Positions 1-64,000 of a stretch of 64,000 nt of DNA are shown one piece after another. This DNA is from Gemmata massiliana (GTDB taxonomy: Bacteria > Planctomycetota > Planctomycetia > Gemmatales > Gemmataceae): assembly GCA_000531095.1 (NCBI GenBank), contig HG799465.1, positions 550,368 through 614,367 on the forward strand. The letters are read 5' to 3'. The position numbers were made by a program, and so were the translations under genes. The notes beneath the pieces were generated by a model. The model ran no database searches and was not told the origin of the DNA. It saw only the letters and a list, made by a program, of their open reading frames with translations. How positions within the stretch are numbered: position 1 is the stretch's first letter; each line of letters opens with the position of its first letter.

Positions 1-159
1 GGATTGAGAGGGAGGAACCTACCCCCCAACCCCCTCCCTAAAGGGAAGGGGAGCAGGCGCGCGAGCTCTCGGATAATTTGCCTGTGCTAGCTGACTCGAA
101 GAGTCTGCTCCCCTTCCCTTTAGGGAGGGGGTAGGGGGTAGGTTCCTCCCTCTCAATCC
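1..159. repeat. Long inverted repeat (palindromic element, family A)
   Basis: The left arm (1-56) and right arm (105-159) are almost perfect reverse complements; the only difference is in the C-run near the middle. They enclose a 48-base spacer. Each arm contains the core ccccttcccttTagggag seen again at 33702-33838. The element ends 4 bases before the stop codon of the minus-strand gene that follows, so it could form a very stable hairpin at that transcript's 3' end. It may continue left of the window. This is a dispersed palindromic repeat, MITE- or REP-like; no transposase is nearby. Confidence 0.85.
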
Positions 160-163
160 GCGC

Positions 164-2218
164 TCAGAACGTGAAGATGATTTCGCCGAACCCGGAGAAC
201 AGGCTCGTCACCTTCCCGCCGCCCTTGTCGTTGTACAGTTGGCGGAACCCGCCCCCCGGAAGCAGCACGGCCAACCCGCCCATGAAGATCGCGTTGTTGT
301 TCAGGCGCGGGCGGTACTCCAGCCCGGTGCTCAGGTCGACGCCGATGAACCGGTCGATGTTGCTCTGGAACGTGAACACTTCCAGCGAACTCGTCTTGTC
401 GAAGAACAGCGCGTTCGCGTTGTTGATCGACCGCAACCGCGGGGTGATGTCGAAGTCCACCCCGGAGTTAATCAGCCACAAACCGGGGTTCACGAAGTTG
501 CTCTGCCCCTGGATGCGGCTCGACCGCAGGTTCGCCAGATTGCTCTGGTCGTTCGTCAGCCCCACGCCGAACAGCGGGACGCGGTTCCGGCGCCAGAAGC
601 TGAACTCGCCCCCGAAGTTCTGCTGGTCGAGGATCGAGTCGAAGCCGGTCGCGTGGCCGTTGCGGGCGTTGCCGTCACCGGACTGGTACAGGCCGCTCAC
701 GCGGAACCGCGCCCAGTCGCGGTCGTAGGACAGTTCGAGCGCGGCGAGCTGGGCGCTGATCGACGTCGGCTGGCCCGCGATCGGGTTGCGGCTGTCGCGC
801 CCGAGCACCCAATAAAAGGCGTGCGAGATGTTGTACCGGTCGATGTGACCGTCCCCGGCCCACCCCAGATAGTGCGCTTCGACGCGGTGTGGCTGGAACG
901 TGCCGGCCGGGTCCGGGCGCACCAGGAACCCGTTCTTGTCGAACTTCGTCGAGGGCGCGTCGTTGTTGTAGTGGTAGCTCACCGACGACGTGTACCCGGG
1001 GAAGATGAAGTCCTGCCGGTACAGGTTCGCGATGATGATGTCCTGGTCGCGGTCGGTGAACGTGTTGAGCTGGCTGTTGGTATCCTTTTCCAACTGCCGG
1101 AAGTACGCGAGGTTGAACTGCGTGCGGTTCCCGTCCAGGTTCCCGAACAGGCGCACGCCGCGGTTCACGTCGCTGAAAATGAACCCGCGGAAGTCGCTCG
1201 TGAACGGCTGCGAACCGGCCCGGACTGAGACGAAGTCGTACTGCGGGCTGAGGTCCGCGATCTTGTACTCCGCGAACCACTCTTGCACCGTCGTCCACGA
1301 CCGGTTCCGCACCGTCCCCTTGCGCACGTCCGGGTTGATGACGCCCAGTTCGGACACGCTGAGGGTGTTGGCGTTGAACGCCGGGGTCACCTTCACCCGC
1401 CAGTCCGCCGGCTTGAACGCCGCGTCGCCGTGAAACAAATCGAACGAGAGCGTCGCCAGCTCGGAGAACACGAACTGGCCCGGGCGCTGGAAGAACTCCG
1501 TTTCCAGGGGCCGCGCCGTGCTCTCGAACGGCGTCGTCGCCGTCGGGATCATCCGGCCCTCGAACAGCGTACTGCTCGTGCCGGTGAGCGCCAGGAACGT
1601 GTGCTGCCCGATGATCGGGTAGTCGCCCTTGAGAACGTTTTGGTTGTACGGGTCGTACCAGCGCCCGAGCCGGTACGGGTAGTCGAACACGCGCGGGTGG
1701 TTGAGGCCGTAGCGGTCCCACGCGGGGAACCCGGTGCGCCACCGGTCCTCAACGGTTTCGTACTCGTTGTTACTCCCGGACCGCGGGAGCACGCCGCTCT
1801 GCCCGGCGAACCCGAGCGTCGGGAAGTACGCATACGACGCCGGGGACGCGGCGTCTTGCGGGCCACCGGGCTTGGGCGGGTTCGCCGGCTCCAGTAACCG
1901 GTCGATGGGCTGCCGCGTGGTGTCTTGCGGCAACCCGGTGGGCTGCGCGGCCGGCTTCGGTCCGTCTCCACCTGTCGGGATCGCGGGGATGGGCGGCAGT
2001 GCGGCGTTGGACGGAGAAGCGGGCGGAGCCACTACCCCTGGGAGCACCGCCCCTGGCAGTGCGGCCGGAGCGGGTGGTAGCGGAGGCAGCGCGGCCGGCG
2101 CTTTCGTGGCAGCTTTATGCGGCAGGGGCGCGGGTGCCGGTTCGCCCCCGCGAGCGAAGCCCGCGACGCACAACAAACCGCCCGCGACACAGCGGCTCAA
2201 TTTCCAGGCACGCCCCAT
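164..2218 (-). CDS. Outer-membrane beta-barrel (porin-like) protein
   Basis: A 684-residue exported protein. I chose the ATG at 2218 because GGGGAG lies about 7 bases upstream and a signal peptide follows at once (MGRAWKLSRC, then a hydrophobic stretch to about residue 24). The frame extends 22 codons further upstream without such support. Residues 25-125 are a Pro/Ala-rich low-complexity linker. The rest alternates polar and aromatic residues as in antiparallel beta strands and ends in IIFTF with a terminal Phe, typical of outer-membrane barrels. I do not recognise a named family; similar large barrel proteins of unknown substrate are common in planctomycetes. It is divergent from the haem-binding-like gene at 2421. 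Function inferred from sequence character only. Confidence 0.65.
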   Translation of the reverse strand: MGRAWKLSRCVAGGLLCVAGFARGGEPAPAPLPHKAATKAPAALPPLPPAPAALPGAVLPGVVAPPASPSNAALPPIPAIPTGGDGPKPAAQPTGLPQDTTRQPIDRLLEPANPPKPGGPQDAASPASYAYFPTLGFAGQSGVLPRSGSNNEYETVEDRWRTGFPAWDRYGLNHPRVFDYPYRLGRWYDPYNQNVLKGDYPIIGQHTFLALTGTSSTLFEGRMIPTATTPFESTARPLETEFFQRPGQFVFSELATLSFDLFHGDAAFKPADWRVKVTPAFNANTLSVSELGVINPDVRKGTVRNRSWTTVQEWFAEYKIADLSPQYDFVSVRAGSQPFTSDFRGFIFSDVNRGVRLFGNLDGNRTQFNLAYFRQLEKDTNSQLNTFTDRDQDIIIANLYRQDFIFPGYTSSVSYHYNNDAPSTKFDKNGFLVRPDPAGTFQPHRVEAHYLGWAGDGHIDRYNISHAFYWVLGRDSRNPIAGQPTSISAQLAALELSYDRDWARFRVSGLYQSGDGNARNGHATGFDSILDQQNFGGEFSFWRRNRVPLFGVGLTNDQSNLANLRSSRIQGQSNFVNPGLWLINSGVDFDITPRLRSINNANALFFDKTSSLEVFTFQSNIDRFIGVDLSTGLEYRPRLNNNAIFMGGLAVLLPGGGFRQLYNDKGGGKVTSLFSGFGEIIFTF

Positions 2219-2420
2219 GTCCGTACTCCCCGTCGCGCTGGCCCACAGTCGCACCGCGAGTCCGGTGCCTCTCATCTTCTCCATCGGTACACGACGAGAC
2301 GGTCATGAGGATTCTTCCGATTATGCAACGAATGAGCAATAAGCCGAGAAATCCATAAAGGACGATTCCGCCGCGTCCGATACCGATCAAGGAACCATTT
2401 CCGACCACGCGGGCCGGGCC

Positions 2421-4793
2421 ATGCACACTGCGACCGACCGAGCCGCTTCGCGGCGAACCGCCCTTCAGTGCGAATCACTCGAAGAGCGGTCGCTGCTTTC
2501 GACCGCCGCGCTCGCGGCCGGTGCGCTGACGATCACCGGGACCGACGGCAACGACCGTATCCGCGTGGTGAACGAGGGGGGCACCCTTCGCGTGTTCGAC
2601 GGCACCACGAACATCGGTGACTTCGCCTCGTCCTCGGTGACGAGCATCGCGGTGAACGGCGGCGCGGGGAACGACTCGATCATAATTTCCCCGAAGGTGT
2701 CGCAGCCGGCGACGATCAACAGCGGCGACGGCACGAACAAGCTCGTTGCCGGTGGAGGGGCCGCTACCCTTACGGCCGGAGCCGGGCGCGACGTGTTATT
2801 CGGCGGGACCGGGGTGAACACCTTCAACGGTGCCGGCGGGCAGAACGACCTCTTCAAGGTGAAGCCGACCGACGTCGTCCAGCCGAACGCGGGGGACCGA
2901 CTACTCGGCTCGCTCCCGGTCGGGACGACCGTCTCCACGCCGCAAGAAACGATGACCGCGTCCGAAGTGGACGCGCTGCTCAAGCGGGCCGCCGCCGCGT
3001 CCGCCAGTTCGGACGCGATCATCGTCATCACGGACCGGAACGGGCAGATCCTCGGGGTCCGGGTCGAGAGCGGGGTCGCGGCGGAGATCACCAGTAACGT
3101 CAACAACTTGGTGTTCGCGATCGACGGCGCGTATGCGAAAGCGCTCACGGGGGCGTACTTCGCCAACAACCAGGGGCCGCTCACCTCGCGCACCGTCCAG
3201 TTCATCAGCCAGTCCACCATCACCGAGCGCGAGGTGAACTCGAACCCGAACATCACCGACCCGAACTCGACCGTGCGCGGGCCGGGGTTCGTCTCGCCGG
3301 TCGGCAGTAAGGGTCACTTCCCGCCGGGCGTGGCGAACACGCCGCAAGTCGACTTGTTCCAGATCGAACACACGAACCGCGACGGCACGTTCCACGTTGG
3401 CGTCGACGGGATCAAGGGCACCGCGGACGACGTGCGGCTGGAACAGCGGTTCAACATCGACCCGACTTATGTCCCCGCCGGCCAGGACCTTACTTCGCCG
3501 GACTCCTACGGGTTCCAGAGCGGGCTCCTTACTGGCGCCCAGTCCCGCGGGATCGCGACCCTGCCTGGGGGCATCCCGATTTACAAGAACGGGCAGGTGG
3601 TCGGCGGCATCGGCGTGTTCTTCCCCGGTAAGACCGGGTACGCGACCGAGGAGAACTCGTCGCTCAGTGCCACCTTCGACCCGACGAAAGCGGACCGGAC
3701 GCTGGAAGCCGAGTGGATCGCGTTCGCCGCGGTCGGTGGCACGCGCGTCAGCGTGGACGGATCGCCCACCATGCCGGTCGACGACCTCGGTGGCGTGGCG
3801 CTGCCGACCGGGTTCGGGCTCCCAACCGGGCGCCTCGACCTCGTCGGTATCCAGCTCGACGTGTTCGGCAAGGGCGGGGTGATCGAGGGCGCCAAGCAAC
3901 TGCAAAACGTTGCCAACTTGGTGGGCCGCGGGAGCGCGAACGACGGTACCAACCAGATCGTGAACGCGGGTGCCGACGGCATCGCCAACACCGCCGACGA
4001 TATCACGCTCCGCGGCGGGAAAGCTGTACCGGAGGGGTGGCTGGTGACCCCGCACGACGGCGACGGGATCACCGCCGACGAGGTAACGGCGATCATCGCC
4101 AACTCGATCCAGCAGGCGAACCAGACCCGCGCCGCGATCCGGGTGCCGCTCGGTACGCGGGCCAAGTTCGTGTTCGCGGTGTCCGACCGCCAGGGCAACG
4201 TCGTCGGCCTGTTCCGCCAGCCGGACGCGACCGTGTTCTCCATCGACGTGGCCGTGGCGAAGTCGCGCAACGTGGCCTACTACGCGAACCCGACGCAGCT
4301 CCAGTTGATCGACCAGGTCCAGGGGCTGCCAACGGGAGCGGCACTCACGAACCGCACGTTCCGGTACCTCGGCGAACCGCGGTTCCCGGAAGGTATCGAC
4401 GCCGCCCCGCCGGGACCGTTCTCGCAGCTCAACGACGACCCGAACGGTACGAACCGATTTACCGGTTTGTTGACCGGGGCCGCGTTGCCGGCGTCGGCGT
4501 ACCAGAGCGTGGTCGGGCACGACTCCTTCAACCCCGGCACCAACTTCCACAGCCCGTTCAACGTCCTCAACCAGAACGGGATCGTGTTCTTCCCGGGAAG
4601 CTCGCCGCTGTACCGATCGGGCATCCTACAGGGCGGATTCGGGGTCAGCGGCGACGGCGTCGACCAGGACGACGTCACGACCGTGGCCGGACAGACCGGG
4701 TTCGAGGCGCCGAACCCGATCCGGGCGGACCAGTTCCTCGTAAACGGGGTTCGGTTGCCGTACCAGAAATTCAACCGCAACCCGGAGGGGTGA
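2421..4793 (+). CDS. Cell-surface protein with two HbpS/GlcG-type haem-binding domains
   Basis: 790 residues. The N-terminus has the planctomycete motif LEERSLLS (residues 20-27), found at the start of many exported giant or surface proteins of this phylum. It is followed by Asp/Gly/Asn-rich stretches (GTDGNDRI, GGAGND) resembling RTX-type calcium-binding repeats. Two related domains follow, starting near residues 177 and 549. Each begins with (M/I)TA(S/D)EV and an alpha helix, then I-V-I/V-T/S-D-R-x-G and a later AxAKAxxGAYFANN or AVAKSRNVAYYANP segment. This is the layout of the GlcG/HbpS (DUF336) fold, which binds haem in HbpS. The large insertions in each copy are unusual. Probable extracellular haem or redox-sensing role is inference. 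A strong hairpin follows at 4825-4857. Confidence 0.75.
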   Translation: MHTATDRAASRRTALQCESLEERSLLSTAALAAGALTITGTDGNDRIRVVNEGGTLRVFDGTTNIGDFASSSVTSIAVNGGAGNDSIIISPKVSQPATINSGDGTNKLVAGGGAATLTAGAGRDVLFGGTGVNTFNGAGGQNDLFKVKPTDVVQPNAGDRLLGSLPVGTTVSTPQETMTASEVDALLKRAAAASASSDAIIVITDRNGQILGVRVESGVAAEITSNVNNLVFAIDGAYAKALTGAYFANNQGPLTSRTVQFISQSTITEREVNSNPNITDPNSTVRGPGFVSPVGSKGHFPPGVANTPQVDLFQIEHTNRDGTFHVGVDGIKGTADDVRLEQRFNIDPTYVPAGQDLTSPDSYGFQSGLLTGAQSRGIATLPGGIPIYKNGQVVGGIGVFFPGKTGYATEENSSLSATFDPTKADRTLEAEWIAFAAVGGTRVSVDGSPTMPVDDLGGVALPTGFGLPTGRLDLVGIQLDVFGKGGVIEGAKQLQNVANLVGRGSANDGTNQIVNAGADGIANTADDITLRGGKAVPEGWLVTPHDGDGITADEVTAIIANSIQQANQTRAAIRVPLGTRAKFVFAVSDRQGNVVGLFRQPDATVFSIDVAVAKSRNVAYYANPTQLQLIDQVQGLPTGAALTNRTFRYLGEPRFPEGIDAAPPGPFSQLNDDPNGTNRFTGLLTGAALPASAYQSVVGHDSFNPGTNFHSPFNVLNQNGIVFFPGSSPLYRSGILQGGFGVSGDGVDQDDVTTVAGQTGFEAPNPIRADQFLVNGVRLPYQKFNRNPEG

Positions 4794-4824
4794 GCGAGCC
4801 GATAAGTTGGGGTGACGCCGAAAG

Positions 4825-4857
4825 CGCGGGGGCGAAGTCGCTCCTTGCGCCCCCGCG
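4825..4857 (+). terminator. Intrinsic terminator after the HbpS-like gene
   Basis: Perfect 10-bp stem (4825-4834 with 4848-4857) and 13-base loop, followed by TTCTTTC. It sits 31 bases after the stop codon at 4793. Confidence 0.7.
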
Positions 4858-4886
4858 TTCTTTCCCCCAAGCTACCGGTGCCCCTC

Positions 4887-5453
4887 ATGCGGCGTTTACT
4901 AGCCCTCGTGGGCGTTACATCTTTCGTATTTTCCGCACCCTCACGGGCCGACGACCGTCCGTTCCTTCAGCGGATCGCGGAACGCACGCCGGCCCCGCTC
5001 GTGAACATCGAGCACTCTGCCGAGCGTGCCGGTTATCCGCTGAACGTGAAGCGGCACGCGATTCCCAGCGTCACGCGATTCGACCAGGGCGGGTACGTCG
5101 GCGGCGGGTCGCTGCGCAACAACAGTCTCATCGCACGCGGTCCCGGTTCCGCAACCGGGCCGACTCAAGACGGCACATACGGAACGGACTTCGGCGGGTT
5201 CCGCGCCCACCTAGGCCGCGTGTTCCTCGCGTCGTCAAACGACCCGTCGCGCGGGCGCCCGGCGTACCTCGCGTACCGCACCGACGGCCCGCGCGTCCTG
5301 GACGTGTTCGCACTCCGACCGCTCCGCAAGGCCGTTTTGGAACGGCGCGAAGACGCCGAGGAAATGCACCACGGGAAAGAAGAACACGGCGCCGGTGGCC
5401 ACGGAGCTGAAGGCCACGGACCAGAAGGCGGCGAAAAGAAAGGCGAGCATTGA
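4887..5453 (+). CDS. Small secreted His/Glu-rich protein
   Basis: 188 residues from the ATG at 4887. I preferred this start because a clear signal peptide follows (MRRLLALVGVTSFVFSAPSRA); the open frame extends 25 codons upstream through the terminator hairpin, which is unlikely to be coding. The middle is hydrophilic and Gly/Arg-rich. The last 40 residues are charged and His-rich (EEMHHGKEEHGAGGHGAEGHG) and could bind metal. No known family is recognised. No convincing ribosome-binding site precedes the start. Confidence 0.6.
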   Translation: MRRLLALVGVTSFVFSAPSRADDRPFLQRIAERTPAPLVNIEHSAERAGYPLNVKRHAIPSVTRFDQGGYVGGGSLRNNSLIARGPGSATGPTQDGTYGTDFGGFRAHLGRVFLASSNDPSRGRPAYLAYRTDGPRVLDVFALRPLRKAVLERREDAEEMHHGKEEHGAGGHGAEGHGPEGGEKKGEH

Positions 5454-5466
5454 GCGGGGAAAGAAG

Positions 5467-5584
5467 AACCTCTCCCCAACCCCTCCCCTAAAAAGAGAGG
5501 GGCTTAAAACCAGTCTGAGGTTGTCTTTGTATTTGCTCTACTCCCCCCTTCCTTCTTAGGGAAGGGGCCGGGGGATTCGGTTCT
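5467..5584. repeat. Palindromic repeat (family B), copy 1
   Basis: About 118 bp with the same order of segments as 33848-33971: a cccctcccctaaa..gagaggggcttaaaac hairpin on the left and ccccttccttcttagggaagggg on the right, with a less conserved spacer. It fills the gap between the small secreted gene and the stop codon of purK, two convergent genes, and could act as a two-way terminator. Confidence 0.8.
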
Positions 5585-6679
5585 TCACCCCCGAGCGAAC
5601 GGCACGTCCCACTCCGGGAGCTTCTCCTGCAATTCGGCCGCGCTGTTCGCACGAAGCGTGACGTGTCCGACTTTGCGGCCCGGGCGCGCGGACTTGCCGT
5701 AAAGATGTAGGTGAGCGTCCGGGTTCGCGAGCACCGCTGCGGTCGGCAGCGAGTCGCCGATGAAGTTGTACATCGCGGAGAACCCGACCGCGTCCGCGCG
5801 GCCGAGCGGCAACCCGCACACCGCGCGAACGTGGTTCTCGAACTGACTCGTCAGCGCGCCTTCAATGGTCCAGTGCCCGGAGTTGTGAACCCGCGGGGCC
5901 ATCTCGTTCGCGAGCAATCTGGGTCCGTCCTGGAACCACTCGATCGTCAGCACGCCGACGTAATTCAGTTCGGTGAGCACGCGGGCCGCGAACTCGGCCG
6001 CGCGCTCGGTTAGTTCCTCGCCTAGGTCCGGCGCGGGCGCGATCGACCGGTGCAAGATGCCGTCGATGTGAACGTTTTCGATCAGCGGGTACGTGACGAT
6101 CTGCCCGTCGCGCCCGCGCACCGCGACCAGCGACAACTCTCGATCGAACTTCACGAACCCTTCGAGAATGAGGGGCCGGCCGCCCAATTTCTGCCACGCC
6201 GCATTCGCCTCGTCCGGCGTGCGGATCACCGCCTGCCCCTTCCCGTCGTAGCCGAAGCGCCGGGTTTTCAGAACGGCGGGCAGGCCGATCTCCGCGACCG
6301 CGCGGTGAAAATCGGCCTCGTCCTCGATCGCTGCGAAGGGCGGTGTGGGAATGCCAAGCGACTGGAAGAACTGTTTCTCCGCGAGCCGCTCTTGCGACAC
6401 TTCAAGCGCACGGGCCGGGGGGAACACTGGCACGCGCTCGGCGAGCCAACGGGCGGATTCGACCGGCACGTTCTCGAACTCGAACGTCACCACGTCGGAC
6501 GCTTGAGCCAGTTTGTAGAGCGCCTGGAGGTCGTCGAACTCACCGGCGATGTGCTCGCACACCTGCCCCGCAGAGGAACCGGTCCCCGGTTCCAGAACGG
6601 TCGACCGAATATCGAGCGGATACCCCGCCAACGCGATCATCCGCCCGAGTTGTCCGCCACCGATAATGCCGAGTCTCAT
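5585..6679 (-). CDS. purK: N5-carboxyaminoimidazole ribonucleotide synthase PurK
   Basis: 364 residues, normal for PurK. It makes N5-CAIR from AIR, bicarbonate and ATP in purine synthesis. The N-terminus has the family's nucleotide-binding start (MRLGIIGGGQLGRM). The ATP-grasp region includes FEFENVP, LKTRRFGYDGKGQ and the ..EWFQDGPRLLANEMAPRVHNSGHWTIEGA block with the metal and substrate residues. Its partner purE lies upstream on the same strand, 103 bases away, so the two probably form a purEK operon. No oddities seen. Confidence 0.96.
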   Translation of the reverse strand: MRLGIIGGGQLGRMIALAGYPLDIRSTVLEPGTGSSAGQVCEHIAGEFDDLQALYKLAQASDVVTFEFENVPVESARWLAERVPVFPPARALEVSQERLAEKQFFQSLGIPTPPFAAIEDEADFHRAVAEIGLPAVLKTRRFGYDGKGQAVIRTPDEANAAWQKLGGRPLILEGFVKFDRELSLVAVRGRDGQIVTYPLIENVHIDGILHRSIAPAPDLGEELTERAAEFAARVLTELNYVGVLTIEWFQDGPRLLANEMAPRVHNSGHWTIEGALTSQFENHVRAVCGLPLGRADAVGFSAMYNFIGDSLPTAAVLANPDAHLHLYGKSARPGRKVGHVTLRANSAAELQEKLPEWDVPFARG

Positions 6680-6782
6680 AGTTGGTAGTTCACCCGTCAG
6701 CGATCTGGCTTCGCCCCAGCGGAATCCGCTTCTCCTTCTTCTTATGAACGCGGGCGCCTAACCTGCGCACTGTGCCCGTGTT

Positions 6783-7331
6783 CTACCCGCCGCTCGGTTG
6801 CACGCGGGGGTTGGGGTTGTCGAGCACTTCTTGCGTGCGCGCGGCGCGGAAATGTTTGAGCGCATCGCGGATGCTCGGCGTTTTCAGTGCCAGAATCGCA
6901 GCGGCAAAGAGCGCCGCGTTGATCGCGCCGGCCTTGCCAATAGCCAGCGTGCCGACAGGGATACCAGCGGGCATCTGCACGATCGAGAGCAGCGAATCGA
7001 CGCCGCGCAACACGGCCGACTCGACCGGCACCCCGAGCACCGGCAGCACGGTCTTCGCGGCACACATACCGGGCAGGTGCGCCGCACCTCCAGCCCCCGC
7101 GATGATGACCTCGATCCCGCGCCCCTCCGCGCTCTCCGCGTAGTCGAACAGTTTGTCCGGCGTGCGGTGGGCCGACACGATTTCCACCTCGTGCGGGATC
7201 TTGAGCTCCTTCAGCACGTCGGCCGCGTGCTGCATCGTGGTCCAGTCCGAGCGCGACCCCATGATGACCCCCACGCGCGGGGGCAGGGTCGCGGTGGACG
7301 GCGAGTTGGGGGTCGGGCGTTCATCGGTCAT
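6783..7331 (-). CDS. purE: N5-CAIR mutase PurE (class I)
   Basis: 182 residues. It converts N5-CAIR to CAIR, the step after PurK. I set the start at the ATG at 7331: GGAGG lies 8 bases upstream, and about 18 Pro/Thr-rich residues precede the first conserved strand ([11 protein letters not shown]). Conserved motifs seen: SAHRTP with the catalytic His, [11 protein letters not shown], and PVLGVPV. The open frame continues far upstream but reads through the opposite-strand lipoprotein gene. Followed by purK. Confidence 0.96.
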
Positions 7332-7472
7332 AGCGTCGCCTCCGAATTGTGACTTGTATATGTGGCGACTTCGCGATTGTATCGCCCCCGCGCGTTCCGG
7401 GAAGCGTTGGGGTTGCGTTGCCGGCGCGGCGCGGTATATCGCCGGCTCCCAAACAGACAGATGAGGCGAGTC

Positions 7473-7937
7473 ATGCGCGGGTTCACACTCCGGGCGGTAC
7501 CGGTGTATTTCGTGGCGTTCGCGTGCGGGTGCTTCGGGAAACAGGACGTGCAGCGCACGGACGGCCCGCCGCCCTCCCCGACGCACGCCTACTGGAAGCA
7601 AGCGAACGAGATCCTCGCGCGGAAGCCCGAGGCAGAGACCATGCCGGCCTACGTAGCTCTCGTGCGCATACAAACCGACGCGCTCCGCGAGCTGCCCACC
7701 GACGGCGTGGACGCGGAACTTATTTCGGCAGTGGCGAGCGTAATTAAGTGCGAAGAAGACGTTCTGCGCCGGGCGGAGATGGTCGACAACAACCCGGCGC
7801 GCCTGAAGGAATCGAAAGAGTTGGCGATGGGGTTCGCAAACGCGAACCGGGTCGCGACCGAGTCGAAGAAACGGCTGAAAGCACTCCAACCGGCGCTCAA
7901 CACGCGACACGGCGGCGGGTTCGCGCCGATGATTTAG
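7473..7937 (+). CDS. Putative lipoprotein
   Basis: 154 residues. The ATG at 7473 is preceded by a GAGGCGAG ribosome-binding-like sequence and leads directly into a lipoprotein signal ([20 protein letters not shown], lipobox around residues 16-18). An alternative ATG lies at 7461. The mature part is mostly helical and charged, with no family I recognise. It is divergent from purE and stands alone. Confidence 0.6.
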
Positions 7938-8151
7938 TCGGTACCCGATCTCGCCCGCCAGTCGCCCGGCGCCTCGCTCTAGTACATCGCGGGTTACTAC
8001 CTCACGTCCGTGCGAGCAGGATTGCAACCTCGCCTTGGTCAGCGAGTGGATTAAGATAGCAAGGTGCCGGGCACCAATTCGCGCCCGGTTCAGTACGCCG
8101 AAATCCCATTTCCCCGTACCCCGATCTCGCACCACTCACTGGACCTCGCCC

Positions 8152-10050
8152 ATGTCGTTTCGGTATCTCCCAGCAACCGGCGCCCGACTAGCCGTCGCCG
8201 TCGTTCTTCTCGCCGCGCCCCACAGCGCTCGCGCGGCCGAAGAACTACCATCGGTCATTCGTTCGGCGGGGAGCGGGCCGTGGTCGGCCACCGCGACCTG
8301 GGAAGGTGGGCGGGTTCCGGGCGCGGACGCTCGCGTCCAGATCCGGACCGGGCACCGCGTGGTCTACGACGCGAAATCCGGTGTTGTGATCCGGTCCATT
8401 AACGTCGCCGGCACCCTGACCTTCGACCCGGACCGCGACACCCGCCTCGACGTCGGCCTGATCCTGATCCGAGCGGGGGAAACGTATTCCGAGTCCGGAT
8501 TCGACTGCGAGTCCCACGCCCGCAAGCCCGACCCGGAGGTCGAGCGCCCCGTACTGGAGGTGGGCGCCCCGAACCGGCCCATCGGGGCGAAGCGCACCGC
8601 CCTGATCCGGTTGCACGACGTCGGACTGGACGGCGAGTCCACCCCGGCGATTGTCTGTTGCGGCGGGCGCATGGACTTCCACGGCACCCCGCTGGCGCGG
8701 ACCTGGGTGCGCCTCGGGTCCGCGGCAGACAAAGAGGACCGCTTCATCACCCTCACCGAAGCGGTCCCCGACTGGCGCGTCGGGGACCGGATCATCATCA
8801 CCGCCGCGCGGTGGGCCGAATCCGGGCCGAAGCACACGGAAGAGCGCGTCATTACAAAAAACGATGGAAAGAGGCTCGACCTCAATAGCGAGCTCGAGTA
8901 CGAGCACCTGGGGGAGACGAAGTACCGCTCGGTGGTCGCCAACCTCAGCCGTAACGTGGTCGTCGAATCCGCGGAGCCCAAGCACGCTCGGGGGCACACC
9001 ATGTACCACCGCCACTCGACCGGGGCGATCAGTTACGCCGAGTTCCGGCACCTGGGCAAGCAGGGCGTGCTCGGCCGGTACAGCCTGCACTACCACCTGT
9101 GCGGCGACACCATGCGCGGGAGCTACGTCCTCGGGGCCTCGATCCACGACAGCCACAACCGGTTCCTCACCATTCACGGCACCAGCTACCTCGTGGTCCG
9201 TGATTGTGTCGGGTACCGGAGCGTGGGCCACGGGTTCTTCATGGAGGACGGTACCGAGGTCCACAACGTGTTGGACCACAACCTCGCCGCCGGGGTTTCG
9301 AGGGGCCGCGCCCTGCCCAAGCAGACGCTACCCAGCGACGGCAACGATGGAGCCGGGTTCTGGTGGGCCAACAGCCGCAACACGTGGACCCGTAACGTGT
9401 CGGCGGACACGTACCACGGGTACCATTTTCACCCGATGGCCCGGGACTGGTTCAAGGCCCCGGTGTTCGAGGTGCCGCAACCCGACGGTACCCGCCGCAC
9501 GGAGGATCTGCGCCGGATACCGTTCGTCCGCTTCGAGGGGAACGAGGCCCACGGCGCAGACGCACAAGGAATCCGAATGGAGTGGTCCAGTGTTTCGGCC
9601 GACGTAGCGGAGATGGTCGGGCCGGACCCGCGGAACCCGTTTCTCATCCGCGACCTACGAATCTGGGGGTCTTGTACGGGAACCTGGTCGCGGCTGCCGG
9701 TCTTACGGACCGAGAATCTGCGGATTGATAAGGTCATGGACGGCGACGAGGATCCCACGACCGAAATGGGCTCCAAGGAGAAAATCCTCGATCAGCAGGC
9801 CCCCACGACGGTCATCACACACGTGAACCGTGCCGGCGCCCGTATCGTGGTACAGGGAACAACCGCGGACAACGGGATCGTGCGGCGCGTGGTCGTGAAC
9901 AACAAAGAAGCGCGCTCGGTGAGAAACAATTTCGCCGAATGGGAAGTCACGCTGGACGGCGTACCCAAGGGATTGTTGCGCTTGAAGGCGCACGCGGAGG
10001 ACGAATCGAAGAACATTGAGGTTCGCCCGCACGTCGTCATCGTCGAATAG
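8152..10050 (+). CDS. Secreted G8-domain / right-handed beta-helix protein
   Basis: 632 residues from the ATG at 8152, which begins a signal peptide ending near AHSARA. Residues about 30-150 look like a G8 domain (WSATATWEGGRVPGADARV.I..G..V..D, then I.V.G.LTFD), the eight-glycine domain of CEMIP/TMEM2 and several bacterial proteins. The rest has repeated short strands with His/Asn clusters (YHRHSTGAISYAEFRHLGKQG, LHYHLCGDT, SYVLGASIHDSHNRFLTIHGT) typical of a parallel beta helix that binds or cuts polysaccharide. In animals this domain order is linked to hyaluronan breakdown; its bacterial substrate is unknown. The C-terminal 90 residues resemble an Ig-like bacterial module. Confidence 0.75.
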   Translation: MSFRYLPATGARLAVAVVLLAAPHSARAAEELPSVIRSAGSGPWSATATWEGGRVPGADARVQIRTGHRVVYDAKSGVVIRSINVAGTLTFDPDRDTRLDVGLILIRAGETYSESGFDCESHARKPDPEVERPVLEVGAPNRPIGAKRTALIRLHDVGLDGESTPAIVCCGGRMDFHGTPLARTWVRLGSAADKEDRFITLTEAVPDWRVGDRIIITAARWAESGPKHTEERVITKNDGKRLDLNSELEYEHLGETKYRSVVANLSRNVVVESAEPKHARGHTMYHRHSTGAISYAEFRHLGKQGVLGRYSLHYHLCGDTMRGSYVLGASIHDSHNRFLTIHGTSYLVVRDCVGYRSVGHGFFMEDGTEVHNVLDHNLAAGVSRGRALPKQTLPSDGNDGAGFWWANSRNTWTRNVSADTYHGYHFHPMARDWFKAPVFEVPQPDGTRRTEDLRRIPFVRFEGNEAHGADAQGIRMEWSSVSADVAEMVGPDPRNPFLIRDLRIWGSCTGTWSRLPVLRTENLRIDKVMDGDEDPTTEMGSKEKILDQQAPTTVITHVNRAGARIVVQGTTADNGIVRRVVVNNKEARSVRNNFAEWEVTLDGVPKGLLRLKAHAEDESKNIEVRPHVVIVE

Positions 10051-10135
10051 GCGCACAGGTGCCACGGTCGAGCGCACGGTACGGCTCGGTTGAGAATCGT
10101 GCTGTTGAACTACGCCGGGCGCGCCGATGGCACGC

Positions 10136-11476
10136 TCACGCGCGGGTAAAAATCGAATCGCTCAGTGTGCCCGTGCTGTCCGCGAACGATTCCTGTTCGA
10201 TGGCCAGCGCACGCAGAATGCTGAGGTGCATGTTGGACATGCGGGCGTCGTCCTTCTTCCAATAAGTGCCGTGTTTGAGGCCCATCTTCGACCCGCCGGC
10301 CACGAGCGTCGGCAGGTTCTTGGGGGTGTGCGTCGTACTCGCGCCGCTGCCGTACAGCACGATGGTGTTGTCCAGTACGGTACCGTCGCGGTCCTGATAC
10401 TTCGCCAACCGGCCCAGGAAGTGCGCGAGCTGCTGGCTGAGGAACAGATCGTATTTCGCGAACGCCAGTTGCCCCGCCTTGTCCCCGGCGTGCGAGAGCG
10501 TGTGGTGCGTGTGGCCCAACCCGAGCTTGATCGGGAACGTGTCGCTGATGCCCATCCCGTCCTCGCGGTTGAGCATGAACACCACCGAGCGCGTGATGTC
10601 CGCGTCGAACGCGAGGGCGATCAGATCGAACATCACGCGGTAGTAGTCGGCCGGGGCGCTCTCGTTCGTGGCGTCCAGTTTCAGGTGCGCGTGGTCCTGC
10701 TTCTTGAGTGGCACGTCGACCCACTTCTCCGCCGCGATCAGTCGAGATTCCAGTTCGTTGAGCGACGTGAGGTACTGATCCATCCGCTCGCGGTCAGACT
10801 TGCCGAGTTGCTTGTCAAGAGTCTTGGCGCTCGCGGAAACCGCGTCCACCAGTTTGATCTGTTTCTGGAGTTTTTCGCGCTCCGCGTTCATCGAATCGCG
10901 GTCGCCGCGGAAGAGGCGGTTGAAGACGCGGCGCGGGTTGTTCTCCGCCGGGATCGGGCGCCCCTCAAGACTGTACGCGATCGTACCCGTGCGCGAGAGG
11001 AACCCGGTGCCCGCGTCGATTGACAGCACCAGCGAGGGCTGGCGGCAGTGTTTCTTCGTGTGCTGCGCGACCACCTGATCGAGACTGGCGGTGTTGTACG
11101 TGCCCGGCTTCGGGTTGTGCAGCGGCGCACCGGTGAGCCACATATCCGAGCACACGTGCGGGTCTGCCTTGGGGCCACTCGGGTGGTGCAGCCCGCCCAG
11201 GAAGCTGAGGTTCTTGCGGAACGGGGCCAGCGGTTCGGTCGATTTGCCGAACACGAACGCGCCGTTCTTCTCGGCGGTCGGGAACCAGCTCCACTCGTCG
11301 ATCCCGTGCGTCTTCTGCGGCAGCGACATGCCGTTCGCGGTGTAAATCGCACAGAACCGGCGGGGCGCTTGTGCAGTAACATCGGCGCCCATCGCGTCGA
11401 GTACCGGCAGTGCGAGCGCAGCCCCGCCGATCCCACGAAGAAACGCGCGACGGTCCAGTTGCGGTGCGGTGGGCAT
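10136..11476 (-). CDS. DUF1552 domain protein with Tat signal
   Basis: 446 residues. It begins [29 protein letters not shown], a twin-arginine export signal, so it is probably exported folded. The body matches the DUF1552 family ([49 protein letters not shown]), related to DUF1501 sulfatase-like proteins. It lies 33 bases downstream of the DUF1592 gene on the same strand. This two-gene set is repeated many times in planctomycete genomes and usually thought to be an exported cytochrome plus partner. The substrate is unknown. Confidence 0.9.
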
Positions 11477-11509
11477 GGCTCGTGTCCGAGGGAGGCGGGT
11501 GGGGCGGGG

Positions 11510-14419
<2,910 letters not shown>

Positions 14420-14551
14420 GAAGCGCTCGGGGCGGCGGGTAACGTGCGATTCGGCGGGAGTTCCGTCCCTGAAGAAGCTACCCGCGTGGGAGAGAAATCG
14501 CAATACACTTCACCCCATTTGAGCGACCTGTTGGAATGATTCCGCGATAGG

Positions 14552-15388
14552 TTACCCCTTCTTGGGAGTGGGTTTCTTCTTCATGGCGGCGCTCTTTTTT
14601 ACGGGTTTCTTCACGGCCTTCTTGGTGGTCTTTTTCGCGGTCGGCTTTTTCGGAGTGCTGGGAGCCGTTGGGAGCACTGGGACGCTACCAATCTCGATAC
14701 CGAAGATGGCGCCCAGATCGCCCGCGGCAATCACGGGGGCGGTGCCCTTCCCCGCGAGCGGAGCAGCGGGGACCGCCTGTTCGATCAACTCCATGTGATC
14801 CACACACCGGAGCGTAAATAGCAGCTCTGGCGCGGAATCAAGACGGTTCCCGACCCCGTACATCGTCGCGGCGACGTGCTTGCACATGCCCGCATAGTCC
14901 GGGCAACTGCACCGCATCTTGATCTCGTTCGGCTTCGGGAACAGCCCCTTATCCCGGTCCGTGACCAGTTCCATTACCGCCTTCGACAGTTTGCCCTGTA
15001 GCAGTTCCACGAGCGTGCCGATCTTGCCCGCGCACTGTTTTTTCAGCGCGTCCCACTTCGCCCGCGGTAGGGTCGTGATGTCGACCTCGATCTCGTACAG
15101 TTCCGATCCGCTCACCAGAGCCTTGATGCGGCCCTTCTCGATCTTCAGGTCCACGACCGAGCCGTTGCGGACGTAGCTCCGGCCGCGCGGCAAGCGGTTG
15201 GCGAAGTCGCTGTAGCTTTCCAGGTTCGTACACCACGCCTTCCCCCAAAACGTCGAGGCAATGGCCTTACCTTGAACGTTCACGGGGGCAACGACCTGCC
15301 CCTTTTTCGTCCGCTTGGCGACTTCCTTCGCGGCCTGTGCACGGCGCTGGGCCACCGGGACGTAAGGTTTGAAACCGTACCAGTCCAT
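14552..15388 (-). CDS. SWIM zinc-finger protein
   Basis: 278 residues. C160, C162, C169 and H171 (CSCPDYAGMCKH) form the CxC...CxH SWIM motif that binds zinc and is linked to DNA or protein contacts. N-terminal FWGKAWCTNLESYSDFANRLPRGRSYVRNG is typical of the bacterial SWIM proteins that pair with SNF2 ATPases. The last 40 residues are almost all Lys/Pro/Thr/Ala, a basic tail that could bind DNA. It lies 24 bases after the SNF2 gene and is clearly co-transcribed with it. Confidence 0.9.
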   Translation of the reverse strand: MDWYGFKPYVPVAQRRAQAAKEVAKRTKKGQVVAPVNVQGKAIASTFWGKAWCTNLESYSDFANRLPRGRSYVRNGSVVDLKIEKGRIKALVSGSELYEIEVDITTLPRAKWDALKKQCAGKIGTLVELLQGKLSKAVMELVTDRDKGLFPKPNEIKMRCSCPDYAGMCKHVAATMYGVGNRLDSAPELLFTLRCVDHMELIEQAVPAAPLAGKGTAPVIAAGDLGAIFGIEIGSVPVLPTAPSTPKKPTAKKTTKKAVKKPVKKSAAMKKKPTPKKG

Positions 15389-15412
15389 TTGCCACCTCCC
15401 AAACGGTTCACA

Positions 15413-18097
15413 TCAGCCGTCGGTGGCTTGATGCAAGTCCAGATTCACGAATTTTAGCAGCGCATCATTGTCCATTTCGGTCAACAAGACTTCCCCACCG
15501 TCGTTCCCGCCGAGGGCCTCGCCCGCGACCTGGCTCTTTCGGGCGATCATCTCGTCGATCCGTTCCTCGACCGTTCCCCGGCAGACGAACTTGTGAACCA
15601 GCACGTTCTTCTTCTGGCCGATCCGGAAGGCGCGGTCGGTGGCCTGGTTCTCGATAGCCGGGTTCCACCAACGATCGAAATGGATCACGTGCGCAGCCGC
15701 CGTCAGGTTCAGGCCGGTGCCGCCCGCCTTCAGCGACAGTACGAAGAACGGCGGGCCGTCTTCGCTCTGGAACTGGTCGACGAATTCCTTCCGCTTTTTA
15801 ACGCTCGTTCCCCCGTGGAGAATCAATCCGGGCCGACCGAAGATCGTGGCGAGAAATTCCGCCAGCGGCTCCGCGATCTCACGGAATTGCGTGAAGACGA
15901 GGGCCTTTTCCTGCCGGGCGGCGATCTCCTCGGCGATCTCCGCCAGTCGGCGGAACTTGCCGCTCCGGTCGGCCGCGTAATCGCCCGTGCCGGCCACCTG
16001 AGCGGGGTGGTTGCAAATCTGTTTCAGCCGCATCAGTTGTGCCAAAACGATGCCCCGGCGCCGAAGCCCGTCTGCGCCCTCCAGTTGTCGCGCCAGTTCC
16101 TCGACCGTGTGCTGGTAAAGGGCCGCCTGGTGCTTGCTCAGCGCGCAGTACGCTTTTACTTCCGTCTTGTCCGGCAGGTCGGAGATCACGCGCTTGTCGG
16201 TCTTCAGGCGCCGGAGGACGTAGGGCCGCACCAGGTTCCGCAGCGGCTCGAACGAGGGCGTTGAGGCACTTTGCAATCGCTTGACGAACGAACCGAACTG
16301 CTTGGCCGTTCCCAGCAGACCGGGATTCAAGAAATCAAAGAGCGACCAGAGATCCGAGAGGCGGTTCTCCACGGGCGTGCCGGTCACGGCGACCCGACTG
16401 TCGGCCGCCAGTTCCTTCGCCGCGCGAGTCTGCTTCGTGCCGGAGTTCTTGATCGCCTGGGCCTCGTCGAGAACGACCAACCGCCAGCGGTGCTGCGTCA
16501 CCCAGTCCTGGCGCACGAGCATTCCGTAAGTGGTCACGATCAGGTCGAACGAGTCGGCGGTGTCAGAACTTATTTCACCAGTGGCACCCACTTCCGACGG
16601 GTGCGCCACCGCGAAGGAGAGCGACGGTGCGAACTTCGCCAGTTCCGACTTCCAGTTCGCGATGAGCGACGCGGGCACGACCAGGAGACTCGCTTTGCTC
16701 CGCTCGTCGCGCTTCAGATCGAGCAGCAGCGAGATCACCTGGATCGTTTTGCCGAGCCCCATGTCGTCGGCCAAGCACACCCCCAACCCCAGACGAGCGG
16801 CGAAGCGCAGCCAGCCGTAACCGGTCCGCTGGTACGGTCGGAGTTCTGCTTTCAAGCCGGGTGGAGCCGCTTCGCGCTGAGTGTCCGGGGAGCGCAGATT
16901 TTCGAGGACGGCCTCCAGCCCCGGTCCGGCGGTCAGACCGGCCCACTCGCGGGTCGCCTCCGGGATTTCCTCGTCTTCTCCTCCAAGAACATTCGCCCCG
17001 GAAAGAAGACGCATGCCCTCGAAGAACGAAAGCCCCTCGCCGCGCACGTCCCGCTCGACTTCTTTCCAGTGTTTCAAAGCCTCTTGCAACTTCTCCCGAT
17101 CCACCTCGACCCACTTCCCCTTTAACGGGACCAGCCCCCCACTGGATTCGAGCAACTGGGCGATCTCGTCCGGGGCGAGCGTTTCCCCGTCGAGGCTCAT
17201 ATCAACAGAGAATTGCAGCATGGCATCGACGTTGATGCCAGCGGTATTCTTCGAGTCGATCTTCACGCTGACGCGGGGTCGAGGCGGTTTCTGGGCGTGC
17301 CACCAGTCCGGCACCCGAACGATTAGCCCACTCGACTCGAAAAGGGGAATCGCCCGGAGGAACTCGTATGCCTCGCGCGGCGACCACGCGAGGGGCGAGT
17401 AAATCTCCCCGGAATCGACGAGGCGCTGAACCAGTTCCGAGGATTCGGCTGCCCGGGAAACTGGCAGCAGCAGGTTCAGCATTGCCGTGCGGTTCCGCTC
17501 CCCAGCGTATTGCTGGAGCGCCCGGCCCAGTGGCTCGTGTCGCACCTTGCCCTGCGGCGTCAGACCGTTAGCGAACGTCGCCAGGAACGCGAACGGGTAG
17601 TCCGGGTTCTGCTTGTTCTCGGCGAGATGGAATGTAACGCGACCGACGAACCGCCAGTGCGGGTTGCGCTCCCGCAAGTAACCGGATGCGCCGCCCGAGT
17701 GCTTTGCGATCTCGCTGCGAACCAGAGAATCGAGGTCGCGCCACCACGTCGCTAAGACCTCTGACGTCAGATACTCCAGCCCGGTCATGGGCGGAGCCTG
17801 AAAAACGGCCCGGTCCAGGTCGGCCGCAGTTGGCGGGATCTCGGGAACGGGTTCGCCCGATTCCGCGGTGGTGGCCTTGCAGAGTGTGGTCAGGTAGAGC
17901 CGGGCAATCGAGCGTGCGAACTCGAAAGAAGGTGGCAGCGCCGCATCCGCCTCTTCGCTCGCGGAATAGAGCATCCCTCGGGCCGCGCTCGCGTGGTAGG
18001 CCCCGAGCAAGCCCTTCGAGGGCTCCTGTTTGGAAGCTCCGAGTGGTTCCTCGCGGAGGAGGAGGTGCCCTTGCGGTGTGATCGTCAGGTCGTGCAT
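15413..18097 (-). CDS. SNF2-family ATPase / helicase
   Basis: 894 residues from the ATG at 18097 (MHDLTITPQGHLLL); the frame runs 43 codons further upstream, but this Met starts the segment that resembles SNF2-associated proteins. Helicase motifs: DDMGLGKTIQ (motif I), VVPASLIANW (Ia), VLDEAQAIKN (II), VTGTPVENRLSDLWSLFDFL (III), then LVFTQF, ILHGGTS, LSLKAGGTGLNLTAAAHVIHFDRWWNPAIENQATDRAFRIGQ (motifs IV-VI). The N-terminal half is the SNF2-associated region. Such proteins move along double-stranded DNA and displace bound proteins. Operon with the SWIM gene at 14552; divergent from the M28 peptidase. Confidence 0.93.
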   Translation of the reverse strand: MHDLTITPQGHLLLREEPLGASKQEPSKGLLGAYHASAARGMLYSASEEADAALPPSFEFARSIARLYLTTLCKATTAESGEPVPEIPPTAADLDRAVFQAPPMTGLEYLTSEVLATWWRDLDSLVRSEIAKHSGGASGYLRERNPHWRFVGRVTFHLAENKQNPDYPFAFLATFANGLTPQGKVRHEPLGRALQQYAGERNRTAMLNLLLPVSRAAESSELVQRLVDSGEIYSPLAWSPREAYEFLRAIPLFESSGLIVRVPDWWHAQKPPRPRVSVKIDSKNTAGINVDAMLQFSVDMSLDGETLAPDEIAQLLESSGGLVPLKGKWVEVDREKLQEALKHWKEVERDVRGEGLSFFEGMRLLSGANVLGGEDEEIPEATREWAGLTAGPGLEAVLENLRSPDTQREAAPPGLKAELRPYQRTGYGWLRFAARLGLGVCLADDMGLGKTIQVISLLLDLKRDERSKASLLVVPASLIANWKSELAKFAPSLSFAVAHPSEVGATGEISSDTADSFDLIVTTYGMLVRQDWVTQHRWRLVVLDEAQAIKNSGTKQTRAAKELAADSRVAVTGTPVENRLSDLWSLFDFLNPGLLGTAKQFGSFVKRLQSASTPSFEPLRNLVRPYVLRRLKTDKRVISDLPDKTEVKAYCALSKHQAALYQHTVEELARQLEGADGLRRRGIVLAQLMRLKQICNHPAQVAGTGDYAADRSGKFRRLAEIAEEIAARQEKALVFTQFREIAEPLAEFLATIFGRPGLILHGGTSVKKRKEFVDQFQSEDGPPFFVLSLKAGGTGLNLTAAAHVIHFDRWWNPAIENQATDRAFRIGQKKNVLVHKFVCRGTVEERIDEMIARKSQVAGEALGGNDGGEVLLTEMDNDALLKFVNLDLHQATDG

Positions 18098-18246
18098 CTT
18101 GCCGCTACTCGCGACGTTCGGACAGGGATCGGCACGGGCGCCATTCCATTCTATCGCAAAGAACCGTACCGCTGCGCCGAGCGGTTCGCATAATGGGTAT
18201 TGAGCGACCTCTCCGCTCGGCTGCACTTCGTGATTGAGGAAATCTC

Positions 18247-19872
18247 GTGAATCACCGATCGTTACCGGCCCTCTGTGCCGCGTTCTTTGTCGCCGCGCTC
18301 CCGGTGAGAGCGGCCGACCCGCCAGCGATTTCGCCCGAGCGGATCAAGGCCGACGTCACGTACCTCGCGAGCGACCGGCTCGAAGGGCGCGCCCCGGGCA
18401 CACGCGGCGAAGAACTCGCGACCGATCACATTGCCGGCGAGTTCAAGAAAGCGGGCCTCAAGCCGATCGGCGCGGCCGGTACGTACCTTCAGCCCGTTCC
18501 GCTCGTCCGCGTCGCCACAAGTCCGAAGTCCACGCTCCGCGCAACGAAGGGGAACGAGGCGTTCGACATCCCCTGCGACGAGGAGTTTAGCGGCACGAGC
18601 CAAACGCAAACGGAACTCGAACAATTTGACGCCGAAGTCGTTTTCGTCGGGCACGGAATCACCGCTCCCGAGTTCGATTGGGACGACTACAAGGGCGTCG
18701 ACGTGAAGGGAAAGGTCGTCGTCCTGTTCACGAACGAACCGCCCTCGGACAACCCGAAGTTCTTCGGTGGTAAGGCGCTCACCTACTACGGGCGCTGGAC
18801 GTTCAAGTTCGAGGAAGCCGCGCGCCGCGGGGCCAAGGCGTGCTTCATCATCCACACGAACGAAACGGCCGGGTACCCGTACTCCGTCGTCCGCCCGCTC
18901 GACGGCGCCCAGCTCAAGCGCGACCCGAACCAACCGGCGCTCGCGTTCGCCGGCTGGCTCTCGCGCAAGGCCGGTGAGAAGCTCCTCGGCCTATCCGGGA
19001 AGACGGTGGACGAGGCACTCAAAGCGGCCGATACGAAGGGGTTCAAAGCGTTCTCTCTCGGCGCCAACCTGAAGGGAAACATCTCGACCACGGTCGAAAA
19101 GATCGTGAGCAACAATGTTGCCGGCATGGTCGAAGGGAGCGACCCGGTGCTCAAATCCGAAGTCGTCGTCTTCACCGCACACTGGGACCACCTGGGTGTG
19201 GGCCGCGCTGTTGTCGGCGATTCGATCTACAACGGCGCCGCGGACAACGCCACGGGATGCGCCCTACTGATCGAACTCGCTCGTGCGTGGGCGGCTCAAA
19301 ACCCGAAGCCGAAGCGGTCCGCGATCTTCCTCGCCGTTACAGCGGAAGAAAAAGGGCTGCTCGGGTCGAAATACTACGCACAGAACCCGATCGTGCCGCT
19401 CGGGAAGACCGCTCTGAACCTCAACTTCGACATGATTCTGCCGCTCGGCGTTCCGGAGTCGGTTTCGGTTACTGGCGCCGATCGAACGACCGTATGGCCG
19501 ACTGTCAAATCTGTGGCAGAGAAGACCAAGCTCGAAATCGAACCCGATCAGCGCGCACACCTGGGAGTGTTCTACCGTTCCGATCACTTCTCGATGGCCC
19601 GCGCGGGGGTGCCCGCGTTCTCCATCGGGGCCGGAATGAAGATTAAGGGGAAGCCCGCGGACTTCGCACGCAAAGCGGCGCAGCAGTTCAACGACAAGGC
19701 GTACCATTCCCCACAAGACGAAGTGCGCCCCGACTGGGACTTCTCCGGGTTCGTGACGCTGGCCGATTTCGCGCTCGGTATTGCCCGCGACGTCGCCAAC
19801 GCCGACCGGTTGCCGACGTGGAACCCCGGCGACGAGTTCCGCCCGGCACGAGAGAAGAGTGGGGTGAAGTGA
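18247..19872 (+). CDS. M28-family metallopeptidase with PA domain
   Basis: 541 residues with a signal peptide (MNHRSLPALCAAFFVAALPVRA). Residues 30-80 contain the start seen in this group (YLASDRLEGRAPGTRGEELA). A PA-type insertion lies around residues 120-250. The zinc site of M28 aminopeptidases is visible: AHWDHLG (His and Asp), NGAADNATG (bridging Asp), VTAEEKGLLGS (catalytic Glu-Glu) and FYRSDHFSMARAGVPAFSIG (Asp/His). Exported zinc exopeptidase for scavenging peptides. It ends at a hairpin shared with the convergent DUF1579 gene. Confidence 0.92.
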   Translation: MNHRSLPALCAAFFVAALPVRAADPPAISPERIKADVTYLASDRLEGRAPGTRGEELATDHIAGEFKKAGLKPIGAAGTYLQPVPLVRVATSPKSTLRATKGNEAFDIPCDEEFSGTSQTQTELEQFDAEVVFVGHGITAPEFDWDDYKGVDVKGKVVVLFTNEPPSDNPKFFGGKALTYYGRWTFKFEEAARRGAKACFIIHTNETAGYPYSVVRPLDGAQLKRDPNQPALAFAGWLSRKAGEKLLGLSGKTVDEALKAADTKGFKAFSLGANLKGNISTTVEKIVSNNVAGMVEGSDPVLKSEVVVFTAHWDHLGVGRAVVGDSIYNGAADNATGCALLIELARAWAAQNPKPKRSAIFLAVTAEEKGLLGSKYYAQNPIVPLGKTALNLNFDMILPLGVPESVSVTGADRTTVWPTVKSVAEKTKLEIEPDQRAHLGVFYRSDHFSMARAGVPAFSIGAGMKIKGKPADFARKAAQQFNDKAYHSPQDEVRPDWDFSGFVTLADFALGIARDVANADRLPTWNPGDEFRPAREKSGVK

Positions 19873-19882
19873 TTTGATTTCT

Positions 19883-19907
19883 GCCCCTCTCGAATTCAGA
19901 GAGGGGC
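19883..19907. terminator. Hairpin between convergent genes
   Basis: Stem gcccctct (19883-19890) pairs with agaggggc (19900-19907). It lies 10 bases after the M28 stop codon and 26 before the DUF1579 stop, so it can serve both strands. No clear T-run. Confidence 0.55.
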
Positions 19908-19933
19908 GATGCGCCGAACGTGATCGGGCCGCG

Positions 19934-20416
19934 TTACGCTTTGCGCCGGTAGTGCGATGTCATGAAGCGGTGCCACGTCCCATCCTCAGTCTGGACCTGC
20001 GCGGAGAGGATACGGTGATCGGGTGATACGATTTCGATGGAGTCCTTGTACTTGGCGGTCTTGTTCGGGTCGGTGAAGCTCGGCCCCTCCGTATCCAGCA
20101 CCAGCACCTTCTCGGCCGCGTCCAGTTGGCCGTCGTAGACCCACTGGTTGGTCATCATCGACCCGATACACGTACCGACGAAGCGCTTTTTGGCCGGGTC
20201 GTAACCGATCGTGATAATCATGAGCGCCGGCCCGCCGTCGGGCATCTGCCAGCGGTTCTCGCACTGAATCCACACGCCCCCGATCGACCGCACCGTCTCG
20301 ACCCCGGTGGACTTCATCGGCGGTTGGTCCGGCCCCATGAGCGCTTCGGTCTCGCAGGTCCACTCACCGACGAGTTGCTCCAGCCACTTGTGCTCTTTCT
20401 GTGGTTCAACGTGCAT
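19934..20416 (-). CDS. DUF1579 family protein
   Basis: 160 residues from the ATG at 20416, which has AAGGAG 7 bases upstream. The sequence fits DUF1579: EHKWLEQLVGEWTCE at the start, a central GGVWIQCENRW..., GYDPAKKRFVGTCIGSMM, and a C-terminal SPDHRILSAQVQTEDGTWHRFMTSHYRR. Small soluble beta-barrel-like protein of unknown function. Divergent from the metal-efflux operon. Confidence 0.85.
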   Translation of the reverse strand: MHVEPQKEHKWLEQLVGEWTCETEALMGPDQPPMKSTGVETVRSIGGVWIQCENRWQMPDGGPALMIITIGYDPAKKRFVGTCIGSMMTNQWVYDGQLDAAEKVLVLDTEGPSFTDPNKTAKYKDSIEIVSPDHRILSAQVQTEDGTWHRFMTSHYRRKA

Positions 20417-20609
20417 GGCAATCTCCTTGGGTTGAGCGAAGTGGGGAAGGTACGCCTGCCGGAACCGAAACGCGATGTCAGCTGTGCGGCTCAATAGCGA
20501 CCGCGTCGGATCTGGGTACGCGCAAGGCCCGCTGTGTAACTTCGTTCGATTGACATCCGGGGCCGACCTGTGATAATTCCTTGGTCCAAACGCGGTTCAA
20601 GGGTACGCG

Positions 20610-21065
20610 ATGCTCGTTCGAGTGCTTCTCACTGTGCTGATGCTGGTAGGGCCGATGCCCTTCCGCATTTGCACGTGTGCAGCGAGCACCCCGGTCCCCG
20701 CACCCACGGAACCGCCGGCGCCCGCTCCGCGTGTCGTGGCCAAGGCGTGTCGCTGTAGTCACCATCTGCCCGCCAAGAACCAGCAAAGTGTTCGTGTGCA
20801 GGCCGCTGATGGCGATCATCACACGTGTGGTAAAACGGAACCCGATCGGCACGCGAGCGACTGCCCGGCCGCGAACGCGAACCCGATCGCACGCGACATC
20901 GCTCCTCCACTCGCGCCCGACGCTCCCGTCGATGTTAGTGCTGTTGCCGCCACAATTTGGGTAGGCATCGCCCCGGGCCGAGACCCAACGGCCGTGTTCA
21001 CGACTGAACAATTTCCTGTCCCGAGCGTTCCGCTCTATCTCTCGTTCTGCGCTCTGCGGAACTAG
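20610..21065 (+). CDS. Small exported Cys/His-rich protein of the metal-efflux operon
   Basis: 151 residues. Hydrophobic signal at residues 1-18, then Cys and His clusters (CTC, KACRCSHH, DGDHHTCGK, DCPAAN) that could bind a soft metal such as Cu or Zn, then a tail ending PLYLSFCALRN. It lies just upstream of the RND adaptor on the same strand. A protein of the same layout (52068-52520) precedes the TolC-type gene. Metal-handling role is inference from composition and position. Confidence 0.65.
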   Translation: MLVRVLLTVLMLVGPMPFRICTCAASTPVPAPTEPPAPAPRVVAKACRCSHHLPAKNQQSVRVQAADGDHHTCGKTEPDRHASDCPAANANPIARDIAPPLAPDAPVDVSAVAATIWVGIAPGRDPTAVFTTEQFPVPSVPLYLSFCALRN

Positions 21066-21184
21066 ACCACCCTTCGACTTGTGACCTTGCTGCGCGGGTG
21101 TTTCGCGCCGTTGGTCGTCGCATTTTCCCATTCATCACCCAAAGCATTCGCCCACAGACCCGCACGTTAGGGAGGGTCGGTCCG

Positions 21185-22621
21185 ATGAGGCTCCGTCCAC
21201 TGGTCACTCCGGCCATCACCGCGGTCGTTCTGGGAACGATCGGCGCGGTCGGTTATCGCACGCACGAGAAGTGGGTGCCGATCCTGTTCCCGAGTAAAAC
21301 CGCGTCGCCCGAAAGCGGGGCACACGACGAGGGGGGACACGATCACGCAGGGCACGACCACGGCAACCGCGGCGATCGAGTGAAGCTCTCCCCACAGGCC
21401 CAGAAGAACCTCGGGCTCGACGTGGATACGCTCACCCGGGAGGACTACTGGCGCAAGCTCCTCATCCCCGGCGTGGTAGTGGACCGGCCCGGTGAGAGCG
21501 ACCGCAGCGTGACCTCGAAAGTGGCCGGGGTGGTGATCGACATCAAGGCGCGACCGGGCGACACGGTTCGAGCCGGTGCGCCGCTCTTTACCCTGCAACT
21601 CGCGAGCGAGTTCATTCAGGCCGCACAGACGGACCTCGCGAAGACGGCCCGAGAAATTGAGTTCGCGATCACCAAACGGGACCGCGTGGCCAATCTCGTG
21701 AAGCAGGGGACACAACCGGGAGCCGCACTGACCGAGGAAGAGAACCAGATCAAGCGCCTCACGGTCCAGTTGCAGGCGTACCGGCGCCAGCTCCAGGTGT
21801 TCGGCCTCACGTCGGAGCAGGTAACCCGGGCCGAAAAGGGCGAAGTCATCACCGAACTGGTAATCGCCGCCCCGGACCGGCTCCCGGTTCCCGTACCCGC
21901 TTCGACTAACTCCCCTTCCCTCGCCCCGCAGGTCACGCTCTACGAGGTCCAGGATCTGAAGGTGAGTTTGGGCGATCAGGTGCAGGTCGGCCAGATCCTG
22001 TGCCAACTGGCCAATCACCAGCAACTCTTTGTTGAGGGGCGGGCGTTCAAGTCCGAGGCCGGGGCACTGGCCTTCGCCGCGGAGAAGAGAGTGCCCGTTC
22101 GCATCGAGTTCGCCGACGAAGCAACTGGCGAGTGGCCGGAACTGGAGCCGCGCACCATCCACCACCTGTCGAACCAGGTGGACACGGCCACGCGCACGTT
22201 TGCCTTCTACCTGCCGCTGGAGAACCAACCGCGCACCTTCGAGCGCGACGGCAAAACGCATTTCGTCTGGCGGTTCCGACCCGGTCAGCGGGTGCGGATC
22301 AAGTTACCGGTGGAGCGGTTCGTGGTGCTGGCCCCGGACGGCAAGTCCGAGGTGCTACCGTTCGTGCTTCCTGCCGGAGCGGTAGTGCGGGAGGGGCCGG
22401 AAGCGTTCGTGTTCGTTCAGACCGGCGACGTGTTCGTCCGCAAGCCGGTGCGGGTGCTGCACGAGAACCGCACCGAGACCGTGATCGCCAACGACGGCAG
22501 CGTGACTGAGGTCGACTTCGTGGTGAAAAATCAGGCCGCGGCCATCAACCGCGCGCTGAAGGCCGCGGCCGCTGGGGGAGAGGGCGGACACGGGCACGAC
22601 CACGCGGGCCACAGCCACTAA
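21185..22621 (+). CDS. RND efflux periplasmic adaptor (CusB/CzcB type)
   Basis: 478 residues from the ATG at 21185, preceded by GGGAGG. One N-terminal transmembrane or signal segment (ITAVVLGTIGAVGY), then a His-rich region (HDEGGHDHAGHDHGN). The barrel-sandwich hybrid half-motif VTSKVAGVVIDIKARPGDTVRAGAPLFTL, an alpha-helical hairpin (about residues 145-225), and a C-terminal barrel follow. It ends with a second His-rich tail (GGHGHDHAGHSH). His-rich ends fit binding of divalent metals. It joins the inner-membrane pump at 22633 to an outer-membrane TolC-type channel; the only such gene in the window is at 50544. Confidence 0.93.
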   Translation: MRLRPLVTPAITAVVLGTIGAVGYRTHEKWVPILFPSKTASPESGAHDEGGHDHAGHDHGNRGDRVKLSPQAQKNLGLDVDTLTREDYWRKLLIPGVVVDRPGESDRSVTSKVAGVVIDIKARPGDTVRAGAPLFTLQLASEFIQAAQTDLAKTAREIEFAITKRDRVANLVKQGTQPGAALTEEENQIKRLTVQLQAYRRQLQVFGLTSEQVTRAEKGEVITELVIAAPDRLPVPVPASTNSPSLAPQVTLYEVQDLKVSLGDQVQVGQILCQLANHQQLFVEGRAFKSEAGALAFAAEKRVPVRIEFADEATGEWPELEPRTIHHLSNQVDTATRTFAFYLPLENQPRTFERDGKTHFVWRFRPGQRVRIKLPVERFVVLAPDGKSEVLPFVLPAGAVVREGPEAFVFVQTGDVFVRKPVRVLHENRTETVIANDGSVTEVDFVVKNQAAAINRALKAAAAGGEGGHGHDHAGHSH

Positions 22622-22632
22622 CCGGAGCCGAC

Positions 22633-25600
22633 GTGCTGAACACTGTTATCAAGCTCGCGCTCCGGCACCGGCCGCTCGTCGTGGTTCTCAGCCTCATCGT
22701 GCTCCTGTACGGCGGGTACACCACGACCACGATGCCGATCGACGTGTTCCCGGACCTGGACCGGCCGCGCGTCACGATCATGACCGAGTGCCCCGGCCTG
22801 GCTCCGGAAGAAGTGGAGACGCTCGTCACCTACCCGCTCGAATCGGCGATGCTCGGCGCGAGCGGGGTGCAGGACGTGCGCACGCAGTCGGGTTTCGGGC
22901 TGTCAGTGGTGTACGTCGAATTTGCGTGGGGGACCGACATCCGCACCGCCCGGCAGACGGTGCAGGAGCGCCTCGCGACCGTTTCCGGCGACTTACCCGA
23001 AGGCACCCGCCCGCAAATGGCCCCGGTCAGCTCGATCATGGGGCAGTTCCTCATCGCGGGTATGCGCCGGCAAACGGGGCCGAAGGGCGGCGAACTAGTT
23101 CCCGTACCGGACACGCCGTTCTATGCCGAGCGCGTTTCAACACCCGGCGCGCAGCCGGGACTGTTCGCATGGAAGGTAACCGACCGCAAGAACCCGGCGG
23201 CGTGGGAACCGGTGACAATGGGGGAACCAAAGTGGGACGCGGTGGACGCTGACGGCGACCAGCGCGTGCGCGTTACGGTCGACGGGCGCGGGCGCGACCT
23301 CGTGTTCCCATCAGCAGCAAAGCGAGCGCTGGCGCTCCGAACACTGGCTGACTGGGTCGTTCGCCCGCGATTGCTGAAGGTGTCCGGCGTAGCTCAAGTC
23401 ATCACGATGGGCGGCGGGCGCAAACAGTATCAGGTGCTCGTGGACCCGACCGCACTCCACGAACACAAGGTCACCCTTCAGGATGTGGACACGGCGCTCA
23501 AAGCCAACAACGTGAACTTTACAGGTGGCTTCGCCGACCTGGACGGGACCGAGAAACCGATTCGAGTTATTGGGCGGCTCGGGCCTCGCACAGAACAGGT
23601 GGTTGCGGACCTCAAGCTCATTGTCGTGAAGGCTCCACCGCGGTCCGAACCGGGTCAACCGCTAGGGCGTGCGGTGCTGCTCAAAGACGTGGCGAAGGTG
23701 GTCGAGGGCGCGCAGATCAAGCGCGGGGACTCCAGCATCAACGGGCACCCCGGGGTCGCGCTCACGGTCACGAAACAACCGCACACCGACACCCGCGAAC
23801 TAACGGATCGAGCCAAGGCCGCGCTCGCGGACGTCGAGCCGTCACTGCCCGCGGACGTGGTGCTCGAAACCGGGCTGTACGAACTGCGCGAGTTCATCGA
23901 CCGCGGCGTCTATAACGTGGGCGAGGCCCTCGTCGTCGGAGCCCTACTGGTTCTAATCGTGCTGTTTCTGTTCCTGCTGAATTTCCGCACCACGTTCATC
24001 TCGCTCACCGCGATCCCGCTCTCGCTGGTCGTCACGGTGCTCGTTTTCAAGCTGATCGGCGCCATTTCCGGCACCGAGTTGAGTATCAACGTCATGACGC
24101 TCGGCGGGATCGCGGTCGCGCTCGGTGAACTGGTCGACGACGCGATCGTGGACGTGGAGAACATCTTCCGTCGACTGCGCGAGAACAACCAGGCGCCCGA
24201 ACCGAAACCCGCGCTCCGGGTGATTTACGAGGCGAGCGTCGAAGTCCGCACGTCCATCGTGTTCGGAACCGCGGTGGTCGTTCTGGTGTTCCTGCCGCTG
24301 TTCGCCCTGACCGGCGTTGAGGGGCGGCTGTTCACACCGCTCGGGATCGCCTACATCGTGTCGATTCTGGCTTCGCTCGTCGTGTCGCTGACCGTTACGC
24401 CGGTCCTGGCGTCCTACCTCCTGACGAACGCGAAGGCCACCCACGCGGAGCACGACGGGTTCCTGGTGCGCGGGTTGAAGTGGGCGGCCGGGCACCTGGT
24501 TCGCTTCAGTATGAAGCGCGCGGGCGTGCTCTTACTCGTGACCTGGGGGCTGGTCGCGTACTGCGGGTGGCGGCTCACAACCATCGGTGCGGATTTCCTC
24601 CCGCCCTTCGACGAGGGAACCGTCCAGGTGGGTGTGACGCTCCCGCCGGGGTCGTCGCTGGACGCCTCCAACGCGACCGCGAAACTCGTGGACGCCAAGC
24701 TCAAGTCCCTTCAGAAGTCGCCGACGAATCCCAACGGCGAGGTACTGGTGTTCTTTCGGCGCACTGGACGTGCCGAGATGGACGAGCACGCAGAACCGCC
24801 GAACGCCAACGAGTTTTTCGTCTCGGTGAATCCGGATTGCGGAAAATCACGCGGCGAGGTGCTGGCGACCCTTCAAAAGGAGATCAAGGAAGAAATTCCG
24901 GGCGTCGACGTCGAGGTCGAGCAACCGCTCGCCCACCTCATCAGTCACATGATCTCCGGTAGTACCGCGCAGATCGCCATCAAGCTCTACGGTGACGACC
25001 TCGACACGCTCGAAAAGATGGCGAACCAGATCAAGGCCGCGATTGCTGGTGTGCCGGGTGTGAGTTCACTTGTTGTCGAGCCGATCCGCAAGGTGGACGA
25101 GATCCACATCAAGTTGCGCCCGGACGACCTCGCGTTTTACGGCGTGGACCGGGCCTACGTCGGCAGCTTCGTGCAGACGGCCCTGAACGGTGAGGTCGTC
25201 TCGCAGGTGGTCGAGGGGCAGCGGCGGTTCGACCTCGTGGTGCGCCTCGACGAGCCGTACCGCGCGGACGTGGCGAACCTGAAGGAGCTGTGGCTCGATT
25301 TGCCCAACGGCCAGGAGCGGGTGCGGCTCAAGGATCTGGCCGACGTGACCCCAATGACCGGCGGCGACGCGGGCGCGAACCAGGTGAAGCGAGAGAACGT
25401 GCGCCGGCGGATCGTGATCCGGTGCAACGCGCTGGGGCGCGACCTCGCGTCGGTGGTCGGCGACATTCAGACGAACATCGCCGAGAAGGTACCGATGACG
25501 GAGGGGTACTTCGTCGAGTACGGCGGTCAGTTCGAGAGCCAGAAGCGGGCCACGCGACTCATTGCGGCACTGGCGAGCGTGGCGCTCGTCGGGATGTTCT

Positions 25601-26175
25601 TCGTACTGTACATGCTGTTCGCGTCCGCTCGCACCGTGCTGCAAATCCTGAACGCGATCCCAACGGCGTTCATCGGCGGCGTATTGGCGCTGGTTATCAC
25701 GAACCAAACGCTCACGGTAGCGAGTCTGGTGGGGTTCATCTCGCTCGGCGGGATCGCGGTGCGCAACGGCATCCTTCTGGTGACGCACTACGTTCACCTG
25801 ATGAAGCACGAAGGCGAGAGATTCACACAGGAAATGGTGCTGCGCGGGAGCCTGGAGCGGCTCTCACCGGTGCTGATGACCGCGCTCACAGCCGGGATCG
25901 GACTCATCCCGCTTGTGGTCGCGGGGCAGCAACCGGGGCGCGAGATTCTGTACCCGGTGGCAACGGTAATTCTGGGCGGATTGGTGACCTCGACGTTCTG
26001 CGAGTTCCTGATTCACCCCGGGATCTTCTGGCGCTTCAGCGGCACGGCGGCCGCGAAGCTCGCCGCCGCGGATGATCGATCCGACGGGTTGGACGACCCG
26101 CCGGCGACACACGAACCAAACCCGCTGCTCAACGCGGCGGGAGACGGGAACACGGCTCGTGAGGGTCGTGAGTAG
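22633..26175 (+). CDS. Heavy-metal-type RND efflux pump (CzcA/CusA family)
   Basis: 1180 residues, longer than the roughly 1,040-1,060 usual for CzcA/CusA, with extra sequence in the first periplasmic loop (around residues 140-230). Hydrophobic segments are placed as in 12-helix RND pumps. The TM4 signature GIAVALGELVDDAIVDVENIFRRLREN carries the acidic residues of the heavy-metal group. PSVSSIMGQ-like and GGRKQYQV..D segments of the pore domain are visible. It follows the adaptor by 11 bases. Proton-driven export of metal cations from periplasm or cytoplasm; the metal cannot be told from sequence here. Confidence 0.93.
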   Translation: MLNTVIKLALRHRPLVVVLSLIVLLYGGYTTTTMPIDVFPDLDRPRVTIMTECPGLAPEEVETLVTYPLESAMLGASGVQDVRTQSGFGLSVVYVEFAWGTDIRTARQTVQERLATVSGDLPEGTRPQMAPVSSIMGQFLIAGMRRQTGPKGGELVPVPDTPFYAERVSTPGAQPGLFAWKVTDRKNPAAWEPVTMGEPKWDAVDADGDQRVRVTVDGRGRDLVFPSAAKRALALRTLADWVVRPRLLKVSGVAQVITMGGGRKQYQVLVDPTALHEHKVTLQDVDTALKANNVNFTGGFADLDGTEKPIRVIGRLGPRTEQVVADLKLIVVKAPPRSEPGQPLGRAVLLKDVAKVVEGAQIKRGDSSINGHPGVALTVTKQPHTDTRELTDRAKAALADVEPSLPADVVLETGLYELREFIDRGVYNVGEALVVGALLVLIVLFLFLLNFRTTFISLTAIPLSLVVTVLVFKLIGAISGTELSINVMTLGGIAVALGELVDDAIVDVENIFRRLRENNQAPEPKPALRVIYEASVEVRTSIVFGTAVVVLVFLPLFALTGVEGRLFTPLGIAYIVSILASLVVSLTVTPVLASYLLTNAKATHAEHDGFLVRGLKWAAGHLVRFSMKRAGVLLLVTWGLVAYCGWRLTTIGADFLPPFDEGTVQVGVTLPPGSSLDASNATAKLVDAKLKSLQKSPTNPNGEVLVFFRRTGRAEMDEHAEPPNANEFFVSVNPDCGKSRGEVLATLQKEIKEEIPGVDVEVEQPLAHLISHMISGSTAQIAIKLYGDDLDTLEKMANQIKAAIAGVPGVSSLVVEPIRKVDEIHIKLRPDDLAFYGVDRAYVGSFVQTALNGEVVSQVVEGQRRFDLVVRLDEPYRADVANLKELWLDLPNGQERVRLKDLADVTPMTGGDAGANQVKRENVRRRIVIRCNALGRDLASVVGDIQTNIAEKVPMTEGYFVEYGGQFESQKRATRLIAALASVALVGMFFVLYMLFASARTVLQILNAIPTAFIGGVLALVITNQTLTVASLVGFISLGGIAVRNGILLVTHYVHLMKHEGERFTQEMVLRGSLERLSPVLMTALTAGIGLIPLVVAGQQPGREILYPVATVILGGLVTSTFCEFLIHPGIFWRFSGTAAAKLAAADDRSDGLDDPPATHEPNPLLNAAGDGNTAREGRE

Positions 26176-26213
26176 GACGGTAGAGAGTGCTTTTCCAACA
26201 GGAGGAAGTGGCC

Positions 26214-26645
26214 ATGCGCACGGTGCTCGCAATGGGGCTGGCAACGATCATCGGGTTCGGGTTCGGCGGAGCGGTCCGCGCGGAAGACGAAGTCGGCCCG
26301 CACAAGGGGCCGGTCGCCGAGTGGGGCGACGAGGAGTACCACCTGGAAGTCGTGGCGGACGCGAAGACCGGCGACGTAACGGTGTACGTCTACGGCAACC
26401 ACAGCGATCTGCACAAGGGCCGGGCCAAAGCGATCGAAGCGAAGTCGCTCGTTCTCGCGCTCAAGACTACCGACCCGGCGACGACCGTGAAGCTCGAAGC
26501 GAAACCCGCCAAGGATGACCCGCAGGGCAAGTCCTCGGTGTTCGTGGCGAAGAACGATGCGTTCAAGACCGACAAGAAGCTCACCGGCACCATCAGCGGG
26601 AAACTCGGTACCAAGCCGTACAGCGGCGACTTCAAGCAGAAGTGA
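26214..26645 (+). CDS. Small periplasmic protein of the metal-efflux operon
   Basis: 143 residues. The ATG at 26214 has GGAGGAAG 7-13 bases upstream and starts a signal peptide ending GGAVRAE. The mature part alternates beta strands (EEYHLEVVADAKTGDVTVYVYG, VFVAKNDAFKTDKKLTGTISGKLGTKPYSGDFKQK). No family recognised with certainty; similar proteins often follow CzcA-type pumps in planctomycetes. It lies 38 bases after the pump gene and ends before a strong terminator. Confidence 0.7.
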   Translation: MRTVLAMGLATIIGFGFGGAVRAEDEVGPHKGPVAEWGDEEYHLEVVADAKTGDVTVYVYGNHSDLHKGRAKAIEAKSLVLALKTTDPATTVKLEAKPAKDDPQGKSSVFVAKNDAFKTDKKLTGTISGKLGTKPYSGDFKQK

Positions 26646-26668
26646 TGCCCACCGTGTAAACGCAAAAA

Positions 26669-26695
26669 CCGCTCGACGGTTAACCCGTCGAGCGG
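26669..26695. terminator. Intrinsic terminator between convergent genes
   Basis: Perfect 11-bp stem (26669-26679 with 26685-26695) and 5-base loop, 23 bases after the end of the efflux operon and 18 before the stop codon of the convergent His-rich gene. The upstream side carries an A-run (CAAAAA), i.e. a T-run for the minus strand. Confidence 0.75.
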
Positions 26696-26713
26696 TCGCG
26701 GACGACCCACCGC

Positions 26714-27085
26714 TTAGCGATGGTGGTGGTGTCCGTTGTGTCCGTTGTGTCCGTGGTGCCCGTTGTGGCCGGGATGATGGTGCCCGTGGTGGTGGTGGTG
26801 CCCACCCCACGAACCGCCGTAGAAGCTCCCGTACCCGAAACCGGGCGAGTAGAAGCCGCTCGAATACCCGAAGCCCGGCGAGTAACTGTTAAACGAGTAA
26901 CCGGGAGAAGCGTAGAAGCCCGACGAGTAACCGCGGTAGCCGTAGCCGTACACCGGCTGCGGGTTCGCGGGCACAACGTGATAGTGGTTACGATGTGGTA
27001 CGACAACCGCGGGCTGGGCGGACGCGGTGTTAGAACCAATAGTCATGGCCGCGACGGACGCGGCCGCGATGAGTGTAATTTTCAT
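26714..27085 (-). CDS. Secreted Gly/Tyr/His-rich low-complexity protein
   Basis: 123 residues from the ATG at 27085, with a signal peptide (MKITLIAAASVAAMTIGSNTASAQ). The mature part is repeats of GY/SPGFGYSSGFY type followed by a His/Gly tail (GGHHHHHGHHHPGHNGHHG..). The tail could bind metal ions, and the gene faces a metal-efflux operon, but no family is recognised and the composition could equally be structural. Confidence 0.6.
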   Translation of the reverse strand: MKITLIAAASVAAMTIGSNTASAQPAVVVPHRNHYHVVPANPQPVYGYGYRGYSSGFYASPGYSFNSYSPGFGYSSGFYSPGFGYGSFYGGSWGGHHHHHGHHHPGHNGHHGHNGHNGHHHHR

Positions 27086-27313
27086 GGTGCAGAACCTTAT
27101 GGTGTAGTGGGCGATGTGCGAGGATCGTTCCTCGCACAAGTAAGATGCGCCCGGCTACGAGTCTTGCGCCGGTAGTGCAGAACGGGTAGTGGCGAACGTA
27201 GACGTGAGGCGATGCGGTTCGCGGTTGAAGTGAAGCTGTCGGATTCGGTGATTCGTGGCGCGGCCCCTATTTGAGTCCGCGCCACGGCGTCGATTCGGAG
27301 TGCTACCGGAGAT

Positions 27314-28564
27314 TTACTTCCGGATCATCTTCGCGCACGCGGCCTTCGCCGCTTCGCGCACCATCGGGTCCGTGTCCACGCACGCGGTCTGGATGTGACC
27401 CAGAAAGTTCCCGTTGAAGTACCCGAGGTTGCACAGGTGCGTGATGCAAGCGGCCCGCACCTCACCGCACGGGTCCATTTGCGCGGCCTTGAACAGCACG
27501 GTCTTGACCCCTTCGGTCGAACTGTGCCGGCCCTCGGCCAGCCCCTTCGCCGCGGTCAGCCGGCCCGACGGCGACTCCATCGATTGGAGCGCGATCACGA
27601 ACGGTTCCACCTCGCGGTCGAACGCGACTTGCGGCGGAACGTACCCGGCCGGCACCACGATTTGGATCGGCTTGGTCGATGAGGTTCCGCTCGGCGGCAC
27701 CGGGATCGGCGGCAACCCGCCCCCGGCCGGGGGCAGCGACGGCAGCGGTTGCGGGATCGGCACCGGCGCCGGGGTCGTGGGCATCGGCGTCGGGAGGCCC
27801 GGGAGCGGGGTCGGAATGGGCGTCGGGGTCGTCGTGGGGGCCGGGACCGGCGCCGGTACGGGGACCGTTTGCACGGGGGGAACAGTCGGTACGGTGACCG
27901 GCTTCGTGGGCATTCCGCGCGGCGGCTCGGCAGTGCTGCCTCCGGCCAACCCGCCGGAGGGGACCGGCAACACCGGGGGCGGCGTGGACGAACTCGTCTT
28001 CACTGCGGGACCGGTCACGGGCGCGGCCATGTTCGGGCCACTCGGCTTCTTCCCGAACACGCGCGCCAGCATCCCCGGCTTCTTGGTTTCGCTCGAATCC
28101 GACGGCTTGTCCTTCTCGAACATGCGGAGGAGCGGGCGCTTCTCTTTTTCCTTGTCCTTCTCTTTGTCCTTGTCTTTCGCCACGTCCGGCATCGCGTCCG
28201 TGGGGCGCGGCTTCGCTTTGGGCGCTCCGCTGTCCGTGCCCTTCGGCGGCTCGGTACCCTTCGACGGTTCGCTGACAGGGGTCTTGGAAGGTTCCGCGCC
28301 CTTGGACGGCGCGGTTTCGGGCTGATCGACGAGCGTGATCGTCTCGCCCGTCTTGGTGTCCTTCAGTTCCGACTGGTAAGACCCGTCGGACTGCTTCTCG
28401 CACTTGAGCACCTTGAACTGGCGCTCGCCCTTACCATCAATGTTCAGGCTGATGACCGCTCCGACCTTTTGGGGCGGCGCGTCCGCTCTCGTCGCGCCAC
28501 CGACGGTCACGGTGGCTCCGACCACGACCGCCCACGCCCACCGCTTGCACAACCAACGTGACAT
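27314..28564 (-). CDS. Secreted protein with Pro-rich linker and C-terminal helical repeat domain
   Basis: 416 residues from the ATG at 28564 (MSRWLCKRWAWAVVVGATVTVGGATRA, signal peptide). Residues 25-75 form a small strand-rich domain. Then come a Lys/Glu/Asp-rich stretch (AKDKDKEKDKEKEKR) and a long Pro/Thr/Val linker. The last 90 residues look like HEAT-type helices (PFVIALQSMESPSGRLTAAKGLAEG..., VRAACITHLCNLGY, DPMVREAAKAACAKMIRK). Function unknown. It is 198 bases downstream of the kinase gene on the same strand. Confidence 0.6.
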   Translation of the reverse strand: MSRWLCKRWAWAVVVGATVTVGGATRADAPPQKVGAVISLNIDGKGERQFKVLKCEKQSDGSYQSELKDTKTGETITLVDQPETAPSKGAEPSKTPVSEPSKGTEPPKGTDSGAPKAKPRPTDAMPDVAKDKDKEKDKEKEKRPLLRMFEKDKPSDSSETKKPGMLARVFGKKPSGPNMAAPVTGPAVKTSSSTPPPVLPVPSGGLAGGSTAEPPRGMPTKPVTVPTVPPVQTVPVPAPVPAPTTTPTPIPTPLPGLPTPMPTTPAPVPIPQPLPSLPPAGGGLPPIPVPPSGTSSTKPIQIVVPAGYVPPQVAFDREVEPFVIALQSMESPSGRLTAAKGLAEGRHSSTEGVKTVLFKAAQMDPCGEVRAACITHLCNLGYFNGNFLGHIQTACVDTDPMVREAAKAACAKMIRK

Positions 28565-28762
28565 GATTTCGGCCTCCGTGCCCGTGCCCGCGGCGCCGTC
28601 CTTGGCGTATCGGGCTTCCGTGCGTAGGCGAGGTATCGGTTCGCCCGAATTCGCCGGTTGACCCAACTTGATGGAGCACGAGGGAAGTACCGCGAAAGAT
28701 AGGTAAAGTGTACGCGAAGTGGCGATCGAGACAGGCGCGGATCCGCACCCGCCGGTGCGGAC

Positions 28763-31012
28763 TCACCGGAGCGTTCGCGGCCCGTCGGTTCCCGGGGTGA
28801 TCGTCGCACCCAAGCGAGCGGTGCCCGCTCCGGGGAGCGAGCTGCCTCGCGCGAACGTGCCCGTGGCGCCGCTCGTGGCACTTGTTGGTAGGCCCGCCCA
28901 CTTGCGCAGGAGCCGCGTGACCGGCGACCGCGACGACGTGTCCATGACCAGCACCATTCCGGTCCACATGAGAGCGACCAAGACGAGAACGGCCACGCAC
29001 GCGACAAGCCCAACGTAACCGAGGCGCCATTGCAGGTTGCGCACGGGTTGGAGCACCTCGTCCCGGCGCTCCTGAACGACCACCACCCAGCCCGTATCGA
29101 CCTTGTCCGGCCCCACGCGCACGCGGTTCGCCGACGCGAGCCATTTGCCCTCGTAAGGCGCCTGGCCCGATACCGTGTCGTCACCCGCGGCAACGGGGTC
29201 GGTGTACTCGTCCCCGCCCTTCAACGGCAGAGTGTCGTTCCCGGTATCGCGCATCGTGTCGGCCCACTTCACCACCGCGTCCGCGTAGTAGAGTGGCGGG
29301 TCGCTCTCGCCCTTCGTTGCCGACCAGTACGGGTGCCGCAGGATCAGCCCGCGGCGCCCGGTTTTGAAGTCCGGGCGCGTGTCGATCAGCACCGAGAACC
29401 GGTTCGCGTCCTCGGGCGCGGCGTCCGCGAGGTCGATCGTCATCCCCACGACGCCGATCGGCTTCGGATTCGGACCGTCGCTCATGACGGGCACCGTGAA
29501 CGCCACCGCCCACACGCTCCCTCCGGTGTCCTGCTTGCGGCGGTACGCGACCGAGCGGTGCGGGCGCGTGACGATCCCCGGCGGGGTACCGGACACCGTT
29601 TCCGGGAACTCGCCCGTTCCGTTGAAGTAATCCCGGTACCCGCGGTACTTGTGACGGCTCGGTTCGGACGGCGGAGAGGTGCCGCGCTGGTACCCGCCCG
29701 CGTCGTCCGCGAACCAGATCGACGCCTTCTCCGAGTCCGAGAACTGCTTGTCGCCGCGCTCCTTGCGCTCGGCCAGCAGTTGATCGAGTTTCGGCCCCGC
29801 GCCGGGGTCGTCCTTCATCCGCTCACCCTTCTGGAGCAATTCGCGGAGCTGTTGGTTGCGGGCCGCGGCTTCGAGTTGCACCCACCGGAGTTGGACCTGT
29901 GCTCCGAGTTGCCGCGCTTCCGTTTGTGCGGCGAACCGGTTCGCGTCGAGCGCGCGACTTTCGACCCCGTGCTCGGCCGTGTTCACCGTGGTGCGGAACA
30001 GGTACTGACCCAACAGTGCCATGAGGAAGAAGAGCAGTACGAACGTGAACCCGGTGACCCACAGCAGCGGCCGGCGCACGCGCTGGAGGTTCCACGCATC
30101 CAGGGCCGCGAGGACCGCTTGCGGGTTCGCGAAGCGCTTACTCGGGCTCGGTTCCAGGCACTTGTCGATGATCGCGGCCAGCCCCGAATCGACTCCCGGC
30201 ACGTCGCGGTGCGCGCGAGGTTTCGGCGAACTGAAGATCAGCTTGCGGTACGCCGCGAGTTGAGCATCGAGCGTGCCCGTTGTGACGTGCGTGGCGCCCG
30301 GTTCGTTCCGGTGGGGCGGTTCGCCCGTCAGCGTCCGGTACATCACCGCGCCGAGTGCGTACACGTCCCAGCGCGCGTCCGGCGCCGCACTCAAGTCGGC
30401 CTGTTCGGGAGCCATGTAGAACAGCGTACCGAGGGCGGGCGCCACCTCGTTCGTGAGGCGCGACTGGCCGAAGTCCGCGAGGCGGGGCTTGCGCTCGTGG
30501 TCGAGGAGGATGTTCGCCGGCTTCAGGTCGCAGTGCAGGATGCCCTTGTCGTGCGCGTGAACGAGCGCGATGGCGACTTCGCGGAAGATCGTAACGGCAT
30601 CGTGAACGGTGGGGCGGTAGGTGCGGAGCAGGTCTTCGAGCGACCCGTTCTCCATGAACTCCATCACGTAGTACGGCGGGTCGGATTCCCACCCCACCTC
30701 GAAGAGTTGCACCACATAGCGATCGGAGAACAGGTACCGGAGCTTCTCGACCTCGCGCGCGAGCGCAGACCAATCGAGCCCGCCGCGCCGCGTGAAGAAC
30801 TTGATCGCGACCCGGCGCCCGCTATTCCGGCTCACCGCGGTCCAGACCTCGCCGTAAGCACCGTGGCCGAGGAACTGCTCCTGATCGTAGCCCGGCACCT
30901 TGACCGGCGGGTGTACCCCGCGGAGGCTCAGCTCGCGGGCCGCCTCGCGGTCCGTTTCGCCCATCACGGGAGTGAGTCCGGAATCACTCACAAGGTTCCT
31001 GTGCGCGTTCAT
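28763..31012 (-). CDS. Membrane Ser/Thr protein kinase with extracytoplasmic sensor
   Basis: 749 residues. N-terminal Hanks-type kinase domain: glycine loop at 49-56 (GHGAYGEV), K71 in VAIKFF, catalytic HCDLKPANILL with D162, DFG with D180, and APEQ at 201-204. The residue before the catalytic Asp is Cys, not Arg, so it is a non-RD kinase that need not be switched on by activation-loop phosphorylation. A transmembrane helix lies at about 316-338. A large extracytoplasmic region follows (about 340-660) that resembles Cache-like sensors, then a second helix at 664-690 and a short tail. Signal-responsive kinase; targets unknown. Divergent from the ThuA gene. Confidence 0.92.
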   Translation of the reverse strand: MNAHRNLVSDSGLTPVMGETDREAARELSLRGVHPPVKVPGYDQEQFLGHGAYGEVWTAVSRNSGRRVAIKFFTRRGGLDWSALAREVEKLRYLFSDRYVVQLFEVGWESDPPYYVMEFMENGSLEDLLRTYRPTVHDAVTIFREVAIALVHAHDKGILHCDLKPANILLDHERKPRLADFGQSRLTNEVAPALGTLFYMAPEQADLSAAPDARWDVYALGAVMYRTLTGEPPHRNEPGATHVTTGTLDAQLAAYRKLIFSSPKPRAHRDVPGVDSGLAAIIDKCLEPSPSKRFANPQAVLAALDAWNLQRVRRPLLWVTGFTFVLLFFLMALLGQYLFRTTVNTAEHGVESRALDANRFAAQTEARQLGAQVQLRWVQLEAAARNQQLRELLQKGERMKDDPGAGPKLDQLLAERKERGDKQFSDSEKASIWFADDAGGYQRGTSPPSEPSRHKYRGYRDYFNGTGEFPETVSGTPPGIVTRPHRSVAYRRKQDTGGSVWAVAFTVPVMSDGPNPKPIGVVGMTIDLADAAPEDANRFSVLIDTRPDFKTGRRGLILRHPYWSATKGESDPPLYYADAVVKWADTMRDTGNDTLPLKGGDEYTDPVAAGDDTVSGQAPYEGKWLASANRVRVGPDKVDTGWVVVVQERRDEVLQPVRNLQWRLGYVGLVACVAVLVLVALMWTGMVLVMDTSSRSPVTRLLRKWAGLPTSATSGATGTFARGSSLPGAGTARLGATITPGTDGPRTLR

Positions 31013-31114
31013 ACCAGGAAACTGCGTGCGCGGTCCAACTTGCGCCGCTTACCCACACGAAAGATAGAGTAGCCCCCGGGCCGGTATCGGCCGCATAATA
31101 GGGCACAGAGAAAA

Positions 31115-31154
31115 GTGCGCTCGGGTTCCAATCGCGACCGGAACCCGAGCGCAC
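31115..31154. promoter_or_regulatory. Perfect 15-bp inverted repeat upstream of the ThuA gene
   Basis: The arms at 31115-31129 and 31140-31154 are exact reverse complements with a 10-base spacer. It lies in the 167-bp gap between two divergent genes, 11 bases before the AAGGAG ribosome-binding site of the ThuA gene. No T-run follows. It could be a transcription-factor operator, a 5'-leader hairpin, or a terminator for incoming transcription. Confidence 0.6.
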
Positions 31155-31179
31155 TGCAACTATCCAAGGAGCAATGTCG

Positions 31180-32073
31180 ATGTCACTCTCCCGACGCGCG
31201 TTCCTGGCCACGAGCGCCGCGGTCACCCTTCATTCGTCACTTGCCCATGCTGCGGACAAGAAAAAGAAGCTCGTGATGATCGCGGGGTCGCCGAGCCACG
31301 GTCCCGGTGACCACGAGTTCAACGCGGGCGTGCGCCTGATCGATAAGTGCCTGAAGGATTACCCGGGGCTGGAAACGATCGTCTTCCTCAACGGCTACCC
31401 GAAGGACGATTCCGCCCTCGATACCGCCGACGCGATCCTCTGCTACGCGGACGGCGGGGCGAACCACCCGCTCGTGCGCGAAAAGCGGCTCGAACGCATC
31501 GGCAAACTGATGGCAAAGGGCGTCGGGCTGATGTGCGCGCACTACGGCGTCGAGGTGCCCAAAGACCTGGGCGGCCCTGAGTTCAAGGACTGGATCGGCG
31601 GGTACTACGAGCACATGTACTCGTGCAACCCGATGTGGTCGCCGGAGTTCAAGGAGTTCCCCAAGCACCCGATCGCGAACGGCGTGAAACCGTTCAGCGT
31701 GAAGGACGAGTGGTACTTCAACATGCGGTTCCGCGACGAGATGAAAGGCATCACGCCCATTCTCTCCGCGAAGCCGGCCGACACCGTGCGCGACGGCCCC
31801 TACGTGTACCCACAGGGGCCGTACAAGCACATTCAGGCCGCCAAGGGGCAGCCCGAAACGATGATGTGGGCGCTCGAACGCGAGAACGGCGGACGCGGCG
31901 TCGGGTTTACGGGTGGGCACCACCACCGCAACTGGAAGGACGACAACTACCGCAAGGTCGTGCTGAACGCGCTCGTGTGGCTCTGCAAACTCGATGTACC
32001 GAAAGACGGCGTGAAGTCTGAAGTGACCGAAGAGGACATGCGCGCCAACTTGGACCCGAAGGGGAAGAAGTAG
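31180..32073 (+). CDS. ThuA-like domain protein with Tat signal
   Basis: 297 residues. The ATG at 31180 is 8 bases after AAGGAG; another ATG at 31174 is too close to it. Twin-arginine signal: LSRRAFLATSAAVTL. The body is a ThuA/glutamine amidotransferase-like fold (KKLVMIAGSPSHGPGDHEFNAGVRLI, ADAILCYADGGANHPL, MCAHYGVEVPKD, GYYEHMYSCNP, RGVGFTGGHHHRNW). In planctomycetes this family is tied to exported sugar or glycoside handling; the exact role is unknown. The last base of its stop codon is the first base of the next gene's GTG start. Confidence 0.88.
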   Translation: MSLSRRAFLATSAAVTLHSSLAHAADKKKKLVMIAGSPSHGPGDHEFNAGVRLIDKCLKDYPGLETIVFLNGYPKDDSALDTADAILCYADGGANHPLVREKRLERIGKLMAKGVGLMCAHYGVEVPKDLGGPEFKDWIGGYYEHMYSCNPMWSPEFKEFPKHPIANGVKPFSVKDEWYFNMRFRDEMKGITPILSAKPADTVRDGPYVYPQGPYKHIQAAKGQPETMMWALERENGGRGVGFTGGHHHRNWKDDNYRKVVLNALVWLCKLDVPKDGVKSEVTEEDMRANLDPKGKK

Positions 32074-33416
32074 TGACCCGGTTCCCGGCCCACGGCCCGG
32101 ACCTTCGTGCCCTGCTCCGCGCGTGCCACGCGGCCCCGGACGACGACACGCCGCGACTCGTTCTGGCCGACTGGCTCCAAGAACGCGACGATCCGCGCGG
32201 CGAGTTGATGCGCCTTCAGTGCCAAATCGCCGCATTACCCGCCGGCGCGCCGGAATACGATTCCCTGCTCCGTCGACATCAGAAATGGTGGGAACGGTAC
32301 TACTACAGGTGGTGGCGAGAAACCGGCAAGTTGATGTGGGACGAAGGTCCGCATGATCGCGGATTACCCACGATCGGTCACTACGAGATCGACGATTATC
32401 GGTTGAACGCGGGCGCCCTTCACGATCTCGTGAAGGCTCCAAAGAACCATTTGTCGGCGTTGATTGCGGACGGCTGGCCTGGGATGACTTGGGTTTTCGT
32501 TGAAGACCCATTCACTTACGACGGGATTGATCCGGCCACCGTGTCGGCGTTCCCGGAAGCAGTAGCGCACTTCACCTTCGGTCCGTTCCATGAACTGCCG
32601 TGGGCTGGAGCGCCGACCCCGGTTGGTGTTTGCTTCCCCGAGGGGATGACGGTCTGGCCCGCGCTCATCGACGAGGCCGCGAAGGTACCGAACCTGCGCG
32701 GGGTGTCGCTTGTGGGCACGCAAGCGTCTCCCGGCCTGTTGTCGCACCTCGCGAAGATCCCGGATCTGGAACACCTCGACCTCGGGAGCATGCGGCTCAG
32801 TGACGAGAGCGTCGGTCGGCTTACCCCACTTAAACGGCTTCGCACACTGATTGCCCCTGGCGCAACAATCACGAACGCTGGTGCCGCCGCGCTTGTAGGG
32901 TTCCCCGAACTGCGCCGACTTCGGCTCGGCGCGCGCCGGCTGACGGCCGCTGGTTATCGGGCGATCGGAACGCTTTCAAAATTGGAAGAGCTTGAGTTAG
33001 CGCGGGCCGATGACAACGCAGTCCGGCACCTGAGTGGGCTGACGCAGCTCAGACGACTGTTTCTGAACTCCACGAACGTCACCGGCCGCGGTCTGGAGAA
33101 ATTTTCGCTCCTCACGCAACTGAGCCTTGAGGGGACGCCCAGTGACGACACGGGATTGGCGTGCGTGGCCGGACTGAAGCGCCTGTATTTTTTGGAGGTG
33201 AGCGGAACTCGCATCACCGGTGCGTTACTCTCTCACCTCAGCAGCTTACCGTGGCTGCAGTACCTCGAAGCGTCACGAACGGCGATCCACGACGGGGATC
33301 TTCGTCATCTCGAATCGTTGAAGAGCTTACAGCGACTTGGCTTAGAAAACACGCGGGTGACGAAACAGGGGATCAATCGGCTTCAAAAAAAGCTGAGAAA
33401 CCTGAGTGTTAACTGA
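32073..33416 (+). CDS. TIGR02996 domain protein with leucine-rich repeats
   Basis: 447 residues, GTG start overlapping the previous stop codon by one base. Residues 10-50 are the Gemmata-type TIGR02996 domain (LRALLRACHAAPDDDTPRLVLADWLQERDDPRGELMRLQ). Residues about 210-440 are leucine-rich repeats of roughly 24 residues (L..L..LDLGSMRLSDESVGRLTPLKRLRTL and so on). In Gemmata this domain is found next to many repeat types, and its function is unknown; the repeats suggest protein binding. Probably translated together with the ThuA gene. Confidence 0.88.
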   Translation: MTRFPAHGPDLRALLRACHAAPDDDTPRLVLADWLQERDDPRGELMRLQCQIAALPAGAPEYDSLLRRHQKWWERYYYRWWRETGKLMWDEGPHDRGLPTIGHYEIDDYRLNAGALHDLVKAPKNHLSALIADGWPGMTWVFVEDPFTYDGIDPATVSAFPEAVAHFTFGPFHELPWAGAPTPVGVCFPEGMTVWPALIDEAAKVPNLRGVSLVGTQASPGLLSHLAKIPDLEHLDLGSMRLSDESVGRLTPLKRLRTLIAPGATITNAGAAALVGFPELRRLRLGARRLTAAGYRAIGTLSKLEELELARADDNAVRHLSGLTQLRRLFLNSTNVTGRGLEKFSLLTQLSLEGTPSDDTGLACVAGLKRLYFLEVSGTRITGALLSHLSSLPWLQYLEASRTAIHDGDLRHLESLKSLQRLGLENTRVTKQGINRLQKKLRNLSVN

Positions 33417-33427
33417 ACGTAGTCGGT

Positions 33428-33676
33428 TCATGGTGGATCGTACCCACCCCTATTCCACGGGTTGCAGCGGCAGATGCGCCACGCGCCTTTCGCGCACCCG
33501 TAGATCGGGCCGTGCTTCTTCACCGAGAGAATGAAGTACTCGCTGCACCCCGGATAGAACCGACACATCGGCGGCAGGATCGGGCGAATCAACTTCTGGT
33601 ACCCGCGCACGCACACGATCATCACCGCGCCGAACGCGAGCGCCGGTCCGCGCCAGATCCAGGAGAGAGATTTCAC
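33428..33676 (-). CDS. yidD: Membrane protein insertion factor YidD
   Basis: 82 residues. All the family marks are present: YQKLIRPILPPMCRFYPGCSEYFILSVKKHG...GAWRICRCNPWNRGGYDPP. It helps YidC insert membrane proteins. GTG start at 33676 overlaps the rnpA stop codon by four bases (GTGA), so it is translated by coupling to rnpA. Confidence 0.95.
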   Translation of the reverse strand: MKSLSWIWRGPALAFGAVMIVCVRGYQKLIRPILPPMCRFYPGCSEYFILSVKKHGPIYGCAKGAWRICRCNPWNRGGYDPP

Positions 33677-34395
33677 GAGGGGCTGCCCTCGTTGGAGGCA
33701 GAACCTACCCCCTCATCCCCCTTCCCTGAAGGGAAGGGGGAACAGGCATTCGGCACCTCTGTGGTTGACGCCAAGTCTGATGAGCGTGCCGGCTCTTTCT
33801 CCCCCTTCCCTTTAGGGAGGGGGGACGGGGGGGTAGGTCGTGGCTGTAACCCCGCCCCAGCCCCTCCCCTAAACGGAGAGGGGCTTAAAACGGCCGTAGA
33901 TTGCGTTGTGTCTGTTGGGTTTTGCTCTGTTCCCCCTTCCTTCTTAGGGAAGGGGGTTAGGGGGTTAGGTTGCCTTTGCTCCCCTTTACCTTTAGGGAGG
34001 GGGTTAGGTTGGCTTGGCTTGGGGCGCGGACCGTCGCGCAGCTTGCGCGACGCTTGGGTCGCCAGCTTCACCAGCGACGCCTTGAGCGCGTCGATGGCCG
34101 GGTACGGTCCCGGGCGCGGGATCATGATGTAGTCCGCGCCCGACGGTAAGTCGTGCTGTACGAGGCGGAACGCTTCGCGGAACAGGCGCTTGTAGCGGTT
34201 GCGCACGACCGCGTTGCCCACCTTGCGCGACACGGAGCAGCCGAGCCGCGGGTGCGGGAGGTCGTTCTCGCACGCATACACGATCAGCAGCCCGTCCGCG
34301 GACGAGCGCTTCCGCGCGTAGCACCGCTCGAACTCCGCAGGAGTCTTCATGTGGTGCGTTTGCGGGTACGTCAGCGGTTTGTCGGGCGCGGTCAT
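33673..34395 (-). CDS. rnpA: Ribonuclease P protein RnpA with repeat-derived C-terminal extension
   Basis: 240 residues, about twice the usual length. Residues 1-127 are the RnpA core: LTYPQTHHMKTPAEFERCY, then RLGCSVSRKVGNAVVRNRYKRLFREAFR (the RNA-binding RNR signature) and DYIMIPRPGP. RnpA is the protein cofactor that helps RNase P RNA mature tRNAs. From about residue 128 the protein is translated palindromic repeat: QPNPLPKGKGEQ, NPLTPFPKKEGG, PPSPLPKGKGEK, CSPFPSGKGDEG. The repeat insertion kept the frame and the GTGA overlap with yidD. The J-domain gene lies 25 bases upstream. No rpmH is seen next to it. Confidence 0.93.
   Translation of the reverse strand: MTAPDKPLTYPQTHHMKTPAEFERCYARKRSSADGLLIVYACENDLPHPRLGCSVSRKVGNAVVRNRYKRLFREAFRLVQHDLPSGADYIMIPRPGPYPAIDALKASLVKLATQASRKLRDGPRPKPSQPNPLPKGKGEQRQPNPLTPFPKKEGGTEQNPTDTTQSTAVLSPSPFRGGAGAGLQPRPTPPSPLPKGKGEKEPARSSDLASTTEVPNACSPFPSGKGDEGVGSASNEGSPS
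33702..33838. repeat. Palindromic repeat (family A), copy 2, inside rnpA
   Basis: Same order as the element at 1-159: aacctacccc..., a ccttccct/agggaagg hairpin followed by aacaggc, a spacer, then ctcccccttccctttagggagg and ...gggggtaggt. The outermost arms of the first copy (ggattgagagggag) are missing. It encodes part of the RnpA extension. Confidence 0.8.
33848..33971. repeat. Palindromic repeat (family B), copy 2, inside rnpA
   Basis: Same element as 5467-5584, with cccctcccctaaa..gagaggggcttaaaac on the left and ccccttccttcttagggaaggggg on the right. It lies 9 bases from the family A copy and is read through in the rnpA frame. Confidence 0.8.
33972..34012. repeat. Partial palindromic repeat (family A right half)
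   Basis: gctcccctttacctttagggagg followed by gggttaggtt matches the right half of the family A element. Third and innermost repeat piece in the rnpA extension, next to the conserved core. Confidence 0.6.
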
Positions 34396-34420
34396 ATCTC
34401 AATTCGCTACACGAAGGGAA

Positions 34421-35356
34421 TCATACCCACGGGGCTTCCGTGCGCAGATTCTGTGGGTTCAGTTTCGCGAACTCCTCGATCAGTTCGCGGCTCTTGTCGT
34501 CGACTTTCCCGCTCGGCACTTCCACCTTGAAGACCAGATACTGGTCGCCGCCCGAGATGCCCTTCCCGCGCAGACGCAGTTTCCGACCGCTCGATGTTCC
34601 GGGCGGAACAGTGACGGTCAGTAGCGCCAGTTTGCTCCCGTCGAGCGTGGGAACGTCCACCTTCGCGCCGAGAACCGCTTCGACCACCGTGAGCGGCACG
34701 TCGAGATAGAGATCGTTGCCTTCGCGCCGGAAGAACGGGTGCGGGGCAATCTTCACTTTGAGTAGCACCTCGGGTCCGCCGGTCGCGTCAGCCGGCACGC
34801 GGAGCCGCTTCCCCTCTTCGATCCCGGCGGGCACCTTCACGTCGATCCGGCGCCCGCCGACCTCCAGTGCGACGCTCCCGCCGTTCGCGGCCACGTCGAA
34901 CGGGACCGTCACTTCGGACTCGATCGGCTCGGCGTGTCGGCTCCGCGTTCGGGTTTTGCGCTTGCCGCCGCCGAAGATGTCACTCAAATCCGGACCGCCC
35001 TGCCCGCCCATCCCACCACCGAACATATCAAAGAGGCGCTGGGCGGCCTCCGGGTCCATTGCGCCGCCACCCGCGCCCGGGAACCCACCTCCGGGAAACC
35101 CACCTCCGGGAAACCCGCCGCCAGTAAAACCACTCTGCGGACCAGCGAACCCGAACTGGTCGTACTGCGACTTCTTGTTCGCGTCGCCGAGAATGTCGTG
35201 CGCGGCCTGGACTTCCTTGTAACTGGCGTCGGCCTGCTTATCGCCCGGATTACGGTCCGGGTGGTACTTCTTCGACAGCTTCCGGTACGCCTTGTTGATC
35301 TCGTCCGGCGTAGCGGATTTAGAGACACCGAGCACTTCGTAAGGATCGCGGGGCAT
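34421..35356 (-). CDS. J-domain co-chaperone (DnaJ/CbpA type, no zinc finger)
   Basis: 311 residues. J domain at 1-70 with the HPD motif (KKYHPDRNPGDKQ), then a Gly/Phe-rich region with four GGGFPGGGFPG units (about 75-120), then the DnaJ C-terminal substrate-binding domains (KVPAGIEEGKRLRVP, VLLKVKIAPHPFFRREGNDLYLDVPLT, LRLRGKGI). No CxxCxGxG zinc finger, so a type II Hsp40 that feeds clients to DnaK. It is upstream of rnpA on the same strand, 25 bases away. Confidence 0.93.
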   Translation of the reverse strand: MPRDPYEVLGVSKSATPDEINKAYRKLSKKYHPDRNPGDKQADASYKEVQAAHDILGDANKKSQYDQFGFAGPQSGFTGGGFPGGGFPGGGFPGAGGGAMDPEAAQRLFDMFGGGMGGQGGPDLSDIFGGGKRKTRTRSRHAEPIESEVTVPFDVAANGGSVALEVGGRRIDVKVPAGIEEGKRLRVPADATGGPEVLLKVKIAPHPFFRREGNDLYLDVPLTVVEAVLGAKVDVPTLDGSKLALLTVTVPPGTSSGRKLRLRGKGISGGDQYLVFKVEVPSGKVDDKSRELIEEFAKLNPQNLRTEAPWV

Positions 35357-35502
35357 TGGGGATAACTGTTGGTGAATGAAGCGCCGCTCCGCGCGGCTTG
35401 GTAAATTGTAGTGGTCCGGCCAACCGAACCGAAACCTCGTTCGTTTAGATTGGTACGGCGCCTGCTCGGATTCAGGGTATCGCCCCTCGGATCGGGGAAC
35501 TC

Positions 35503-36375
35503 ATGCGGCCTCACAAGACGCGCGGATTCACACTGATTGAATTACTGGTCGTTATCGCGATCATCGCGGTACTGATCGGGTTATTGCTTCCCGCGGTGCA
35601 AAAAGTGCGGGCCGCGGCCGCACGCATCTCGTGCAGTAACAACCTGAAACAGACGGCACTTGCGCTGCACGCCTTCGCGGGAGACAACGAACGGTTTCCG
35701 TCCGCGTTCGCGGGGCCGGATTTCAACGGCTCGTGGAGCTGGTCCACATATTTGCTCCCGTACATCGAACAGGACAATCTCTACAAGCAACTCGGAGTGA
35801 GCGCCAACACGCGATTCGGCGGCGGTCTGGTACTCGTTAACGCAACCGATGTTCCGGGCGGGTTGAGTCAGGTCAAAATCAAGACGTTCTTGTGCCCGGC
35901 GGACGGCGCCCCGGAGATCAACCCACAGCGACAAAACCACGCGACCTCGAACTACCGCGCGGTGTGCGGCCCGTACACACTCCCGACGATCCAGATGAAC
36001 TTCGACTTCGGTGGCATCATGTACCAGAACAGCCGCACGCGGATCACGGACATTACCGACGGCACGTCCAACACGCTACTCGTCGGCGAGTGCATCTTCG
36101 ACGTGTCCACGCAGAAGCGCGCCGCGATCTGGGCCGGAATGAGCGGTCAGCCCGGTGCGATCGTGCAGACCAGCGACACGATGTGGTGGCTGGACGCCGA
36201 CACGTCGCGTGTCAACGGCTCGGCCCCGCAAGCGTTCAGTTCGCGGCACAGCGGCGGGGCACAGTTCGGGTTCGCCGACGGCTCCGTGCGGCTCCTCCGA
36301 GAATCCAGCGACCCGGCGCAACTCCGGTGGCTGGCAGGACGCGCAGACGGGATGGTCGTCAGCGCGGATTACTGA
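35503..36375 (+). CDS. DUF1559 prepilin-like protein
   Basis: 290 residues. The type IV pilin-like N-terminal signal [30 protein letters not shown] is cleaved before FTLIE. The rest is the planctomycete DUF1559 fold ([86 protein letters not shown]). Exported pseudopilin-like protein, very abundant in this phylum, with unknown function. Confidence 0.95.
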
Positions 36376-36447
36376 CGAACCTGCAGCCCGATGGTTGTGT
36401 CCGTGCGGCATGGCTCCGTCCACGAACACAACACCCCTGGAGTGCGT

Positions 36448-37263
36448 ATGCACGAAGAGGCCGGTTTCCTGTCCGTGATCCGCCAATCGCCCGCCGACAA
36501 CACCGCCCGACTCGTATTCGCCGACTGGCTCGACGAACAAGACGACCCGAACTGCAAAATCAAAGCCGACTTCATCCGACTCGAACTCCACATAGCAACA
36601 ACCGAACAGGGCCTAACTCGGCTCCGGTGGTCCCAACGGCTTCAAAACCTTGCGGTGCAAATTGCTCCTCGGTGGCTCGCTGTTGTAAGTCGTCCAAGAC
36701 TCGAATCCTGTCGAATGTCGCTCGGGTGCCCGAACCAGTGGGAACAGCTTACACCCACGGACGATGCGAAGGTGCGATTCTGCGCTGTGTGTAAGAAAGG
36801 CGCCCACTATTGCGAAACTCTTCAAGAAGCCCAAAATTACGCAGCGAACGGTGACACGATCGCCGTGACACCTGCTCTGGTGCGGTGGCTGTTCGATCGG
36901 CCGCCGCAACCGGGGCCGCCAAAGTACCTGGCTCCTCCGAGGCGGTTGAGGCGAATTGCGCTGAGCGCTATTCGGCGATCAGCTCCTGGCCGAACTCCGC
37001 TACCTGTTCGAGCAAGTCATATCAACGAGCCGATCAGCCCTATTCTGGTAGTCGAACGAGTTAATCGACCGGTGACTAATCCGCCAACCACCACCGAAGA
37101 GACTCCAGAACAAACACCAACGAACGATTCGCCCCAGTGGGAACCAGACCCACAGACCGAAAGTTACGACAACACGGGGCGCAAGAGTCGACAACAGAAA
37201 CGCCAGAAGGGACGCAATCAGAATCGCAATATCGAGCGCGAGAACTGGGAGGAGACGGACTGA
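36448..37263 (+). CDS. TIGR02996 domain protein with small zinc-ribbon-like region
   Basis: 271 residues from the ATG at 36448, which has GGAG about 6 bases upstream and starts the TIGR02996 domain (GFLSVIRQSPADNTARLVFADWLDEQDDPN..ADFIRLEL). A middle segment has four Cys (CRMSLGCPNQW ... VRFCAVCKKGAHYC), as in a small metal-binding domain. The last 100 residues are Pro/Thr/Gln/Arg-rich and disordered. Function unknown. It follows the DUF1559 gene on the same strand. Confidence 0.8.
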   Translation: MHEEAGFLSVIRQSPADNTARLVFADWLDEQDDPNCKIKADFIRLELHIATTEQGLTRLRWSQRLQNLAVQIAPRWLAVVSRPRLESCRMSLGCPNQWEQLTPTDDAKVRFCAVCKKGAHYCETLQEAQNYAANGDTIAVTPALVRWLFDRPPQPGPPKYLAPPRRLRRIALSAIRRSAPGRTPLPVRASHINEPISPILVVERVNRPVTNPPTTTEETPEQTPTNDSPQWEPDPQTESYDNTGRKSRQQKRQKGRNQNRNIERENWEETD

Positions 37264-37278
37264 CACGAGATCCGGGCG

Positions 37279-37974
37279 CTACGCTTGAGCCGTAGCGCCC
37301 GGGGCGATTGCGGGTGCGGACATCCGGTAAAAGAACACGCACAGTGAGAGTGTCAGCACGGCCGCGAAGAAGCACCAGACCGAGACGAAGGCGTACTCGT
37401 AAGCCGCCACCGCGACGAGTAGTGCGCTGAGGAGCATAAGCCCCGGGAGCCGCCCCAAAGTCTTCGGGCCGAACACCAACGGCACCACCACCGACATGCT
37501 GTACAGCACGCGCAAGACCAACTGCGGAACGTTCCGCGGTAGAGGTGCATCGGAGTACGAGTACAGAATCGAGTGGTGAACAACCCGGACCGACAAAAAC
37601 GAGTCCGGCCCGATCAGGAGCGGGAGGTAGAATGCCCAAAACCACCCGGACGAGAGCACAGTGAGTACAACGAAAAACCGTCTGGGACCGGGGCGTGTCT
37701 CGTTCACCGCGGCAATCAACGGCAACCAGAAGGGCCAGAACGCGAGCGCGAAAAACAGGAACGCGAGTGCCCCCGCACGAATTTGGGCGGGATCGCTCGC
37801 GTACAGCCCGAGCCACACGACCCCTTCCGCGATCTGCTGAACGGCGAATGCCAGCGGCATCAGCGCGATCGGGACCAGGCGCGGGTTCTTCAGCCACGCG
37901 GCGCGCAAACAGTAACCCGCGGCCGGGATCAGCGCCCCTCCGACCGCGAAACTCGCTTCGGGTGAAAAACACAT
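37279..37974 (-). CDS. Seven-helix membrane protein (DUF6629-like)
   Basis: 231 residues. It begins MCFSPEASFAVGGALIPAAGYC and has about seven hydrophobic helices, including the FAVQQIAEGVVWLGL segment that I associate with DUF6629. No catalytic motif is seen and the function is unknown. It is convergent with the TIGR02996 gene. Confidence 0.65.
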   Translation of the reverse strand: MCFSPEASFAVGGALIPAAGYCLRAAWLKNPRLVPIALMPLAFAVQQIAEGVVWLGLYASDPAQIRAGALAFLFFALAFWPFWLPLIAAVNETRPGPRRFFVVLTVLSSGWFWAFYLPLLIGPDSFLSVRVVHHSILYSYSDAPLPRNVPQLVLRVLYSMSVVVPLVFGPKTLGRLPGLMLLSALLVAVAAYEYAFVSVWCFFAAVLTLSLCVFFYRMSAPAIAPGATAQA

Positions 37975-37986
37975 TTCAGCGGCTCT

Positions 37987-38704
37987 TCAAGAAACGGTGC
38001 CGCGCTCGCAAGCCGCCGCGTAGGTGGCTTCGAGGTCGAGCTTCAGGTTCATCGCTCCACGAATCGGGACCGGGACCGTGGGCAACGGGAATCCCGATGC
38101 GACCGTGTAGTGCCACACCGCGAACTGTTCTGCGCCGTTATGCACTTGGGGATGAACGACGAGCACAGGGGCGTCGGTGCCGCGCGGCCGCTTGGTGATC
38201 GGGTACACCCCCACCAAACTGTGCAGGTGCGTGGCCCAACTCGCGGGACCGGGTAGCGCGTCCACGATGACCACACCCGCGCCGCGCGACATGAGTGCGG
38301 CCGCCCGCACCGCAAACGCGAGCGACGAGTCGGAGTCTGCCTTGTTGTCTGGAGTCACGAACATCACCACGGCCGTGACGCGCCGACCGTGGTGCGCGTC
38401 GGACACGTTCACACCCACGCGGTCGGTGAACCGGGCCGGTGCAACGAACGTCGGCGCCGGTGCGTCGAACCCGGGGTACTTCTGGTCCGTGTCCTGCCCG
38501 CCGGCGCTCACCACCGGCGGCCCTTGGGCGAAGCCCGCGATCTCCTCGCCCGTTTTCAGGCGCGTGCGATCGAGTGGCTCCGCGCGAAACCGCTCGGCGT
38601 TCGGCAGTTGCGCGTTCAGTAACTTCGTATAATGTATGCTATACGAAGTTATTACGGAACGGGTCGCGGTCGTTCTTCGTCCAGTCGATATCGAGCAGTG
38701 GCAT
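37987..38704 (-). CDS. DUF4058-like protein, broken by a sequencing-linker insertion
   Basis: The gene starts at 38704 (MPLLDIDWTKNDRDPF) and is cut at 38657 by a 37-bp loxP-like sequence that brings in a TAG stop. Removing exactly 38620-38656 gives one open frame of 226 residues (..NDRDPF then LNAQLPNAERFRAE..). The product ends LDLEATYAAACERGTVS, much like the neighbouring DUF4058 gene (LDLEATYAEACTRL), and both start MPLLD, so they are probably related or companion proteins. Function unknown. I believe the break is artificial and the gene is intact in the organism. Confidence 0.7.
38620..38656. other. loxP-like sequencing-library linker (artefact)
   Basis: 33 of the 34 bases of loxP are present (38620-38652), followed by TACG, the tail of the 454 Titanium mate-pair linker as I remember it. 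It interrupts a gene out of frame (37 bp), and its removal restores the frame. No recombinase or P1-like sequence is nearby. Confidence 0.9.
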
Positions 38705-38724
38705 CAGGTATCCTTTAATAGTGG

Positions 38725-39465
38725 CTATTCAGTAATACGGAGCCGCGTGCACGCTTCCGCATAAGTGGCTTCCAGGTCGAGGCGCACGCACCCGTAGCCC
38801 TTGAGTGCCAGGGGCACGGCCGGGAGCGCGGTCCCGACCGCGAGCGGCCAGGTCCAGAGGTCGATCAGGTCTTCTTTGTTCCGGCGCACCGGGCGGTACG
38901 CGGTGGCATAAATCCACGGGTCGTCCGGCATCAGAAATTTGTCGTCGTGCTCGGCCAAGCGGACGAGTTCGTTGTGCAGGTTCCAGTGCCGCGACGTCAC
39001 GATGTCGACCACAACGAGGCCGATCCCCTTACCAAGGTAGCTGAGACACTTCGCGGCGAACTGTCCTCGCTCGTTGGCCTCTTTCTTGTTCGACGGGCTG
39101 ACTAGTTCGACGACCGCCAGCAACTTGTAGTCGTCGCTCACGTCCCGGACTTCCACCCTAATCTCGGTCGGGAAACTCGCCGGCATGCTCAATGCGGTGG
39201 CCGGCGGTGCATACGTCTCGATCGCGAGTGCGACCGCGCCGGTAAGCTCATCACCATTACTGTTAGCGGCACGGTGCTCGTTCCGCTGCTCGTACTCAGC
39301 GACATCGGCCGAGACGCTCGATCCCAAATACATTGGGGCGTCAGCAACGAACTCCTTCGGCAGTCGGCGATTCAGATCGTCCGAAAGCGCGCTCGCCCAA
39401 CGCGAATGAAACGAGAGCCACGGGCGGCGCGCAATCGGTCCGTGAAAGTGGTCGAGCAGCGGCAT
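38725..39465 (-). CDS. DUF4058 family protein
   Basis: 246 residues. Typical DUF4058 start MPLLDHFHGPIARRPWLSFHSRWA and the block LLAVVELVSPSNKKEANERGQFAAKCLSYLGKGIGLVVVDIVTSRHWNLHNEL, which contains the E..S..NK pattern of a PD-(D/E)XK-like or Uma2-like core. Ends LDLEATYAEACTRLRITE. Function unknown; the family is common in cyanobacteria and planctomycetes. It precedes the related broken gene by 20 bases on the same strand. Confidence 0.85.
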   Translation of the reverse strand: MPLLDHFHGPIARRPWLSFHSRWASALSDDLNRRLPKEFVADAPMYLGSSVSADVAEYEQRNEHRAANSNGDELTGAVALAIETYAPPATALSMPASFPTEIRVEVRDVSDDYKLLAVVELVSPSNKKEANERGQFAAKCLSYLGKGIGLVVVDIVTSRHWNLHNELVRLAEHDDKFLMPDDPWIYATAYRPVRRNKEDLIDLWTWPLAVGTALPAVPLALKGYGCVRLDLEATYAEACTRLRITE

Positions 39466-39491
39466 CAGTCGTTCTCCTGGACGTGCTCATT

Positions 39492-40841
39492 CTACTTCGC
39501 GCGGTTGCTGCCCCAGTAGTGGATCAGGTCGATGCGGGTGACGATGTCCACCACCGCGCCGTCGTTCGTGGCCAGTACGCCGGTGTAGCCCGCGAGGAGG
39601 AGGCGGTACGCTTCGTCCAGGTGCGTGCGGACGTCGAGGGTCGGGAGCGGGCGCGCCATCAGATCGCTGATCGTCACCTTCGTCGGGTCTTTGCCGTCGT
39701 GCAAAATGCGGGCCAACGACACCTCCTGGACGCTGCCGACCGGCTTGCCCGCGTCCATGACGGGTAACTGTGAGATGCCGGTCGCCTCCAGGAGCTGAAT
39801 CGCCTGTTCCGCGGTCGCGTCCGGGGTAATCATCACCAGTTTGCGATCTCCGCGTTTCTTGAGCAGGTCACCGACCGAGTGCGCCGGGGCTTCCGTGAAC
39901 GTGAGCTTGTTTTCGGCCAGCCAGCCGTCGTCGAAGAACTTACTGAGGTAGTTGCGCCCGGTGTCGCACCCGAGCGCGACGACGAGTTGTCCCGGCCCCA
40001 GCCGGCGCGCGTAGCGGAGCGCCGCGGCGACGTTTGTACCGGTGCTGCCACCGAGGAGCATGCCCTCGCGCCGGGCCAGTTCGCGCGCGACAAAGAACGA
40101 CTCCGCGTCGCCCACGCGGACCCAGTCGTCCACGTACTTGCTGGAAAACGTTTTGGGGACGAAGTCCTCGCCGATCCCTTCGACCTTCCACGGCTTCGGC
40201 GTCCCGCCGGAGAGCACCGAGCCTTCCGGGTCGGCGCCGACGATCTTGATGTTCGGGTTCATCTCCTTCAGGTACTTGCCGACCCCGCTCACGGTGCCGC
40301 CGGTGCCGACTCCGCACACGAACACGGTTACCTTGCCCTTGGTTTGCTCCCAGATTTCCGGGCCGGTCGTGCGGTAGTGGACTTCCGGGTTTGCGGCGTT
40401 CGTGAACTGGTTGGGGCGCCACGCTCCGGGGATCTCGCGCGCGAGTCGATCGGCCACGCCGTTATAGCTCTCGGGGGAGTCCGGTGCCACGGCCGTCGGC
40501 GTGATGACGACTTCCGCCCCGTAAGCCTTCAGCAGCAGGATCTTCTCGTTCGACATCTTGTCCGGCAGCACAAAGATGCAACGGTAGCCCTTCACCGCCG
40601 CGACCATCGCCAGCCCCACACCCGTGTTGCCCGCGGTGGCTTCGATGATGGTGCCGCCGGGCCGGAGCGCGCCGCGCAGTTCCGCGTCCGCGATCATCGC
40701 CTGGGCCACGCGGTCCTTCACGCTCCCACCGGGATTGGCGAACTCCACTTTCACCGCGACCTTGGCCTGGAGCCCCTCGGTGAGCCGGTTGAGGAGCACC
40801 AGGGGCGTCCGGCCGACGGTATCGAGAACGGATTCGAGCAT
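39492..40841 (-). CDS. Cystathionine beta-synthase-like PLP enzyme with CBS domains
   Basis: 449 residues from the ATG at 40841 (CTGGAGA 5-10 bases upstream). Fold type II PLP enzyme: K42 in ANPGGSVKDR is the Schiff-base lysine, TAGNTGVG holds the substrate carboxylate, and GTGGTVSGVGKYL binds the phosphate. About residues 330-449 form two CBS domains (LVMITPDATAEQAIQLLEATGISQLPVMD; DLMARPLPTLDVRTHLDEAYRLLLAGYTGVLATND). This layout is that of cystathionine beta-synthase, which condenses homocysteine with serine; cysteine synthases lack the CBS pair. Whether it uses serine or O-acetylserine is not certain. Confidence 0.9.
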   Translation of the reverse strand: MLESVLDTVGRTPLVLLNRLTEGLQAKVAVKVEFANPGGSVKDRVAQAMIADAELRGALRPGGTIIEATAGNTGVGLAMVAAVKGYRCIFVLPDKMSNEKILLLKAYGAEVVITPTAVAPDSPESYNGVADRLAREIPGAWRPNQFTNAANPEVHYRTTGPEIWEQTKGKVTVFVCGVGTGGTVSGVGKYLKEMNPNIKIVGADPEGSVLSGGTPKPWKVEGIGEDFVPKTFSSKYVDDWVRVGDAESFFVARELARREGMLLGGSTGTNVAAALRYARRLGPGQLVVALGCDTGRNYLSKFFDDGWLAENKLTFTEAPAHSVGDLLKKRGDRKLVMITPDATAEQAIQLLEATGISQLPVMDAGKPVGSVQEVSLARILHDGKDPTKVTISDLMARPLPTLDVRTHLDEAYRLLLAGYTGVLATNDGAVVDIVTRIDLIHYWGSNRAK

Positions 40842-41187
40842 GGGTGTCTCCAGAATCAATTGGGAGCGGCGAACCACCGGGCGCGCGACACCGTATTGTC
40901 GGGCGCGGGCGGGAAGTTGGACAAGTCCGCCGATCTCGTTCTTTTTTGCGATCCGCAGTTGGCGTCGCGCGCACCCGTGCCGTAGAGTGGCACAACGGTC
41001 CGCGCTGCCGCTCCGGTCGTGTCAAGTCGTAAGGTCGGCGAGAAGTCCACCGGTCGCAAGCTCGAAAGTCGCAAAGTCGGCGCCCCGCGTTCGGGGCCGC
41101 ACCCGGCCCTACGACTTTAAGCTCTGGGCCGTTCGACCGTTCGCGAACCGCGCGACCCGAACCTACTAATTCGCTAATCTTCCCAAT
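40842..41187. other. 346-bp divergent intergenic region
   Basis: Lies between the starts of two divergent genes and must hold both promoters. Two near-identical 15-mers, gtcgtaaggtcggcg (41026-41040) and gtcgcaaagtcggcg (41068-41082), are the only structure I see. No RNA gene or ORF is convincing. Confidence 0.5.
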
Positions 41188-42162
41188 ATGAGTTTGCCCA
41201 GCCAAAGCGTCGCTCTGCTCCAAGCGGCACGCGACCTTGTGAAGAGTTTGCCGGCCGATGCCGTGCTGCTGCTCACCGAAACGTCCATCGACTGGGATGA
41301 GGTGGGGCGCATGCTGGCCGGGTGCAAACTGTTCGTCGCGGCCGAGAACCCGGCGCTCACCAAGTCGCTGCGCGAGAACCCGGACTGGACCGTCATCGAC
41401 CTCGACCCCGAACCGCTCCCCACCCAGGAGCGGATGAACGCGGCGCTCCTGAAAGCGGTCACCGAGGATCTGCTCCAGCCCGGGTCGCACATCGTCGCGA
41501 TCTATAACGGGATCGCGACCCTCGAAGACGCGCCCGAGCCGGTGGACAGTCTGAGCGTGATCCACCTCGGCGAGCACCTCGAACGCATGACCGCGCAGGA
41601 CCTCCGCGTGCTCGGCGACGCGGCCCCCATCGACGTGCTCCGCGCCGTCGTGGACCTAGCGACCGAGATCGGGCGCGAGGGGCGCGAGGGGCAGCCGATC
41701 GGCACCATCCTCGTCGTCGGCGACACGCGGAAGGTGCTCAGCCTCTCACACTTCCAGAACTTCAACCCGTTCCGCGGGTACTCGCGCGCGGAACGCGACG
41801 TCCGAAAACGAGACGTGCGCGAGCAGATCAAGGAAATCGCCAAACTCGACGGCGCCATCCTGATCGGGCGCGACGGGATCGCGGAGGCCGCGTGCCTGCA
41901 CCTGGGCGGGCGCGGGGATGGTGTGAACATCCGCAAGGGATTTGGCAGCCGGCACATGGCCGCGGCCGCGATCAGCAAGCAGACGAGCTCGGTCGCGTTC
42001 GCGGTCAGTCAGTCGAGTGGAAGCGTCCGCGTGTTCCAGGGGGGCGAAGAGGTGCTCCACATCGAACCACTGGCGCGCCCGCACGTGTGGCAACCGTTCC
42101 GACTTGAAAACCAGGAACAAGCGCCGGCTGAACCCGACGATAGCGGGGATGAGGTTTCATGA
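41188..42162 (+). CDS. Diadenylate cyclase (DAC/DisA_N domain), c-di-AMP synthase
   Basis: 324 residues. The DAC domain is C-terminal (about 145-300): LDGAILIGRDG with the metal-binding DGA (221-223) and GFGSRHMAAAAISKQTSSVAFAVSQSSGSVRVFQGG with the nucleotide-binding segment (254-259). The usual Arg after RH is Met here (RHM instead of RHR). The N-terminal 140 residues form a separate domain with no transmembrane helix and no DisA DNA-binding part. A soluble DAC with an N-terminal accessory domain resembles archaeal DacZ in layout. It would make c-di-AMP from two ATP. The motif change may affect activity. Confidence 0.8.
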   Translation: MSLPSQSVALLQAARDLVKSLPADAVLLLTETSIDWDEVGRMLAGCKLFVAAENPALTKSLRENPDWTVIDLDPEPLPTQERMNAALLKAVTEDLLQPGSHIVAIYNGIATLEDAPEPVDSLSVIHLGEHLERMTAQDLRVLGDAAPIDVLRAVVDLATEIGREGREGQPIGTILVVGDTRKVLSLSHFQNFNPFRGYSRAERDVRKRDVREQIKEIAKLDGAILIGRDGIAEAACLHLGGRGDGVNIRKGFGSRHMAAAAISKQTSSVAFAVSQSSGSVRVFQGGEEVLHIEPLARPHVWQPFRLENQEQAPAEPDDSGDEVS

Positions 42163-42686
42163 GTAACCGGTCGTGTTCGCGCGTCACGATTGTTATTGCT
42201 TGGAAGTTACTTTCTCGTAATGATTTGCGTCTGATTAGGGGCCGAATGCTAACATTTGCTAACTTTTCGGGCTCGTAGGGGAGATTACGGCCACGCGGCT
42301 CGTCGAGTGTGACGCAAGTCGTTATTCATTCGAGAGATCGGTGATTTGTGTGTCGTTTGCGAAGCGACTCGCCCGGCTAACAAACGCTGACATTCCTTCT
42401 ATTTGGTCTTCGAGCTCCTCTGACAGTTGGAACACGCCTCTTCTCACGCGCGTAGAGTTCGTCACGCCAATAACGCAATTGTGACTGATTTGTGGACGGA
42501 AGTCCAGTTTAATTTTGCCGTAGATCGCGGATCGAATTTGTTGATTACCAGCCGGAAGCGTTGTAGATCGGGCTGTGCCCGACGTAACATTCGCACGGCG
42601 TTAACGTCGCCCAGCCTGACGCTGACCGTTCCGCACCCTCCCCAACTGCGGTATCCTTGCGGTGACACGGTTCCGAGGGCTAAGAG
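42163..42686. other. 524-bp gene-poor, A+T-richer region
   Basis: Visibly richer in A+T than the flanks, with the near-repeat gctaacatttgctaac around 42247. Short open frames here lack signals and resemble no family I know. With the interrupted gene that follows, it looks like decaying or imported DNA. No RNA gene found. Confidence 0.5.
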
Positions 42687-43472
42687 ATGACGGAACAGGG
42701 ATGGCTGGCGTGCGACAGCACTTACTCGTACTGGACGGCGAAGCGAACCAATACCAAGAGAATAACTACGCAGTTGTTTGACAAAGCGATTGAATTGACA
42801 GATTCGACCAGCACGCCACTTGTTTCATTCTCGTTTCGCAAGGTACGCCTTTGGGGAGTGGCTTGCTGTCGAAGGACTTCACTTCGGCTACCAAAGTGCC
42901 TTCTCAATCTCTTGGATGACGTTGAAAGGATGCTCTGTTTTTCAAACAATCCTGCGGCACTACAACCACTTCACAGCAGAGGTTGTGAAGAACTGGAGCG
43001 ACTTAAAGCAGCAGCACGGGATAACTACCAACCAGGGATCTTGTCGGCTTCAGAAGCCGCCGTGTTTGTTGCCGACCCGGATGTTGGTGCTGTTCAGTTC
43101 GGTATAAATCTCGGCATTTTCCTTTGTTGTTCGGCATAGGAAATCGTGCGGGCGGAGGCGGAGGACTGCGAAAGGACACTAGAAGCAGAGTCAGTTGGCG
43201 AAGCTGAGGAAGCGGCTTTCTGCAATCTCTTCAGAGACATCTTCGGCACCCCCTTCCGTCCCGTCGCTATTGACCCCTCATGGTTAACCTCCACCGTCGT
43301 CGCTCTTGCCGAGGGCATCTACTCGGAAAAAGCCTTCGACCGGCTACCGATCCTCGCCGATGCGCTGATGGACGCTGGCTGCTCGCACGACGATCTTCTG
43401 AACCACCTTCGCAGTGATGGCCCGCATGTCCGAGGCTGTTGGGCTTTGGACTTGGTGTTGGGCAAATCGTAG
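42687..43472 (+). pseudogene. Gemmata-type family gene interrupted by an in-frame TAG
   Basis: The N-terminal part (42687-43139) starts MTEQGWLACDS and contains VRLWGVACCRR. The C-terminal part (43146-43472, same frame) contains AAFCNLFRDIFGTPFRP, WLTSTVVALAEGIYSEKAFDRLPILADALMDAGC and HLRSDGPHVRGCWALDLVLGKS. From memory these are the two ends of one large Gemmataceae family that starts MTEAEWLACTDP and ends HVRGCWVLDLLLGK. Only one TAG at 43137-43139 separates them, so this is one 261-codon gene with a nonsense codon, or two genes after a split. The middle is diverged. Function of the family is unknown. Confidence 0.65.
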
Positions 43473-43666
43473 TCGAAACACGTCCGCTGCAGCGTCATTG
43501 GGAATACCCGTAGGGAGTACACCGGGTCGTGCGACATCGCGACACGTGATCTCGGAAAAGAGCCGAGCGCACTCGTCATCGTTTTGGTCGTCACTCGTCA
43601 CAGGTTGCGCGTCCCGTTAAGATGGGCACATGTGGGCCAATGCGCCCGCCGTCTTGAGGACACGCC

Positions 43667-45487
43667 ATGTCTTTGCTGTTCCGCGCCGCGGTCGCGGCCG
43701 CCGTCATCGGCACGTTTGCCGCGTTTGTGCCCGCTTCGTCCGCCGCCGCTCCGGTCCCGCCGGATGGGGGGAAGGCTGTTACCTTCCCGTTCCCGGCGAA
43801 GGCCCCGATCGTTGTGCAGATCACGGGCGTCGGGGCCGCGCGCGAGCGCCTCTCCGCGCTGCTCAAGACCGCGTTCCCAGACGCCGCCCAGATCGACAAA
43901 CAGATCGACGGCGCGCTGAAAGAACTCCTCGCCGACCGCAAGCTCACGGCCGTCCCCAAAGACGGCCGCGTGTACCTCGTCGTGAACAACATCGCGAGCC
44001 TGACCGAGAACAACGCGGCGATATCGGTGCTCGTACCGGTTACCTCTTACAAGGAGTTCCGCGCTACGTTCCTCACCGCCGACGAGCGGAAGACATTTGA
44101 AGAGGGCAAGGGCGTCGACGAGGTGAAACTGACCGTTGCGGGCGAAGAACACGCGGTCCACATGGTGGACCTAAAAGAATACGTCGCACTCTCGCCGGAC
44201 AAGACGACCGCCGAGATCTACGCGACCAAGTTCACCCGGGCCAGTACCACGGCAATGCCCGTCGAACTCGCCAAATCGTTCGTCGGGTCCGATGTGGGGC
44301 TGTACGTCAACTTCGACGTCATTAACGAGGTGTACGGCGAGCAGATCCGGGGGTTCAAGGGGTTGATCGATTTCGGGTTCCAGCAGGCCCAGATGGGCGG
44401 CATGTTACCCGGCCTCGGCAAGAAGCAGCTCGAAGCCGTGAAGTCGATGGCCCACGGGTTGTTCCAGGCCGTCGGTGATTGCCGCGGGTTGGTGGTAGGG
44501 GTCGAGTTCCGCCCGGAGGGTCTGAACCTGCGCGTGCAGGCCCAATTCGCCGAGAACACCGAGAGCGTGAAGTTGCTGAAGGCCGAAATGCCCGGCGCGC
44601 TCGTGGACATTGGCAAACTCCCCGCGGGGCTGGCGCAGTACGGCGCCTCGAAGGTCGGCACGAAGTTCTCCGACGCGGTGCGCGGGCTGAACCCGGAATT
44701 CGCGCCAGCGGACGACGACGCAAAGGGTAACGAGGCGATCGAAAAGCGCTGGGCCGAAATTGCCGCGGCCGGACCGCAGGGCGAGGTGTCAGGGACAGCC
44801 GGCGCGGACTCGTCGATCACTATCACCAAGTACGCGGAATCGAAGAAGGCCGTGGACGCGCGGCTCGGGTGCTACGAGGCGATGGCCGCCGGCGGGCGCA
44901 TTCACAGCGCCGTGCTGAAGGACGCCCCGAAGGTGAAGAAGGACGCGCGCAAGCACGCGGGCTTCACGTTTGCCGAGGTCCAACTCGCGTTCGATTTCGA
45001 GGCGACGGTGAAGGATCTCCCGGAAGGGGCGAAGGAAGTTACCCTGGAGCAACTCAAGCGGTCGGTACCCGAAAAGATGGCCCTCTGGATCGGCACCGAT
45101 GGCAAAACCGTTGTGCAAGTGGTCGCGAAAGACTGGGCCACTGCGACCGCCGCGATCGACGGGTACCGCGATAACAAGAAGCCGGTCGGCGAGACGGACG
45201 GGTTCAAGCTCACGCGCAAACAGCTCCCGACCGACGCCAGCGTGTTGACGATGATGGAAGTCGGCCCAGCGGTGACCGGGATGGTCGACTCGCTGCGTGC
45301 GTTGCAGGACACGATCCCGGGGTTCCCGCGGATCGGGAAGGTGCCGCCGGTGAGCGGCCCGCCCGCGTTCATCGGTGTCGCGGTCACGCTCAAGGACGAC
45401 ACCGCGACCCTGAACGTGTTCGTCCCCGGGGCCGCGCTCGCCGCCGGGCGCAAGATCGTTTCCGGGTTGCTCACGAACCTTGAATAA
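43667..45487 (+). CDS. Large secreted protein of unknown function
   Basis: 606 residues, ATG at 43667 with GAGGAC upstream and a signal peptide (MSLLFRAAVAAAVIGTFAAFVPASSAAA). The sequence alternates helices and strands with Lys/Asp/Glu-rich loops and repeats motifs of the type VYLVVNNIASLTENNAAISVLVPVTSYKEF. It resembles periplasmic DUF3352-like proteins in general style, but I cannot assign a family. Codon use fits its neighbours. The lipoprotein at 45581 follows 93 bases later on the same strand. Confidence 0.7.
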   Translation: MSLLFRAAVAAAVIGTFAAFVPASSAAAPVPPDGGKAVTFPFPAKAPIVVQITGVGAARERLSALLKTAFPDAAQIDKQIDGALKELLADRKLTAVPKDGRVYLVVNNIASLTENNAAISVLVPVTSYKEFRATFLTADERKTFEEGKGVDEVKLTVAGEEHAVHMVDLKEYVALSPDKTTAEIYATKFTRASTTAMPVELAKSFVGSDVGLYVNFDVINEVYGEQIRGFKGLIDFGFQQAQMGGMLPGLGKKQLEAVKSMAHGLFQAVGDCRGLVVGVEFRPEGLNLRVQAQFAENTESVKLLKAEMPGALVDIGKLPAGLAQYGASKVGTKFSDAVRGLNPEFAPADDDAKGNEAIEKRWAEIAAAGPQGEVSGTAGADSSITITKYAESKKAVDARLGCYEAMAAGGRIHSAVLKDAPKVKKDARKHAGFTFAEVQLAFDFEATVKDLPEGAKEVTLEQLKRSVPEKMALWIGTDGKTVVQVVAKDWATATAAIDGYRDNKKPVGETDGFKLTRKQLPTDASVLTMMEVGPAVTGMVDSLRALQDTIPGFPRIGKVPPVSGPPAFIGVAVTLKDDTATLNVFVPGAALAAGRKIVSGLLTNLE

Positions 45488-45580
45488 TGTGTGCGCATTT
45501 CGCGAATCGAGTGGCGTCGGCATAAGATGATACGCGAAGTGGCGAACATTAAGTGCCAGCCACGTTAAGAAAGGACATCT

Positions 45581-45973
45581 ATGCCAACTCGATTCGTTCT
45601 CGCTGCATGCGCGTTCGGACTGTTCCTCGCGCCCGGGTGCGGTCCCGGGAAACTGGACAAGAGTTCGGTCATCTCGCTCGACCCTGCGGAAACTAAAGCG
45701 ATCGATTTGGACCCACAGCCGAAGCCGCAAAAGGTCACGATCGAGTTTTCGTCGTCCGAGGCCCCCGTGACCGTGCTCGTGTTCAAGGAAACGGACGCGA
45801 GTGGCGAGCCGGGCTTGGTCAACGCCGAGGTGAATAAAGCCAAAGCCCTCGCTTCTAAGCAGAGTAAGGGCGAAACGTTCGCCGTGGACGTGCCCGAGAA
45901 CACGGCGATTCGAGTCGTTTTTATCGCGACTAAGAAAACCGATGTATCGGTCAAACTCAGCAACACGAAGTAG
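45581..45973 (+). CDS. Putative lipoprotein
   Basis: 130 residues with a clear lipoprotein signal (MPTRFVLAACAFGLFLAPGC, Cys at 20). GAAAGGA lies upstream of the ATG. The mature part is strand-rich (KVTIEFSSSEAPVTVLVFKETD, AIRVVFIATKKTDVSVKLSNTK) with no recognised family. It could be an extracytoplasmic partner of the protein encoded at 43667; this is only a neighbourhood guess. Confidence 0.7.
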   Translation: MPTRFVLAACAFGLFLAPGCGPGKLDKSSVISLDPAETKAIDLDPQPKPQKVTIEFSSSEAPVTVLVFKETDASGEPGLVNAEVNKAKALASKQSKGETFAVDVPENTAIRVVFIATKKTDVSVKLSNTK

Positions 45974-45985
45974 TGGTCGCGGTGC

Positions 45986-47521
45986 TCAACTCGGGCGCTG
46001 GCCGTTCAGCCAGCGCTCGAACACGTCTTGCCCGCGCGCGTAATCTTTTACCCACTCCGGCCGCGGGTCCACACGATCGCGGAACCGAACCATTGCAGAA
46101 ACTGCGTCGGCCGCGGTGTACGGCTCCGCGATGCCCTGTTGTTTGCGCAGGTGGCTCTCCAACCCGGCCAGCGCCGCGACCGCCGCGCCCAGCGCCGGGC
46201 CTTCGTCGGACACGAGCCGTTCGAGCGGGCGGTTCAGGGCGCTCGCGAGGATCTCGCACATCAACTGACTCTTCGCCATCCCGCCGGACACGGTGATCCG
46301 CGTCACGGTTTGCCCCGCTTGCTCGTGCTCGCGAACGGCGCGGGCGAGCAGGTACGCGAGCGCTTCCAAACAGGCCCGCACCTTGACCGCGCGGTTCTCG
46401 GTGTTCGCCGGGTGCCACTCGACACGCGGCGCTTCGACCCCCACCGACGGCTCGGACAGCAGGAACGGCAACACGGACATTCCGTTGCAAAGCGGCGGAA
46501 CCTTTGCAGCCTCTTCGATCTTGAACCAGTCCTTCCCCGCGACTTCGTCGAGGAACTGGGCGCCGTTGGAGTAGCACCGCATCCAGAGGTACGGCCCCCA
46601 GTTGAGCTTCATCGCGTCGAGCGTGCCCGATTGCGGGAGCCGGGCGGACGACGAGTTCACGACCGCGGAGTTGCCGAGGATGATCGCGACTTGCCCGGCC
46701 TCGACCGCCCCTCCCCCGATCAGCCCGGCCGCTTGGTCGTCGAGCGTGGGGAACACGAGGGGACGGCAGTTAACCGGAAGAGCGGCATCGAGTCCGGCCG
46801 AATCGGACAGCGGGCCAACGGGCTGGTTCATGTCGATGATGTCGGGCAGGCTGCCCCACGCGAGGTCGCGGTACTCGGGCTTCGCGATAGCGTCGAGCAT
46901 TTCCTTGCGCCACTGGTTCGTGCGCAGGTCCATGATGCCCGTAGACGCGGCCGACGAAACACTCGTAACGTCGAACCGACCCGTGAGGTAGCCGGCCGCG
47001 AGCGGGCCGTGCGGAATGACGCCATCGGTGCGCTTCCAGTCGGCTTCGCTGAGAGCGTGCTCGTCCTTTACCAAGTGCGAGAGCGAGTAGCGAACGGCCC
47101 ACGGCCCGCCGGTCAGTTCTTTGGCCCGCTCCTGTCCGCCGAGGCGCTTCAAACCTTCCGCGTGGTACTGCGCGAGCGTCTGATCGTTCCAGCAGATCGC
47201 CCGACGGACCTGATTCCCGCGACTATCGATCCGCCCCGCGGTGTGGTGGGTGGCCGAGATTCCGCAGCCACCGGTACCCCAATCGGCTACCCGCGTGCCG
47301 AGCGCGCCCGCAATCGCGCGGGTCGCGGCGCGAGCCTGCCCTTCGAGCTGCATCAGGTTGAGTTCGGAGACGCCCCCCTCGGTCCACAGATCGGTTGGGA
47401 GCCGGACCTGGGCGACGGTGTTTCCGGAGAGGTCGAACGCGAGCGCCTTCACACCACCGGTGCTGAAATCGTAACCGACGATGATCGCGTTCGACGGAAC
47501 GCAGCGCAGTGATTCGGGCAT
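45986..47521 (-). CDS. FGGY-family carbohydrate kinase (xylulokinase-like)
   Basis: 511 residues from the ATG at 47521. FGGY kinase features: N-terminal phosphate loop GYDFSTGGVKALAFD, ICWNDQTL, GAxxD-like VFPTLDDQAAGLIGGGAVEAGQVAIILGNS, and the C-terminal ITVSGGMAKSQLMCEILASALNRPLERLVSDEGPALGAAVAALAG. Xylulokinase, phosphorylating D-xylulose, is the nearest description; other pentulose or hexulose substrates are possible. The HAD-like gene lies upstream on the same strand, 54 bases away. It converges with the lipoprotein gene. Confidence 0.85.
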   Translation of the reverse strand: MPESLRCVPSNAIIVGYDFSTGGVKALAFDLSGNTVAQVRLPTDLWTEGGVSELNLMQLEGQARAATRAIAGALGTRVADWGTGGCGISATHHTAGRIDSRGNQVRRAICWNDQTLAQYHAEGLKRLGGQERAKELTGGPWAVRYSLSHLVKDEHALSEADWKRTDGVIPHGPLAAGYLTGRFDVTSVSSAASTGIMDLRTNQWRKEMLDAIAKPEYRDLAWGSLPDIIDMNQPVGPLSDSAGLDAALPVNCRPLVFPTLDDQAAGLIGGGAVEAGQVAIILGNSAVVNSSSARLPQSGTLDAMKLNWGPYLWMRCYSNGAQFLDEVAGKDWFKIEEAAKVPPLCNGMSVLPFLLSEPSVGVEAPRVEWHPANTENRAVKVRACLEALAYLLARAVREHEQAGQTVTRITVSGGMAKSQLMCEILASALNRPLERLVSDEGPALGAAVAALAGLESHLRKQQGIAEPYTAADAVSAMVRFRDRVDPRPEWVKDYARGQDVFERWLNGQRPS

Positions 47522-47575
47522 GTCAGAGAGGCTCCGGCGTGGAGAAACGGGGTGCGTCACCAGTAGAGTAGCGAC

Positions 47576-48082
47576 TTACACCCATCCCCTCGAACGGTAT
47601 TCCTCCGGTACATCGGGTGGGAGAGGTGGCGGTGCATTCCGGGCGACGCACGCGACAGCCGCGCGCACTTTGTCCGCCCAGTCGGGATCGTCCGGCAGGA
47701 CGACGCAGACGTTCCGGTCGAAGCGGTTCTCGGCCCAAACGCCCCAGCTATCGTCGACGTGCAAATGAATCCCGAACCGACCCGGGCTCTTGCTCGGTCC
47801 GCGGCGCCCGAAGGCGCGCTCGTGGCGGTCCTGGTTGATGACGCGCCCGACCCGCGTGCCGTAGCACCAGAGCCACCACGAAACCGTCCGCGGGTTCCGA
47901 TAAGACGTGGTGTAAACCCAGATCTCGTGGTCTTTTACGAGTTCGCAGAGCAAGTCCGCTGCCCCGAGCCGGAGCGGTTCGTGGACCCACGGGCGCAGCC
48001 ACCAGCGCACGCGGCTCGGTTCGTGCTTCGCGCCGGCCTGGTAGCAGATGAGCGTATCGTCGAGGTCGAACGAGATCCGCAT
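47576..48082 (-). CDS. HAD-like protein
   Basis: 168 residues. Motif I of the HAD superfamily is clear (ISFDLDDTLICY), followed by EIWVYTTSYRNP (motif II Thr/Ser) and a late HVDDSWGVWAENRFDRNVCVVLPDDPDW with acidic residues of motif IV. It is rich in Trp and Arg. Probably a small phosphatase; the substrate is unknown. It precedes the kinase gene and may share its transcript. Confidence 0.7.
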   Translation of the reverse strand: MRISFDLDDTLICYQAGAKHEPSRVRWWLRPWVHEPLRLGAADLLCELVKDHEIWVYTTSYRNPRTVSWWLWCYGTRVGRVINQDRHERAFGRRGPSKSPGRFGIHLHVDDSWGVWAENRFDRNVCVVLPDDPDWADKVRAAVACVARNAPPPLPPDVPEEYRSRGWV

Positions 48083-48598
48083 ATCCGCGTTACGCGGCGC
48101 GGGCGGACACAGTTCAGTGTGGTCCGAAGTACCGAGCCGATCAAGAGATCAAAGTCAAGGAGCCGGCGGTACCGGGTGAAGGTGAAATGAAGATCGAGAT
48201 TCTGGTTCTGCCGCGTTTGCGTATTCGGCGATCGCGTTCTATCTTCTCTCAGCGAACGGTCGGGTGCGTTTTGGGTGCCCGATCGGGGGCGTGCGTCGGC
48301 GCGTTCCGCGCGCCACACCTTTCATCCTCGAAAGGGCTAACCCGCCGCGAGGCGGGGGCGCAAAGCCACGGGCCTGCGGGGTACCCCACCAAACCACCCG
48401 CAGGTCGCCTGGTTGCCGAAGGGCTTGGCGGTGAAAACCTGTCCATCCCTGGGCCACGGGTCGGGTCACACCGGCCGGCGGCCTCCGCGTCGCGGAACAC
48501 GGCTTATAAACCGGTGCCGACGCACACCCCGCTATTTCAGAAACGCACGTCGGATCTGAGCATCAATACACAGTAAGAATCGAACCACACGTCTCACT
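48083..48598. other. 516-bp intergenic region holding an orphan riboswitch
   Basis: Between a minus-strand gene start (48082) and the 3' end of another minus-strand gene (48599). The only structure I recognise is the GEMM-I-like aptamer at 48318-48423 on the plus strand. The sequence after it, to 48598, has no plus-strand gene with a recognisable start, so the aptamer has no target here. Confidence 0.6.
48318..48423 (+). ncRNA. GEMM-I (c-di-GMP-I / cGAMP type) riboswitch aptamer
   Basis: The segment carries the aptamer's conserved blocks in order: gaaaGGGCTAACC, a hairpin cccgcc-GCGA-ggcggg (48341-48356) with a GNRA tetraloop, GGGGCGCAAAGCC acGGGCCT, a hairpin cctgcggg / cccgcagg (48373-48380 with 48397-48404), then AGGTCGCCTGGTTGCCGA. 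The outer helix can form between cctttc (48318-48323) and gaaggg (48418-48423). The same cctttc can pair with gaaagg (48330-48335), which offers a switch. The G-run before CTAACC favours c-di-GMP over cGAMP, but tentatively. No gene follows on its strand. Confidence 0.8.
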
Positions 48599-50134
48599 TC
48601 AATCGCCACTACCACCAATCGCGCGGGCTACCGCGACGCGCACGTGCAAATTGTCCGCGTCGCGTAATTGAGGCGCCTCCGCAACCGTCAGCTCGAAATC
48701 AGCGACGGCATCGAGAATCGCAATGTGAACCCCCCAGGTCACCGCCGGAGGTTGGGCCAGTAGCGTTGTCAGTTGCTTCACTTCATCTATAGCAGCCAAG
48801 CCCGCAAGTTCGCGAACCGCCGATACCCGTAGGCGCTCGACTCGGGTCGCATCAGTGGCGATGGAGAGGAGTTTCGGGATCGCGTCACGCCGATCGGCGT
48901 GGGCTGCGAACGTGGAAAGCGTTTCGGAAGCGTGAATTCCGAACGTCTTCGGCCGGTGCAAGTGGTCCCACGCAACGGCCGCGATACGCGGGTCTTGTGG
49001 GAGTCGCTCGAGGCAGTACATCGCAGACCTTCGGACTCCGGCGTCGGAGTCACTCAACAATTCCAGCAACGCACTTGCGTCGGACCATTCCTGAAACGGG
49101 GTGGTTCCCCGTTGGCGGATTAATGGATCGGGGTGATTGAGCAGAACAGGTCGGAGTCGACTGCGATCAGCGACAGGATAGTGCTTCCATTTAGGCGCCC
49201 ACAACTGCTCCTCGATCACCTTGGGGGAGGTGTCCGGATCGAGTAGCAGGCGCAGGATATCGGGTAAAGCGAGTGGTCGTGTTTCCTGAACCGCGGACGG
49301 TTTGCACGGCGCTTCAGCGGGCGGAGCCAATTCCTCGGCGGTGAAGGCCAAAAGATCCCGGACGGGTGTGAGCCACCGGCGCACGTGTGCGGCCACTTTC
49401 GGGCTATCGTCACGAGCGTGGAGCAAACAGTCGTAGCGGATCTCGTTTAGGCTCCGGCGGGCGGTGTCACGTATTTGCTCCGCCGGGTGATCGAGTAGCC
49501 CGTGTAGGCAACGGATGACGCGCACGGACGGATAATACTGGAGAGTAGCAGCGGCCTCGGTCGCTACCGCTTTAACGAGATCGCCCGTTGCCGCTACTAA
49601 CGCACTCTCGGCCGCCACCGGTTCGTCCCAATACAGGAGCGCTGCAGTAGCTTCTCTTACCGTCGGGTCCGGGTCCGTCAGCGCGGCCACTTTTAGTCGC
49701 AAATCGGCCGGGTTATCGAAGAAAAACGTCATTCGACCGAGCGCGGCCGCGCGGAGTGGATCATTCGGATCGGTGGCCACTCGCCGCAAGATGTCCGGAC
49801 ACGTGCCCGCGCCCATACGAAGGAGAGCGTGACGTCGGAGAACCGGATCGCTCGTGGCCCACCAGCCCCGCACGGTTTCTTCCGACCAACCCACGTCGAG
49901 GTACTGCATGTCTCGCAGGACCGTTCCGGCCGCTTCGCGGATCTCGGTCGGACGCGAGGTATCAGCCAGTACCCGTTCGAGAATCGGGACGATCCTCCGG
50001 TCCGATACGGCTTCCAGCGCCGGGACGAGGTCGTCCAATTCCTCAGTGGGCAACTCGGGATCGAGGAACCGGTCGAGCAGTCGGAACGTCCACCGGCGGT
50101 CGGCGGATTCGGTAATGGTGTCGTAGGGGATCAT
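48599..50134 (-). CDS. HEAT-repeat protein
   Basis: 511 residues made almost entirely of helix pairs of about 30 residues: LVPALEAVSDRRIVPILERVLADTSRPTEIREAAGTVL, PVLRRHALLRMGAG, DPTVREATAALLYWDE and more. Typical of HEAT-like scaffolds that bind other proteins. No signal peptide or transmembrane segment. Partners unknown. The gene's 3' end faces the orphan riboswitch on the opposite strand, so riboswitch transcripts would run antisense to it. Confidence 0.85.
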   Translation of the reverse strand: MIPYDTITESADRRWTFRLLDRFLDPELPTEELDDLVPALEAVSDRRIVPILERVLADTSRPTEIREAAGTVLRDMQYLDVGWSEETVRGWWATSDPVLRRHALLRMGAGTCPDILRRVATDPNDPLRAAALGRMTFFFDNPADLRLKVAALTDPDPTVREATAALLYWDEPVAAESALVAATGDLVKAVATEAAATLQYYPSVRVIRCLHGLLDHPAEQIRDTARRSLNEIRYDCLLHARDDSPKVAAHVRRWLTPVRDLLAFTAEELAPPAEAPCKPSAVQETRPLALPDILRLLLDPDTSPKVIEEQLWAPKWKHYPVADRSRLRPVLLNHPDPLIRQRGTTPFQEWSDASALLELLSDSDAGVRRSAMYCLERLPQDPRIAAVAWDHLHRPKTFGIHASETLSTFAAHADRRDAIPKLLSIATDATRVERLRVSAVRELAGLAAIDEVKQLTTLLAQPPAVTWGVHIAILDAVADFELTVAEAPQLRDADNLHVRVAVARAIGGSGD

Positions 50135-50240
50135 GCAAACAGCATTGCGGATGCCGAGCGATCGATCAACCCTTTTACAGTCGTGTTGGGCAGGACATTT
50201 TCCGGTAAAATGATCTCATCTCTACACCGGAGGCGAATCC

Positions 50241-50513
50241 GTGCCCAAGCACATCCGCTGCGCCTGTCGGGGCGAGCCGGACTGTCGGCTCTGTTTCGGG
50301 AGAAAGTTCTACGAGTACGAGCCCGGCCCGCGCGGGTGGATGCCGTTCGTTTGCCCCACCTGCTCGGGGACGCGCGAAGTGACCGTGGAGGGCGCGGTAG
50401 AGACGTGCTTCACCTGTGCCGGTACGGGCGCGGTGGACCCGGCCAACCCGCCGCGCGACGACAGCCCGCGCGGGCTGATCCGCAACCTCTGGCGCATCTT
50501 CTTCGGCGGGTGA
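50241..50513 (+). CDS. Small zinc-ribbon protein (DnaJ-type CxxC pairs)
   Basis: 90 residues. Cys pairs at CAC, CRLC, CPTC, CFTC form two zinc sites like the DnaJ cysteine-rich region (CPTCSGTREV, CFTCAGTGAV). Ends in a basic Arg/Trp tail (RGLIRNLWRIFFGG). Preceded by a GGAGG-like ribosome-binding site (cggaggcgaatcc). Possibly binds unfolded protein or nucleic acid. Divergent from the HEAT gene, convergent with the TolC gene. Confidence 0.75.
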   Translation: MPKHIRCACRGEPDCRLCFGRKFYEYEPGPRGWMPFVCPTCSGTREVTVEGAVETCFTCAGTGAVDPANPPRDDSPRGLIRNLWRIFFGG

Positions 50514-50543
50514 AAGCCAGCCGCCGAGAAACCAAAGCGCGTG

Positions 50544-52004
50544 TTACGGCGCCTTGTCTTTTTTGGCCGGCGACGGAGCGGGCGGCATGGTGGGGCCGGG
50601 AGGCGGTCCGGGCCACCAGTCTTCCAGGAGTAACCCGGACAGTTCGGCCGCAGCGCGCCACGCCTCGCCGAGCGCGCGGTTGGCTTCCAGTTGTGCCTCG
50701 GCCAGCGCGCGCTGGGCCTGAATGACCTTCAGATACTCGAACTGTCCGCCCTTAAATGCGGCTAGCGACAGTCTGTACGTTTCTTCCGCGCGCGGGATCA
50801 GATCCTTCTGGTACACCGCGGCTCGGGCGCGAGCCGCCGCGTAACTCTGGTACGCGGTCGCGACGCGAGCGGCCAACTCGTTTTCGACCTGCCCGACCGA
50901 CTGAATCGCCATACCGAGTTCGGCCTTCGCAGCCTGGATGTTCCCCTGATTGCGGTTCCACACCGGCACGGGCATCGCGATCCCGACCGCGCCGTCGTAA
51001 GACTTGTTCTCGAACTGCCGCACGAAGCCGGTGTAGACCGACACGTTCGGGATCGGTTCCGCTTCGGCCCGGGCCACGGCCGCCCGCGCGCGCTCGATTC
51101 CGACGTGCGCAGAACGTACCTGCGGGTGGTACGCCAACACCGCTTCGCGCACCACATCGGCCTCGTACTCGGGTAGCCCCTCGAACGTGCCCGTAACGCT
51201 CGCGGGTATCGTCGCATGCGCGCCCGCAACCGCCGCCAGGCGCCGGTACACGCCGGGCAGTTCCCGCTTCACCGACTGGAGTTCGGCCCGGAACCGCTCG
51301 CGCTCGATCTCCAGTTGGACGTAGTCGAGGCGCGCGAGCTGGCTCGCGTCGAGCAGCGTCTTCCCGTTGGAAACGGCCTCGTCCGCGAGTTTGGCCAGGT
51401 GATCGAGGATCTCGGCGCGTTTTTGAAGCGCGAGGGCTTCATAAAACGCGGACCGGACCGAACCGGCGATCGCGTACCGCTCGGCGACCAGTTCGAGCGT
51501 CGCCTGATCGATTTCCCGCGCCGCGACCGCCTGCGCGAGTGTGAGCTTTTTGCCCGTCACGATCGTCTGCGTGAGTTTCGGAGCGGTAAGGATACCGAGG
51601 CGGTCGCTACTGGACCGGTCGCCGATTTCGTCCCAGTTAACCGCGACTTCGGGGTTCGGGTACAGCCCCGCCTGAACGTGTCGCCCGCGCGCCGCGTCGA
51701 TAGCGAGATTAGCCCGCGCGAGGCGCGGGTTCCGTTCGACCGCCAGCCGAACGAAATCATCGACCCCGGTGGGAGCGGCGGCGACAGGCTGATCGGAACC
51801 CGATGGCGGTGCAGGCTTCTGGTACGCCGCTTGTTGGATCGGCCCCGCGGGGACCGGTCGCGTTGCGGTCGCACGCGGTCCCGGCACAGGCGCGGTGAGC
51901 GGCGACCGCGTCTCGGGTGTCGTGCAGCCACAAGCAAGAGCCGCCAACCCGCCGGTCCACACGAGTGACCGTTTCGGTAGTTCTCGGAGCCTGAATACCC
52001 ACAT
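50544..52004 (-). CDS. TolC-family outer-membrane efflux lipoprotein
   Basis: 486 residues from the ATG at 52004, which has GGAGGG about 6 bases upstream. Lipoprotein signal ending LAALACGC (Cys about residue 27), then a Pro/Ala linker, then two TolC halves of long helices (VDDFVRLAVERNPRLARANLAIDAARGRHVQAGLYPNPEV ... KLTQTIVTGKKLTLAQAVA; AYHPQVRSAHVGIERARAAVARAEAEPIPNVSVYTGF ... SLAAFKGGQFEYLKVIQAQRALAEAQLEANRALGE). Outer-membrane channel for a tripartite pump. It is the only TolC-type gene in the window and could serve the RND pump 25 kb away. Preceded on the same strand by a Cys/His-rich small protein gene. Confidence 0.92.
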   Translation of the reverse strand: MWVFRLRELPKRSLVWTGGLAALACGCTTPETRSPLTAPVPGPRATATRPVPAGPIQQAAYQKPAPPSGSDQPVAAAPTGVDDFVRLAVERNPRLARANLAIDAARGRHVQAGLYPNPEVAVNWDEIGDRSSSDRLGILTAPKLTQTIVTGKKLTLAQAVAAREIDQATLELVAERYAIAGSVRSAFYEALALQKRAEILDHLAKLADEAVSNGKTLLDASQLARLDYVQLEIERERFRAELQSVKRELPGVYRRLAAVAGAHATIPASVTGTFEGLPEYEADVVREAVLAYHPQVRSAHVGIERARAAVARAEAEPIPNVSVYTGFVRQFENKSYDGAVGIAMPVPVWNRNQGNIQAAKAELGMAIQSVGQVENELAARVATAYQSYAAARARAAVYQKDLIPRAEETYRLSLAAFKGGQFEYLKVIQAQRALAEAQLEANRALGEAWRAAAELSGLLLEDWWPGPPPGPTMPPAPSPAKKDKAP

Positions 52005-52067
52005 GACGAACCCTCCGCGTGTCCCCAGCAGAGATTGATCCACCCTCAATTCGTGAGTGAGAACCAA

Positions 52068-52520
52068 CTAACAGCGGAAGGAATGAGCGTACCGCAAAGC
52101 ATCCCGCCCGATGCGTGAAGTGGAGGCGGAAAACGAAAAGGTTACACCAACTAGAGGCGCAACGACAAAGGCGCGTTCATCGGAAACCGGCGAATCAATG
52201 CTCTGGTCGCCGTGACCGTGATCCGAACGCGGCTGCGATCCGGCTACGACGGCCGCGTTCCCCATCGTGTGGTGGTCACACGGTTCACCGGGCGATTCGG
52301 ACGGCGAAGACGGCTCTTGCGCGTGCTCGTCTGAGTGGTTCGGGGCGTTCGCGTGAGATGCGCGGCAGCACTTGCACTTTAGCTTGACCGGAGCAGAAGC
52401 AACCGGCGCGCTGTGTTCCTTCACGAAGCAGCACGGACACAGACCGGCCCCGGTGACCATCCCGGTCACCAAGAAAGCCGCCGTCAGCACCCACGCGACG
52501 ATCGCTCGGAACATTGCCAT
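52068..52520 (-). CDS. Small exported Cys/His-rich protein upstream of TolC gene
   Basis: 150 residues; a start at 52520 or the Met two codons later. Signal segment (FRAIVAWVLTAAFLVTGMVTGAG), then CPCC, KCKCCRASH, HSDEHAQE, CDHHTMG and further His (HGHGD). The layout parallels the protein at 20610-21065 (CTC, KACRCSHH, DHHTCGK). It ends 64 bases before the TolC start. Probable periplasmic metal-binding partner of efflux; no named family recognised. Confidence 0.65.
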   Translation of the reverse strand: MAMFRAIVAWVLTAAFLVTGMVTGAGLCPCCFVKEHSAPVASAPVKLKCKCCRASHANAPNHSDEHAQEPSSPSESPGEPCDHHTMGNAAVVAGSQPRSDHGHGDQSIDSPVSDERAFVVAPLVGVTFSFSASTSRIGRDALRYAHSFRC

Positions 52521-52607
52521 TCGCCCAAATGGTGGCGCTGGGGCACGCGGCCCGCATAACCGCTACATTCATCGGCCGTCAAGAGTGACGAACTTCATAC
52601 GACTTCC

Positions 52608-52635
52608 AGCCCGGGGTTGAAACCCCGGGTGTGGA
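52608..52635. repeat. Palindromic repeat (family C), copy 1
   Basis: Perfect 9-bp stem cccggggtt / aaccccggg (52610-52629) with a 2-base centre, followed by tgtggac. The reverse complement of the whole segment matches 54265-54295. It sits between two divergent small-protein genes. Confidence 0.75.
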
Positions 52636-52697
52636 CTCGGAAGCGCGCCGGCGTCGGGTCGGTGGCCAATTGACCGCAAAAACCGATACTAAACAGC

Positions 52698-53039
52698 ATG
52701 GAGGTACAACCGCGTACAACGGTTTCCCGGTCGGTGCTGGCGCGATACGTTAGCGTCGCGGTGGTTTTAACGTACCTCTTTGCGAGCTTCGTCACACTTC
52801 CGTCCGTGGCCCTCGGTACTGTTGCCGCTCCGAGCGAATCGGCCCCCTCCAGTGAGGAAAGCGGCCCCGAGCCAGAAATGGCCTCGACCGCCACGCGCGT
52901 CACGCACGCAGCGCCTCATGCGGCGGGGTCGCAAACTCATCGCAACGTCCGACTGTACGCGCACTGCGCGCTGACCCAATCGCTCCCCTCTTCCACCCAC
53001 CCTGCCCTTCAATCTGCTCCGTTCTATCTTCGCTGTTAG
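52698..53039 (+). CDS. Small membrane-anchored or exported protein
   Basis: 113 residues. Hydrophobic segment at about 18-40 (YVSVAVVLTYLFASFVTLPSVALG), then a Ser/Pro/Glu-rich stretch and a tail ending APFYLRC. The tail recalls those of the Cys/His-rich proteins (PLYLSFC, AHSFRC), but the Cys/His clusters are absent. It is divergent from the TolC operon and 80 bases before the CNNM/CBS gene. Coding status is likely but not certain. Confidence 0.5.
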   Translation: MEVQPRTTVSRSVLARYVSVAVVLTYLFASFVTLPSVALGTVAAPSESAPSSEESGPEPEMASTATRVTHAAPHAAGSQTHRNVRLYAHCALTQSLPSSTHPALQSAPFYLRC

Positions 53040-53119
53040 TCGGCCCCCTCATTCAGTCTCACCGTACCGGAACAGCCGGCACGGGGTTCCACGGACCGAA
53101 TCTCGAATGAGGATGAGCC

Positions 53120-55321
53120 ATGACCTGTTTCGCCGTCGGCGATCCGGCTAGCACCCACTGGGCGTGGACCGTCACCGGGTTGCTCGCCGTTCCCGCTCTG
53201 GTTGCACTAAACGGGTTCTTCGTTGCCGCCGAGTTCGCGCTCGTCGCGGTGCGCCGAACGCGCCTCGAAGAACTGGTCAACCGAAACACGAGTGGGGCCA
53301 AAGCCGCGCTCGACGCGGTCACCCACCTGGACCGCACCATCGCCGCGACTCAACTCGGCATCACACTGGCCAGCATCGCGTTGGGGTGGGTCGGCGAGCC
53401 GGCCCTGGCCCGATTGATCGAACCGCTCACCGAAGCGATTCTGCCTAGCGCGTGGGCGGCGACTGCGGCACACGCTGTCGCGTTCACCCTCGCCTTCGCC
53501 CTTATCACGTTCATGCACGTTGTCTTCGGGGAACTCATCCCCAAGACGCTCGCGCTTCAAACCCCCGATCAAACTTCACTGTGGGTCGCGGCCCCGCTCA
53601 ACGTGTTCGTCCGGCTGACTCGGCCGTTCGTCGCGCTGCTGAACGGCACCGGCAACCAGATCCTCCGATGGTGCGGCTCCGCGCCCGCCGGGTCCGAGAG
53701 CAACGTTCACTCGGTCGAAGAACTGGCGATGCTGATCGAGGAGACGCGCGAGTCGGGCGTGCTCTCGGCACAACAGGCCGAGTTCGTGCGCAAGGTGTTC
53801 ACCCTGTCGGGCCGAAAGGTGGGCGACTGCATGGTGCCGCGCGAGCGGATGGCGGCCCTGGACCTCAGTACCCCGCCGGACCGGATACTCGAAGCGGTTC
53901 GGTCCGGCGCCCACACGCGGATGCCGGTGTATGATGGCACGCTCGACAAAGTAGTCGGCGTGGTCAACACCAAGGATCTGTTTCACCTGTTCAGTTTGCG
54001 TGGGTTGGTGGTTCTGGAAGACGCGCTCTATCCGCCGCTGTACCTGGACCCCAACGACTGCGTGGCCGACGCGCTGGAACTGTTCCGCAAGGAACGGCGC
54101 CCACTGGCCGTGGTGCGGGACAAGACGGGTCAGGTTCTCGGCCTCATTACCGTAGAGGATGTGCTGGAACAGATCGTCGGCCAGTTGGAAGACGAACACG
54201 ACCGACCAACGCCCCGCTTGCGTCTCGGGCGCCGACCGATGCTGAGCCTCCCGCCGAAACGCGGGTCCACACCCGGGGGTTCAAACCCCGGGCTAGAGAA
54301 GGCACGACCCAAAACACTCCGTGCCTTTGTGACCCCAAATGGGGTCACCGGGAATAGCCCGGGGTTTCAACGACGCGCTAGAGAAGGCACGACCCAAAAC
54401 ACTCCGCGTTTGCAATTCGTTGACAGAGTCCGGCTACAGAAAACGCTCGGAACAAGGTCTCCCCCGTTCCGAGCGTGCGACATGGCCTCGCTTCGATCGT
54501 TTCTCGTAACCCGCTCTCCGAATCTCGTGTGGTTACACCGCGTGGGGATACTGGGCCAGCACCCGTTCGAGCCGGGCCGTCGGGCGAGTGGTCGCGCGGA
54601 TCTTCAGCACCTGGTAAGTAACCCCCATCACGAACAGAGCGAGCAGGGCGAGCCGGACCGGGATCAGCGACGGGTCATTCGGCCCGGTTGCGAACGGCCG
54701 ACCGGTCGGGAACCGCTTCAGCGTTTCGGTCGTGGTGAACACCATGAGCATCAGGAAGCTCATCGAAAGTGCGACGGCCTGCGTGTAACCGGCCCTGCGC
54801 CATGCCCCGCGAGTCGTCAGCGTTCCGATCGCGAGCAGCGCGAGTGTGAAGAGCCCGAACACCTGCCCCGGGGTGAACCCGAGCGTGAAGATGAACCCAA
54901 ACCCGGACACGGTGCCCGCCAGCATGGTGCCGAGGTACCACTTACCGAGCCGGGTCTTCGGGTCGATCTTCCCGTACCGGGCGAACGACACGAGTCCGAA
55001 CCCGATCGGCAGGATGCTCACGGCGGTGTGTGCGATGGTGAGGGCGGTCATGGCTGTCTCCGTTTCTTTAGTTTCAACTTGCAACTGAAGAGATCTACCG
55101 CGCCGCCAGTTGCACCTTGCAACCAAAATTCAGAAAACCTCGTCGCACCGAGAAAGGACCACAGAAGGTGCCTGTTCGGTAGCAAAAATGCGCGGCCGAA
55201 TCGCCGAAAACAAAGCGGCAGATACCCTACAATGACGCCCGGAACTTCACGGGAGGCGGTATGGCACGGGCCGGGCAGACCCACGAGACGCGGACCGCGG
55301 AACAGGAGTTCAACCGGCTGA
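53120..55321 (+). CDS. CNNM/CBS-domain membrane protein (HlyC/CorC family); true C-terminus uncertain
   Basis: Residues 1-200 are a CNNM membrane domain (LVALNGFFVAAEFALVAVRRTRLEEL, helices around 60-165). Residues about 210-355 are two CBS domains (CMVPRERMAALDLSTPPDRILEAV ... RMPVYDGTLDKVVGVVNTKDLF; DALELFRKERRPLAVVRDKTGQVLGLITVEDVLEQIVGQLEDE). The usual transporter-associated C-terminal domain is missing. From about residue 375 the frame runs through a palindromic repeat and then antisense through the membrane-protein gene at 54533-55051, to a stop at 55321. That part is probably not real. The family is linked to magnesium or cobalt efflux. The real end may be near 54250-54510. Confidence 0.75.
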   Translation: MTCFAVGDPASTHWAWTVTGLLAVPALVALNGFFVAAEFALVAVRRTRLEELVNRNTSGAKAALDAVTHLDRTIAATQLGITLASIALGWVGEPALARLIEPLTEAILPSAWAATAAHAVAFTLAFALITFMHVVFGELIPKTLALQTPDQTSLWVAAPLNVFVRLTRPFVALLNGTGNQILRWCGSAPAGSESNVHSVEELAMLIEETRESGVLSAQQAEFVRKVFTLSGRKVGDCMVPRERMAALDLSTPPDRILEAVRSGAHTRMPVYDGTLDKVVGVVNTKDLFHLFSLRGLVVLEDALYPPLYLDPNDCVADALELFRKERRPLAVVRDKTGQVLGLITVEDVLEQIVGQLEDEHDRPTPRLRLGRRPMLSLPPKRGSTPGGSNPGLEKARPKTLRAFVTPNGVTGNSPGFQRRAREGTTQNTPRLQFVDRVRLQKTLGTRSPPFRACDMASLRSFLVTRSPNLVWLHRVGILGQHPFEPGRRASGRADLQHLVSNPHHEQSEQGEPDRDQRRVIRPGCERPTGREPLQRFGRGEHHEHQEAHRKCDGLRVTGPAPCPASRQRSDREQRECEEPEHLPRGEPEREDEPKPGHGARQHGAEVPLTEPGLRVDLPVPGERHESEPDRQDAHGGVCDGEGGHGCLRFFSFNLQLKRSTAPPVAPCNQNSENLVAPRKDHRRCLFGSKNARPNRRKQSGRYPTMTPGTSREAVWHGPGRPTRRGPRNRSSTG
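54265..54406. repeat. Palindromic repeat (family C) with a 30-bp direct repeat
   Basis: Contains gtccacacccggg...aaaccccgggct (54265-54295), the perfect palindrome gtgacccc-aaat-ggggtcac (54329-54348), and tagcccggggtttca (54355-54369), which is the reverse complement of 54281-54295. The 30-mer starting gctagagaaggc occurs at 54292-54321 and again at 54377-54406. It lies inside the read-through end of the CNNM/CBS frame. Confidence 0.75.
54443..54476. terminator. Intrinsic terminator hairpin
   Basis: Perfect 11-bp stem (54443-54453 with 54466-54476) and 12-base loop, between the CNNM/CBS gene and the convergent membrane-protein gene. It supports an end of the plus-strand gene before this point. 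Confidence 0.7.
54533..55051 (-). CDS. Small integral membrane protein
   Basis: 172 residues from the ATG at 55051. Five hydrophobic helices (IAHTAVSILPIGFGLVSF, MLAGTVSGFGFIFTLGF, GQVFGLFTLALLAIGTL, AVALSMSFLMLMVF, RLALLALFVMGVTYQVL). Resembles DUF2306-like membrane proteins, but I am not sure of the family. No catalytic motif. The plus-strand frame of the CNNM/CBS gene runs fully over it in antisense; this gene has the better coding look. Confidence 0.7.
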   Translation of the reverse strand: MTALTIAHTAVSILPIGFGLVSFARYGKIDPKTRLGKWYLGTMLAGTVSGFGFIFTLGFTPGQVFGLFTLALLAIGTLTTRGAWRRAGYTQAVALSMSFLMLMVFTTTETLKRFPTGRPFATGPNDPSLIPVRLALLALFVMGVTYQVLKIRATTRPTARLERVLAQYPHAV

Positions 55322-57113
55322 CGATCGACGGACTTCGGCCACTGGTCGCGCTCCTCGCGCCGAACCCGCCGAAGAAGAAGGGCGACCTCGTCGCCGTCCT
55401 GACGCGAGCGATGACCGACCCGGACCGTGTGCGTGCCCTCTATGACCAGCTCGACCGCATCACTCAACTCGCGGTCCGCGAAGCGACCCACGACCCGAAC
55501 GGGCACTATTCGCGCACCCGATTCGTGGCCAAGTACGGCCGCGAGGTGGCCTGGCACGAACCCGCGCCGGAGCGCAAGTCGGGTTGGTACGACCAGCGCA
55601 GCGACCCGACCCACGCGGCCCTGTTCTTCCCCAACTACGACTACTTACCCACGAACGTGCGCGCGATCTTGCTCAAGTTCGTGCCGGCCCCGGACCCGTT
55701 CCAGATCCGAACGAGCACGGAACTCCCGGCGGAACGGGCACTCGTCTGGCCCAGTTGGTCCGAGAAGCCCTCAAACGAAACCGTTCCAATCCGCGTGCGC
55801 GAAACGGCCCGCGAAGCCGAGGCGGACCTGCCCGCCGTTCTCCGGTTGATCGACGCCGGCAAAATCCGCGTGACCGACAAGAAACACGTCCCGACCGAGG
55901 CGACACGCAAAGCAATAACGGGCGTACTCGCCGGCGGAGATTTCTACACGGCCGAGGACGCAGACGAGCAGCGCGACGACCCGGCCCACGACGTGACCAT
56001 CAAGGCGTTCGCGTGGCCGATGTTGGTCCAGGCCGCGGGGCTCGCGGAGAAGCGCGGAGACGCGCTGAAGCTCACCGCGGCCGGGCGCGACGCCCTAAAC
56101 AAGCCGCCCGCCGACCTGCTGGACAAGGTCTGGGCCGCGTGGCAGAAAACGCACCTGATCGACGAGTTCGCGCGGATCGACGTCATCAAGGGTCAGGGGC
56201 GCGTCGATTTCACGTCGGTCGCCACCCGGCGCAAGGCCGTGCTCAACGTGCTGAAGGACTGTCCGTCGGGCGAGTGGGTCGCGATCGAGGACTTCTGGCG
56301 CCTCATGCGCGGCACCGGGCGCGGGTTCTCGCTCGTCGGGGAACGGGACGCCTGGGAACTCTACCTCTTCGAGCAGGAGTACGGCAGCCTCGGCTACGAC
56401 GACACGCACACCTGGGAACAGCTTCAGGGGCGGTTCATTCTCGCGTTCCTGTTCGAGATCGCGGCCACCGTCGGGTTACTCGATGTGGCCTTCATCCCGC
56501 CCCAAGGCGCCCGGGACGATTTCCGGGGGCGGTGGGGTGCCGACGATCTGTCGTGCTTCAGCCGGTACGACGGGTTGTTGTTCTTTCGCATCAACCCGCT
56601 CGGCGCGTGGTGTTTGGGGCTTGTTGAGAAATACCAGCCCGTAGCCCCACAGAAAACAGACACGCTCCGTATCCTGGCGAATCTGGACGTGGTCGCGACG
56701 CGCCCGCCCGCCGCGGCCGCGGACCGGCTGACGTTGGAGCGCTTCGCCGACGAAACCTCCCCCGCGGTCTGGAAACTGTCCGCGGCGAAGATCATGGGCC
56801 GTAATAACTTCGTACAGCATACATTATACGAAGTTATACGACGTTTGCAATTCGTTGACAGAGTCCGGCTACAGAAGAGACGTTCCTGAGCGACCTTCAC
56901 CAGAAGGCCGGGCAATTAAAAGACGGTGGACCGGCACGGTTGATCGAGTGCGCGACCGAACACGTCGCCGCGGAACTGGCGCACGATCGACAGTTGAAGG
57001 GGAAGTGTGTGCTGGCCGGGGACCGATTAATCGTGGTCCGGGAAGCCGATCTCGCGGCCGTGCGGAAGGCGATTCGCAAGCTCGGGTACGTCTGGCCCCT
57101 CGCGGGCGAGTGA
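55261..57113 (+). CDS. Helicase-associated (XPB/Ssl2-like, PF13625-type) protein, broken by a linker insertion
   Basis: The frame from 55261 is interrupted at 56800 by a 42-bp linker plus a 35-bp fragment. Deleting exactly 56800-56876 joins ..SAAKIMG to ETFLSDLHQKAG.. and gives one 591-residue frame ending at 57113. The C-terminal part (TLRILANLDVVATRPPAAAADRLTLERFADE ... ECATEHVAAELAHDRQLKGKCVLAGDRLIVVREADLAAVRKAIRKLGY) resembles the helicase-C3/XPB-associated domain; the upstream part is winged-helix-like. No ATPase motifs, so it is an accessory or DNA-binding protein, function unknown. I take the break to be artificial. Confidence 0.8.
56800..56841. other. loxP-like mate-pair linker (artefact), reverse orientation
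   Basis: All 42 positions of the 454 mate-pair linker as I remember it (reverse complement of the one at 38620) are present with one mismatch (C at 56815). It breaks a gene, and the 35 bases after it are copied from 54407-54441. Confidence 0.92.
56842..56876. repeat. 35-bp mate tag, exact copy of 54407-54441
   Basis: Identical to 54407-54441 in the same orientation, 2.4 kb upstream. Its position right after the linker fits the second end of one circularised fragment (54407-56799), wrongly kept in the assembly. Confidence 0.88.
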
Positions 57114-57155
57114 CCGTGCGGTGTCGCCCCGACACGCGATCCGGTTCCGGCGCGG

Positions 57156-58070
57156 CTATTCGTCCACGTCCCAAACGACGACCTTTCCCGTGTCGCTACC
57201 CATTGCGGTAACCGCGCCGTCGGCTCTGAACGCGACCGACCGCATCCATCCGATGTCCCAGGTCATGGTGCGCGCGATCTGCCCCGTCGCCGCCGCGTAC
57301 AGTTTCACCGTTTTGTCGTTGCTCGTTGCCGCCAGGTGTGCCCCGGACGGGTGGTACGCGATGCCAGTAAACTGTTTCTTCCCGTCGTTCGTAATCACGG
57401 TCACCGGTCCGCCACCGATCGGGTAGAGGCGAATCGTTTCGCGCGTCCGGCACGCGAGGGTCCGACCGTCCGGCGACAGTATCATTTGGTCCGGGGCGTC
57501 GGCAAACGGCTCCGTGCTCGCCGACATCTCTCCGGTCGCGGTCATTCGAGTGACGCCCCGGTATTCCCACTGACGGGACGGCAGCAGCGTCCCTTCCAAC
57601 AGCACGAAATGGTCCCCGGTCGGCAGGAAGAGCGGGGGCGAGTAAACGAGCGACGAAAAAAGCACTTCGCGGGTCGGTGCGCCGAGAGCGTTTGTTGCCC
57701 GAAGGGTTAACCGGGTTCCCTCGGTCGGCTTCGGCGATTCGACAATAACCAGGCGCGTCCCATCGGGCGACACACCGAACCAGAGCGACGCCCACGCCGG
57801 AACCTCAACGGGCACACCCGCCCCGCTGACCAAGTCGAGCGCGCAGAGGCGATCGTTCCCGACGAACAAGGTGCGCCCGTCCGGAGCGAACGCGAGTCGC
57901 TTCGCGGACGGAACTGGTGGGTGAAGGATTTCGGCCTTTGCCCCGTTCGCGAACGTCCGCCAAAGGGATACCCCGGCGGCCCCAATCGGAGTAACCAGCG
58001 TGGCCCCGGTGGGGGCGAAGAGTAGCTCGTCGATCCGCACTTTTGGCGCACCGGCCCGCATCACCATCAT
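57156..58070 (-). CDS. WD40/beta-propeller protein
   Basis: 304 residues from the ATG at 58070; the frame goes on upstream without signals. Repeated propeller blades: KRLAFAPDGRTLFVGND.LCALD, LWFGVSPDGTRLVIVE, QMILSPDGRTLACRTRETIRLYPI, GIAYHPSGAHLAATSNDKTVKLYAAATGQ, VAFRADGAVTAMGSDTGKVVVWDVDE. Six or so blades of the WD40 type. No signal peptide. Probably a binding platform; the partner is unknown. Confidence 0.85.
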   Translation of the reverse strand: MMVMRAGAPKVRIDELLFAPTGATLVTPIGAAGVSLWRTFANGAKAEILHPPVPSAKRLAFAPDGRTLFVGNDRLCALDLVSGAGVPVEVPAWASLWFGVSPDGTRLVIVESPKPTEGTRLTLRATNALGAPTREVLFSSLVYSPPLFLPTGDHFVLLEGTLLPSRQWEYRGVTRMTATGEMSASTEPFADAPDQMILSPDGRTLACRTRETIRLYPIGGGPVTVITNDGKKQFTGIAYHPSGAHLAATSNDKTVKLYAAATGQIARTMTWDIGWMRSVAFRADGAVTAMGSDTGKVVVWDVDE

Positions 58071-58282
58071 GGCCCGCCCTCGTGTTTGGAGAGAGGGGGA
58101 GTGTAGCACACCGAGTTGCGGGTCGGGAACGCGGTTGCTCTTCGCCAAATCGGAGCCGAACGCATTCACACAGCAGCATGATGAACGTGCGCGTGACAGA
58201 CGATTCTTCTCCTCAATTCCTACGCGCCGCGCTGTCGATACAACCCGAGCAGCCGTAATCCGTCTCGTTCGGGGGTGAGCAG

Positions 58283-59750
58283 ATGCGCAAGCGAATCGCG
58301 GCGGCGGGGTTGGGGGTACTTCTCGGCACAACCAGCGTCAGCGCGCAACCTGTTCCGCCGGCTACGTATCCGCCAGCGACCTACCCGCTGCCCGGCTCGA
58401 CGCTTCCCGCACCGGCCGGTTTGCCCGCGTTCCCCGGATCTCCGACAGTCCCAAACACCCCGACAGCACCGGGATTACTGCCGCCACTGGCACCGAACAA
58501 GCTCCCGATTGGGGCGCCCTCACCGACGTTCCCGCCCGGCGCGCCCGGTAACTTCATGCCGAGCACGCCAACAACGGCCCCGGGGACGTCCGTACTGCCA
58601 AAACCACCCGTGGCGGTGTCGCCCTCCGAACTTCCGCTGCCACAACAGGAACGGAAGATCGCGATGCGTGCGACGGACGTGGCCGTCAAGCGCGTCGTGG
58701 GCGGGTGGGAGGTTTGGGCCGGGCAACACGTGCTGCGCAACACCGGCGACAACGAGACCGGCGCACGCGACGTGGCCCGCGTGATGCGCGAACTCCGGCC
58801 GACGGAATGGATCACCGTCGGCGCGACGAAACCGGTCGTCGAGTACGGCCTCACCAACGGGCGCCCGGCGGTCTCGGGCACGCCCCCTGTTGAGTCTAAA
58901 GACAGCAAAAATGGCAACTTCGGGAGCGTGGCAAACGCGAGCGGCACCACGCTTCAAATGGGCGCGACCGCGGCGCAGTTCGTTCAGCAGATCGACCTCC
59001 GCTCGACCCGCGTCGAGGCGATCCGCGGCGTGTGGTGCGTGCGCGACGAGAACAACATTCTGCTCAACTTCGGCACCGACAAGGGCGGCGCGGAACAGGC
59101 GAGCGCGGCCATTCAGAAGTACGGGTTCAACCGTATGGGCGTGGTCGGCACGCCACCAACCGGTCATGAGCTACCTGTTCGTCTCGCTCGAACAGCCGAA
59201 GGCCGTGCCCGGCGGTCAACTGATGCTGAGCGCCCAAATCGACGCCCTCTCGCGGACCGGTATCCCGATCCCGGGCGTGGGCTTCACCGGCGAGATGGTG
59301 AAGCTCGATCCGAACAAGGTGGAAGCGCGAAAAGACGGCGCCGAGTGGGTGGTCGCGTTCGGCCCAGAAGTGCTGGGCCGCTTCGGGCCAACGGAGTGGT
59401 CCGCGCGCGAGGCCGCGCGCACGATCCGGGACGCGAAGTTCACCGAGTTCTGCAAGCTCAGCGGTTCGACCGGGGTGACGTTCTTCCTCACGAACGAGAA
59501 GGCGCCCACGCGCGCACCGTTCAACGCCCAGGGCCGCAATTTCGACCCCGCGGCCCTGAAGGTTCAGCAGATCAACAACAAGTGGGCGGTCACGGACGCG
59601 GGTCGGCAAGTCTTTGAAGTGGCGAGCGCCCAAGAGGGCGAAACCATCGTCCGCGTGATGAAGGCTTACGGCTTCGATCAGACCGCGCACCTCTCCGCCG
59701 GCGGATCGAAGGGCGGGATCTCGTTCCTGGTGAAAAGCACCCGCCGCTAA
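58283..59750 (+). CDS. Secreted four-repeat protein, frameshifted near 59160
   Basis: The first frame (58283 on) has a signal peptide (MRKRIAAAGLGVLLGTTSVSA), a Pro-rich linker to about residue 110, then two repeats. After ..GVVGTPPT the sense moves to the next frame (MSYLFVSLEQPKAVPGG...), which runs to 59750 with two more repeats. Each repeat is about 80 residues with a central W.V and L..FG, then an Ala-rich helix and a final strand (GGWEVWAGQHVLRNTGDNETGARDVARVMRE; RGVWCVRDENNILLNFGTDKGGAEQASAAIQKYGF; AEWVVAFGPEVLGRFGPTEWSAREAARTIRD; NKWAVTDAGRQVFEVASAQEGETIVRVMKAYGF). I do not recognise the family. One base too many (or two missing) near 59155-59163 explains the shift; an error is likely. 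Confidence 0.75.
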
Positions 59751-60116
59751 CCCACGAGAACGGTCGGTGCCACGATGCACCGGCCGTTTGTCGTATCCGT
59801 GATTGCGGTAACCGCGCCGGTCGGCTACCTTGCTCGCATGTTCTCGGATCGGTTTAGCTCGCTGCTTTGCAGCAGGACGATGTTGCGTCGTCCGAGCGCT
59901 CCGCTTCGCACCCGTCTCGGGGAAGGCTGTTCCAGCACCGCTATCGGCCAGGGGCTGGCCAAGCATGCTGCGGTCTGGGCCAACCTCGCGAGTCGCGGTT
60001 CCGCAGCATGCTTGGCCAGCCCCTGGCCGGCGGTGCCGTGAGCCTTCCGCGCCCCAGGTCGAGAAGTAAACATCCGAGAACGAACCGGGCCGCGGATCTT
60101 CCGCGGCCCGGTCGCT
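59751..60116. other. 366-bp intergenic region with a long hairpin
   Basis: No convincing gene. It holds the 29-bp perfect inverted repeat listed below, in the gap between two convergent genes, so it may also end transcription. Confidence 0.6.
59945..60029. repeat. 29-bp perfect inverted repeat
   Basis: Left arm 59945-59973 and right arm 60001-60029 are exact reverse complements around a 27-base loop. Each arm also contains the short palindromes gcatgc and ggccaggggctggcc. It is too long for a normal terminator and is more like a MITE-type or REP-type element. Confidence 0.85.
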
Positions 60117-60371
60117 TTACCAGCCGAGCTTCGCGCGGAGCTGATCGAGCCCGCCCGTGAGTGCCGCGTCCGCGGTGGGGTACGTGACCGCGGGATCGTC
60201 GAGGCGCTTGCCGTTCAGGGTGCTGCTCACCGAGCACGCGAACTTCCCCACCGCGGGCCGCACTTCGAGTTTGTAAAGCGGTTGCGCTTCAAGTATTACG
60301 AACGTCGTTTCCGGGCGCACGCCCGGCTTCAGCGTCCCACTTCGAGCGGCCAACCAATCAGGCGCGTTCAT
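60117..60371 (-). CDS. Small protein of unknown function
   Basis: 84 residues from the ATG at 60371 (GGGGGA 7 bases upstream): MNAPDWLAARSGTLKPG. Strand-rich middle (TTFVILEAQPLYKLEVRPAVGKFACSVSS), C-terminal helix (DAALTGGLDQLRAKLGW). No signal peptide; no family recognised. Downstream of the MFS gene on the same strand but separated from it by a palindromic element. Confidence 0.65.
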   Translation of the reverse strand: MNAPDWLAARSGTLKPGVRPETTFVILEAQPLYKLEVRPAVGKFACSVSSTLNGKRLDDPAVTYPTADAALTGGLDQLRAKLGW

Positions 60372-60406
60372 TTCGTCCCCCATACAGATGTCGGTAGCCA
60401 CTGATG

Positions 60407-60520
60407 CACAGGGCTTCCGCCCAGTGCTACAAACGCCGCTCCGCGGCTTGAAAGGCGTTGAGGATTTTGGTCTTCGCCCCGGAGGGGCCGTCTGACGTAG
60501 CACAGGGCGGAGGCCCCGTG
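60407..60520. repeat. Palindromic repeat (family D)
   Basis: The left arm (60407-60430) and right arm (60497-60520) are imperfect reverse complements (20 of 24 match) with inner hairpins, e.g. gccccggaggggc. It lies just after the end of the MFS gene. Confidence 0.65.
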
Positions 60521-60522
60521 TG

Positions 60523-62048
60523 TTATTCCGGCAACGGCTTGTCCTTCGTCTCGGGAAGGAACGGCAGTACGAACAACCCGATCAAGAACACCGAGCACAT
60601 TACGATACCGGCGTAGCGGAACGGGAGGGGTGTCGGGTAGCTGCCGAACACCGCCGGGCTGATGAGAAACGCGAGCAGCGCCGGCCCGAGAGCCGATATC
60701 AACCGGCCGACATTGTAGCAAAAGCTCGTACCGGTACTGCGCAACCGCGTGGGGAACAGTTCGGGGAAGTAGATCGCGTACCCCCGAACAGCGAGAGCAA
60801 GCAGAACCCCATGACCGGAATCAACACATAGATGTGCCACTTCTCGTTGAGCGTGTAGAAGACAATCGCGGTACTACTCGCGGCCAGGACCAACGCGACC
60901 GCGAACGCAGGCCGGCGCCCCACCCGGAAGCAGACGTAACTGAACGTCAGCATCCCGAAGAACGCACCGGCGTTCTGGAGCAGGGACGCGATCCCGGACC
61001 AGTACGCCTTCTCCCCGGCCACGTACCGCGTGGCGCTCTCCCCGGTCAGCCCCAGATCGACGGCTTCTTTCTTGAACGTGGCGTCGAAAACGTACTGAAC
61101 GAGGTCGTAAGAGAAGAACCCGATCCCCCACAACCCGATCACCCCCGCGAGGGCCAGGATCAACCCGAGAACCGCGTTCTTCCGCCATCGGGCGTCCCCG
61201 AGCAGTTCGCGGTAGCTCCCGGCTTTTTTCACACCGCCTGCCGCCATCGCGAGCTTCCACTTTTCCGGCTCCTTCAACCGCGCTTGGATCACGACTACGA
61301 GCAAGCCGGGAATGATGCCGACCAGGAACATCAGTCGCCACGGGGACATCGGAGAACCGAACAGCGTCTGACCGACGAACTGGCCGTCCTGCGCGAGTTT
61401 CCCGAGGTACATCGAGATAAGGGCCGCGGAACAGTTCCCGAGCACGCTCGATGCCTGGAATAATCCGATCACGAAGGGCCGGGCGTTGTTCGGCATCGTC
61501 TCGGCGAGAAGCGTGACCGACGCGGCGAAAACGCCCCCGACCCCCAATCCCGTCAGCAGACGGTATGCGTGGAAGTCCAAGACCTGTTTCGAGAGCGCAC
61601 TCAGGCCCGTAAAGATGGCGTAGAGCAAGATCGTCGCCATCAAGGTCTTCACGCGCCCCCACCGGTCACCGAGAATCCCGAACCCGATGCCCCCGAGCGC
61701 CCACCCGAGGAGGAACACACTGGTGGCATCGCCCGCGGCCGAACCAATGTCCGCGTTCTGGAGTGACGCGAGCACCTGGTCCTCGGTCGGCGGTGATTTA
61801 CCCTCCTTGGCGTACTGGTCGGTCAGTTTCTGCGTGTGTTCTGGTACGCGGGAGTCGTCCTTCGTCACTTTCGGCACCAGCTCCGTCATCGCGGGGCGCC
61901 GGGCGAGGGCGAACAACTGCTGGTCCATGCAGTCCATGTCCCATGCTAGGCAGCAAACGACGAACACGAACCATTGGTAACGGGTCAAGTCTTTGAGACT
62001 GGCCCATCCGGTTCGCGGCGGGGACGGAACGGAAGAATCGACGGACAT
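60523..62048 (-). CDS. MFS transporter, frameshifted by a homopolymer deficit
   Basis: About 508 residues once repaired. Twelve-helix major facilitator: motif A GWALGGIGFGILGDRWGRVKT, then LLTGLGVGGVFAASVTLLAE. The first frame (from 62048) runs to ..GFCLLSLFGG and then loses sense; the continuation YAIYFPELFPTRLRSTGTSFCYNVGRLISALG is in another frame. Adding one C to the run at 60781-60785 (one G on the coding strand) joins them exactly. A typical 454 undercall, so the gene is probably whole. PELFPTRLRSTG is the usual second half signature. The substrate is unknown; the sequence is like the sugar or organic-acid branch. An extra periplasmic loop of about 70 residues follows helix 1. Confidence 0.88.
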
Positions 62049-62214
62049 TGGCAGCGCTCTTCTTGAAGCGAGTGAGTGGCGGGAACCCGAGAATCGGTCC
62101 AGGCGGCTCCGAAAACATTACCCGGCCGCCCGATCCGACGCCAGCATTTCCGCGAGTGCCGCAAAGTCGCTATGATAGATTTTTCGCTTTCGCGAGAGCA
62201 GAGGTTCTAATCGG

Positions 62215-63045
62215 ATGCCCGCAGAGCGCACGTTCCCGCTAGCGGTCGGCTTTCTCGGTGCCGGACAAATGGCCACCGCACTCGCGTCCGCGTGGGCGAA
62301 GGCCGGCCTGCTCGACACCTCGCGCAGCCGCGCCGCGGACCCGTACCCGGACGCCCGCGCCAAGTTCCAGGCCGCCACGGGCATTAAAACCGTCGAAGCG
62401 AACCGCGACGTGGTCGCCGCGTGCGACGTTCTCGTGCTCGCGGTCAAGCCGCAAGTCATGTCGGCGGTTCTCGATGAGATCAAGCCGGCCATCAGCGCGG
62501 CCCACTTGATCGTTTCCATCGCCGCCGGCGTCACGCTGAAAACGCTCAGCGACGGCCTGGGAGCAGACACGAAGCTCGTGCGCGTGATGCCGAACACGCC
62601 GTGCCTCGTGAGCGCGAGTGCGACCGGTTTCAGCCCCGGATCGACCGCAACTCCCGACGATGCGGCCCTCGTTGAGCGCCTCTTCGCGGCAGTGGGCACC
62701 GCGTACCGGGTGCCCGAGCACCTACTGGACGCGGTCACTGGCTTGAGCGGCAGCGGACCGGCGTTCGTGTACCTCTTTATCGAAGCGCTCGCCGATGGCG
62801 GCGTCCGGTGCGGGCTCCCGCGACCGGTGGCGCAATCACTCGCAGCGCAAACGGTGCTCGGCGCGGCACGCATGGTGCTCGAAACGGGCCAGCACCCCGG
62901 CGCCCTCAAGGACGCGGTCGCCAGCCCCGGCGGTACGACCATCGCGGGCATTCACGCTCTGGAGCGTGCGGCATTCCGCGCCGCCGCGATCGATGCGGTG
63001 GAAGCTGCCACAAAGCGTGCGCAGGAATTGGGAAAGAGGGAGTAA
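62215..63045 (+). CDS. proC: Pyrroline-5-carboxylate reductase ProC
   Basis: 276 residues. It reduces P5C to proline with NAD(P)H. Motifs: VGFLGAGQMATAL (NAD(P)-binding), VLAVKPQ, VRVMPNTPCLV, and the signature VTGLSGSGPAFVYLFIEALADGGVRCGLPR ... DAVASPGGTTIAGIHALE. Length normal. Divergent from the MFS gene. Confidence 0.95.
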   Translation: MPAERTFPLAVGFLGAGQMATALASAWAKAGLLDTSRSRAADPYPDARAKFQAATGIKTVEANRDVVAACDVLVLAVKPQVMSAVLDEIKPAISAAHLIVSIAAGVTLKTLSDGLGADTKLVRVMPNTPCLVSASATGFSPGSTATPDDAALVERLFAAVGTAYRVPEHLLDAVTGLSGSGPAFVYLFIEALADGGVRCGLPRPVAQSLAAQTVLGAARMVLETGQHPGALKDAVASPGGTTIAGIHALERAAFRAAAIDAVEAATKRAQELGKRE

Positions 63046-63049
63046 AGAA

Positions 63050-63200
63050 CTCGCCACGGATCAACGCGGATAGCACGGATTAAGCCGAAGCACCGTCCGA
63101 GTGATTGCTCTTAATCCTGTTCATTCCGTTAATCCTGTCAAAAAAACTCTTCTGGTTTGACCCGCGTTTATCGGTGTTCATCCGCGACTGATTGGGTTGC
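63050..63200. other. Intergenic region with dispersed-type repeat wording
   Basis: Contains ccacggatcaacgcgg, a taatcctgttcattccg-type stretch, and tgttcatccgcgac. Phrases of this kind recur between genes in many bacterial genomes. The segment is A+T-richer than its neighbours and has no gene. The leader of guaA is here. Confidence 0.4.
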
Positions 63201-63206
63201 GAACTC

Positions 63207-64000
63207 ATGACAAATGAACTCGTTCTGATCTTCGACTTCGGTTCACAGTTCGGGCAACTCATCGCCCGGCGGGTGCGCGAGCAGAACGTGTTCTGCCAGG
63301 TGGTGCGCCACGACCTCTCGCCCGAGCGCGTGCGGGAACTGAACCCGAAGGGGATTATCCTCTCGGGCGGGCCGGCGAGCGTGTACGAGCCCGGGGCGCC
63401 GCACTGCTCCCCGGAAATCTTCAACATGGGGATTCCCGTTCTCGCGATCTGCTACGGGATGCAGCTCGCGTGTCACTTCCTGGGCGGCAAGGTCGGCGGG
63501 ACCGCCCACACCCGCGAGTACGGGCGCGCGACGCTCACCGTGAACGAGCGGAACACGATCTTCCAGGGGTACCCGGCCGAATCCACGGTGTGGATGAGCC
63601 ACGGCGACCAGGTGCAGAACATCAACGGCGATTTCGAGCCGCTCGCGTCCACGGACACGTGCCCGCTGGCCGCGGTGAAGCACAAGTCGCGCCCCATCTT
63701 CGGGTTGCAGTTCCACCCGGAAGTGGCCCACACGCCGCACGGTGGGCAGATCCTCGCCAACTTCCTCCGCGACGTGTGCGGGTGCTCCGGCCAGTGGAAG
63801 ATGCAGGCGTTCATCGACAACACGATCGCCGACATCCGGGCCAAGGTCGGCAACAAGCGGGTCATCTGCGGGCTGTCGGGCGGGGTCGATTCGAGCGTGT
63901 GTGCGGCGCTCTTGGTGAAAGCGATCGGCTCGCAAGTGGCGTGCATCTACGTCGACAACGGGCTGATGCGCGAGGGCGAAACGGAACTGGTGAAGCACAC
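63207..64000 (+). CDS. guaA: GMP synthase (glutamine-hydrolysing), 5' part
   Basis: The first 264 codons are visible; the gene runs off the window. It makes GMP from XMP, glutamine and ATP. Start [25 protein letters not shown] is typical. Class I glutamine amidotransferase: nucleophile Cys in AICYGMQLA, His-Glu in FGLQFHPEV. Then the ATP-pyrophosphatase P-loop [17 protein letters not shown] and [12 protein letters not shown]. Confidence 0.97.

Follow-up and report, generated by a model that had tools for sequence, protein, structure and literature searches.

Leftover linkers in genome assemblies are a known type of error. The described systems closest to the locus reported here are the reads of 454 paired-end libraries and the loxP site of phage P1. 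In the Cre-loxP paired-end kit of Roche 454, the junction is marked by a linker (PMC3253782), and the 42-mer studied here is printed as a mate-pair adapter, with no Titanium name attached, in PMC5199103 and PMC5710592. Gemmata massiliana IIL30 was sequenced from a 454 3-kb paired-end library and assembled with Newbler 2.8 into 22 scaffolds, and the words 'linker', 'adaptor' and 'adapter' are all absent from its main text (PMC4672568). A literature search found no title on linker contamination of assemblies. The 42-mer is taken here to be the 454 Titanium linker.

The locus shares with a 454 Titanium (Cre/loxP) paired-end read the 42-base linker and the order right end - linker - left end on the same strand. 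It differs from what an unsplit read of this kind would add to an assembly in that the chimeric piece replaces sequence rather than adding to it, as was found at all five sites that could be measured. With the phage P1 loxP site it shares the core (up to 37 of 42 bases), and it differs from that site in the outer adapter bases and in the displaced tags.

Linker, tag and the interrupted gene

The window analysed was a 64-kb stretch of the G. massiliana assembly. The linker (42 bp) was read directly from the sequence at positions 56800-56841, on the minus strand; 41 of its 42 bases agree with the printed mate-pair linker, the sole mismatch lies within the core, and the 42-mer gave no match in 100 dinucleotide-preserving shuffles. 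It is followed on the plus strand by 35 bp (56842-56876) that are 100% identical, on the same strand, to 54407-54441 (plus strand). The downstream copy is the displaced left-end mate tag; the upstream one is its genomic origin and the left end of an implied circularised fragment of 2,393 bp (54407-56799). The first-pass annotation had described a 42-bp linker with one mismatch, a 35-base copy in the same orientation, and a right end - linker - left end order for a fragment of that extent, and each of these readings was confirmed.

The gene is present in two pieces on the plus strand: 513 codons that finish at 56799 (55261-56799), and 78 codons that run from 56877 to the stop codon (56877-57113), giving a sum of 591. 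The upstream 513 codons found matches in seven of 30 relatives, one of them weak, and were 88% identical over 513 residues to the relative G012. Between the counterparts of 56799 and 56877, G012 carries 81 bp (27 residues) that are missing here, and a comparable extra stretch was found in five of six relative loci (L135-L140, among which L137 was the one locus with no match to the search motif). In the G012 protein (the product of L135), the Helicase_C_3 domain (PF13625) was matched at residues 471-580 with 35.1 bits, against a gathering threshold of 34.2, and the match runs across the stretch missing here, at about residues 513-539 of that protein. Pfam searched at an E value of 0.01 gave no match in either piece of the window's gene. 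The 121 bases of G012 that cover the missing stretch were searched in the own genome and nothing was found, which is a weak result, the search having had no positive control.

A rejoined frame of 591 residues arises because the lost 81 bp are divisible by three, and is an accident of that number. It had been claimed earlier that removing 77 bp rejoins a 591-residue frame. The arithmetic (513 + 78 codons) stands, and the restoration of the gene does not: the relatives have about 27 more residues at the junction, and therefore deleting the 77 bp does not yield the true gene. As judged by comparison with these relatives, the gene is broken by substitution and not by insertion, 77 chimeric bases having taken the place of about 81 real ones. 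A complete protein of about 618 residues (513 + 27 + 78) is expected. The implied simple insertion of 77 bp was thereby refuted.

Linkers across the assembly

A search of the whole assembly for the linker, as suggested by the first-pass annotation, was run on all 9,269,192 bases (22 contigs). Allowing up to three mismatches, it returned 49 loxP-type cores, 34 of them perfect, against none for a reversed-pattern control. All 49 are held by 46 stretches of the assembly, three of which are shorter than 20 kb. The direction of the linkers in the assembly was uneven (16 versus 33; binomial p 0.02). Eighteen of the 49 lie within 200 bp of a run of N, versus 168 of 9121 positions drawn at random from the same stretches; the 64-kb window itself has no N run.

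An 18-base same-strand repeat beginning no more than 8 bases from the core edge was present at 13 of the 49 sites and lacking at the other 36, and no inverted 18-base repeat was reported at the 49 sites within the same distance. The same-strand repeat was found at 114 of 17910 random positions, and at 29 of 17910 with a distance of 1-5 kb, in a control that uses one word per position where the linker sites use up to 18 overlapping words. Tags 1-5 kb distant were found at nine of the 49 sites, and all nine obey the side rule, by which a right-side tag comes from upstream and a left-side tag from downstream. Their implied fragments span 1,424-3,969 bp (median 2,166), and such lengths of 1.4-4.0 kb at nine of 49 sites are like those of a 454 paired-end library. 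As to the remaining adjacent repeats, those at L160 (-226) and L185 (89) suggest very short circles, and the one at L147 (+6104) suggests a natural repeat. L143 (left side, -135), which goes against the side rule, resembles a natural tandem repeat.

A looser search, up to 200 bp from the linkers, showed further direct repeats not adjacent to the core at L152, L158, L162, L178 and L179, two of which (L152 and L162) run against the side rule, and 14-base inverted matches at 11 sites; both counts stand without a control. These repeats and matches were taken for chance or for repeat families. At L143 (9963-10065) there are two linkers, with starts 66 bases apart and a short piece in between. At L185 (9920-10070) a piece of about 52 bases flanks one linker on both sides with one difference, which would suit either a tiny circle or a natural repeat.

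Eight of the 49 sites were compared with G012; six were chosen because they bear a tag, and five were measurable on both flanks. All five were replacements, with lengths in the assembly and in the relative of 77/81, 118/198, 179/151, 140/145 and 37/39 bp. The 77/81 pair was read by eye from the alignment, the aligner having stopped six bases short and given 83/87. For L149, L156 and L168, the tag sequence also occurs in G012 at its proper location, at a distance of 1.4-2.4 kb and on the expected side. No two-flank measurement was obtained at L142, where the comparison gave only a repeat family and short matches, or at L164, which adjoins an N run. At L174 (9200-10900) the flanks of the linker match two different places in G012, which would be either a false join or a rearrangement.

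The 37/39 pair belongs to the other linker in the window (38620-38656, plus strand; 37 of 42 bases), where G012 has 39 bp. No tag was found at this linker. A minus-strand gene next to a DUF4058 gene (38725-39465) is probably disrupted at its start by this linker.

Origin of the chimeric stretch

A chimeric mate-pair read kept in the assembly, as had been proposed from the window alone, is strongly supported by the printed 42-mer, the 49 cores, the 3-kb 454 paired-end library of the probable source, and the nine of nine tags that obey the side and strand rule. The linker and tag are an error of the assembly and carry no biology. The library and assembler of G. massiliana IIL30 would fit a mate-pair origin. 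Our preferred reading, to which we give a probability of roughly 0.94, is that an unsplit 454 read formed the end of one contig, against which the following contig was set, with the replacement of about 81 real bases by 77 chimeric ones. A genomic fragment of 2.4 kb would have been circularised via Cre/loxP adapters for the 454 paired-end library, and one read ran from its right end through the linker into its left end without being split at the linker, as the anatomy of the read shows. That read would have reached a contig edge in a poorly covered stretch; the linker and the 35-base tag would then have become the contig end, with the next contig placed flush, and the edge would lie at 56876/56877. 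The outcome, as the comparison with relatives shows, is 77 chimeric bases where about 81 real ones belong.

The same artefact may have arisen in another way, the replacement being made at the consensus or gap-filling stage, with an unsplit read laid across a stretch of similar size. Such an origin agrees with the near-equal lengths at three of the five measured sites (77/81, 140/145 and 37/39), but at the other two the lengths are 80 and 28 bp apart (118/198 and 179/151), and the 18 of 49 linkers near N runs are as expected of contig edges; we regard it as possible and lean against it. A pure insertion of 77 bp of a chimeric read into an otherwise complete gene would account for two gene pieces in one frame, with 591 codons in total. 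Given the relatives' 27 or so residues, however, it would require that 27 codons had been lost independently at the very same base; moreover, the replacement pattern is repeated at four other measured sites and the relative's Helicase_C_3 match spans the missing stretch. This reading was ruled out by the relatives and is held to be very improbable.

The possibility that the bacterium carries a genuine loxP site or mobile element, with a P1-like phage as its source, was also weighed. Phages P1 and P7 have this same core, which is annotated as a lox site in their records. When the perfect 42-mer of this genome (from L143) was used as the query, it matched 14 phage records, only two of which, both of phage Q33, reached 41 of 42 bases. 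P1-like records, however, agree with no more than 37 of the 42 bases and cover at most positions 4-40, so that P1 bases were not found on both sides of the core and the outer linker bases are not those of P1. Furthermore, the tags differ between sites and come from 1-5 kb away, and real sequence is missing at all five measurable sites. The outer bases, the displaced tags and the lost sequence together ruled out this element, and the chance that it is real is negligible.

Under the preferred reading of an unsplit 454 read at a contig edge, the finding is curatorial only: one gene has been read wrongly, and suspicion falls on 48 further places in the assembly. If the linker and tag were cut out here, as would be the natural repair, the resulting protein would look plausible and yet be wrong, lacking about 27 residues within a domain. 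Cutting the linkers from this assembly would leave hidden deletions, and the honest correction is a gap. It is an even bet that, as a general rule, mate-pair linkers remaining in public drafts of the 454 era stand where real sequence was replaced and not merely interrupted; if so, removing the linkers introduces deletions unnoticed, and some of these keep the reading frame and are hence invisible.

The linker in other records

In the Lactococcus phage Q33 record (JX564242.1; L206, 3496-3536), the annotated portal gene terminates within a match to 41 of the 42 linker bases, which contains its stop codon. The 7-kb stretch around it contained no tag repeat. The same artefact has probably entered this published phage record. 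When one genome per species was scanned for exact copies of 37 linker bases, at least 103 stretches were found, and 11 other named bacteria were represented among the 80 matches listed. Also among the matches listed, the short contigs L050 and L075 of Litoribacter populi hold four tandem linkers, with regular spacings of 129 and 123 bases.
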